This document shows, piece by piece, positions 1 to 38,096 of a DNA stretch of 38,096 nt. Below the pieces are notes generated by a model. It worked only from the letters and a program-made list of their open reading frames with translations. It searched no databases and was not told the DNA's origin. Location: assembly GCA_028284885.1 (NCBI GenBank), contig JANQQW010000193.1, positions 1 through 38,096 of the forward strand, read 5' to 3'. How positions within the stretch are numbered: position 1 is the stretch's first letter; each line of letters starts with the position of its first letter. Both the position numbers and the translations under genes were made by a program. The stretch comes from Planctomycetaceae bacterium (GTDB lineage Bacteria > Planctomycetota > Planctomycetia > Planctomycetales > Planctomycetaceae).

Positions 1-363
1 ATCGCCCACGACGCGAAGAAGCCGGCCATGGAGCGGTTCGTCGGGGACCACCTCGACTTCTTCCGCTCCCGGCCGCTGGTCGCCACCAACAGCACCGGCA
101 AGATGCTCGCCGACGCGTTCGGGCTCGACGTCGAACGGGTCGTCCACGGCCCGCTCGGCGGCGACCTCGTCATCGGCGGCCGCGTGGCCTGTGGGGAGGT
201 CGAGGCGGTCTTCTTCTTCCGCGACCCGCTGACCGCCCAGCCCCACGACCCGGACGTGGTCGCCCTGCTCCGCGTCTGCGACGTCCACGCCGTGCCGCTG
301 TGCACCAACGCGACCACGGCCGACGCGGTCGTCGACTGGTTGAAGTCCCAGTCGGCCGGGTGA
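1..363 (+). CDS. mgsA: methylglyoxal synthase, 5' end outside window
   Basis: Methylglyoxal synthase converts dihydroxyacetone phosphate to methylglyoxal plus phosphate, a cytosolic bypass of lower glycolysis. The frame is open from base 1 and begins with IAHDAKK, which matches the family's early VAHD segment, so only about 10-20 N-terminal residues are missing and the ATG at 28 is internal. Visible family motifs are NSTGKM (phosphate binding), GPLGGD, whose Asp corresponds to the catalytic Asp of the E. coli enzyme, and RDPLTAQPHDPD followed by LLR. The C-terminus is at the usual place for the family. The stop is 361-363, and the next gene converges from the other strand 43 bp later. Identification is from motif recall, without a database search. 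Confidence 0.92.
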   Translation: MAHDAKKPAMERFVGDHLDFFRSRPLVATNSTGKMLADAFGLDVERVVHGPLGGDLVIGGRVACGEVEAVFFFRDPLTAQPHDPDVVALLRVCDVHAVPLCTNATTADAVVDWLKSQSAG

Positions 364-406
364 CGGCACGGGAGTCGAGGTCGCCGCGGCGGCGGGATGG
401 TCGACG

Positions 407-1696
407 TCAGCCGTTCGACGTGGCGGCGTCCTTCGACTTCCCGCCGACGAACACGCGCTCGACGCGACCCGTCACCGTCCAGCCGTCGAACGGCGTGTTG
501 TGACTGCTCGACCGGAACGCGGAGGCGTCGATCGTCCACTCGGCGTTCGGGTCGACGATCGTCACGTCGGCCGGGGCTCCGGGGGAGAGCGTTCCCGCCG
601 GCAGGCCGAGCAGCTTGGCGGGGTTCGTCGAGAGGAGTCGGACGAGGGTCGGCCAGTCGACGCGGCCGCCGGTGACGAGCGTCTGCGAGGCGAGGGCGAA
701 GGCGGTCTCCAGCCCGACGATGCCGAACGGGGCGAGGTCGAGTTCGATGTCCTTCTTCTCGGAGGCGTGCGGCCGGTGGTCGCTGCAGAGGACGTCGAGC
801 GTGCCGTCGGCGAGACCTTCGACGAGCGCCTCCACGTGCTCCCGCGTGCGGAGCGGCGGATCGACCTTGCAGTTCACGTCGAACGACTGCAGCGAGTCGT
901 CGAACAGGACGAGTTGGTGGACGGCGACGCCGGCCGTCACGCGCACGCCGGCCGCCTTGGCCCGACGAATCTGCTCGACGGCGTTCTTCGTGGAGACGCA
1001 GGTGAGGTGGACCCGGCCGCCGGTGAGCTCGGCGAGTGCGACGTCCCGGCCGACCATCACGTCCTCGGCCGCGGCCGGCATGCCGCGAAGGCCGATCAGC
1101 GTCGAGTGCACCCCTTCGTGCATGACGCCGCCGGCGACGAGTTCGGGCACCTGCGGATGGTGGAGCACCGGGCGGCCGCACATGTCGGCGTACTCGAGGG
1201 CGCGGCGGAAGACCTCGGCGTTCGCGATGGGCCGCTTGCCGTCCGAGAAGGCGACCGCGCCCCGGTCGGCGAGCTGGGCGAGTTCGGCGAGTTCCTCGCC
1301 GGCGATTCCCTTGGTCACGGCCCCGATGGGGTGGACGCGGCAGTTGCCCGCCCGCTCGCCCTGCAACAGGACGAACTCGGCCGACGCCCCGTTGTCGACG
1401 ACGGGCGACGTCTCCGGCGAGACGGCGACGGTGGTGAACCCGCCTGCGAGCGCGGCCGCGGTCCCAGTCGCGATCGTCTCGTCCTCCTCGAACCCGGGTT
1501 CGCGGAACGCGGAGCCGACGTCGACGAAGCCGGGACAGACGATCCGCCCGCCCGCCTCGACGATCTGGGCGTTCGGACTCTGCGTTGCGACGTCGACCCC
1601 GACGACCACGCCGTCGCGGACGAGCAGGTCGCCGACCCGGTCGACGCCGTTCGCCGGATCGACCACTCGGCCGCCACGGATGACGAGTTCACTCAT
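407..1696 (-). CDS. pyrC: dihydroorotase-like protein, probably inactive PyrC' type
   Basis: This 429-aa protein has the full-length fold of a type I dihydroorotase (GGRVVDP start, FREPGFEEDETI, GGFTTVAVSPET, VDPPLRT, CSDHRPH, EKK). Active enzymes carry an HxH zinc pair just before REPG. Here the segment reads VDVGSAFREPG, so both His are lost (Gly61, Ala63). The later His of the HVST motif is Cys233 (LTCVST). Asp306 and a His at 179/180 remain. This pattern resembles the non-catalytic PyrC' that accompanies aspartate carbamoyltransferase in pseudomonads, where it helps hold the complex together. The pyrB gene lies directly upstream on the same strand. The ATG at 1696 has a GGGAGGG ribosome site about 8 bp away. 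Homology is confident; loss of activity is inferred from the missing ligands. Confidence 0.88.
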   Translation of the reverse strand: MSELVIRGGRVVDPANGVDRVGDLLVRDGVVVGVDVATQSPNAQIVEAGGRIVCPGFVDVGSAFREPGFEEDETIATGTAAALAGGFTTVAVSPETSPVVDNGASAEFVLLQGERAGNCRVHPIGAVTKGIAGEELAELAQLADRGAVAFSDGKRPIANAEVFRRALEYADMCGRPVLHHPQVPELVAGGVMHEGVHSTLIGLRGMPAAAEDVMVGRDVALAELTGGRVHLTCVSTKNAVEQIRRAKAAGVRVTAGVAVHQLVLFDDSLQSFDVNCKVDPPLRTREHVEALVEGLADGTLDVLCSDHRPHASEKKDIELDLAPFGIVGLETAFALASQTLVTGGRVDWPTLVRLLSTNPAKLLGLPAGTLSPGAPADVTIVDPNAEWTIDASAFRSSSHNTPFDGWTVTGRVERVFVGGKSKDAATSNG

Positions 1697-1717
1697 CGTG
1701 CGGCCCTCCCAACAGAA

Positions 1718-1876
1718 GTCCCCTCTCCCCTCGGGGAGAGGGTTCGGGTGAGGGGGTCGTGGCAGTTGCTCGGTCTTCCCAACGTCTCGTCACTTCGCCG
1801 GCCTCGCCGAACTGACGTGCGGATGTCGCCAGACTGCGAACCCCTCACCGCGGCCCTCTCCCCAAGGAGAGGGGGC
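1718..1876. repeat. inverted-arm repeat element (CCCTCTCC hairpin family), element 1
   Basis: Two similar arms, about 37-39 bp each, lie in inverted orientation: 1718-1756 and 1841-1876. Each arm contains its own hairpin (CCCTCTCCCC-TC-GGGGAGAGGG at 1721-1742; CCCTCTCC-CCAA-GGAGAGGG at about 1854-1873), and both have GTGAGGGG on their inner side. The 84 bp between the arms is unrelated. The sequence belongs to a kind of dispersed REP/MITE-like repeat often mis-annotated as protein (LTRTLSPRGEG in one frame). It sits between pyrB and the pyrC-like gene and would be transcribed with them. No target-site duplication is evident. Confidence 0.8.
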
Positions 1877-1931
1877 CTGCGTGTGGCGTGGGTTGGAGCA
1901 GCTGGAATCCCGCTCGTCCGAACGTTGCGGC

Positions 1932-2894
1932 TCATGCGTTCGCCTCCGCGTTCGCGGCGGCGCGGTCCAGCAGGTACAGGCAGGCCATGCGGATGACGAG
2001 GCCGTTGGTGACCTGGTCGAGGATGACGGACTTCGAGCCGTCGGCCACCTCGGGTGTGAGTTCGACGCCGCGGTTGATCGGCCCGGGGGCGAGGATCAGG
2101 GCGTCGTCCTTCATGCGGCGTTGGCGGTCGCCGTTCATGCCGAACAGGTGGGCGTACTCGGCGATGGAGGGGAAGAACGCGCCGCGTTGCCGCTCGAACT
2201 GCACGCGGAGCAGGTTCACGCAGTCGACCTCGCCGAGGACGCGGTCGAGCGAGTAGGAGATCTCGACGCCCATCTCGGTGATGTTGCGGGGGACGAGCGT
2301 GGCCGGTCCGCAGACGATGACGCGGGCGCCGAGCTTCCGGAGTCCCCAGATGTTCGAGCGGGCGACGCGGCTGTGGCGGATGTCGCCGACGAGGGCGACG
2401 GTCTTGCCGGCGAGGTCGCCGCGGTGCTCGCGGATGGTGAACAGGTCGAGCAGGGCCTGCGTGGGATGCTCGTGCGTGCCGTCGCCCGCGTTGAGGACGC
2501 CGACGTCCAGTTGCCTGGAGAGCATGTGCGGCGCGCCGGGCGAGCTGTGCCGGACGACGACCATGGACGGGCCGAGCGCCTCGATGGTGCGGGCCGTGTC
2601 GAGGTAGGTCTCGCCCTTCGAGAGGCTGCTGCCGGAGGCGGAGAACTCGATGGTGTCGGCCGAGAGCCGCTTCGCCGCGAGGCTGAAGCTCGTCCGCGTA
2701 CGGGTCGAGGGCTCGAAGAAGAGGTTCGCGACGGTCTGGCCGGCGAGGGCCGTCAGCTTCCGTTCGCCCTGCTCGGCGAGCCGTTTGAACTCGGCCGCCT
2801 GGTCGAGGACGGCAACGATGTCCTCGGCACTCAGGGACTCGAGTCCCAGGAGATGTCGGTGCTTCCAGTTGCTCGCGCGAGAGTCGCCGTCCAC
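1932..2894 (-). CDS. pyrB: aspartate carbamoyltransferase catalytic chain
   Basis: PyrB condenses carbamoyl phosphate with L-aspartate, the committed step of pyrimidine synthesis in the cytosol. The 320-aa length is normal. Diagnostic motifs in order are [12 protein letters not shown] (carbamoyl-phosphate loop), [47 protein letters not shown] and [12 protein letters not shown]. The start is a GTG at 2894 with GGAG 7-10 bp upstream, and a matching promoter lies at 2915-2943. No pyrI regulatory chain is present; the neighbour downstream is the degenerate dihydroorotase. That arrangement matches class A ATCases such as pseudomonad PyrB-PyrC', but here pyrB and the downstream gene are 235 bp apart with a repeat element between them. 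Confidence 0.96.
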
Positions 2895-2914
2895 GTCCAG
2901 CTCCGTTGGGCGAG

Positions 2915-2943
2915 ATCGTATCCGGGCGACGGGCGACGTTCAA
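2915..2943 (-). promoter_or_regulatory. predicted pyrB promoter
   Basis: On the minus strand a TTGAAC -35 box (2943-2938) and a TACGAT -10 box (2920-2915) are separated by exactly 17 bp. The GTG start of pyrB is 21 bp past the -10 box. The call is from sequence match to a housekeeping sigma consensus only. Confidence 0.62.
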
Positions 2944-3010
2944 CGAGACCGAACACTGCCGGGCGGCGGGCCCGTTTCCGCACGGAGGAGGTCGCGGGGC
3001 GGGTGGCCGA

Positions 3011-3040
3011 TTGACCGGCTCGGCGAGACCGGAATAGAGT
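3011..3040 (+). promoter_or_regulatory. predicted hisF promoter
   Basis: A TTGACC -35 box (3011-3016) and a TAGAGT -10 box (3035-3040) are 18 bp apart. The hisF ATG lies 40 bp past the -10 box. This promoter starts 67 bp from the oppositely oriented pyrB promoter, so the 186-bp region drives both genes. Confidence 0.65.
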
Positions 3041-3080
3041 GGGCGGCTCGCGTGCCCCAACTCCCCTCGGCCCTGACTTC

Positions 3081-3938
3081 ATGCTCGCCAAGCGGATCAT
3101 CCCCTGCCTCGACGTCCACGCCGGGCGTGTCGTGAAGGGGGTCAACTTCCTGAACCTGCGAGACGCCGGGGACCCGGTCGAGATCGCCGGGCGGTACGAG
3201 ATGCAGGGGGCGGACGAGCTCGTCTTCCTGGACATCACCGCCTCGCACGAAGAGCGGGACATCATCCTCGACGTCGTCGAGCGGACGAGCGAGCAGGTCT
3301 TCATGCCGCTCACGGTGGGGGGCGGCATCCGCACGCTGGACGACATCCGCAACCTGTTGAAGGCGGGCTGCGACAAGGTCTCGATCAACTCGGCCGCGGT
3401 GACCGACCCGGAGTTCGTGAAGGCGGCGGCCCAACGGTTCGGCGGCCAGTGCATCGTGGTGAACATCGACCCGAAGCGGGTCCCGGCGGCAGAGAACCCG
3501 GCGGCGAAACACCCGGACGTGCCGGACCGGCTGCGGTGCATCGACCGGCCGAACCGGGACGGGGCGGGGCCGCCGGTGCACTGGGACGTGCACGTCCGCG
3601 GCGGCCGGCAGCCGACGGGGCTGGACGCGGTGGCCTGGGCGAAGGAGGTCGAACGGCTGGGGGCGGGCGAGATCGTGCTGACGAGCATGGACGCCGACGG
3701 GACCGAGGCCGGGTACGACATCGAGATCACGTCGGCCATCACACGTGCGGTGCGCATCCCGGTCGTCGCCAGTGGGGGGGCGGGTTCGCCGGAACACCTC
3801 TACGAGGCGTTGACCGCGGGCGGGGCCTCGGCCGCCCTCGCGGCGAGCATCTTCCACTACGACAAGTACACCATCGAGGAAACGAAGCGGTACATCGAGG
3901 AACGGGGCGTCCCGGTACGGTACAATTCGCCTGCGTGA
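3081..3938 (+). CDS. hisF: imidazole glycerol phosphate synthase cyclase subunit HisF with extra loop
   Basis: HisF forms imidazole glycerol phosphate and AICAR from PRFAR, using ammonia delivered by HisH. The TIM-barrel signature is complete: [12 protein letters not shown] with catalytic Asp11, [28 protein letters not shown] with catalytic Asp130, [31 protein letters not shown] and ALAASIFHY. The ATG at 3081 was chosen because it gives the exact family N-terminus, although the frame is open upstream to 3039. The 285 residues exceed the usual 250-258 because about 28 residues (roughly 134-165, rich in Pro, Arg and Asp) are inserted after the beta-5 Asp. No hisH or other his genes are adjacent. 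Confidence 0.95.
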
Positions 3939-3952
3939 CGGTGCCGCGGGTT

Positions 3953-4155
3953 TCGACGCAAAGCCGCAGAGACGCGAAGGCTCGCAAAGAGAGCCGCGGC
4001 AGGACGTGGGTGTGACGCTGTGAGTGGGTCGGGAGACAGGACTCTCCCGACAGGACTACGATGGCAGCCGGAACGTGATCCCCGAGTACTGCGGCGCGGA
4101 CGAAGAGTCTTCTGAACGCTTTGCGAGTCTCTGCGCCTTCGCGCCTTTGCATCGA
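3953..4155. repeat. inverted-arm repeat element (GCAAAG/CGCAGAGAC words), element 2
   Basis: Left arm 3953-3989 and right arm 4118-4155 are inverted relatives. Both begin (reading inward) TCGAYGCAAAG and end TCGCAAAG, with the words CGCAGAGAC and GCGAAGGC in swapped order between them. This is the GCAAAG-type dispersed repeat seen in many bacterial genomes. The interior carries a perfect 9-bp hairpin (GTCGGGAGA / TCTCCCGAC, loop CAGGAC) at 4028-4051. The element fills most of the gap between hisF and pilT, starting 15 bp after the hisF stop. No coding sequence was seen in it. Confidence 0.72.
4028..4051. other. perfect hairpin inside repeat element 2
   Basis: GTCGGGAGA (4028-4036) and TCTCCCGAC (4043-4051) form a 9-bp perfect stem with the 6-nt loop CAGGAC, which is repeated right after the stem (4051-4056). 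It lies 90 bp after the hisF stop. There is no T tract, so it is not a canonical intrinsic terminator. Confidence 0.6.
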
Positions 4156-4190
4156 CTTCAACACGACCCTCGAGAGCAGCGAGAAACACG

Positions 4191-5342
4191 ATGGCGTCCA
4201 ACAAGGCCCGCGAGTGGTTGAAGTCGACGTTCGAGCCGGGCAAGCCGATCGAGATCGACAAGATCTTCAAGCTGGCGATCAAGCATGGTGCCTCGGACAT
4301 CCACCTCCAGGTCGGCCGGCCCCCCGTGTTCCGCATCAAGGGGACGCTCCGCGAACTCCAGATGGACCCCATCACGGAGGACGCCATGGTCAGCCTGACC
4401 TTCCCGATGATGGACCAGCGAAACCTGGACATCTTCCACCGAGACGGCGGGGCCGACTACGCCAAGGTCGTCGCCCACGAGGGGAACGACTGGCGGTTCC
4501 GCGTGAACCTGTTCACGCAGCTCGGCAAGGTGGGCATGGTCGCCCGTAAGATCGAGCAGTTCATCCCGCCGTTCGAGAAGCTGCACCTCCCCCCCAAGAT
4601 GGAGGACCTGTGCAAGTACGACATGGGGATGGTGCTGCTCGCCGGCGTCACGGGATCCGGCAAGAGCACGACGATCGCGTCGATGCTCAACTGGATCAAC
4701 CAGAACATGAACAAGCACATCCTCACCATCGAGGACCCGATCGAGTTCGTGTACACGTCGGACCAGTGCCTGATCAACCAGCGCGAGCTCGGGCAGGACG
4801 TACGGGACTTCCACGTCGCCATGTCCCACGCCGTGCGTGAGGACCCGGACATCATGCTGGTGGGCGAGCTTCGCGACAAGGACACGTTCGAGACCGCCAT
4901 CCACGCGGCCGAGACGGGTCACCTCGTGTTCGGCACGATCCACGCCTCGAGCGCGCCGGGCACGATCAGCCGTATCCTCGACCTGTTCCCGCAGTCGATG
5001 CACTCGGCGATCCGGGCCTCGATGGCGATGAACATGCGGGCGATCGTCGGGCAGAAGCTGCTGAAGACGATCGTCGACGAGCCGGGCCGCGTGCCGATCA
5101 CCGAGATCATGATCTTCAACCCGACCGTGCGAAAGCTGGTGATGGAGGAGGAGGACCACAAGCTGTCGTCGGCGATCTCCATCGGCAAGGACGAGGGCAT
5201 GCGGCTGTTCAACGACAGCCTCTACGAGTTCCTGCAGAAGGAGTACATCAGCCGGACCGCTGCGTTCGAGATCTCCCCGAACGTCGAGGAGTTGAAGATG
5301 CGGCTGAAGGGCATCGACGTGAAGGCGTCGGCCATTCTCTGA
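4191..5342 (+). CDS. pilT: type IV pilus retraction ATPase, PilT family
   Basis: PilT-family hexameric ATPases depolymerise type IV pili and power twitching. The 383-aa protein has the N-terminal PilT PAS-like region (DKIFKLAIKHGASDIHLQVGR), Walker A GVTGSGKST (residues 152-160), the Asp box (HILTIEDPIEF, 176-186), Walker B (DPDIMLVGELRD, 218-229), a His box (TGHLVFGTIHASSA, 242-255) and a C-terminal PTVRKLVMEE segment resembling the AIRNLIRE retraction motif. No membrane segment or Cys zinc motif is present, as expected. The N-terminus resembles PilT and PilU closely enough that PilU is possible. The PilB-like ATPase follows after 44 bp. No clear promoter was seen upstream. Confidence 0.9.
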   Translation: MASNKAREWLKSTFEPGKPIEIDKIFKLAIKHGASDIHLQVGRPPVFRIKGTLRELQMDPITEDAMVSLTFPMMDQRNLDIFHRDGGADYAKVVAHEGNDWRFRVNLFTQLGKVGMVARKIEQFIPPFEKLHLPPKMEDLCKYDMGMVLLAGVTGSGKSTTIASMLNWINQNMNKHILTIEDPIEFVYTSDQCLINQRELGQDVRDFHVAMSHAVREDPDIMLVGELRDKDTFETAIHAAETGHLVFGTIHASSAPGTISRILDLFPQSMHSAIRASMAMNMRAIVGQKLLKTIVDEPGRVPITEIMIFNPTVRKLVMEEEDHKLSSAISIGKDEGMRLFNDSLYEFLQKEYISRTAAFEISPNVEELKMRLKGIDVKASAIL

Positions 5343-5386
5343 GACGACGACGTCCCTCCCCCGACCGCCACGGCACGCACTCGACC

Positions 5387-7258
5387 ATGGCCCGCCGAAT
5401 CCCGACCATCCGAAGAGCCCTCGCGGTTCTGTCTCTCTCGTGCGCCCTGTCCGTTCTCGCGGCCCCGGGCTTCGGTCAGGATCCGAATCAGGAGCTGGCC
5501 GCGGGCGACGGGGCGGCGGCGACAACTCCGGCACCGGCCGCGTCGGACGGCCCCGCGTGGCCGGAGAAGGGAGGCCGCATGGCACCCAGCCCGGCCGTCG
5601 TGGGTGAAGGGGGCTTCTTCCGCGGCAACTCCCCGCCGCCTGCGGTGGACGGCACCGGCCAGTACCTCTCGACCATCCACATCGTGCTGCTGCTCGCCTT
5701 CTTCCTCGGCTGGGTCCGCAGCGTCGGCTGGGCCGGGAACGATGCGAACACCCTCAGCGTCCGGCCGAACTTCTGGACGCCCATCCTCATCGCGTCCGGC
5801 TTCGTCGGCATGCTGCTCGCGATCGTCTCGCCGTTCTCGCTGTTGGCCTACGTGCTCGCACTCGTCGGATGGACGGTCCCGTTCGGCCTCTACGTCAAGG
5901 AACGGAACGGTCGCGTCCCCGAGGCGGCCAAGGTCTTCACGAAGGACCACCTCAACGGGGTCGCGGCCGAGTGGCTCGCCAGGATCGGCATCAACGTCGG
6001 CGGCGAACGCGAGGTCTTCGAGCCGGTCGCCGGAGCCCCCATCCGCTTCTTCGGGAAGTCCGGCAGCGAACGGGGCGAGGTCGATCGCACTGGGCAGGTC
6101 GAGTCGTCCAAGGGCTTCCTCGTCGCCAAGCAGATGATCTACGACGCGATCCAGAAGCGCGGCACCGACGTGCACATGGAGCCGAAGGAGGACGAGGTCA
6201 GCATCCGGGTCCGCATCGACGGCGTGATGTTCCCGCAGGAGCCGCTCGAGAAGCCGCTCGGCGAGGCGATCCTCAACATCTTCAAGGTCCTCGGCGGGAT
6301 GGACATCACCGAGCGCCGCCGCCCCCAGGACGGCAGCTTCCGGGCCGAGACCGAGGGCCGCGAGATCGACTTCCGGCTCGCCACGCAGGGCACCCGGCAC
6401 GGCGAGAAGATGTCGCTGCGGATCCTCGACCAGTCGAACTCCGTCGGCTCGATCCGCGAGCTCGGCCTGCGGACCGCCGTCCGCGAAGGGCTCGAACGGG
6501 TCATCGACCTGCCACACGGCATGATGCTCGTCTGCGGTCCCACCGGTGCCGGCAAGTCGACCACGTTGTACGCCTGCCTGAACGGCATCGACACCGGCCA
6601 GCGGAACGTCATCACCGTCGAGGACCCGGTCGAGTACAAGATCGACGGGGTCAACCAGATCGAGATCAACCAGAAGGCCGGCCAGACCTTCGCCGCGTCG
6701 CTCCGCAGCATCCTCCGGCAGGACCCGGACGTCGTCATGATCGGCGAGATCCGGGACCAGGAGACCGGCGAGATCGCCTGCCAGGCGGCGAACACCGGCC
6801 ACCTCGTCTTCTCCACCATCCACGCGAACGACTCGTTCACGGCACTCTTCCGACTGATGGAACTCGGCATCCAGCCGTACGTCGTCGCGAACTCGGTCTC
6901 CGCGATTCTCGCCCAGCGACTCGCCCGCCGGCTCGACCCGAGGGTCCGTGAGGCGTACCAGCCGGACCGGAAGACGCTCGCCCGCATGGGCGTCCAGGTT
7001 GGCGACGACGCCGTGATGTACCGCCCCCCGACGAACGGCCACGCCGGCGACGCGGTCCCGTACAAGGGCCGCGCGGGCGTGTTCGAGTTCCTCGAGATCG
7101 ACAGCCGCATCCAGGACCTGATCCGCGACCAGGCGAGCATCACCCGCATCAAGGAGGTGGCCCGACAGTACGGGATGCTGACGATGCGCGAGGAAGGCCT
7201 CCGCCTCGCCGTCCGCGGCGTCACCTCCGTCGAGGAACTCGTTCGAGTCGTCAAGTGA
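5387..7258 (+). CDS. GspE/PilB-type assembly ATPase with N-terminal membrane domain
   Basis: The C-terminal ~380 residues are a secretion/pilus assembly ATPase: RGTDVHMEPKEDE (258-270), Walker A GPTGAGKST (384-392), Asp box ITVEDPVEYK (409-418), Walker B DPDVVMIGEIRD (446-457) and TGHLVFSTIHANDS (470-483). The N-terminus is unusual: a signal-peptide-like stretch (about 10-30), a Pro/Ala-rich linker (31-90) and three hydrophobic segments (about 97-113, 131-150, 152-170). If the signal is cleaved outside, three crossings put the ATPase in the cytoplasm. The usual MshEN/GspE-N domain is absent. The tetracysteine zinc motif before YKGR is also missing (RRLDPRVREAY, then RPPTNGHAGD). The exact partner system is unknown; the neighbours are pilT upstream and a CvpA-like gene 53 bp downstream. 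Confidence 0.85.
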   Translation: MARRIPTIRRALAVLSLSCALSVLAAPGFGQDPNQELAAGDGAAATTPAPAASDGPAWPEKGGRMAPSPAVVGEGGFFRGNSPPPAVDGTGQYLSTIHIVLLLAFFLGWVRSVGWAGNDANTLSVRPNFWTPILIASGFVGMLLAIVSPFSLLAYVLALVGWTVPFGLYVKERNGRVPEAAKVFTKDHLNGVAAEWLARIGINVGGEREVFEPVAGAPIRFFGKSGSERGEVDRTGQVESSKGFLVAKQMIYDAIQKRGTDVHMEPKEDEVSIRVRIDGVMFPQEPLEKPLGEAILNIFKVLGGMDITERRRPQDGSFRAETEGREIDFRLATQGTRHGEKMSLRILDQSNSVGSIRELGLRTAVREGLERVIDLPHGMMLVCGPTGAGKSTTLYACLNGIDTGQRNVITVEDPVEYKIDGVNQIEINQKAGQTFAASLRSILRQDPDVVMIGEIRDQETGEIACQAANTGHLVFSTIHANDSFTALFRLMELGIQPYVVANSVSAILAQRLARRLDPRVREAYQPDRKTLARMGVQVGDDAVMYRPPTNGHAGDAVPYKGRAGVFEFLEIDSRIQDLIRDQASITRIKEVARQYGMLTMREEGLRLAVRGVTSVEELVRVVK

Positions 7259-7311
7259 CCACTCGCTTCGCCCAACTGACACCCGGCTCCTGACCTCTGC
7301 CCCCTGAATCC

Positions 7312-8085
7312 ATGCCCGGCATCATCGACGGTCTCATCGTTCTCGTCTTCGGACTGGTCGCCTACCTCGTCGCGTCCGAGGGGATCTGGACGGCCGTCAT
7401 GATGACGATCGTGGTGATCCTCTCGGGGCTGGTCGCGTTCAACTTCTTCGAGCCGGCCGCCGAGCTGCTGCAGAACAACGGACTCGCCGGGTACGCGTTC
7501 CAGCTCGACTTCGTGATGCTCGTCGGGATCTTCGCCGCCTGCGTGGGACTGCTGCGGCTCGCGCTCTTCCAACTCTCCCCGGACGAGGTCGAGACGCCCG
7601 AGGCGTTCGGCGAGATGGGCCGGTGGGCGGTCGGCGGGCTGTGCGGCTGGATCACCACCTGCTTCCTGTTGGCCGCGCTGCACACGGCCCCCATGCCCCG
7701 CGAGTTCATCGGTTTCGCCCCGGAACGGAAGAACCTGCTGAACGTGATCGCCCCGGACCGGCAGTGGCTCGGCTTCGTCCAGTACTGCTCGAACGCCGGG
7801 TTCGGCAGACGGCAGACCGTCGTGATCGGCAGCGAGACGCGAATCGTCACCCGCACGTTCGACGGGCCGTACATCGCGGTCGCCGGCAGCGAGCAGGAGC
7901 AGTGGCCCTCGTTCCCCATCCGGTACGCCACCCGACGCGAGGCGTACGCCGGAGGCGGGGGCTCCGGCGGTGGCGGAGGTGCCTACGTTCCCTCGCAGCC
8001 CGCTGGTGGTGGGGGCGGCGGAGGCGAGGGGGGCGGCGGCAACCCGGCCCCGCCACCGACCGGCCCGACCGTCCCGGACTTCTAG
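7312..8085 (+). CDS. CvpA-like integral membrane protein with Gly-rich tail
   Basis: The 257-aa protein starts MPGIIDGLIVLVFG and has four hydrophobic stretches in the first ~130 residues (about 5-22, 25-45, 62-85, 108-125). This layout is like CvpA/colicin-V-production family proteins, whose biochemical role is poorly defined. After the last helix there is a soluble region with a repeated Arg/Thr pattern. The last 50 residues are a low-complexity Gly tail (GGGGSGGGGGAY, then GGGGGGEGGGGN) ending in a Pro-rich stretch. It lies 53 bp after the PilB-like ATPase on the same strand and is probably cotranscribed. Family assignment rests on topology and the N-terminus and is moderate. Confidence 0.68.
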   Translation: MPGIIDGLIVLVFGLVAYLVASEGIWTAVMMTIVVILSGLVAFNFFEPAAELLQNNGLAGYAFQLDFVMLVGIFAACVGLLRLALFQLSPDEVETPEAFGEMGRWAVGGLCGWITTCFLLAALHTAPMPREFIGFAPERKNLLNVIAPDRQWLGFVQYCSNAGFGRRQTVVIGSETRIVTRTFDGPYIAVAGSEQEQWPSFPIRYATRREAYAGGGGSGGGGGAYVPSQPAGGGGGGGEGGGGNPAPPPTGPTVPDF

Positions 8086-8202
8086 ACCGCATCTCACGAA
8101 CGTGTGGCGGTCGTTGATCGAGGGTTTCACGACCAAACGTCCTCCGAGTCGCTACACACAGCCCGGATCGGATCTAGCCCGTACGCCCCGCGAATCGCCC
8201 TC

Positions 8203-8634
8203 GTGACCGCACCGCCGACCCAGGACTCCGTGGACCTCGACGCCCGGCTCGCCCGGATGGAGCGACTCGTCCGTTGGCTCGACGACGAGATGAAGATCCC
8301 CGGGACGGAGCATCGTGTCGGCTGGGACGCCGTCATCGGTCTCGCCCCCGGCGTCGGCGACCTCGCGACGGCGGCACTCTCGGTCTACGTCGTCAACGAG
8401 GCCCGCGCGCTCGGGGCCTCGAAGGTCGTGATCGGGCAGATGCTGTGGAACGTCGCCCTCGACTCGCTCGTCGGCATCGTCCCCGTGCTGGGCGACCTCT
8501 TCGACACGACCTTCAAGGCGAACCGCCGCAACATGAACCTGCTGAAGGCCCACCTCGGCCGCGCGACCGAGAAGGAGACCGTCGTCGAGACGACGGCCCG
8601 GCGTCAGGAGGGCGGCTCCAGCCGCGACGGGTGA
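8203..8634 (+). CDS. DUF4112 domain protein
   Basis: The 143-aa protein matches the DUF4112 pattern: LVRWLDDEMKIPGTEHRVGWDAVIGLAPGVGD, then VGIVPVLGDLFDTTFKANRRN. These G-x-x-P-x-x-G-D loops flank two hydrophobic hairpins (about 48-62 and 82-100), and the protein is probably membrane associated. The function of the family is unknown. The GTG at 8203 was chosen over the open frame from 8104 because the extra N-terminal residues look non-protein-like and the family starts near here. The 3' end overlaps the convergent MFS gene by 31 bp. The charged C-terminus (EKETVVETTARRQEGG) lies in this overlap. Confidence 0.8.
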   Translation: MTAPPTQDSVDLDARLARMERLVRWLDDEMKIPGTEHRVGWDAVIGLAPGVGDLATAALSVYVVNEARALGASKVVIGQMLWNVALDSLVGIVPVLGDLFDTTFKANRRNMNLLKAHLGRATEKETVVETTARRQEGGSSRDG

Positions 8635-9908
8635 GTGGGGGCCCGGGCGCTGAAGACGAGCGCGGCCGCCCCGAGCGGGACCGCGAGGTACAGCAGCAGC
8701 GACGGGCTCCACGAGCCGAGGAAGTCGAGCGAGACCGCCATCGGCACCGGCCCGACCGCCGCGGCCAGCACCATCGCCGAGTACGCGAGCCCGCGGACGG
8801 CTCCCTGGTTCCGCCGCCCGTAGTAGTTCACCCAGACGACGCTGCCCGTGCTCTGCAGGACGCTGCCGTGCAGCCCGAGCAGCACCGCGTACAGCAGCGC
8901 GAGTTCCGGGAACGGCAGCACGAGTGCCAGGCCGACCCCGGCCGCGAGCAGCAGCATCGCCGCGGCCAGCAGGAACCGTGACTCGACCCGGTCCGTCGCC
9001 CAGCCGGCCGGGAGCGTGACCGTCATCGAGACGACTGCCTGCACGGAGATCAGCGTGAGCGCCCAGTCGTACGAGACGCCTCGCGAACCGAGGACGGCCG
9101 TCTGGTGGAACACGAGCCCCGTGCCGATCATGCCCGACGTGGCCGGCACGCACAGCAGCTTCCAGAAGGTCGGATCCCGGAGCGCCTCGGCGACCGACCA
9201 CGAGTCGGACGTGGGGACCTGACGTCGTGACGCGACGGCGTTCGGAGTCGGGTCGTCGTCCGGCTCGAATCCGTCCGGACGGAGCCCGACGTCCTCGGGG
9301 CGGTCGCGGAGGAAGATCGCCACCGGCAGCACGAGCACGACCAGTTCCAGGATTCCGAGCACCTGCCAGGCGGCCGGCCAGCCGTGGTTCGCGATGACGT
9401 ACCGGTTCAGGATCGGGAAGAAGACGACCGACAGGCTGCTGCCGAGCCCGGCGAGTGCCGTCGCCAGTCCGCGGCGGGCGTGGAACCACTCGCCGATCAA
9501 CCACGACCCGACGAGCGTGAGCGCCCCCTGCCCGAGAATCCGGACCGTGGGGAGGGCAAGGTACAGCGACCGGAGGTCGTCGACCCGGGACGTCACCAGG
9601 CAACCCGCCGCCAGCGCGACCGCGAGCGCCGGGAGCATCCGCCGCGCACCGTACTGGTCCAGCAGCCGGCCGACGAACGGCAGGCTCAGTCCGCTGAGGA
9701 TCGTGGCGACGGCGTAGGCGAGCGAGAACTCCCACTCCTTCACACCCAGCGACTCCCGCATGGGCGTCTTGAAGGCGGCGACCGAGTAGGACTGCCCCGG
9801 GGCCGACATGAAGAACGCCGCGGCCGCGAACCCGATCATCCACCAACCGAGGAACGTCCTGCGGCGGGCACGCGGCGCGGGCTCGGTCGGCGGCGAAGGG
9901 GCGGACAA
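8604..9908 (-). CDS. MFS permease
   Basis: This major facilitator superfamily protein has about 12 hydrophobic helices and the typical inter-helix basic motif (FVGRLLDQYGARRM) between helices 2 and 3. The order resembles oxalate/formate-type or monocarboxylate MFS members, but the substrate cannot be read from sequence. A central loop (RDRPEDVGLRPDGFEPDDD) separates the two halves. The frame is open to 10301, but that would overlap the divergent gene at 10056. The first plausible start before the helix RRRTFLGWWMIG is TTG at 9908 (434 aa); the ATG at 9839 would cut into helix 1. The start is uncertain. The 3' end overlaps the DUF4112 gene. Confidence 0.82.
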   Translation of the reverse strand: MSAPSPPTEPAPRARRRTFLGWWMIGFAAAAFFMSAPGQSYSVAAFKTPMRESLGVKEWEFSLAYAVATILSGLSLPFVGRLLDQYGARRMLPALAVALAAGCLVTSRVDDLRSLYLALPTVRILGQGALTLVGSWLIGEWFHARRGLATALAGLGSSLSVVFFPILNRYVIANHGWPAAWQVLGILELVVLVLPVAIFLRDRPEDVGLRPDGFEPDDDPTPNAVASRRQVPTSDSWSVAEALRDPTFWKLLCVPATSGMIGTGLVFHQTAVLGSRGVSYDWALTLISVQAVVSMTVTLPAGWATDRVESRFLLAAAMLLLAAGVGLALVLPFPELALLYAVLLGLHGSVLQSTGSVVWVNYYGRRNQGAVRGLAYSAMVLAAAVGPVPMAVSLDFLGSWSPSLLLYLAVPLGAAALVFSARAPTHPSRLEPPS

Positions 9909-10007
9909 CGGGGGGCACTCGGTGCGAGAGGCGGGCGGACGAATGTTCGGAACCCCGCCCCGGCCGTGCAAGTCCAGCCCGGGCCGCCCTCGACGAATGG
10001 GACCCGC

Positions 10008-10013
10008 TAGAAT
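10008..10013 (+). promoter_or_regulatory. candidate -10 box for the fatty-acid-hydroxylase-like gene
   Basis: TAGAAT in the context CGCTAGAATCCC is 42 bp upstream of the GTG at 10056. It matches the TAGRNT-type boxes found before other genes here, but no convincing -35 box is seen 16-18 bp upstream. Confidence 0.35.
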
Positions 10014-10055
10014 CCCGAGGACACATGAACCGGGTTCTGGAGCAGGGAGGCGCGG

Positions 10056-10835
10056 GTGCACTGGCTGGTCGAGTGGCTCCGGGACGCACTGTTGTGGCAG
10101 CTCGTGCCGGTCGTGGTCGTCGAGAACGTCGTCCTGCACGTCGTGGCGATCGGGCTGGGCGAGGTGGCGTCGCGGCGGTTCGCGCACCGGCGAGTGTCGG
10201 AGCCGGCCCCGCCGACCACTCGGCTGGAACTGACGATCGTCTGCGCGACGCTGCTGATGAACTCCGTGACGACGCTCGCCGCCGTCCTCCTGTGGCGACA
10301 CGGGATCGTTCGTGTCCGCTGGGACCCGACCGCGTGGGCCGTGGTGGACACGTTCCTACTGTTGCTCGTCATGGACGGGGCGATGTACGCGCTCCACCGG
10401 GTCGCCCACCTCCCGTGGGTCTACCCGTGGCTGCACCAGCCGCACCACGAGTACGACAAGCCCCGCCCGCTGACGCTTCTGATCCTGAACCCGCTGGAGA
10501 ACCTCGCGTTCGGCCTGCTGATCCTGGTCGTGCTGGCGGCCTACCCGTTCCACGTGGTCGCCGTCGGGGTCTTCTTCGTGTTCAACATCGTCTCGGGCAT
10601 CGTCGGGCACCTCGGGGTGGAGCCGCTGCCCGACTGGTGGGTGCGGACGCCGGTCGTGATGAACGTCACCGGCGGTTCGTTCCACGCCCGCCACCACCAG
10701 GACGTGACGGCGAACTTCGGCTTCTACACGATCATCTGGGACCGCGTCTTCGGCACGTTGCGAAAGGACTACGCGTCCCGTTTCGGCCGACTGCCGGAGG
10801 AGTCCACGGCTCCACGAGACTCGAGGCCCGAGTAG
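10056..10835 (+). CDS. sterol desaturase / fatty acid hydroxylase superfamily protein
   Basis: These are membrane di-iron oxygenases acting on lipid or sterol chains. The 259-aa protein shows the family's histidine clusters: HRVAH (114-118), HQPHH (127-131), a lone His at 185 and HARHH (210-214). Hydrophobic helices occur before and between them. The end (FGFYTIIWDRVFGT) is also typical. The start is a GTG at 10056 with a strong AGGGAGG ribosome site 6 bp upstream. The gene is divergent from the MFS permease and converges with the SLC13 gene, 22 bp from its end. The substrate is unknown; planctomycetes make sterols, hopanoids and carotenoid-like lipids, so several are possible. Confidence 0.87.
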   Translation: MHWLVEWLRDALLWQLVPVVVVENVVLHVVAIGLGEVASRRFAHRRVSEPAPPTTRLELTIVCATLLMNSVTTLAAVLLWRHGIVRVRWDPTAWAVVDTFLLLLVMDGAMYALHRVAHLPWVYPWLHQPHHEYDKPRPLTLLILNPLENLAFGLLILVVLAAYPFHVVAVGVFFVFNIVSGIVGHLGVEPLPDWWVRTPVVMNVTGGSFHARHHQDVTANFGFYTIIWDRVFGTLRKDYASRFGRLPEESTAPRDSRPE

Positions 10836-10857
10836 AGGTCCGCCCCCAGAATGGTCG

Positions 10858-12624
10858 TCACTGGAACGGCCAGACCAACGGGATGACGACGAGCGAGACG
10901 GCCATCACGAGCAGGCTGAGCGGGGCGCCGAAGCGGGCGTAGTCGCTGAAGCGGTACCCGCCGGGGCCGTACACCATCAGGTTCGTCTGGTAGCCGATCG
11001 GCGTGGCGAAGCTGGCGGCGGAGGCCACGATGACGGCGATCGCGAACGGCATGGGCGAGACGCCGAGCTCGCCGGCCGTGGCGATCGCGAACGGGAAGAA
11101 GAGCACGGCGGCCGCCTTCGCCGTGATCAGGTTCGTGAAGACCATCGTCACCAGGTAGACGACCGCGAGCGCGACGCTGCGGTTGTCGCCGGCGACGTCG
11201 AGCAGCCCGCCGGCGAGAACGTCCGCGGCCCCGCTGGTCTCCATCGCCTTGCCGATGCCGAGCCCGGCCCCCATCGCGAGCAGCACGCTCCAGTCGATGC
11301 TCCGGCGGGCCTCCGTGCCGCGACAGCACCGCGTGAGGACCATCGCGGCGGCGGCGACGAGTGCGGCCTTCACCATCGTCAGCAGCTCGAGCGCCACGAC
11401 GACGACGAGGGCCGCGAGGATCAGCCGGGCGATCCACGCCTTCTCGTGCCGCGGCGGGCTGGAGTCGTCGACCAGGCCGACGAGGTAGAAGTCCCGCGAG
11501 TTCCGCTGCAGCTCGACGAACGACGGGTGCGCCTCGAGCAGCAGCGTGTCGCCGGGGAGCATCTCGATGTCGCCCACCTTTCCCCGCAGCTGCTGCCCGT
11601 TCCGCGAGACGGCGATGACGGCCGCGTTGTACCGCGTGCGGAACTTCGCGTCGCGAATCGTCTGGCCGACGTACGGCCACGTGTTCGAGACGACCGCCTC
11701 CACGAGGCACCGCTCCGCCCGCGGGGCGTCCAGCTTGAAGAGCTGGTCCGTCGCCGGGACGAGGCCGGGGATTTTCTGGACGTCCTTCACCGACTCGACG
11801 ACGCCGACGAACACGAGCCGGTCGTTCGCCTCGACCCGCTCGCCCGACGACACGGCCGCCAGCACGTGCCCGTCGCGGTCGATCTCGACGAGGTACATGC
11901 CCGGCAGGTTCCGCAGCCCGGCCTCCTGGATCGTCTTGCCGACGAGCGGGCTCTTGGGATCGACGAGCATCTCGACCGAGTACTCGCGCGGGTCGTCGAA
12001 CTGCGTCATCGGCGGGCGGCGTTCCGGCAGCAGCGACGAGCCGAAGGCGAGGACGTAGGCGAGCCCGACGAGCGTCGCCGGGACGCCGACCCAGGCGATG
12101 TCGAACATGCCGAGCCCCTTGCCGGTCGCCTCCTCCAGGAGCCCGTTGACGACGAGCGTGGTCCTGGTGCCGATGAGCGTGCACAGCCCGCCGAGGATGG
12201 CCGCGAACGACAGCGGCATGAGCAGCCGGGAGACGGAGAGTTCGAGTTTCCGGGCCCAGTCGGTGAGGACCGGAATGACCATCGCCACGACCGGCGTGTT
12301 GTTCATGAAGGCGCTCATCACGGCGGTCGGCAGGACGATCCGCGTCTGGGCGGACCGCAGCGAGCCGGGCGTGCCCAGCAGCCGCTGACCGGCGAAGGCG
12401 ACGCCGCCGGTCTGCCGAAGCCCTTCGGCGACGACGTACAGCACGCCGACCGCGACGAGCCCCTCGTTCGTGAACCCCTCGAAGGCCTCCCGCGGGGAGA
12501 CGACCCCCGAGACGATCAGCAGGGCCAGGCCCCCGGCGAGGGGGAGGTCCGGCGCCGTCCGCACCGTGGCCAGTGCCACGACGACGGCCGCCACCGTTCC
12601 GAGCGTGAGGGCGATCTCGAACAT
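10858..12624 (-). CDS. SLC13-family permease with two RCK_C (TrkA-C) domains
   Basis: The 588-aa membrane protein has the divalent-anion:Na+ symporter fold in two halves (helices in about 1-185 and 400-588). Signatures are SAFMNNTPVVAMVIP near residue 110-125 and ATPIGYQTNLMVYGPGGYRFSD near the end. Between the halves are two soluble RCK_C-like modules: about 200-285 (VDPKSPLVGKTIQEAGLR) and 300-375 (SNTWPYVGQTIRDAKFR). SLC13 members with this insert are often annotated as sulfate or dicarboxylate permeases; the actual substrate is unproven. The ATG at 12624 is very close to its predicted promoter. The MscK-like gene lies 90 bp upstream on the same strand. Confidence 0.9.
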   Translation of the reverse strand: MFEIALTLGTVAAVVVALATVRTAPDLPLAGGLALLIVSGVVSPREAFEGFTNEGLVAVGVLYVVAEGLRQTGGVAFAGQRLLGTPGSLRSAQTRIVLPTAVMSAFMNNTPVVAMVIPVLTDWARKLELSVSRLLMPLSFAAILGGLCTLIGTRTTLVVNGLLEEATGKGLGMFDIAWVGVPATLVGLAYVLAFGSSLLPERRPPMTQFDDPREYSVEMLVDPKSPLVGKTIQEAGLRNLPGMYLVEIDRDGHVLAAVSSGERVEANDRLVFVGVVESVKDVQKIPGLVPATDQLFKLDAPRAERCLVEAVVSNTWPYVGQTIRDAKFRTRYNAAVIAVSRNGQQLRGKVGDIEMLPGDTLLLEAHPSFVELQRNSRDFYLVGLVDDSSPPRHEKAWIARLILAALVVVVALELLTMVKAALVAAAAMVLTRCCRGTEARRSIDWSVLLAMGAGLGIGKAMETSGAADVLAGGLLDVAGDNRSVALAVVYLVTMVFTNLITAKAAAVLFFPFAIATAGELGVSPMPFAIAVIVASAASFATPIGYQTNLMVYGPGGYRFSDYARFGAPLSLLVMAVSLVVIPLVWPFQ

Positions 12625-12630
12625 CGCTGG

Positions 12631-12659
12631 ACGATACCGCAGGTCCGACGGCCGGGTAA
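12631..12659 (-). promoter_or_regulatory. predicted SLC13 gene promoter, near-leaderless
   Basis: On the minus strand TTACCC (12659-12654) and TATCGT (12636-12631) are 17 bp apart. The -10 box ends 6 bp before the ATG at 12624, so transcription would begin at or almost at the start codon. This is moderate evidence from consensus only. Confidence 0.4.
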
Positions 12660-12714
12660 GCGTGGCCGACGCCGATCCCGGCCCCCGGACGGGTCACGCG
12701 TGACGCGGGCTGGT

Positions 12715-15700
12715 TCAGTCGTCGGCGTCGGCCTCGAGCCCCGAGCCTGCGTGGCTTGACGTACCCGTACGAACCGCCGAACCGTTGCCGTTTCCGTTCG
12801 AGGACCCGTGGTCGGCCGCCGCGGCCGGCGTGTCGGAGCGGCCGAGGATCGCGTCGACCCCGGAGACGGTCCGCACGTGGATGTCCCGCTGCGGGAAGGC
12901 GATCTCGATGCCGGCCTGGTTGAACCGGTTGTGGATCGTCGTGTGCAGCCGGTGGATGCACTCGAGACGGTTGTCGAGGACGGGCAGGAAGCAGCGGACG
13001 ACGAAGTTGAGCGTGCTGTCGCCGAAGCCCTCGAACGTGACGAGCGGAACGGGGTCGTTCAGCACGTCCGCGTCCTCCTCGAGGATCTGGAACAGCAGCT
13101 TGCGGGCGGCGTCGGTGTCGGAGCCGTAGGCCACGCCGACGTTGATCACGACGCGGTTGACCGTGTCGGTCAGCGTCCAGTTGAGCAGCCGGCCGGTGAC
13201 GAGCTCCTTGTTGGGGACGATGTACTCCTTGCGGTCCCAGTCGCGGATGGTGGTCGCGCGGATCTGGATCTTGGTGGCGACGCCGGTCGTCTCGCCGACG
13301 GTGACGATGTCCCCCACGCGGATCGGCCGTTCGAACAGCAGGATGAGTCCGCAGACGAAGTTGGCGAACAGCTCCTGCAAGCCGAAGCCGAGGCCGATGG
13401 AGAGGGCGGCGACGAGCCACTGGACCTTGTCCCAGCCGACGCCGACCATGCCGAGCGCGACGGCGATGCCGAGTACGGTGATCACGTAGCGGGCACTCGC
13501 CGCGGCCGCGTAGCGTCCCCCGGAGTCCATCGGCAGGTACTGCAGCACGAGCACCTCCAGCAGCCCGGGCACGTTCTTCGCCAGGTTGAAGGTCACCCAG
13601 ACGGCGATGACGGCGAGCAGGGCGTCGGCCACGGTGATCGGCCGCAGCTCCGTGACGGTCTCGTAGGACTCGCCTTCGTCCGTGACCAGGGTCCGGGTCG
13701 TCTCGACGGTGACGTTGCCGAGCGACTTGTCCAGCACGCCGAAGCGGGGGATCTCGGGGTACCAGATGAACCAGAAGCCGACGAGGATGACGAGCGAGAC
13801 GCACGTCTTCACGAGGGCGCGGCTGTGCTGGTTGACCATCGCCAGGTCGATCTCGGGTTCCTTCGGGGCGTTGAGCGTGGAGTTGACCGTCTGGCTGCCG
13901 ACGGGGGCGGCCGGGGCCTCCTCCTCCTTCCGCTTGCGGATCTGCTCGATGGCGAGACGGGCTCGGCTGTAGTACAGCCAGCGAACGAGCATGCCCTGCC
14001 CGACCGCGACGCCGAGCACCAGGAAGATCGTGTCGATCACGTTCTCGCAGAGCCGCCAGGTCGTGTACTGGTAGCCGGCGACCGTCAGCACGGCGAGCAG
14101 CAGCGGCGTGCCGGCGGCGGCGAGATCGACGAGCTTCGCCTGCCAGTTCGTCCGCGTGGCGGCCGTGTCCGCCCGGGAGATCGGCCGGAAGACGAGGTGG
14201 GCGAAGGCGGCCACGAGCAGCAGTTCCACGACGAGTGCGATCCGCCCCAGCGTGGACCACCGTTCGACGTTGCCGTCCCAGTGGACGAGGCCGACGACGA
14301 ACATCGACGGCAGGCCGAGGATCGTCAGCCAGCGAAGGTGCGTCCGGGCGCGGAGGGCCCGCTCGCGTTTCCAGTGGAAGTGGGCGTTCGCGAGGCCGTG
14401 CGACCGGAACAGCTGGCGGACGAACTCGAGCGTGACGAACACGATGCTGGTCGTCAGCAGGCCCACGCCGACGGCCCGCGAGAACCGCGCGGACTCCACC
14501 GACGACCACAGCGTCCACCCGACGAACCCGGTCAGCAGCGGCCAGACGACGCAGACGGCGATCGTGCAGAGCAGCGCCTCGACGGTCAGCATGTACGAGG
14601 CGGTGTAGCTTCGTCCGGCGAGTTCGCCGACCGTGTTCAGCCGTCGCCGCAGTCGCTCCCGCAGCACGGTCAGCACGACGACCAACAGGAGGACGACGGG
14701 GGAGAGGATCGGCCGCGCGTACATCGCCTCGCCGAGGTCGAGCAGCACTCGTTCCCACTTGGCCCGGTCGACGAGCCAGAGCACGCCGTCCCGCGTCCGC
14801 ACGAGGTCGGAGAACGAGAGCGCGTCGGAGCTGCGGACCCAGCGGGAGTGCTCGTCGAGGAACTCCGCGTACTCCCCGGTCACCTTGATCAGCTCGAGCT
14901 GCGCGATGTTCAGCTGGTTCAGGGCCTCCAGGTAGTCCTGGTGGTAGTCGTAGATCTTCTGCAGGTTGTCCTTCCGCTCGCGGAACCGCTCGAGGACGTA
15001 GGACTCGATCTCCGCGGTCGACCGTGCCTCGGGGTCGACGCCGAGCGACTCGGTGAACGCCTTCGTCGCGGCGTCGAGGTCCTTCAGCGGTCGGAGCTGC
15101 TGCTCGACCGCGTCCTTCTGTTTGCGGATGACGGCGCGTTCGGCGTTCCGACGGCGGATCTCGTGTCGCAGGTCGCCCACGTGCGGCAGCTCGAGCCGGG
15201 CCCGCACGAGGTCCTGCCCGAGCGCCGTCTCCACGTCGGGGATCTCGAGCTTCTCCTCGAGCCCCTCCTGCGCCTCCGCGACGGCGGCCTGCTCTTCGGC
15301 GGCGGCCTTCCGCGCCTCCTTCGTCCGTTCGATCAACGGCGTCAGCTGCTGGTCGGCCTCCTGGAACCGCTCGGCGATCACCGAGTTCTCCTCGGCGAGC
15401 GTCTTCAGCTCGTCGTACCCGAGCTCGAGCGCCCGGCGACGGGCCCGCTCCGCCTCGCGGACCGCCTCGGCGGCCTCGGCGGTCTTCTTCTCCTTGAGCG
15501 CCTCCTCGTAGTGGGAGACCCGCTTCTTCAGTCGGGCCACCCGCAGCGGTGCGACCTCCTTCTCGAGGCTGAACAGCTCGACGGTCGTCGCGTAGTAGGC
15601 CTTCCGGACCTCGATCAGCTTCAGCTGCGCCTCGACCCACTGCCGCCGCGCGCGGCGGCGCGCCTTGAAGGCCGCGACGACCTCGGGCGGGTCGCTCGGC

Positions 15701-16287
15701 TCCGCCTTCAGGTCCGTCTCGATCTGCTTGAGCTCGGTCCGCAGGTCGTTCACGTCCTTCTCGACGGAGACCTGGAACTCGCCCTTCTTCGCCTCGGCGG
15801 TCGCGAGATCCTGCTGGACCTTCTCGGCGTCCTTGAGCTGCTGCTTCAGCTCGCCGAGCGCCTGCTCGATCTCGACGCTGGTCCCCGTGACGGGCTCGGG
15901 CTCGTAGGGCTGCTCGTAGCTCGCCTTCTCCGTCTTCAGGAACTCGACGCGTGCGGGCGCCTTGGTGCGGCTCTCCTCCGCCGCCTGGGCGGCCTGCGTT
16001 ACCTTGTCCGCCTCGCCCACGAACTCCTTCGCCTTGTCGAGGTGCTCGACCGCCTTCTGACGCTCCGCGTCGCCCAGGGTCGCGCCGGCCACGCGTTCCT
16101 GGAGGGCGGTGACCGTCTCGAGCGTGACCGTGGTCCCCGGCGTCGGCGTCTCCGGGGCAATGGTCGCCGGAGAGACCTCCTGGGCGACCGCCGTCAGCGG
16201 CACGGTGGCGAGGACGAGTCCCAGAAGAGACGACGGTCGGAACGCGAGCCGTCGGGACGGCACGCGGCAGCTGGCGGGGGCGATCAC
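12715..16287 (-). CDS. MscK/KefA-like large mechanosensitive channel
   Basis: The 1190-aa protein begins with a signal peptide (about 1-36, ending AVAQ). A highly charged coiled-coil periplasmic region follows (about 50-510: repeated Glu/Lys/Ala heptads such as EEALKEKKTAEAAEAVREAE). About eleven hydrophobic helices then run from about residue 524 to 960. The MscS pore-lining and beta domains are at about 960-1130, with the signature IGLGFGLQELFANFVCGL then FERPIRVGD. A disordered Ser/Gly/Asn tail ends it. This is the MscK architecture, gating solute efflux under hypo-osmotic stress, and in E. coli MscK depends on K+. The start is a GTG at 16287 with GGGAG upstream. Its promoter lies in the end of the upstream gene. 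The SLC13 permease follows. Confidence 0.92.
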   Translation of the reverse strand: MIAPASCRVPSRRLAFRPSSLLGLVLATVPLTAVAQEVSPATIAPETPTPGTTVTLETVTALQERVAGATLGDAERQKAVEHLDKAKEFVGEADKVTQAAQAAEESRTKAPARVEFLKTEKASYEQPYEPEPVTGTSVEIEQALGELKQQLKDAEKVQQDLATAEAKKGEFQVSVEKDVNDLRTELKQIETDLKAEPSDPPEVVAAFKARRRARRQWVEAQLKLIEVRKAYYATTVELFSLEKEVAPLRVARLKKRVSHYEEALKEKKTAEAAEAVREAERARRRALELGYDELKTLAEENSVIAERFQEADQQLTPLIERTKEARKAAAEEQAAVAEAQEGLEEKLEIPDVETALGQDLVRARLELPHVGDLRHEIRRRNAERAVIRKQKDAVEQQLRPLKDLDAATKAFTESLGVDPEARSTAEIESYVLERFRERKDNLQKIYDYHQDYLEALNQLNIAQLELIKVTGEYAEFLDEHSRWVRSSDALSFSDLVRTRDGVLWLVDRAKWERVLLDLGEAMYARPILSPVVLLLVVVLTVLRERLRRRLNTVGELAGRSYTASYMLTVEALLCTIAVCVVWPLLTGFVGWTLWSSVESARFSRAVGVGLLTTSIVFVTLEFVRQLFRSHGLANAHFHWKRERALRARTHLRWLTILGLPSMFVVGLVHWDGNVERWSTLGRIALVVELLLVAAFAHLVFRPISRADTAATRTNWQAKLVDLAAAGTPLLLAVLTVAGYQYTTWRLCENVIDTIFLVLGVAVGQGMLVRWLYYSRARLAIEQIRKRKEEEAPAAPVGSQTVNSTLNAPKEPEIDLAMVNQHSRALVKTCVSLVILVGFWFIWYPEIPRFGVLDKSLGNVTVETTRTLVTDEGESYETVTELRPITVADALLAVIAVWVTFNLAKNVPGLLEVLVLQYLPMDSGGRYAAAASARYVITVLGIAVALGMVGVGWDKVQWLVAALSIGLGFGLQELFANFVCGLILLFERPIRVGDIVTVGETTGVATKIQIRATTIRDWDRKEYIVPNKELVTGRLLNWTLTDTVNRVVINVGVAYGSDTDAARKLLFQILEEDADVLNDPVPLVTFEGFGDSTLNFVVRCFLPVLDNRLECIHRLHTTIHNRFNQAGIEIAFPQRDIHVRTVSGVDAILGRSDTPAAAADHGSSNGNGNGSAVRTGTSSHAGSGLEADADD

Positions 16288-16341
16288 GGGAGACTCCCGG
16301 TTCGAGACGCCGCCCTGCGAGGACTCGGGGCGGCCTCCGGG

Positions 16342-16370
16342 ATCCTAGTTCCGATCGCCTAAGGCAGAAA
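16342..16370 (-). promoter_or_regulatory. predicted promoter of the MscK-like gene
   Basis: TTTCTG (16370-16365, minus strand) and TAGGAT (16347-16342) are spaced 17 bp. The -35 box overlaps the last codons of the 177-aa gene. The channel's GTG is 55 bp past the -10 box. Confidence 0.5.
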
Positions 16371-16892
16371 CCCCCGTTCTCGCAGCTCCTGGATGTTGTC
16401 CGGAGCGCTCGAAACGACACGTTCCGCCGCGAACTTCAGCAAGGCCACGCCTTCCAGCCCGGCCGGAGCGGAGAGAATGCCGACCCGGTCCTCCTCCTCG
16501 GCGTCCAGTCGCCGGTTCAGCCGCTCGACCGCCTCCTCGACCGTGTCCGTCACGATCTCCGCCCGGCCGGACTCGTTCTCGAAGCGAAGCTGCCTGAGAC
16601 CGGCCGTGCGGGCGAGCAGGAACTCGACCATCCCGTCGAAGCGGGGGTCGTCGAAGAAGTTGCGGAACTCCGGCCGCTCGTCGCCCGGCGTCACGATGAG
16701 CGGTCGCGTGATGCGAATCTCGCCCTTCGTGACGGTCACGGTCTCCGAGTCGCCGGCCGGGGCGCTCACGAGGAAATAGGGCAGCTCCGAGTCGCCGAAC
16801 GTGAACAACGAGTACGGCACCGGACGCTCGATCCGCGCCGACTCCCACAACTCGCGCATCACGTGTTCGTGGTCGAAGTCGGCGAAGTCCAT
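16359..16892 (-). CDS. conserved-looking protein of unknown function, 177 aa
   Basis: I do not recognise this protein. It is soluble, acidic and has no signal peptide or membrane segment. It starts MDFADFDHEHVMRELWESAR and has a likely beta-rich core (PYSLFTFGDSELPYFLV, then VTVTKGEIRITRPLIVTPG). A helical region follows (EEAVERLNRRLDAEEEDRVG), then GLEGVALLKFAAERVVSS. Codon use and the compact position between two clear genes support it being real. It is 61 bp downstream of the DUF1570 gene and 71 bp upstream of the channel start, all on the minus strand. The ribosome site is weak (GGGGAC). Confidence 0.7.
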   Translation of the reverse strand: MDFADFDHEHVMRELWESARIERPVPYSLFTFGDSELPYFLVSAPAGDSETVTVTKGEIRITRPLIVTPGDERPEFRNFFDDPRFDGMVEFLLARTAGLRQLRFENESGRAEIVTDTVEEAVERLNRRLDAEEEDRVGILSAPAGLEGVALLKFAAERVVSSAPDNIQELRERGFLP

Positions 16893-16953
16893 GTCGTCCC
16901 CGGGGCGGCTCGGTCACGTTCGGAGACGATCGCACGGCACGTTCGGCCGCCGT

Positions 16954-18069
16954 TCAGTCGATCCGCGACACGAATCGCAGCAACTCGGCGTCGAGCATTT
17001 CGAGGTTGTCGCCGAACGCCGCGCGGAAGTCGTCGAGTCGTTCCTCGGCGGTGTACCGGCGGAACGGGTCGCGGCCCGCGATCGCCTTCTGGTAGGCAGC
17101 ATACTTGCGCGGTCGCGTCTCGACGAGGAAGAACGTCAACGCCCAGGACTCGGCGTAGAAGTCCGAGACCGCGTACTGCAGCCGTTTGTCACTCGAGACG
17201 AGTTCGGCGACGGAGCCCTTCCTGCGGCGAGACTTCGCGAAGTCGCGGAAGTCGCGGAGCCGGCTCGGGTTGACCCGGTCACGTTGCGACCGGCTGCTCG
17301 ACCGCTCGCGGATGCCGGGGGCCTCGAAGACCGTCGCGAGCCCCTCGACCGTCCACTTCGGGTTCCAGCCGAGCCGGGCGTGCAGGCCGCAGTTGTAGCC
17401 GAGCTGGTGCGTCGCCTCGTGGATCAACACGCCTTCGGTCGCCGCGTCGATGCTGCCGAACACCTGGCCGCCGTCGCCGGTCCGGAAGGGCTGCGGCCCG
17501 AAGGTCTCCGTCGTCGCGGCCGAGCGACGGTCGATCTCGTACATCAGGATCCGGTTCGACCCGCCGACGTAGAACCCGGAGAAGCCGGACGCGCTGATGC
17601 CGACCTCGCCGCAGTGTCGGACGAACTCCTCCCGCGTTCCGAACACCACGGCGACGAGCGGGAACTCGGGTTCGGGCACGTCGAACCGGCGGACTCGGAA
17701 GTAGAGGCGAAACGTCCGGTAGACGCGGTCGAGCGCGTCGGCGTACTGCCTGGCCCGGCCGCGGGGCGCGACGACGACGTACTCCCGGGTCTTCGCCACC
17801 TCGTACTCCCGGCCGAACTCCCGCTGCAGGCGGTCGCCGAGGACGGACGTGGAGACGGGGCGGAACGAACCGATCTTGCGGTAGTCGGTCACGTCGGACA
17901 GACGCACCTTGACGACCGTCCCGTCCGACTCGGTGAGCCAACAGGTCCGGGCGTCCTTCGAGAAGATCCGGCCGCGGTGGACGGCGTCGTCGGTGCGGAG
18001 TTCGATCGCCGGTTCGGCCGCCTGCCCGGTGGCAGCGGCGAGAAGGGGCAGCAGGAGGTGCCATCGCAT
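16954..18069 (-). CDS. DUF1570 exported putative zinc metallopeptidase
   Basis: The 371-aa protein has a signal peptide (MRWHLLLPLLAAATGQAA). A small SHD1-like beta segment follows (about 24-70: DDAVHRGRIFSKDARTCWL, KVRLSDV). A DUF1570-type domain comes after, with LVAVVFGTREEFVRHC (138-153), the zinc motif HEATH (217-221) and WTVEGLATVFE (about 242-252), whose Glu would be the third ligand of a gluzincin. The HExxH arrangement suggests a peptidase, but activity for DUF1570 proteins is unproven. The family is common in planctomycetes. It is divergent from the polysaccharide export gene. A TAGGTT box at 18115-18110 may be its -10. Confidence 0.85.
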   Translation of the reverse strand: MRWHLLLPLLAAATGQAAEPAIELRTDDAVHRGRIFSKDARTCWLTESDGTVVKVRLSDVTDYRKIGSFRPVSTSVLGDRLQREFGREYEVAKTREYVVVAPRGRARQYADALDRVYRTFRLYFRVRRFDVPEPEFPLVAVVFGTREEFVRHCGEVGISASGFSGFYVGGSNRILMYEIDRRSAATTETFGPQPFRTGDGGQVFGSIDAATEGVLIHEATHQLGYNCGLHARLGWNPKWTVEGLATVFEAPGIRERSSSRSQRDRVNPSRLRDFRDFAKSRRRKGSVAELVSSDKRLQYAVSDFYAESWALTFFLVETRPRKYAAYQKAIAGRDPFRRYTAEERLDDFRAAFGDNLEMLDAELLRFVSRID

Positions 18070-18207
18070 CGGAAGGACCCGTCGTTCGGGGCAGGAGAAC
18101 GGTCGCCCAAACCTAGCCCGCTCCGGGCCGCCCCACGGTCGTTCGCGCGCGAAGCAACGACGGATTCCGCGGACCTTGCCTCAGACGGCTGTCAAACCTT
18201 GCCGATA

Positions 18208-18233
18208 ATCCGGACTACAGGGGTCGTCCGGAT
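18208..18233. promoter_or_regulatory. perfect 8-bp inverted repeat upstream of the export gene
   Basis: ATCCGGAC (18208-18215) and GTCCGGAT (18226-18233) are perfect inverted arms around a 10-nt centre (TACAGGGGTC). They lie 65 bp upstream of the ATG at 18298 in a 228-bp divergent region, next to a GATAAT (18204-18209). The site could be an operator or an mRNA hairpin. Confidence 0.4.
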
Positions 18234-18297
18234 CGTACGGGCCGGCTCCGCGTCCGTCTGCGGGTCGAGACCGATCGTGAGAGATCGACACCATCGC

Positions 18298-20025
18298 ATG
18301 CCGACCCTCCCTTCGCGGGGGTTGCTCCTGACGCTCGCGCTGAGCGTCTGCGGCTGCGCCGCGTTCCGGAACGACCTCGACGGCATTCCCGCCCGTCATC
18401 TGCCGGAGGAGTACCGGGTCGCCCCCGAACGTGGCAAACGGACGATCGACCTCACGCTGCTGAGGCAGACCCCGCCCGACGCCTACCGCATCGACGCCGG
18501 CGACGTGCTCGGCGTGTTCGTCGAGGGAGTCCTCGGCGAGCCGAAGACCCTCCCGCCCGTCTACAACCCGTCCGGCCCCTTCGACCGGCCCAACACCGGC
18601 TACCCGATCACGGTCCGGTCGGACGGGACGATCGCCCTGCCGTACGAGGGAACGGTCCCGGTCCGTGGCCTCACGCTCGAGGAGTGCGAACAGCGACTCC
18701 GCCGGTTCTACGCGCGGGAGCGACCAGTGCCGTTGCTGAAGGAGGGCCGGACCCGTGTCCTCGTCTCGCTCGTGCGGCCGCGGACGCATCGCGTCCTCGT
18801 CGTCCGGCAGGAGTCCGGGAACCGGCAGGGGAACATCGGCTCGGCCGGAACGGTCACCTTCGAGATCGACAAACGGGGAACGGGTCGAGTCGTCGAGCTG
18901 CCCGCCTACCGCAACGACGTGCTCAACGCCCTCGCGGAGACCGGCGGTCTGCCGGGACTCGACGCCCAGAACGCCATCTACGTCATTCGCCGCCCGCACC
19001 CGAGTCGCACCCGGACCGTGCCCGCCGTCGCGACGTCGGCGCGGTCCGTCGATCCACGGGACGACCGGCGGACGACCGAGCTCTGGTCGCCGCCGTCGCC
19101 GCACGGACAGCCGACCGAGTTCGGCACGCACCCGACCGTCATCTGGCAGCCGAGCGGCCCCGGAGCCGGCCTGCGGTCGGTCGTCCGCGGACAGTCGCCC
19201 GACGCCTGGAGCCGACGTCACCACGGCAACGTCGTGCGGGCGGACTACCGGTCACACGACGCCAGTCGTGGGCAGCACGTCCGGCAACTCGCCGCCGAGT
19301 CCCCGCTGCCCTGGCCGGTCGAGTCACAACCATCTGTGACGACCGGACAGTTCGATTCCTGGGACCGGCAGGTGACGGACGCATGGTCGCCGCTGCCGCC
19401 GGACGCGGTCCCTCCCGAACAGGCCTACGTCGCGGAGGACGCGTTCGCGCCGCACCCGGACGCGATCCCGTACGTCCTCGACGACGAGACGGCTCGCAGC
19501 GAGCGAATCGTCCGGATTCCGCTCCGCATGCACCCGGGGGAGCCCGTGCCGTTCCGCCCGGAGGACGTCGTCCTGCACGACGGCGACGTGGTCTTCATCG
19601 AGACCCGCGAGACCGAGTTCTTCTTCACCGGCGGCCTGCTCGGCGGCGGACAGTTCCCGCTCCCCCGCGACTTCGACCTGAACGTGCTCGAGGCGATCGC
19701 CGTCGTCGAACGAGACGGCAGCAGTCGAGCCCAGCTGGACCGGTCGCTCTCCGGTCCGGCCGTCACGGGCCTCGACGTCACCACGAGCGCCAGCGAGGTG
19801 ATCGTGCTCCGGACGCTGCCCGACGGTCGCGAGGTGCCGATCAAGGTCGATCTCTACGAGGCGTTGACGAACCCGTCCGAGCGGATCCTCGTCGCGCCGG
19901 GCGACTACCTGTTCCTGAAGTACACCCGCAGCGAGGCGTGGGGCGCGTGGCTGGAGCGGTGGCTGTTCGACAACGTCGCGAACGGGGTCAACAACTCGCG
20001 ATACGTGACCGGCAACCAGAATTGA
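18298..20025 (+). CDS. Wza-type polysaccharide export lipoprotein with long insert
   Basis: This outer-membrane polysaccharide export protein is 575 aa. It starts with a lipoprotein signal peptide (GLLLTLALSVCGC; Cys20 preceded by Gly is the likely lipidated residue). A Poly_export domain follows (about 60-150: PDAYRIDAGDVLGVFVEG, ITVRSDGTIALPYEGTVPV, LTLEECEQRLRRFY). After an SLBB-like stretch (VVELPAYRNDVLNALAETGG) comes about 165 residues of low-complexity Trp/Pro/Arg-rich sequence (about 245-405) with WSPPSP, WQPSGP and WSPLPP motifs. A second SLBB-like part follows (EDVVLHDGDVVFIE, GGGQFPLPRDFDLNVLEAI). The open frame extends far upstream, but that part is antisense to the DUF1570 gene. 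The ATG at 18298 is preferred; GTG at 18277 is an alternative. Confidence 0.9.
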   Translation: MPTLPSRGLLLTLALSVCGCAAFRNDLDGIPARHLPEEYRVAPERGKRTIDLTLLRQTPPDAYRIDAGDVLGVFVEGVLGEPKTLPPVYNPSGPFDRPNTGYPITVRSDGTIALPYEGTVPVRGLTLEECEQRLRRFYARERPVPLLKEGRTRVLVSLVRPRTHRVLVVRQESGNRQGNIGSAGTVTFEIDKRGTGRVVELPAYRNDVLNALAETGGLPGLDAQNAIYVIRRPHPSRTRTVPAVATSARSVDPRDDRRTTELWSPPSPHGQPTEFGTHPTVIWQPSGPGAGLRSVVRGQSPDAWSRRHHGNVVRADYRSHDASRGQHVRQLAAESPLPWPVESQPSVTTGQFDSWDRQVTDAWSPLPPDAVPPEQAYVAEDAFAPHPDAIPYVLDDETARSERIVRIPLRMHPGEPVPFRPEDVVLHDGDVVFIETRETEFFFTGGLLGGGQFPLPRDFDLNVLEAIAVVERDGSSRAQLDRSLSGPAVTGLDVTTSASEVIVLRTLPDGREVPIKVDLYEALTNPSERILVAPGDYLFLKYTRSEAWGAWLERWLFDNVANGVNNSRYVTGNQN

Positions 20026-20049
20026 CGCCTTCCGGTTTGGCGGTAGGCT
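20022..20049 (+). promoter_or_regulatory. predicted promoter overlapping the export gene stop codon
   Basis: TTGACG (20022-20027) and TAGGCT (20044-20049) are 16 bp apart. The -35 box includes the TGA stop (20023-20025) of the preceding gene. The next gene starts 36 bp past the -10 box, after an AAGGA ribosome site. Confidence 0.55.
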
Positions 20050-20085
20050 GGGGAGCTTCGACTTTCCCAGCCGCGGAAGGATCCC

Positions 20086-21897
20086 GTGCCGACTGCCACG
20101 ACGACCGCCTCCACCGACCTCGACTTCCTCGCCTCGCTGACGTTCGCCGACGACGCCCCCGCGAAGCTCGCGAAGGCGGCGAAGGCCGGCGAGCCGCTCG
20201 AGTTCGTCGAGAAGCTCCGCAAGCGTCTGCCCGAGGTCGATCCGAAGGAACGGCTGTGGCCGTCAAAGTGGTCGTTGGAGCCCGGCTCCGAGAACTCGCG
20301 GGAGCGGGACCTGCTCGACGTGGTCGCCGGCTTCGCCCGACGCAAGCTGAAGCCGCGGGCAGCCGTCGTCGCTGACGAGTCCGTCGTCGCGAAGGGGAAG
20401 CCAAGTGAGCTGGGGCTGTGGCTCGCCGACGCGGCCCGCACCGAACCGCTCTCGCTGGTCGAACGGCTGACGCTGCTCGACGTCGTCCGCGAATGTGGCC
20501 GGCAGCTCCCGGCCGCGGACCTGTGGGCGACCGTTCGAGCAGTCGTCGAGGGAGCACGGCAACCGGTCCCGGGGCTGGACGAGGCCCCGGTCGACGTTCG
20601 CCTCGTCGCCGAGGCCGAGTGGCCGTTCGTCGTCGCCCGGACGCTGCCTAGGCTCTCCGCGGCCGCCGAGTGGGAGCACGCCGGCGTCGTCGGGCTCGAA
20701 CGCGAACTGCTCGACCGCACCGACACCGACGGCACCCCCGCGGCCGACGTGCTGCCCCGGCTGCGGGGTTGGTGCGCCCCGTTCGTCCGCGCCGTCGTCG
20801 CGGCCGGTTCCGCCGAGCAGGTCGGTTGGAGCGACGAGGCGAGTGAACGGCTCGACTCGGTGCTGGAGTTCGCCGCGTCGGTCCTCCGAGCCGACGGGTC
20901 CGCCCCGTTCGAGCCGGACGCGCCGTCCTTCGTCTCCGTCGTCCTCGCGGGACTCCGTGAGACGGGGGCGTCGCGGAAGTCGTCCCCGGTCCGACTCGCC
21001 GAGAAGGTCGCCGGCGTTCGACGGAACGGGAAGGGTTCGTTCCGGGTCGCGTCCGACGACTGGCCCTCGACCCAGTCGGACTGGGCCGCGGTCGCCCACC
21101 TCCGCAGCGGCTGGCAGCGGAACGCCGACTCGCTCGTCGTGGACCACGCGACGGCTGCGGTTCGCCTCGACCTCGCCGCTCTCGGCCATCCACTCGTCAG
21201 CGGGGTCTGGGATCTCGAGGTCCGGATCGACGACGAACCGATCCCCGTCGCCGACGGTTGGGAGTGCGTCTGCTGGTTCGACGACGACGAGGTCGACTAC
21301 CTCGAACTGCAGTACGCGGTCGACGACCGACTGCGGATCGAACGACAACTCCTCCTGCCGCGCGGCGACCAGTTCGCCGTGTTGGCGGACACGGTGACCG
21401 GGCCCGAGGGGGCTCGCGTGGAGTACGAGTCCCGGCTCCCGCTCGCCTGCGGGCTGACGGCCGAGGCCGACGTCGACTCGCGGGAGTGTCGCATTCACGC
21501 CGCCCACCAGGCGGCTCGCGTGTTCCCGGCCGGCCTTCCGCAGGACCGGGTTCTCTCGGCGAGCGGGCGTCTCGACGTCGACGAGGGGGCGCTGCGACTC
21601 CAGCACTCGGGGCTCGGCAGCCTGCACGCGCCGGTCGTCGTCGACTGGTGCCCGGACCGGGCGCACTCCCCCGCCGACTGGCGAACGCTGACCGTCACGG
21701 AGGAGGGCCGCATCCTGCCCGCCCACCTCGCCTCGGGGCATCGTGTGCGCGTCGGTCGTCACCAACTGCTGCTGTACCGCAGCATCCACGCGGGCGAGAC
21801 GGCCCGAGCCGTCCTCGGGCTGCACACGCCTCGCGAGACGGTTATCGGCCGGTTCGACGAGTCGGGCGACCTCGACACGCTGTTGCTCGTCGACTGA
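20086..21897 (+). CDS. 603-aa protein of unknown function, weakly heparinase-like C-terminus
   Basis: No family is recognised with confidence. The first ~300 residues are mostly helical, with many short Leu/Arg repeats and no signal peptide. The last ~250 are beta-rich (WECVCWFDDDEVDYLELQY, LRIERQLLLPRGDQFAVLADTV), recalling the beta-sandwich part of heparinase II/III-like or alginate-lyase-like proteins. The N-terminal part does not show the Asn/Tyr/His catalytic set in an obvious place, so no enzymatic call is made. The start is a GTG at 20086 with AAGGA upstream. It has its own promoter directly after the polysaccharide export gene, suggesting a linked envelope role. It ends 8 bp from the convergent ICMT-like gene. 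Confidence 0.72.
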   Translation: MPTATTTASTDLDFLASLTFADDAPAKLAKAAKAGEPLEFVEKLRKRLPEVDPKERLWPSKWSLEPGSENSRERDLLDVVAGFARRKLKPRAAVVADESVVAKGKPSELGLWLADAARTEPLSLVERLTLLDVVRECGRQLPAADLWATVRAVVEGARQPVPGLDEAPVDVRLVAEAEWPFVVARTLPRLSAAAEWEHAGVVGLERELLDRTDTDGTPAADVLPRLRGWCAPFVRAVVAAGSAEQVGWSDEASERLDSVLEFAASVLRADGSAPFEPDAPSFVSVVLAGLRETGASRKSSPVRLAEKVAGVRRNGKGSFRVASDDWPSTQSDWAAVAHLRSGWQRNADSLVVDHATAAVRLDLAALGHPLVSGVWDLEVRIDDEPIPVADGWECVCWFDDDEVDYLELQYAVDDRLRIERQLLLPRGDQFAVLADTVTGPEGARVEYESRLPLACGLTAEADVDSRECRIHAAHQAARVFPAGLPQDRVLSASGRLDVDEGALRLQHSGLGSLHAPVVVDWCPDRAHSPADWRTLTVTEEGRILPAHLASGHRVRVGRHQLLLYRSIHAGETARAVLGLHTPRETVIGRFDESGDLDTLLLVD

Positions 21898-21905
21898 CGA
21901 ACGCG

Positions 21906-22472
21906 TCAGACGACGAACGGGACGAACCGCCGCACGCTGCGAGCGTACCGCTCGTACGGCTCGCCGAGCGTGTCGTAGAGTGCCCGTTCCTCGACCCGCA
22001 CGCGGTAGACGATCGCCGGGATCGCGACCAGCAGTACCACCAGCACCGAGAGGCTGCTCCGGAGTGCGATCGCGATGCCGATCGTCTCGAGCATCAGCCC
22101 GGTGTAGGAGGGATGTCGGATCCACCCGAACGGACCGGCCGTGACGACCGGCTGGTCCGGCGTGACGCGGACGTCGCGGGTGAAGTAGCGACCCAGCGTC
22201 CGAATGGCCCACACCCGCAGCAGCAGCCCCGCGGCGAAGGTCGTCGCTCCGTAGACGACGGCCGTCACGTCGAGCCGCGTCGCGAGTCCGAACGGGCGGA
22301 ACCGCGAGAGCGTGAAGGCGAGGGTGAGGGCGGTCAGGCAGCCGAGGTGCACGACCCAGAACGAACCGTTGTCCCGCTCGAGCGCCGCCCGGCGGCCCCG
22401 CCAGCCGGATCGCATCTCGACCGCGAGCAGCAGTCCGAGCAACAGGAACGGCAGGGCGGTCGAAGGTCGCAT
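21906..22472 (-). CDS. isoprenylcysteine carboxyl methyltransferase-like membrane protein
   Basis: The 188-aa protein has four or five hydrophobic helices and the ICMT/PEMT superfamily hallmark: TAGPFGWIRHPSYTGLML (about 112-129) followed by RVRVEERALYDTLGEPYERYA (about 157-177). These are the SAM- and substrate-site residues of membrane-bound methyltransferases. The bacterial substrate is unknown and is often a lipid or protein carboxyl/phospholipid head. It follows the amidohydrolase on the same strand after 57 bp and may share its transcript. The start is the ATG at 22472. Confidence 0.85.
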   Translation of the reverse strand: MRPSTALPFLLLGLLLAVEMRSGWRGRRAALERDNGSFWVVHLGCLTALTLAFTLSRFRPFGLATRLDVTAVVYGATTFAAGLLLRVWAIRTLGRYFTRDVRVTPDQPVVTAGPFGWIRHPSYTGLMLETIGIAIALRSSLSVLVVLLVAIPAIVYRVRVEERALYDTLGEPYERYARSVRRFVPFVV

Positions 22473-22529
22473 CGGCGTCGGCCCGGAGTCGTCGAGTCGC
22501 GCGGACTATCGAAGACGACCTCCGATCGG

Positions 22530-23816
22530 TCAACCTCGATCTCGCGACCAGGTTCCGGCGAACGCCGACGCGACGACGGCCGAGTCCGCAGCGAGCAGCG
22601 CCGCGAAGGGATCACCGTCGGCTCCCGGCGGCAAGGCGACGACCGCGAGGTGAGCCGGGCGACCGACTGCGAGCGAGCCGAACTCGTCGTCGAGCCCGAG
22701 GGCCCGCGCCCCGGCCGCCGTTCCGAGTTCGAGGATCCGACGCGGCATCACGTCGGGGAACCGGGACCGCAGGAACTGCATCTCCCGGAACAGCGAGAGG
22801 TCCGGGTTCGACGCCCGGCTGTCCGTGCCGAGGCAGACCGACCCGCCGGCATCCAGGAGTTCCCGCCAGGGGTGCGGCCGTGTCCGCGGGTGGCCGAAGT
22901 AGTCGTGTGTCCGCGGGCAGTAGACGACGTGCAACCGGGGACGTTCGCCGAGGAACGCGAGTTCGTCCGGCGAGAGGTGGTTTCCGTGCACGACGAGCGC
23001 TCGGTCCAGTTCGGCGAGCGGTTCGAGTAGGTCGAGCGGCCGGCGGCTTCGCGCGAAGGCCTCGGGGTTCCAGACGCCGAACTCCTCGAGCATCGTCCGG
23101 AACTCGCCCGTGCCCCGTTCCAACAGTTCGAGTTCCGCGAGCGTCTCCGCGAGGTGGATCGCCAAAGGGGCCGCGTGCTTCGCTGCGAGAGCGACCAGTG
23201 CCCGATACAGATCGGGATGCACGCTGTACGGAGCGTGCGGGCTCAACCCGCGGACGAACGGCTCGCCGTCGCGACCGCTCCCGAGATGCTCTCCGGCGAC
23301 CGCGAGCTGCTGCTCGGCCCGCTCCTTCGAGAGCCCGATCAACTCGCGGAACACGACCGCTCGCGGACGATCGGCCGCGAACACTCCCGGGTCCCAGTAG
23401 TCCGTGGCAATCTCGCCAACCGCACTGGTTCCGGCTGCAAGGCACTCGTCTAACCCTTGAAAGACGATCTCACCAAAGCCGTCGGACGACTTGGCGCGAG
23501 GGTTCGTCAACCGGCCGATCCACTTGGCTCGATGGCCGACGAGCCGTCGGATCCACTCGGTGAACGGCTCGCTCGGTTCCAGCGGCCAGAGGAGATTGCT
23601 GAACTCGAGATGCGTGTGTGCGTTCACGAACGACGGCACGATCGCCACGCGACCGAGGTCAACGACGTCGTCCGCAGCCCGGTCGTCGATCGCTACGATC
23701 CGGCCGTCGGCGATCTCGACGAAGCCGTTTGCGACCGGCTCGCCGTCGACCGGGACGATCCAACGGGCTCGAAAGCGAGTGCCGTCCGGCGGCCACGGCT
23801 CGGAGTCGGTCGTCAC
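22530..23816 (-). CDS. amidohydrolase (chlorohydrolase/cytosine-deaminase-like)
   Basis: This 428-aa metal-dependent deaminase/hydrolase has the fold marks in order: NAHTHLEFS (65-73, first metal His pair), RGLSPHAPYSVHP, APLAIHLAETLAE, LVVHGNHLSPDE, VYCPRTHDYFGH and CLGTDSRASNPDLS. This is the ATZ/TRZ subgroup that includes guanine, S-adenosylhomocysteine and aminodeoxyfutalosine deaminases. The last would fit menaquinone synthesis by the futalosine route, but the sequence alone does not decide. The frame is open to 23996, but that would overlap the DCC gene. GTG at 23816 is the only start between that gene's stop (8 bp away) and the first conserved strand. It is probably co-transcribed with the DCC gene. 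Confidence 0.87.
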   Translation of the reverse strand: MTTDSEPWPPDGTRFRARWIVPVDGEPVANGFVEIADGRIVAIDDRAADDVVDLGRVAIVPSFVNAHTHLEFSNLLWPLEPSEPFTEWIRRLVGHRAKWIGRLTNPRAKSSDGFGEIVFQGLDECLAAGTSAVGEIATDYWDPGVFAADRPRAVVFRELIGLSKERAEQQLAVAGEHLGSGRDGEPFVRGLSPHAPYSVHPDLYRALVALAAKHAAPLAIHLAETLAELELLERGTGEFRTMLEEFGVWNPEAFARSRRPLDLLEPLAELDRALVVHGNHLSPDELAFLGERPRLHVVYCPRTHDYFGHPRTRPHPWRELLDAGGSVCLGTDSRASNPDLSLFREMQFLRSRFPDVMPRRILELGTAAGARALGLDDEFGSLAVGRPAHLAVVALPPGADGDPFAALLAADSAVVASAFAGTWSRDRG

Positions 23817-23824
23817 GGGAACCC

Positions 23825-24268
23825 CTACGGCAGGAATCGCGCCCGTTCCTCGGGAGTCGGCATGCGGCAGGCCTCCTTCTCGCCGAACCACGCGTATCGG
23901 TACCGCGAGACGATCCGGTAGCCCAGTTCGCGCAGCGGCCACGGCACCAGCCACAGCAGCCCGCCGAGGAACTTCGAGAACCCGCCGACGTGCCACAGGA
24001 TGCGGACGACGGCCGAGGAGCGGCGGTGGAGGCCGTTCTCGTCCCAGAGCACGAGGCTGTTCAGGTTCTCACGGTCCGCGGACGTGACGACGCGGTCGGC
24101 CGTCTCCCCCTGCAGCGGTGCGAATCGCAGCACGCCGTCGCGGTCGCGCTTCATCAGCCCGTCCACGGTCGCGTTGCACAGCCCGCAGACGCCGTCGAAG
24201 AAGACAACCGGATGCTCCGGCGTCGTCTGGGCTCTTTCGACGGGTTCCTCGGCGACGATCGAGTTCAC
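23825..24268 (-). CDS. DCC-family thiol-disulfide oxidoreductase-like protein
   Basis: The 147-aa protein has the DCC family signature FFDGVCGLCNATVDGL (about 22-37), with the CxxC pair, and later the conserved WDENGLHRRSSAVVRIL and a hydrophobic segment (GGLLWLVPWPLRELGY). The family is YuxK-like and assumed to act in thiol exchange; its partner is unknown. The frame begins at 24316, but the GTG at 24268 has a strong GGAGGAAGGAG ribosome site and gives the family's normal length. The next gene's GTG is 8 bp after this stop, which suggests translational coupling. Confidence 0.85.
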   Translation of the reverse strand: MNSIVAEEPVERAQTTPEHPVVFFDGVCGLCNATVDGLMKRDRDGVLRFAPLQGETADRVVTSADRENLNSLVLWDENGLHRRSSAVVRILWHVGGFSKFLGGLLWLVPWPLRELGYRIVSRYRYAWFGEKEACRMPTPEERARFLP

Positions 24269-24341
24269 TTCGAGTCTCCTTCCTCCGAGGGATCCGCACC
24301 GCCGCGTCGAACACAACCGTGGAACGGCGTCGAACCGGGCG

Positions 24342-25625
24342 TCACCCCTGCACGATTCCGCTCACGTCGATCAGGTGGAGTTGCCGGCCCGCGCCGGTGT
24401 GCGGGGAGTCGATGCAGACCGTCAGGCCGTCGTTGCTGCTGCGGGGGTGGGTGTCGCACCGCCACTCGCCAGAGTAGACCTTCGGCAGGTGGAAGCCGCC
24501 GAGCGGGTGCCGCTGGCCGGTCGGCACGTGGAACAGGTACGGGTTCTGGTTCCGGTCGCCGTCCGGGTAGGTGTCGTTGAGGATCCAGTCGTTCCCTTCG
24601 ATCGGCAGGTAGGTGTTGTGGCCGTTCTTGGTCATCACGCCGTCGCCGACGATCTCGACCTCGCGGGTCTTGTCCTTGACGACGTAGAAGGCGGCCTTCT
24701 TCCCTTTGGGTTTGGTCCACATGCAGACGTGCTCGGGGTCCCGCCAGATGAAGTGGGACGTGTGGCCGGAGGGGTCGAGGACGTACGGGTCGCTGCCGTC
24801 GACGTTGGCCGTGAACATCCTCGTGGTGAACCGTCCGGTCGGTCCGCCGGTCTTCGGGTCGCGGGCCCGCCAGCGGTGCAGCACGATGAACCGCTTCGCA
24901 TCCGGCGAGACGAGCAGGTGGTTGAAGTAGTGCCACACGTCGTCGAGCGTCCGGCCGTCGTAGGGGATGCGGGCGACGTCGGCGAGCGAGAGGACGAGCT
25001 TGGACTCTCCGCTGCGGAGGTCGACGCGGAACACGCCGGAGTCCTTCGGGGCGAGTTCGTCGCCGTACGGGTCGGGCAGTCCGACGTAGCCGTAGCCGGG
25101 CCGCATGACCTGGATGCGGGCGAAGTCGGCGGAGAGGCCGAACGTGCCGTCCGGGCTGAGCGTGTACAGCGGCCGGGGCAGCGTGCGGCCCTCGCGGTTC
25201 GTCACGTTCATCACCCGGCAGACGTGCTGGTCGTCCTCGCGGTCGTTCCAGCAGACCTCCTTCTCCGAGCCGGGCAGCCACTGCAGCATGCAGCCCTGCT
25301 GCCAGCCCCACGCCCGGCTCTCGCCGAGCTCGACCCACGCGTCGTCCTTCGCCGTGTCGACGTAGCCGACCTTGACGGCGTCGTCCGCCCGCGGCGTGCG
25401 GTGCTCGAAGGCGACCTGGTTCGAGAGGACCTTCGTGTTCGTCGGGTCGAACTGCAGCTTGTCGTAGTAGCCGAACCAGTGGTGCTTCGGCCCGCGGGTG
25501 ATCGTCCGGACGGGCGGCAGCGACTTCTTCGGCTCCGCGCCGCGGACGACGTTCAGGCCCCCGAGGGCGAGTGTGCCGACGGCGATGTGAGCGAGGGCGG
25601 AACGGCGGTCGATTGTGCGATTCAT
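24342..25625 (-). CDS. exported PD40/oligogalacturonate-lyase-like beta-propeller protein
   Basis: The 427-aa protein starts MNRTIDRRSALAHIAVG, a twin-arginine-like signal before a hydrophobic stretch that ends near VVRGA. The remainder is a beta-propeller with repeated strand motifs: KHHWFGYYDKLQFD, GCMLQWLPGSEKEVCWND, VSPDAKRFIVLHRW and SGHTSHFIWRDPEHVCMW. It also has the histidine-containing NGHNTYLP and DTHPRSSNDG near the C-terminus. These resemble oligogalacturonate lyase-like/PD40 proteins, where His residues bind Mn2+, but enzymatic activity here is not established. The ATG at 25625 (GGAAG upstream) was chosen over the longer frame to 25895 because of the clear signal peptide. It is upstream of the DCC gene by 73 bp. 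Confidence 0.82.
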   Translation of the reverse strand: MNRTIDRRSALAHIAVGTLALGGLNVVRGAEPKKSLPPVRTITRGPKHHWFGYYDKLQFDPTNTKVLSNQVAFEHRTPRADDAVKVGYVDTAKDDAWVELGESRAWGWQQGCMLQWLPGSEKEVCWNDREDDQHVCRVMNVTNREGRTLPRPLYTLSPDGTFGLSADFARIQVMRPGYGYVGLPDPYGDELAPKDSGVFRVDLRSGESKLVLSLADVARIPYDGRTLDDVWHYFNHLLVSPDAKRFIVLHRWRARDPKTGGPTGRFTTRMFTANVDGSDPYVLDPSGHTSHFIWRDPEHVCMWTKPKGKKAAFYVVKDKTREVEIVGDGVMTKNGHNTYLPIEGNDWILNDTYPDGDRNQNPYLFHVPTGQRHPLGGFHLPKVYSGEWRCDTHPRSSNDGLTVCIDSPHTGAGRQLHLIDVSGIVQG

Positions 25626-25655
25626 GGGGTCTTCCGAGGGAGAGCGAGCACGAGG

Positions 25656-25661
25656 ATCATA
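25656..25661 (-). promoter_or_regulatory. candidate -10 box for the PD40 gene
   Basis: TATGAT on the minus strand (25661-25656) is 30 bp before the ATG at 25625. No convincing -35 is seen at 16-18 bp, and the expected position falls on the arm of repeat element 3. Confidence 0.35.
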
Positions 25662-25679
25662 ACGCAACGACGATTCTGT

Positions 25680-25826
25680 AGGGGCCGGACTCCGTGCCGG
25701 CCCTGCGGGTGAATTCGAGTGCCGACGCTCGACACCCGACATCGCTCCCGCGTGACGAGGACGTTCTCCGGCGGGTGACGTCGATGCCGGCAGCAACGTC
25801 CAGGGCCGGCACGGAGTCCGGCCCCT
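25680..25826. repeat. perfect inverted-arm repeat element 3 (GGGGCCGGACTCCG family)
   Basis: Left arm 25680-25705 and right arm 25801-25826 are perfect 26-bp reverse complements, beginning AGGGGCCGGACTCCGTG at the left outer end. The 95 bp between them carries no gene. The element is 147 bp, lies between the PD40 gene start and the sulfatase stop, and ends 7 bp from the latter. Short GC-rich elements of this type recur through many planctomycete and proteobacterial genomes. No target duplication is visible. Confidence 0.85.
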
Positions 25827-25833
25827 CCAGCCG

Positions 25834-27273
25834 TCACAGGGAACCGGGCGGACGGTTCTCCTTCCCCGGCCTGCCGTTGTCGCCGAGTGCCTCACGGGCC
25901 TCCTCGCCGTACTTCTTCAGCCGCTCGACGACGTCCGGGTGGGCGTCCTTCACGTCGTTCCACTCGCCGGTTCCCTCGGAGAGGTCGTACAGGGCGAGGC
26001 CGGTCGTCAACTGCGAGTAGTTGGTCGGCTTGCCGCCCGTGCCGCCGGGGCGGCCCAGCATGCTGCGATAGCCGTGCGGGAAGTGCAGCTTCCACTTGCC
26101 GCTGCGGACCGCCTGCAGCTGCCGGCCGTAGTACATCCAGTACGCCTCGTGCGGCGTGGTGGCCCCTTTCTCGCAGGCGAGCAGCGGCCAGACGTCCTTG
26201 CCGTCGATCGGCTTCTCCGGCAGCTTCGCACCGGCCAGCTTGGCGAAGGTGGGGAGCACGTCGATCGTCGAGGCCATCTCCCGCTGCACCTTGCCGGCCG
26301 GGATCCTGCCGGGCCAGCGGGCGAGGAACGGCTCGCGGCAGCCGCCGTCCCACATCGTCCCCTTCCCCTCGCGGTGCGGCCCGGCGGACCCGGCGTGGTC
26401 GCCGTAGCTCAGCCAGGGGCCGTTGTCTGAGGTGAAGACGACGAGCGTGTTCTCGTCGAGGTCGAGCCGCTTCAGCGTCTCCAGGATCTGGCCGACCGAC
26501 CAGTCGATCTCCGCGATCACGTCGCCGAACAACCCTCGCCTCGTCTTCCCCTTGAACTTGTCGCTGACGTACAGCGGCACGTGCGGCATGGAGTGCGGCA
26601 GGTAGACGAAGAACGGTTCGTCGGCGTGCTCCTCGATGAACTTCACCGCTCGCTCGGTGTACCACGTCGTCAGCTGCGTCTGGTCCTCCGGCGTCACCTT
26701 CGGGTTCACGATCTCGTTCTCGTCGATCAGCGACAGGTGCGGCCACCGCTTCAGCCGTTCCTCCATCGGCAGGTGGGCGACGCCGGGGTGGTAGGGCCAC
26801 ATGTCGTTGGAGTAGGGGAGCCCGAAGTAGTCGTCGAAGCCGTGCTGCATCGGCAGGAACTTCTCGTGATGTCCGAGGTGCCACTTGCCGTAGCAGGCGG
26901 TCGCGTAGCCGGCCGACTTCAACACCTCGGCGATCGTCTCCTCGTCCGGGTTGATGCCGATGTTCGACTTCGGCCCGAGCGCCCCGAAGATGCCGACGCG
27001 GGCGTTGTAGCAGCCCGTCATCAAGGCGGCACGGGAGGCCGAGCAGACCGCCTGCGAGACGTAGAAGTCCGTGAAGCGGACCCCCTCGGCGGCCATCCGG
27101 TCGAGGTGCGGCGTCTCGTACCCGACCGCCCCGTACGCCCCGACGTCGGCCCAACCGAGGTCGTCGCAGAAGATCAGCACGAAGTTCGGCTTCACGTCGT
27201 CCGCGTGGACGTCGGCCGTGGAGGCCGCGAACAGGGTCAGCAGCAGGGCGGTCGTCGCGAGACGGCGAGGCAT
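25834..27273 (-). CDS. exported arylsulfatase (formylglycine type)
   Basis: The 479-aa protein is a type I sulfatase. The signal peptide ([20 protein letters not shown], cut near VHA) is followed by [13 protein letters not shown] (29-41, metal Asp pair 37-38). The modification motif CSASR (77-81) has its Cys converted to formylglycine by FGE. Further on are [27 protein letters not shown] and [22 protein letters not shown]. It would remove sulfate from sulfated carbohydrates in the periplasm; the substrate is unknown. Planctomycetes carry many such genes. The PD40 gene lies downstream on the same strand beyond repeat element 3. No modifying enzyme gene is in the window. Confidence 0.95.
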
Positions 27274-27341
27274 GGGGCGCTCCGGGCGGTGGATCGAGTC
27301 GGACGGCCGATCCTACGCGAGAGCCCGGCCGAAGTTCACGC

Positions 27342-28436
27342 TCAGGAGTCGGCGGCGCGGAACGTGTGGCTCCAGCTGACGGTCTCGCTCCCCTCGCCCT
27401 GCCAGCGGACGCGGGCGTACTCCACGCGGCCCTCGCCGATCAGCTGGGCCGGGCGGTCGAGGAAGTTGCCGAGCAGTTCCTGGATCGAGGCGGGGAGCGT
27501 GTCGTCGTCGCTGCGGGGCTGGTAGTGCGAGAGGACGACCAGTTGGTAGGTGCCGGGCTTCGGCAGCTGGAGCGTGTAGTTCCCCTCCTCGTCGACGAGT
27601 GCGACGTCGCCGCCGAGCGCGTTGAGGGCCGCCCGAGCGACCTTCAGGTCCTCCTCCGGGTCGCCGGGACGCAGGCCGAGCACGGCGACCTTGACCGTGC
27701 CGGCCCGTTCGTCGGGCAACGCCAGCACGCGTGCCCCGCGGTCCGGCTTGTCGCCGTTCTCCGTCCGGTACTTGACCGTCCCCGCGACCGAGGCCGGCGG
27801 GCCGGCGTCCACGCCCTTCTTCGCGGCCCCGTCCGACTCCGTCGACTCGCCCCCGGCGATCGGTGCGGCCGCCGTCGGCGGGAACAGGAACCGTCCGGCG
27901 AGGATGCCGATCAGCGCTCCCGACAAGCCGACGACCGCGACGATCAGCAGCAGCGTCGTTCGCGACTCCGGCTTGGCCGGTTGGCTCGGCGGCTGGACGA
28001 ACCCCTCGAGCGGGTTGCCGGCGGGCTCGTACGGAACGCTCGGCGGCGGAGCGGAAATCTGCTTCGGCACGACCGGCTGCGGCGGCTCCACGGCGACCGG
28101 GCCCCCCGGCTCTTCCAAGGGAACCGCCTGCGGAGGCGGTGCCGCGAGGGCGACCGGCTCGAGCGTCTCCTCCGAGACGTGCCCCATGCTGGGGTTGTCG
28201 CTGTCGGCCAGCACGAGCCCGGGGACCTCGCCGATGCTGGCGAGTCGGTCGAGTGCGTCGGCAAGCGAGGAGTCGGCCAAGTCGAGCTTCGGCTGCGGCA
28301 GCGGGGCGACGTTGCCGTTCAGATCCGGAACGCGGATCGACCGACCGCACTGGGGGCAGTCGACGACCTTCTCCGCCATCGCCCGGGAGATGCCCAGGAA
28401 CTGGCGGCAGTGGTGGCAGCGAAACTTGATCGGCAT
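27342..28436 (-). CDS. N-terminal zinc ribbon plus TM protein with carboxypeptidase-regulatory-like end
   Basis: The 364-aa protein begins FRCHHCRQFLGISRA, then DCPQCGRSIRVPD. These two CxxC pairs (residues 7-10 and 27-30) form a zinc ribbon common in planctomycete proteins. A Pro/Glu-rich linker (about 45-170) with low complexity leads to one transmembrane helix (about 173-198: TLLLIVAVVGLSGALIGILAG). The C-terminus (about 225-340) is a beta-rich domain (GTVKYRTENGD, NYTLQLPKPGTYQLVV, WSHTFRAADS) like carboxypeptidase-regulatory/Ig folds. The predicted topology is cytoplasmic zinc ribbon and external beta domain. Function is unknown. It has its own promoter and is divergent from the Gfo/Idh/MocA gene. 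Confidence 0.8.
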   Translation of the reverse strand: MPIKFRCHHCRQFLGISRAMAEKVVDCPQCGRSIRVPDLNGNVAPLPQPKLDLADSSLADALDRLASIGEVPGLVLADSDNPSMGHVSEETLEPVALAAPPPQAVPLEEPGGPVAVEPPQPVVPKQISAPPPSVPYEPAGNPLEGFVQPPSQPAKPESRTTLLLIVAVVGLSGALIGILAGRFLFPPTAAAPIAGGESTESDGAAKKGVDAGPPASVAGTVKYRTENGDKPDRGARVLALPDERAGTVKVAVLGLRPGDPEEDLKVARAALNALGGDVALVDEEGNYTLQLPKPGTYQLVVLSHYQPRSDDDTLPASIQELLGNFLDRPAQLIGEGRVEYARVRWQGEGSETVSWSHTFRAADS

Positions 28437-28468
28437 CCGCGTCGAGTCGCTTCGAGGGGTGAACTTCC

Positions 28469-28497
28469 ACTGTCCACCGGTCCGGGAACGGTGTCAA
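28469..28497 (-). promoter_or_regulatory. predicted promoter of the zinc-ribbon gene
   Basis: A perfect TTGACA (28497-28492, minus strand) and GACAGT (28474-28469) are 17 bp apart. The -10 box deviates in its first base. The ATG is at 28436. Confidence 0.45.
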
Positions 28498-28509
28498 TGG
28501 GCGAACGAG

Positions 28510-28539
28510 TCGAACATCCGGCCGCGGAGCGGGTATGAT
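28510..28539 (+). promoter_or_regulatory. predicted promoter of the Gfo/Idh/MocA gene
   Basis: TCGAAC (28510-28515) and TATGAT (28534-28539) are 18 bp apart. The ATG at 28575 is 35 bp past the -10 box, which is AT-rich compared with the surroundings. Confidence 0.48.
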
Positions 28540-28574
28540 GAAATGTTGACGTTCCTCGAACTCGGTCCCACCAC

Positions 28575-29867
28575 ATGTCCACGTCCGACGCTCCCCGCTC
28601 CTCCGTCAACCGGCGTGAGTTCCTCGAGTCGAGTGCCGCCAACGCTGCCGGGATGGCGGCCGGCATGGTGGGACTCGGCGGTGCAGCCGCGCTCGCCGCG
28701 GGCCGGAAGGGCGACCGCGGGCCGAACGAGCACGTCCGGGTCGGCCTCGTCGGCGTGCGGGGTCGAGGACGTGAGCTGGCCGCCGGGCTGGCCGAACTCG
28801 GTGACGCGACCGTGACGACCGTCTGCGACGTCGACGGCAAGCAGCGGGACGCCGTCGCCCGCGAGGTGGCCGAGTCGTTCGGCACGGCCCCCGGCGTGGA
28901 GTCGGACTACCACCGCCTTCTGGACGACCCACAACTCGACGCCGTGCTGATCGCCACGCCCGACCACTGGCACGCGGACATGACGATCGAGGCGTGCAAG
29001 GCGGGGAAGGACGTCTACCTCGAGGTCCCGCTGACGCACACGGTCGCCGAGGGAACGGCCGTCGTCTCGGCGGCCCGGGAACACGGCCGCATCGTGCAGG
29101 CCGGCCTGCAGCACCGGAGCGGTGCCCACTTCCAGTCCGCGGTCGAACTCGTCCGCGGCGGCGGCATCGGGAACGTCCGTATGGCCCGGGCCTGGGCGAC
29201 GCACGAACGGAAGCCGATCGGCCGTCGCCGCGACGGCGACCAGCCGGAGACCACCGACTACACCCGCTGGCTCGGCCCGGCACCGGGCCGTGCGTTCAAC
29301 GCGAACCGCTTCCACCACAACTGGCGGTGGTTCTGGGACTACGGCAGCGGCGAGCTGGGGAACTGGGGCGTACACCTGCTCGACGTCGCCCGCTGGGGCA
29401 TCGGGGTCGGTCTCCCGACACGGGTCTCCTCGACCGGCGGGACGCTCTACTTCGACGACGACCAGGAGACGCCCGACACGCAGACCGTCTGCTTCGACTA
29501 CGGGGCCGCGAAGATCGTGTGGGAGCACCGGCAGTGGAGCCGTCGCGGGATCGAGGGGCGGAGCGCGGGGGTCGCCTTCTACGGGGACGCCGGGACGCTC
29601 GTCGTCGACCGCAGCGGCTGGAAGGTGTTCGACCGCAAGGACGCCCCCCGCAGCGTCGCGAGCGACTGCCTCGGCCCCCACCTGCGGAACTTCGTCGACG
29701 CGATCCGCACGCGGGAGAAGCCGGTCGCCGACGCCGGGGTCGCCCACGTCTCGACGACCCTCTGCCACCTCGGCAACGCCGCCCACCGGGTCGGTCGCGA
29801 GATTGCCTTCGACCCGTCGACCTGCACCTGCCCGTTCGACGACGACGCGCAGGCCCTGCTCGGCTGA
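28575..29867 (+). CDS. Tat-exported Gfo/Idh/MocA oxidoreductase, EKP motif altered
   Basis: The 430-aa protein starts with a twin-arginine signal (NRREFLESSAANAAGMAAG, 12-30). A Rossmann nucleotide site follows (VRVGLVGVRGRG, 54-65), then VLIATPDHWHADM (124-136). The position where the family normally has EKP reads LEVPLTHTV, so the lysine that usually contacts cofactor and substrate is Val151. The second domain has FHHNWRWFWDYGSGELGNWG, which many planctomycete homologues share, and VHLLDVARWG. Such enzymes are NAD(P)-dependent sugar or inositol dehydrogenases. The lysine change could mean a different chemistry or reduced activity. The gene stands alone with its own promoter, with the duplicated secretin-like gene 102 bp downstream. 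Confidence 0.9.
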   Translation: MSTSDAPRSSVNRREFLESSAANAAGMAAGMVGLGGAAALAAGRKGDRGPNEHVRVGLVGVRGRGRELAAGLAELGDATVTTVCDVDGKQRDAVAREVAESFGTAPGVESDYHRLLDDPQLDAVLIATPDHWHADMTIEACKAGKDVYLEVPLTHTVAEGTAVVSAAREHGRIVQAGLQHRSGAHFQSAVELVRGGGIGNVRMARAWATHERKPIGRRRDGDQPETTDYTRWLGPAPGRAFNANRFHHNWRWFWDYGSGELGNWGVHLLDVARWGIGVGLPTRVSSTGGTLYFDDDQETPDTQTVCFDYGAAKIVWEHRQWSRRGIEGRSAGVAFYGDAGTLVVDRSGWKVFDRKDAPRSVASDCLGPHLRNFVDAIRTREKPVADAGVAHVSTTLCHLGNAAHRVGREIAFDPSTCTCPFDDDAQALLG

Positions 29868-29916
29868 ACCGTTCGAGGCCAGCGGATTCGAGGAGATTTC
29901 GGCGGTCGCCCCCGGC

Positions 29917-29922
29917 TAGACT
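29917..29922 (+). promoter_or_regulatory. candidate -10 box upstream of the duplicated gene
   Basis: TAGACT (29917-29922) in the context GGCTAGACTGAAGG is 48 bp upstream of the ATG at 29970. No -35 is clear at 16-18 bp. Confidence 0.33.
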
Positions 29923-29969
29923 GAAGGCTCACAGCCGTATCCTCGGCGGGCCCAGTCCGGGAGACTTCG

Positions 29970-31595
29970 ATGCCGCTGCTCCGCGCTCTGCTGTTCGTCC
30001 ACCTGTGCACTCCGTTCGCGTTGGCCCAGGAGGCTCCGCGAGTGGCCGCCGACACGCGGCCCGTGGCGAAGTCGCTGCGGGTCGGGCCGGCCTTCGACGC
30101 CGCGTTCCGGCAGAAGCTCGACAAGCAGATCTCGGTCGAGTGGACCGACGTGACGTTGCTCGACGCGATCGAGCGACTCTCCGACATGGGTGACCTGCCG
30201 ATCGTGATCGACGACGTCGCGCTGGAAGAGGAAGGGGTGCCGCGCGACGAGCCGATCACGCACCGCGCGAAGAAGATCCCCTTGCACAGCGTGCTCAGCC
30301 GCGTCCTCGAGCCGCTGAACCTGACGTACCTCTGCCGGGCGGAGACGATGGTCGTCACGTCGTTCGTCGTCGCCGAGGAGCTGGGCAACCTTGTCTCCGT
30401 CACCTACGACATTCGCGAGTTGTCGAAGTCGTTGACTCCTCAGCCCGATCCTGCCGCGGTGTTGAAGAGCGAGCGCGCGTATCCGTTCGACTCGGCGGCG
30501 AGACAGCGGATGGGGTTCTGCGGCGGGACCGTTTCGGGGTGCCTCTACGTCCCCGAACCGGTCGGCCAGGAGGCACTCTGGGACGCGATCATCCGCCAGA
30601 CCGGGCCGCCGGAGGCGTGGGCCGACCAAGGGGGCCCCGGCGACGTCGCCGTCGTCCGCGGCCTCGCGTTCGTGCGGCAGACCCAGCAGGTGCAGCGGGA
30701 GATCGACCACATCCTGGCGGAGCTGTCGGCCATGGTCGGGTCCGAGCCGGACGGCCGGGTGGTCCGTCTGTTCGAGACGCCGAACGAGCGACGCATTCGG
30801 GCAACGCTCGACGAGAAGATCGACGTGAGGTTCGTCGACGAGCCGCTGGTCGACGTCCTCGCGAAGTTGGCGGACACCGTCGACGTCGATCTGCGATACG
30901 ACCGTATCGCCCTCGAGGAGGAGGGAGTCCCGCTCGACGAACCAGTCAACCTGGTGCTGGGTGACAAGACGTTGCGAACCGTGCTGCAACACGTTCTCAA
31001 CCGGCTGAACCTCACGGCGATCGTCAGGCACGAGAGCCTCGTCGTCACCTCGACCGTCGTCGCCGAGGAACTCGGCAACCTGCAGATCGCCCTGTTCGAC
31101 GTGCGAGGCCTCGTCGGCGACGACCCGGACCAGTTGATCGACGCGATCGTCCGGTTGGACGGCCCGCCGGAGTCGTGGGCCGACCAGGGTGGAGCGGGCG
31201 ACATCGCCATCCTCGCCGGCCGGTTCCTCCTGGTGCGGCAGACGCAGGCGATCCTCGACGAGATCGAGACGATGGTCGACGTCCTCCGCGCCCGGCCGCC
31301 GTTGCCGCGGAAGCGAGACGTCCCGAAGGACGACGAACGGCTGATGCTCGACTACACCGTCGTCGAGCACGACGTCGACGAGGTGGTCGACCTGATCGAG
31401 ACGATGGTCGTGCCGGAGAGCGGCCCGGGCGACACGCGGATCGTGATACGCAAGGTCGGCCGGCAGCTGTTCGTCCGCACGACGTACGCCAACCACCGCC
31501 GCATCCACGCCCTGCTGTCGAAGCTCAACCCGTATTCGTCGTTCAACGCGGGGCTGCTGCCGGGGAACGTCGGCGCCAGCGGCTTCGGCGACTGA
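29970..31595 (+). CDS. exported protein with duplicated secretin-N-like (STN + N1-like) modules
   Basis: The 541-aa protein has a signal peptide (MPLLRALLFVHLCTPFALAQ). Residues about 44-255 and 274-438 are a tandem duplication: LDKQISVEWTD / LDEKIDVRFVD, then VALEEEGVPRDEP / IALEEEGVPLDEP, SFVVAEELGNL / STVVAEELGNL, and GPPEAWADQGG / GPPESWADQGG. The first half of each unit resembles an STN domain. The second half, with the (V/I)RQTQ ending, resembles the secretin N1/KH-like fold. A third, more diverged copy of that second half is at about 461-519. There is no secretin beta-barrel. Unit 1 carries an extra segment (about 156-197). Function is unknown; a periplasmic ring or scaffold role is an inference. 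Confidence 0.75.
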   Translation: MPLLRALLFVHLCTPFALAQEAPRVAADTRPVAKSLRVGPAFDAAFRQKLDKQISVEWTDVTLLDAIERLSDMGDLPIVIDDVALEEEGVPRDEPITHRAKKIPLHSVLSRVLEPLNLTYLCRAETMVVTSFVVAEELGNLVSVTYDIRELSKSLTPQPDPAAVLKSERAYPFDSAARQRMGFCGGTVSGCLYVPEPVGQEALWDAIIRQTGPPEAWADQGGPGDVAVVRGLAFVRQTQQVQREIDHILAELSAMVGSEPDGRVVRLFETPNERRIRATLDEKIDVRFVDEPLVDVLAKLADTVDVDLRYDRIALEEEGVPLDEPVNLVLGDKTLRTVLQHVLNRLNLTAIVRHESLVVTSTVVAEELGNLQIALFDVRGLVGDDPDQLIDAIVRLDGPPESWADQGGAGDIAILAGRFLLVRQTQAILDEIETMVDVLRARPPLPRKRDVPKDDERLMLDYTVVEHDVDEVVDLIETMVVPESGPGDTRIVIRKVGRQLFVRTTYANHRRIHALLSKLNPYSSFNAGLLPGNVGASGFGD

Positions 31596-31618
31596 CCGGT
31601 TGCTGACGCCAGTTCGTC

Positions 31619-31648
31619 TTGTGGCCGTTCGTCGGTCCGTCGTAGCCT
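31619..31648 (+). promoter_or_regulatory. predicted promoter of the 178-aa gene
   Basis: TTGTGG (31619-31624) and TAGCCT (31643-31648) are 18 bp apart. The ATG at 31682 is 33 bp past the -10 box and has a GGAGG site 6 bp upstream. Confidence 0.48.
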
Positions 31649-31681
31649 CCCGGCCGTTCGGTGGTGCCGTGGAGGTCGACG

Positions 31682-32218
31682 ATGCCCGTTCTCGCCGCGA
31701 CCCGACTGCTGGAGTTCGTCACGTTCGAGGCGGTGCTCGGGACGGTCTCGCTGTCGGTCACGCTCTACTTCTGGCTGGTGCAGGCCCGGCGGGAGCGGCC
31801 GCGGCTGTCGTTCCACCAGTTGCGGGACTTCCGGGTCTCCAAGCGGCGGGGGGACACCGAGGAGACGCGGCGGCTGGGGCTGATGCAGATTCAGCCGTGC
31901 GGCGTGCTCGTCGTGAACCACAGCACGCGGCAGAACTCGATCATCCGCTTCGACTGCTACCTGAAGCGGGACGGCCGGCCGGTCCGCGGGACGTGGGGCT
32001 ACGTGGACGACGACGCCCCGCCGTGGAACCTGGCCCCGGAGTCGACGCTCGCCCTGAAACTGGCCTGCTTCTTCGAGGTGCCCGCGGACTTCGAGACCGA
32101 CGACGACACGGAGATTCTCGTCGTCTTCGAGACGGCGAGCGGCCGCAACTTCTCGCACGTATTCCGAATCCGCACGCCCGCGGACTCCAGCGACGTCGCC
32201 TACCGTACGGCGGCGTGA
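31682..32218 (+). CDS. membrane-anchored protein of unknown function, 178 aa
   Basis: I do not recognise this family. One N-terminal hydrophobic segment (about 10-34: LEFVTFEAVLGTVSLSVTLY) is followed by a basic patch (QARRERPRL). A predicted beta-rich domain follows (LVVNHSTRQNSIIRFDCYL, LKLACFFEVPADFE, EILVVFETASGRNFSHVF). It looks like a small membrane-tethered sandwich domain. The ATG at 31682 is preferred because GGAGG lies 6 bp upstream; the frame also opens at a GTG at 31661. It stands between the duplicated secretin-like gene and the receiver-domain gene on the same strand. Confidence 0.68.
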   Translation: MPVLAATRLLEFVTFEAVLGTVSLSVTLYFWLVQARRERPRLSFHQLRDFRVSKRRGDTEETRRLGLMQIQPCGVLVVNHSTRQNSIIRFDCYLKRDGRPVRGTWGYVDDDAPPWNLAPESTLALKLACFFEVPADFETDDDTEILVVFETASGRNFSHVFRIRTPADSSDVAYRTAA

Positions 32219-32330
32219 TCGAACTGGCGGCAACATCCTCATGACCGGAACACCCGGACGTTGCCACGACCGCTGCCCGGCGGGTTTCCCCTGGGCGGCC
32301 GCGAGGGCGAGCTACGTTTGCAGCACACCG

Positions 32331-32343
32331 ACGGACGGTCCGT
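32331..32343. promoter_or_regulatory. 13-bp palindrome upstream of the receiver gene
   Basis: ACGGAC-G-GTCCGT (32331-32343) is a perfect odd palindrome 25 bp upstream of the ATG at 32369. It lies just after a possible TACGTT -10 box (32313-32318), so it could be an operator site or an mRNA hairpin. Confidence 0.3.
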
Positions 32344-32368
32344 CCATCCCCCTGCGCGAGTCGGGACG

Positions 32369-32776
32369 ATGTTCCACTTCGACGATGCCCGCATCCTCGT
32401 TGCCGAGGACGATCGCATGACGGCGACGATCCTCCGGTTCGCGCTCGAGCGGGCCGGGTGCGACGTCGTGGTGGCGCACGACGGGGCGAGCGCCGTCGCG
32501 GCCGCCGAGGAGCGTCGGTTCGACCTGGTTCTCGTCGACCACCGGATGCCGCGCGGCAACGGCAGCGACGTCTGCCGGGCGCTGCGTGACGACCCGCGTC
32601 ACGCCGACGTGCCGATCGTGTTCTGCACGGGCAAGGGGCTCGAGCTCGACCTCGACGAACTGCAGCGGGAGTTCGGCGTGCGGGCCGTCTTCTTCAAACC
32701 GTTCAGCATGACCGAACTGCTCGGCTGCATCGAGGCCGCGCTGGGCGATCCGCACGCGACCACCTGCTGTCAGTGA
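32369..32776 (+). CDS. stand-alone response regulator receiver domain
   Basis: The 135-aa protein is a complete CheY-like receiver with no output domain: acidic pocket Glu13-Asp14-Asp15, phospho-acceptor Asp57 (LVLVDHRMP), Thr87 (VFCTGKG), Lys110 (FFKPF). It ends with two Cys (ATTCCQ). The ATG at 32369 gives the family N-terminus; the longer frame from 32261 adds an unrelated leader. No histidine kinase is adjacent, so its partner must be elsewhere. The end overlaps the convergent alpha/beta hydrolase gene by 7 bp. Confidence 0.9.
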   Translation: MFHFDDARILVAEDDRMTATILRFALERAGCDVVVAHDGASAVAAAEERRFDLVLVDHRMPRGNGSDVCRALRDDPRHADVPIVFCTGKGLELDLDELQREFGVRAVFFKPFSMTELLGCIEAALGDPHATTCCQ

Positions 32777-33729
32777 GTCTTCGCCGGTCCGTGCGAGCGG
32801 CCGCCGGACGCCCCCTCGATCGCGTCGAGCCAGTCCGTGACGGCCGTCGCGAACTCCGAAGGCGTCAGGTCGTTGTGCCCACGGTTCGGGTAGCCGACGA
32901 ACCGCTTCTCGACGCCGCCTGCCGACCGTTGCGGAGCTACGTCGAACAGCTTCCGGCCGAGTCGGATCGGGACGATCCGGTCGTCCTCGCCGTGGACCAT
33001 CAGGATCGGGCAGGTGACGTCGGGGATGCGTCGAGCGGACTGGTAGCGGTCCCAGAGGACGAGCGAGACCGGCAGGAACGGGTAGTGCGACCCGGCGGTG
33101 TCCGTCATGGAGGAGAACGTGGCGAGGGTGAACACCCCGCCGGGCGGCGTGCCGGCGTCGCAGATGTCGCCGGCCAGCTGGACGGCAACGCCGCCGCCGA
33201 GCGACTCGCCGTGCAGGAAGACCCGGTCGGGTTGGAAGCCGGCCTTCTCCGTGGCGTGCCGCCAGACGGCGTGGGCGTCGGCCACGAGTCGTGACTGTGA
33301 CGGCGAACCCGGGTTGTCGCCGTAGCCGCGGTAGTCGACGAGGTAGACGTCGAACCCGAGCATGGCGAGTTCGGCACACGATCCGGCCCGGTGGCTGCGG
33401 TTGCCGGCGTTGCCGGGGAAGTAGAGGACGAGCCGGCGGTCGGCGTGGTCTGTTCCGCCTTGCCACGTCGCGTGCCAGCCACGGAGCACGAGCCCGTCGT
33501 CGGTCGTCACCTCGATCGTCTCGGTCGGAGCAGCGGCCACGTTCCGCGGGTCCGGTTCGATCGGCCCGTCCGACCGCATCGGCACGTACATGATCGACCG
33601 CTGGAACAACGTCAGCAGCAGGCAGAGGCCGACGTAGGGCAGCACGACGTACACGACGACCATTCTTCCGATCCACCACGTCCAGGTTCGCGTGCCGTTC
33701 GCCGCCGCAGGCGTGGACTCGTCCGACAT
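32770..33729 (-). CDS. membrane-anchored alpha/beta hydrolase
   Basis: The 319-aa protein has one N-terminal helix (about 20-44: GRMVVVYVVLPYVGLCLLL) followed by FQRSIMYVP, a common sign of this anchored serine hydrolase family. The fold is supported by VLYFPGNAGNRSHRAG (oxyanion region), VYLVDYRGYGDNPG, the nucleophile elbow HGESLGG (Ser176), LMVHGEDDRIVP (acid Asp, about 248) and the catalytic His in PNRGHND (about 285). An esterase or peptidase role at the membrane is likely; the substrate is unknown. The start is the ATG at 33729 with GGGAG 7 bp upstream. It converges with the receiver gene and is divergent from the antiporter. Confidence 0.9.
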   Translation of the reverse strand: MSDESTPAAANGTRTWTWWIGRMVVVYVVLPYVGLCLLLTLFQRSIMYVPMRSDGPIEPDPRNVAAAPTETIEVTTDDGLVLRGWHATWQGGTDHADRRLVLYFPGNAGNRSHRAGSCAELAMLGFDVYLVDYRGYGDNPGSPSQSRLVADAHAVWRHATEKAGFQPDRVFLHGESLGGGVAVQLAGDICDAGTPPGGVFTLATFSSMTDTAGSHYPFLPVSLVLWDRYQSARRIPDVTCPILMVHGEDDRIVPIRLGRKLFDVAPQRSAGGVEKRFVGYPNRGHNDLTPSEFATAVTDWLDAIEGASGGRSHGPAKTH

Positions 33730-33808
33730 GTGCGACTCCCAGTGAACGCCGGTCCGTCGTCTGGATTAACGGGAGACGGCCGCGGCGTCCACGCCCGTTC
33801 GACGTCGA

Positions 33809-33837
33809 TTGCCATTTCCTCGGGGCCCCCCTAGAGT
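33809..33837 (+). promoter_or_regulatory. predicted antiporter promoter
   Basis: TTGCCA (33809-33814) and TAGAGT (33832-33837) are 17 bp apart, the clearest promoter match upstream of this gene. The GTG start at 33909 leaves about 65 nt of leader. Confidence 0.6.
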
Positions 33838-33908
33838 CCGGTTCGTCCTCGGTCCCGAGTCCCCGCCCGCCCGGCTCGCACGGACGACGATCCCACCCGG
33901 AGCCCCAC

Positions 33909-35636
33909 GTGTTCTCGCCCCTCCGAGGTGCCCGCCAACGGCCCTCCCGACGATTCCTCTCCGGCCCCCGCTGGTGGCGGTGGTTCCTCGTTCTCGCCGC
34001 GTTCGGAGCGGTTCACGACGGCCTCGTGCACTGGTCCGCCCCGCGCCCGCTCGCAGCCGCCGAGAAGTCCTCGGCCGAGCACGGCGACCACGACGACGGG
34101 GAACACGGCGACGGGCACCACGGGGACGACCACGGCGGAGGGCACCACGACCCGGCCGGCCCGGTGCTCCTGGCAATCGTCGTGATCATGCTCGCGGCGA
34201 AGCTCGCCGGCGACGTGTTCGACCGCCTGAGCATGCCGGCCGTGCTGGGCGAGCTGATGGTCGGCGTCCTGCTCGGGAACATCGCCTTCTTCTTCGGCGT
34301 GGACACCGCCGAGCTCGCGGCCAACGGGCCGGACGGGATCGGCGACCAGATCGTCGCCTTCTTCGAGGTGATCAAACCCCCCGAGAACCCGGAAGAGGCC
34401 TCGGCCTACCACACGGGGGCCGTGCTGCAGATTCTCGCCAGCATCGGCGTCGTGCTGCTGCTGTTCGAGGTCGGCCTCGAGTCCAGCGTGAAGGGGATGA
34501 TGTCGGTCGGCGTCTCGGCCATGCTCGTCGCCATCCTCGGCGTGGTGGTCCCGATCGCCCTGGGATACGCGTGTGGATGGGTGTTCCTCCCCTCGCCGGA
34601 GTACTCGGGCGGGCTGCGGCACGCGGCGTCCGCCTTCATCGGGGCGACACTGTGCGCGACCAGCGTGGGCATCACGGCCCGCGTGCTGAAGGACCTCGGC
34701 CGCAGCCAGCAGAAGGAGTCGCAGATCATCCTGGGGGCGGCCGTCGTGGACGACGTGCTCGGCCTCGTCGTCCTGGCGATCGTCTCGGGCGTCATCGCGG
34801 CGGCCGGGGCGGCCGCGCTCGACAGCCCGGCCAAAGGGGGCTCGGAGTCGGTCGCGGCGGCGGACGCGGAGGCCGGGGACGGCGAAGCGGAGCAGGCAGC
34901 CGACGAGGAGGGCAAGGGACCGAGCCTCGCCTGGGACGTGACCAAGATCATCCTGCTCGCCTTCGGCTTCCTCGCGGGGGCACTGCTGCTCGGAGCAGTC
35001 GGCTTCCAGAGGGCGTTGTTCAAGTACGCCAGCGCGCTCCGCGGGCACGGGATGCTGGTGGCGACCTCACTCGTCATCTGCTTCGGGTTCTCGTACATGG
35101 CGAACGCCATGGGGCTCGCGACGATCGTCGGGGCGTTCGCCGCCGGGCTGATCCTCGAGGGAGCCCACTACAAGGAGCTGGGCGAACGAGAGAACCACCA
35201 CCTGGAGGAGGCCCTCGCGCCGCTGAGCGGGTTGCTGGTGCCGATCTTCTTCGTCGACATGGGGCTGCAGGTCGATCTCGAGAGCTTCACGCGGCCCTCC
35301 GTCTGGGCACTCGCCGGGGCGATGACGGTCGCGGCGATCGTCGGCAAGCAGGTCTGCTCGCTGGGCGTGCGGGAGCCGGGGCTGAACAAGCTGGCCGTCG
35401 GGCTCGGCATGATCCCCCGCGGCGAGGTCGGCCTGATCTTCGCGAACGAGGGCCGGAAGCTGATGTTCGGCCAGCACGAGGTGATCGACAACAGCACCTA
35501 CGCGGCCGTCATCGTGATGGTCATGGTCACGACGATGGTCACGCCGCCGCTGTTGAAGTGGTCGATGAGCAAGGACGGTGGAGCCCCGGAAGAGGGTCCG
35601 ACCGACCCGCCGACGGAGCCGGCGAGCGAGCACTGA
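33909..35636 (+). CDS. CPA2-type cation:proton antiporter with His-rich segment
   Basis: The 575-aa membrane protein has the cation:proton antiporter fold: AAKLAGDVFDRLSMPAVLGE, LMVGVLLGNI, LLFEVGLESSVKGM, ATLCATSVGITARVL, then GAAVVDDVLGLVVLAIVSG (double-Asp helix) and GMIPRGEVGLIFANEG near the end. Before the first conserved helix is a His/Asp/Gly-rich stretch (about 58-80, about eight His) after an N-terminal hydrophobic segment (WWRWFLVLAAFGAV). An acidic loop (about 300-340) separates the halves. Such His-rich segments in other transporters bind metal ions; here that is an inference. A GTG start at 33909 is used. Its promoter is at 33809-33837. Confidence 0.9.
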   Translation: MFSPLRGARQRPSRRFLSGPRWWRWFLVLAAFGAVHDGLVHWSAPRPLAAAEKSSAEHGDHDDGEHGDGHHGDDHGGGHHDPAGPVLLAIVVIMLAAKLAGDVFDRLSMPAVLGELMVGVLLGNIAFFFGVDTAELAANGPDGIGDQIVAFFEVIKPPENPEEASAYHTGAVLQILASIGVVLLLFEVGLESSVKGMMSVGVSAMLVAILGVVVPIALGYACGWVFLPSPEYSGGLRHAASAFIGATLCATSVGITARVLKDLGRSQQKESQIILGAAVVDDVLGLVVLAIVSGVIAAAGAAALDSPAKGGSESVAAADAEAGDGEAEQAADEEGKGPSLAWDVTKIILLAFGFLAGALLLGAVGFQRALFKYASALRGHGMLVATSLVICFGFSYMANAMGLATIVGAFAAGLILEGAHYKELGERENHHLEEALAPLSGLLVPIFFVDMGLQVDLESFTRPSVWALAGAMTVAAIVGKQVCSLGVREPGLNKLAVGLGMIPRGEVGLIFANEGRKLMFGQHEVIDNSTYAAVIVMVMVTTMVTPPLLKWSMSKDGGAPEEGPTDPPTEPASEH

Positions 35637-35664
35637 CGCCGTGGAAATGCGGCGAACAGCCGGG

Positions 35665-35670
35665 TAGGAT
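35665..35670 (+). promoter_or_regulatory. candidate -10 box for the downstream MFS gene
   Basis: TAGGAT (35665-35670) has no consensus -35 at 16-18 bp (TGGAAA at 17 bp is weak). A TTGACC at 35687-35692 has no partner -10. The gene starts at 35809, so a leader of about 135 nt would be required. Confidence 0.28.
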
Positions 35671-35808
35671 GCGGAGCTTCCCACGGTTGACCGTGCCGGA
35701 TGCCGTACGCGACGACGGACGTCGCACCCGCGTTCCCCGCAACACCCAGCCGCCAGGTTCCGGACGGAGCTTCCCGGCGGTGGCCGACGTGCTCGAGGCC
35801 CCGATTCG

Positions 35809-37401
35809 ATGCAAGAGAACCGTTTCCAGCTGTTCCTGGCGAGCTTCTTCACGCTGATCGCCGCCGGCGTCGGTTTCGCCGTCCGCGGCGGCATCCTCGG
35901 CGACTGGAGTGCCCAGTTCGGGTTCACCCAGTTCGAGCTCGGCGGCATCACCGGCGGCGGGCTCGTCGGCTTCGGCGTCGTGATCCTGGGGGCGAGCGCC
36001 TTCATCGACCGCATCGGCTACAAGCCGATCCTGCTGCTCGCGTTCGTCCTGCACGTCCTCTCGGCGGTCATCACGCTCTCCGCCACGCCCGTCTACGCGG
36101 CGGCCGGCAAAGACGCCACCTACTGGTGCCTGTACCTCGGCATGTTCATGTTCGCGGTCGGCAACGGTCTCTGCGAGGCGGTCATCAACCCGCTCGTGGC
36201 CGACTTGTACCCGAAGCAGAAGACGCACTACCTCAACATCCTGCACGCGGGTTGGCCGGGCGGCCTGATCATCGGCGGCCTGCTCGCCGCCTGCTTCACC
36301 GGCAACACGCCGTTCGTCACGAAGCTGCGGTGGGAACTGCCGATGGCGTTCTTCCTGCTGCCCACGCTGTACTACGGGTTCGTCGTGCTGAAGGAGTCGT
36401 TCCCGCAGTCCGAGGCGAGTGCCGCAGGCGTCAGCGTCGGCGAGCAGATCGCCCAGTTCGCCTCTCCCATCCTGATCTTTCTTCTCGTCCTGCACGCCTG
36501 CGTCGGCTACGTCGAACTCGGCACGGACAGCTGGATCTCGAACATCACCGACAACATCCTCTCCGGGCAGGGCCTGATCCTGTTCGTGTACGCCTCGACG
36601 ATCATGTTCGTGCTGCGGTTCTTCGCCGGGCCGATCGTCGAGAAGATCAACCCGATCGGCCTGCTACTCGTGAGCGCCTGCCTGGGAGCCGTGGGCCTGT
36701 ACCTGATCGGTTCCGGGACGTCGGCGTGGATGATCTGGGTGGCCGTCACGATCTACGGCGTCGGCAAGACGTTCCTGTGGCCTACCATGCTGGGCGTCGT
36801 CGGCGAGCGGTTCCCGAAGGGTGGCGCCATGACGATGGGGGCCATGGGCGGCATCGGCATGCTGTCGGCCGGCCTGCTCGGCGGCCCGGGCATCGGCTAC
36901 ACCCAGGACTACTACGCCTCGAGTGACTTGAAGCAGAAGGCTCCCGAGACCTACGAACGCTACTCCGTACCGGAGGCGAAGGGCTTCCTGTTCTTCCCCG
37001 CCATCAAGGGCATTGACGGGCAGAAGCGTGACGTCGTGCTCGACAGCAACAGCGAGGGGGAACCGACACCGGGTGCGAAGCTGTCGGCCGAGTTGGCGAA
37101 AATGGAGAAAGCCGGCGAGAAGATCAAGCCGCTGATCGACTTGAACGCGTGGTGGACCGAGACCGCCGAACCGCACTGGAAGGACGACCGGGAGCCGGTC
37201 GGGAAGGCCCACGGACTCGGTGGTCGAGCGGCGCTCAAGGTGACGGCCCTCGTGCCGCTGGCGATGGCGATCGGCTACCTGCTGCTCGTCCTCTACTTCC
37301 AGTCGCAGGGAGGCTACAAGCAGGAGCACCTCTCGCCGGACGACCCCGAGCACGAGGGGGAGAAGTACACCGGCGGCGTCGAGGGGCCGATGGAGGCCTG
37401 A
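35809..37401 (+). CDS. MFS transporter with long loop before its last helix
   Basis: The 530-aa protein has twelve helices of the major facilitator fold: FFTLIAAGVGFAVRGGILG with GDWSAQFGFTQFELGGITGG, FIDRIGYKPILLLAF (the loop-2 motif), then NGLCEAVINPLVADLYP and LHAGWPGG in the first half. The second half includes FLWPTMLGVVGERFP and GAMGGIGMLSAGLLGG. The last helix is separated from the preceding ones by about 95 hydrophilic residues (about 365-460), including a WWTETAEPHWKDD stretch. This class occurs in planctomycetes beside sugar and glycoside genes, but the substrate is not known. It ends just before a bidirectional terminator shared with the pilin. Confidence 0.88.
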   Translation: MQENRFQLFLASFFTLIAAGVGFAVRGGILGDWSAQFGFTQFELGGITGGGLVGFGVVILGASAFIDRIGYKPILLLAFVLHVLSAVITLSATPVYAAAGKDATYWCLYLGMFMFAVGNGLCEAVINPLVADLYPKQKTHYLNILHAGWPGGLIIGGLLAACFTGNTPFVTKLRWELPMAFFLLPTLYYGFVVLKESFPQSEASAAGVSVGEQIAQFASPILIFLLVLHACVGYVELGTDSWISNITDNILSGQGLILFVYASTIMFVLRFFAGPIVEKINPIGLLLVSACLGAVGLYLIGSGTSAWMIWVAVTIYGVGKTFLWPTMLGVVGERFPKGGAMTMGAMGGIGMLSAGLLGGPGIGYTQDYYASSDLKQKAPETYERYSVPEAKGFLFFPAIKGIDGQKRDVVLDSNSEGEPTPGAKLSAELAKMEKAGEKIKPLIDLNAWWTETAEPHWKDDREPVGKAHGLGGRAALKVTALVPLAMAIGYLLLVLYFQSQGGYKQEHLSPDDPEHEGEKYTGGVEGPMEA

Positions 37402-37427
37402 GAGTCGGCCCACCCGGAAACGACGAT

Positions 37428-37458
37428 CGAGCGGGCGGACGGTTGGTCCGCTCGCTCG
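37428..37458. terminator. bidirectional terminator hairpin between MFS and pilin genes
   Basis: CGAGCGGGCGGAC (37428-37440) pairs with GTCCGCTCGCTCG (37446-37458) as a 13-bp stem with a single G.T wobble and the loop GGTTG. It lies 26 bp after the MFS stop (plus strand) and 27 bp from the pilin stop (minus strand). A short T-rich stretch (TCTTCGTTC) follows on the plus strand and a TCGTCGTTTCC stretch on the minus strand. Confidence 0.78.
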
Positions 37459-37485
37459 TCTTCGTTCGGGACGGACGGTTCTCGC

Positions 37486-37659
37486 TCAGGAGAGGCCGTC
37501 GCGCATGTCCTCGAAGATGACGTTCGTGTTCGTGCCGATCGCACCGATGGCCGTGATGCACACGGTCACGATGAAGGCCAGCATGACGGCGTACTCGACC
37601 GCCGTCGGGCCGTCCTCTTCCCCCAGAAATCTGCGAATCTCGGTCTGCAAACGTCGCAT
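37486..37659 (-). CDS. Flp-type (type IVb) prepilin, small
   Basis: This 57-aa protein is too short for many gene callers. It starts MRRLQTEIRRFLGEEDG. The prepilin cleavage site G|PTAVEYAVM (Gly17; Glu at +5, Tyr at +6) is followed by a single hydrophobic helix (VMLAFIVTVCITAIGAIG) and a short polar tail (FEDMRDGLS). This is the Flp/Fap pilin architecture: a short leader, a Glu-Tyr pair and one helix. The ATG at 37659 has a GAGGAG site about 8 bp upstream. No tad secretion genes are adjacent, so assembly would rely on genes elsewhere, possibly including the pilT/PilB-like genes about 30 kb away. A possible TAGGCT -10 is at 37732-37727. Confidence 0.88.
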   Translation of the reverse strand: MRRLQTEIRRFLGEEDGPTAVEYAVMLAFIVTVCITAIGAIGTNTNVIFEDMRDGLS

Positions 37660-37726
37660 GGGTCTGCTCCTCGGTGGGACGCCGGCTTGCCCGCTCGTCG
37701 GCGCAGTGGCGTTCGCCTCTTCCGAG

Positions 37727-37732
37727 AGCCTA
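37727..37732 (-). promoter_or_regulatory. candidate -10 box of the pilin gene
   Basis: TAGGCT on the minus strand (37732-37727) lies 68 bp upstream of the pilin ATG. The hexamer 17 bp upstream is CCGACG, a weak -35. A nearby 8-bp inverted repeat (CCGGAAAC 37743-37750, GTTTCCGG 37778-37785) surrounds the region. Confidence 0.3.
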
Positions 37733-37799
37733 ACTCGCGAAACCGGAAACGTCGGGACGACTCGCCCGATTCCACGAGTTTCCGGGCCGTCCGTCCGGT

Positions 37800-38096
37800 T
37801 CAGGGGGATTCGAACGCGTCGGCGTCGCGGCGTTGCTCCTCGGCGACCTCGCGGAAGACGTCGAGGGTGAATCCGCCACGGCGTTGCCCGTTCGCCTCGA
37901 CGAGCCAGTCCACGACGTCGCCGACCGGCGTCCTGACGAGTGCCGTTCCCCGACGCGGTCGTCGGGCCGGCACCTCCTCGGGGGGGACGGCGTAGACGAC
38001 GTCGTTCTCGATCGCCGTCACGTTGACCCAGCGAAACTCGGTCTCGCCCCGTTCGTCGATCGGCACCTTCACCGCGTAGCCGTTGTCCGACTGCCG
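37800..38096 (-). CDS. DUF2314-like protein, 5' end outside window
   Basis: The minus-strand frame is open from the window's edge (codons RQSDNGYAVKVPID) to the stop at 37800. It resembles the DUF2314 fold of a small alpha/beta domain: GYAVKVPIDERGETEFRWV, VTAIENDVVYAVPPE, then VGDVVDWLVEANGQRRGG and FTLDVFR. The GTG at 38072 is not the true start because the conserved strand begins before it. The family is widespread in bacteria with no established activity. The upstream part of the gene is outside the window. It ends 140 bp from the pilin start on the same strand. Confidence 0.68.
   Translation of the reverse strand, partial: RQSDNGYAVKVPIDERGETEFRWVNVTAIENDVVYAVPPEEVPARRPRRGTALVRTPVGDVVDWLVEANGQRRGGFTLDVFREVAEEQRRDADAFESP

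Follow-up and report, generated by a model that had tools for sequence, protein, structure and literature searches.

The open reading frame at 5387-7258 of the window (38,096 nucleotides, the entire contig C239 of a planctomycete genome) encodes a 623-aa ATPase of the PilB/GspE type with an N-terminal membrane region, situated between genes for a PilT-family ATPase and a CvpA-like protein. The frame occupies exactly these coordinates, and its ATG is the only in-frame start codon close to the N-terminus. The features of the locus are as follows:

4191-5342, forward strand: PilT/PilU-family ATPase, 383 aa, catalytic motifs all intact (TIGR01420 score 394.3, over the cut-off of 319.1)
5387-7258, forward strand: putative membrane-anchored PilB/GspE-type ATPase, 623 aa (open reading frame, motifs, PF00437, hydropathy, AlphaFold2 model)
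5387-5476, forward strand: signal-peptide-like leader, aa 1-30, with a helix at aa 6-24 (hydropathy 1.96 at aa 11-29; helix in the model)
5477-5662, forward strand: disordered linker rich in Pro, Ala and Gly, aa 31-92, predicted to lie outside the membrane (pLDDT <50)
5663-5914, forward strand: three transmembrane helices, aa 93-122, 127-147 and 151-176 (hydropathy, AlphaFold2 model, HMM)
6116-7255, forward strand: T2SSE motor with PilB/PilF fold, aa 244-623 (PF00437 at aa 246-620)
6536-6562, forward strand: Walker A, GPTGAGKST, aa 384-392 (sequence)
6614-6637, forward strand: Asp box, TVEDPVEY, aa 410-417 (sequence)
6731-6757, forward strand: Walker B, VVMIGEIRD, aa 449-457 (sequence)
6935-7072, forward strand: former zinc site, aa 517-562, ending at YKGR, with the four Cys of relatives missing (alignments)
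7312-8085, forward strand: CvpA-like protein, 257 aa, four membrane helices and a Gly-rich tail (PF02674 at 22.9 bits, cut-off 29.3)

The T2SSE match (PF00437) spans aa 246-620 with E=8.5e-110, and with a His box (TIHAND) also present, all four catalytic motifs are intact. The nearest solved structures to the motor are PilF (5oiu) and PilB (5tsh), and Thermus PilF and Geobacter PilB are ~40% identical to the window ATPase over aa 246-619. The motor fold, Walker A and B, and the Asp and His boxes are thus shared with PilB, PilF and GspE, but the protein scores below the equivalog cut-offs of these families (TIGR02538, 408.6 vs 675.65; TIGR02533, 430.4 vs 630.25). Canonical planctomycete paralogues miss the equivalog cut-offs too, for example with 619.8 vs 675.65.

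Published descriptions of PilB/GspE-class motors present them as cytoplasmic and docked on a platform (e.g. PMC11656802). Whereas soluble PilB and GspE dock on PilM or GspL, the window ATPase is predicted to be anchored in the membrane, and its family differs from PilB, PilF and GspE in having a leader, a linker and three membrane helices and no MshEN/N1 domain. The initial annotation had described an exported-looking leader, a Pro/Ala linker, three helices and an intact motor, all of which were seen by hydropathy, the AlphaFold2 model, PF00437 and the motifs. Mean pLDDT of the model was 72.5, with about 70-85 in the membrane helices and <50 for aa 24-93. The same annotation had proposed that the docking domain was replaced and that the motor lies in the cytoplasm, and both proposals were supported: PF05157 (the MshEN docking domain) is absent, with the membrane domain in its place, and the predicted topology puts the motor on the cytoplasmic side. 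The charge pattern fits this topology, with a mean of 5.6 K/R vs 2.7 D/E just past the third helix in 63 relatives. Three canonical paralogues in the same genome carry the MshEN domain, for which the membrane anchor would stand in here. Against Pfam, the three-helix region gave no match above noise.

Full orthologues with the same architecture were found in 22 of 24 other genomes of the family and in some genomes of other families; the named relatives of the gene come from Planctomycetaceae and Schlesneria MAGs. Orthologues from other genera and families, 46-58% identical, repeat the whole set of leader, linker, three helices and motor, which argues that the arrangement is neither a chance fusion nor the product of a misread start. 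Of 392 Planctomycetota genomes, at least 95 contained the membrane domain when searched with a profile of it (a lower bound, as the scan scored up to nine candidates per genome), always inside a frame of 540-1020 aa and never free-standing. The fusion is conserved across planctomycetes, where the initial annotation had suggested looking for it. Every candidate was scored in eleven genomes, and none contained the membrane domain; except for those from other families, all eleven had been matchless in the earlier listing. A contaminant or chance fusion was ruled out by the phylum-wide architecture.

This conservation also bears on an objection raised in the initial annotation, that the start has been misread and a soluble motor is made from a downstream start codon. 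Internal in-frame starts do exist (e.g. ATG at 5579), and relatives without transmembrane helices occur in two f5 genomes, but a product from 5579 would retain all three helices. The membrane domain is also conserved as protein phylum-wide, with near-invariant Trp, Asp, Pro and Asn, and the leaders are alike in kind among orthologues, which show a clearer A-x-A|Q site than the window protein. On these grounds the soluble form was rejected as highly improbable. Gene calls in the relatives came from a simple ORF rule, which leaves their individual start codons uncertain.

A second proposed peculiarity of the design, loss of the zinc motif, held for this protein and not for its family. The CxxC...CxxC pattern before YKGR is absent from the window ATPase and a few others, setting it apart from PilB, PilF and GspE; nearly all relatives retain the cysteines in the alignments, so the loss is local, and zinc loss was dropped as a defining family trait.

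The position of the family was assessed with motor-domain trees. When PilTs were included, the membrane clade received an SH-aLRT of 96, with a soluble paralogue from the same genome (L126) inside it; when PilTs were left out and soluble and TM-less relatives were added, the branch setting off canonical PilB/GspE received an SH-aLRT of 100. The groups are split over several trees with some long-branched rows, and the three quick trees carry SH-aLRT support only. Judged by distribution and tree placement, the fusion is real and old, and represents a planctomycete-wide branch apart from canonical PilB, GspE and PilT. Among the plasmid records with a match (5000), none covers 80% of the window ATPase, and a phage search, little informative here, gave no match. 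Our literature search found nothing on a membrane-anchored PilB/GspE or on a cluster of PilT, membrane ATPase and CvpA-like genes; the conserved novelty of the architecture is clear.

The order PilT - membrane ATPase - CvpA-like is kept across families and classes, frequently with hisF upstream, and in the window the three genes are separated by gaps of 44 and 53 bases, consistent with a single operon. The PilT neighbour could be a separate gene with a shared promoter. In several Planctomycetaceae the PilT gene is elsewhere in the genome yet present, and in G004 the CvpA-like gene is 1.1 Mb distant. The four-helix N-terminal half of the CvpA-like protein resembles CvpA (colicin V production; PF02674), but the window protein remains under the PF02674 cut-off and distant orthologues are extended past the helices; another orthologue scores above the cut-off, at 45.3. 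These extensions comprise about 230-480 extra residues, and in the distant-family orthologues L116, L117, L118, L119, L120 and L121 about 415-485 residues follow the four helices. A DUF4112 protein (window 8104-8634) begins 18 bases past the CvpA-like gene and is possibly the operon's fourth gene.

The adjoining PilT is distinct from the PilT of the canonical pilus locus. A match was found in 41 of 41 planctomycete genomes tested and was taken as orthologous (42-80% identity) in all except G045. This dedicated PilT formed a clade separate from canonical-locus PilT in a quick tree (SH-aLRT 98), and a careful tree separated it from five canonical PilTs with support of 100/100. One possible but doubtful reading is that ordinary pilus retraction depends on the dedicated PilT and that the membrane ATPase controls or positions this PilT, in the manner of PilU, with the anchor at the pilus base. 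PilT is the constant member of the gene set, and Vibrio cholerae provides a precedent: PilU supports retraction only together with PilT, and each assembles as a homohexamer of its own, with a complex of the two considered possible (PMC6821130). Like PilT/PilU pairs, the locus joins related motors and includes a PilT-family ATPase with its catalytic motifs; unlike them, the partner is PilB-like and membrane-anchored rather than a second PilT-like ring. Against PilU-like regulation, these genomes already have a PilT for pili, encoded at the canonical pilB/pilC locus and belonging to a separate clade; such regulation also leaves the co-occurrence with the CvpA-like gene unexplained.

That co-occurrence was complete in the genomes compared. 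The CvpA-like gene was present in 14 of 14 genomes with the membrane domain and in 0 of 13 without it (the eleven described above and two with a TM-less version), in a hand-picked and unevenly sampled set. Five of the positives (G004, G013, G034, G336 and G340) were absent from profile building. On a quick PilT tree, with SH-aLRT support only, five independent pairs on starred branches all pointed in the same direction, although the sign test gives no better than p=0.0625. Of the 13 genomes that lack the membrane domain, 12 yielded a dedicated PilT that could be positioned on the tree, those of G047 and G050 on long branches, whereas in G045 the best PilT was too distant to say; PilT thus persists where the membrane domain and the CvpA-like gene are both gone. 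Joint loss through a single deletion of adjoining genes can explain some cases. It does not easily explain G278 and G337, which have lost the anchor on one side and the CvpA-like gene on the other but retain the motor part in between.

Alignment of 61 membrane members revealed that Walker A, the Asp box and GEIRD are intact in 32 and degenerate in 29. The motifs are intact in all 25 Planctomycetaceae members examined, in most of f2, in one f4 member and in the distant f38 and f94, a spread indicating that the ancestor was probably active. When the intact or degenerate label was placed on the tree of PilT partners, which contains no column of the catalytic trait itself, five changes were needed (bootstrap range 5-5), and as regain of all motifs is implausible we read these as at least five losses. 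The partner PilTs all retain Walker A, the Asp box and Walker B, three of them with a variant His box by pattern matching. Among the degenerate members, conservation is highest in the zinc and C-terminal part (39% identity vs 27% in the motor core), a pattern that retention of an interaction surface would predict. Contrary to the assumption of the initial annotation, what the family conserves in these alignments is not a working motor: catalysis has been lost in many orthologues, in contrast to PilB, PilF and GspE, with the anchor kept. In Planctomycetaceae, the family of the window, the membrane ring probably retains its ATPase activity.

These results can be set against a second alternative, put forward in the initial annotation, in which the protein serves ordinary type IV pili or type II secretion as a motor that brings its own anchor and works on a PilC/GspF platform, bypassing PilM/GspL. 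The intact motifs of the window protein and of every Planctomycetaceae member examined would suit such a motor, as does the presence of PilC/T2SSF and PilM, sought at the suggestion of the initial annotation, in 26 of 26 genomes tested. However, the conserved neighbourhood shows no prominent PilC, pilin or secretin family, nor does the window ATPase have the PilC neighbour of PilB/PilF/GspE genes, and the repeated catalytic losses in orthologues could hardly be afforded by an assembly motor. We consider this alternative unlikely. The related idea that the usual docking is not needed stands in part: MshEN is absent from the protein, but the genome encodes PilM_2, PilC and MshEN-bearing PilB/GspE, so ordinary docking exists in the cell, apparently for those paralogues. 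The PilM_2 of this genome (G000:C276:23914-24960) lies within a 762-aa frame, and in most of the 26 genomes the best PilM_2 match falls in similarly long frames (687-928 aa).

The reading we favor, with a probability of roughly 0.55, is that this anchored PilB/GspE-type branch acts as a membrane-embedded scaffold or second motor tying the dedicated PilT to the CvpA-like partner, two likely partners that the initial annotation had left unmentioned. The motor part would form a ring at the inner membrane, on its cytoplasmic face, where the protein's own helices and the CvpA-like protein would hold it. This ring would be a seat for the dedicated PilT, or a second ring on it, and the dedicated PilT would supply the essential ATPase work. 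Outside the window's family, the membrane ring would have turned into a scaffold in many lineages. The complex may act in pilus retraction, on a pseudopilus or in envelope transport. PilT and GspE go unmentioned in the main text of the essential-gene paper on P. limnophila.

If true, a phylum-wide anchored branch that has a PilT to itself and, apparently, an obligate CvpA-like partner would represent a different form of motor attachment. Repeated ATPase death beside a living PilT would amount to a natural experiment showing which motor of a pair does the work, and the cluster offers a lead on the role of CvpA-like proteins.

Soluble relatives of the membrane ATPase were also observed. The one in its own genome (L126:3156-4547, contig C90) is a 463-aa protein with degenerate catalytic motifs and retained zinc cysteines. 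An L126-type relative was present in 10 of 10 Planctomycetaceae tested, and the six that were extracted group as a separate clade, suggesting that the family pairs an active membrane-anchored member with a soluble member that is dead. In the two f5 genomes, a TM-less degenerate version (L195:4868-6211 and L196:7482-8801) adjoins PilT, and the CvpA-like gene is absent.
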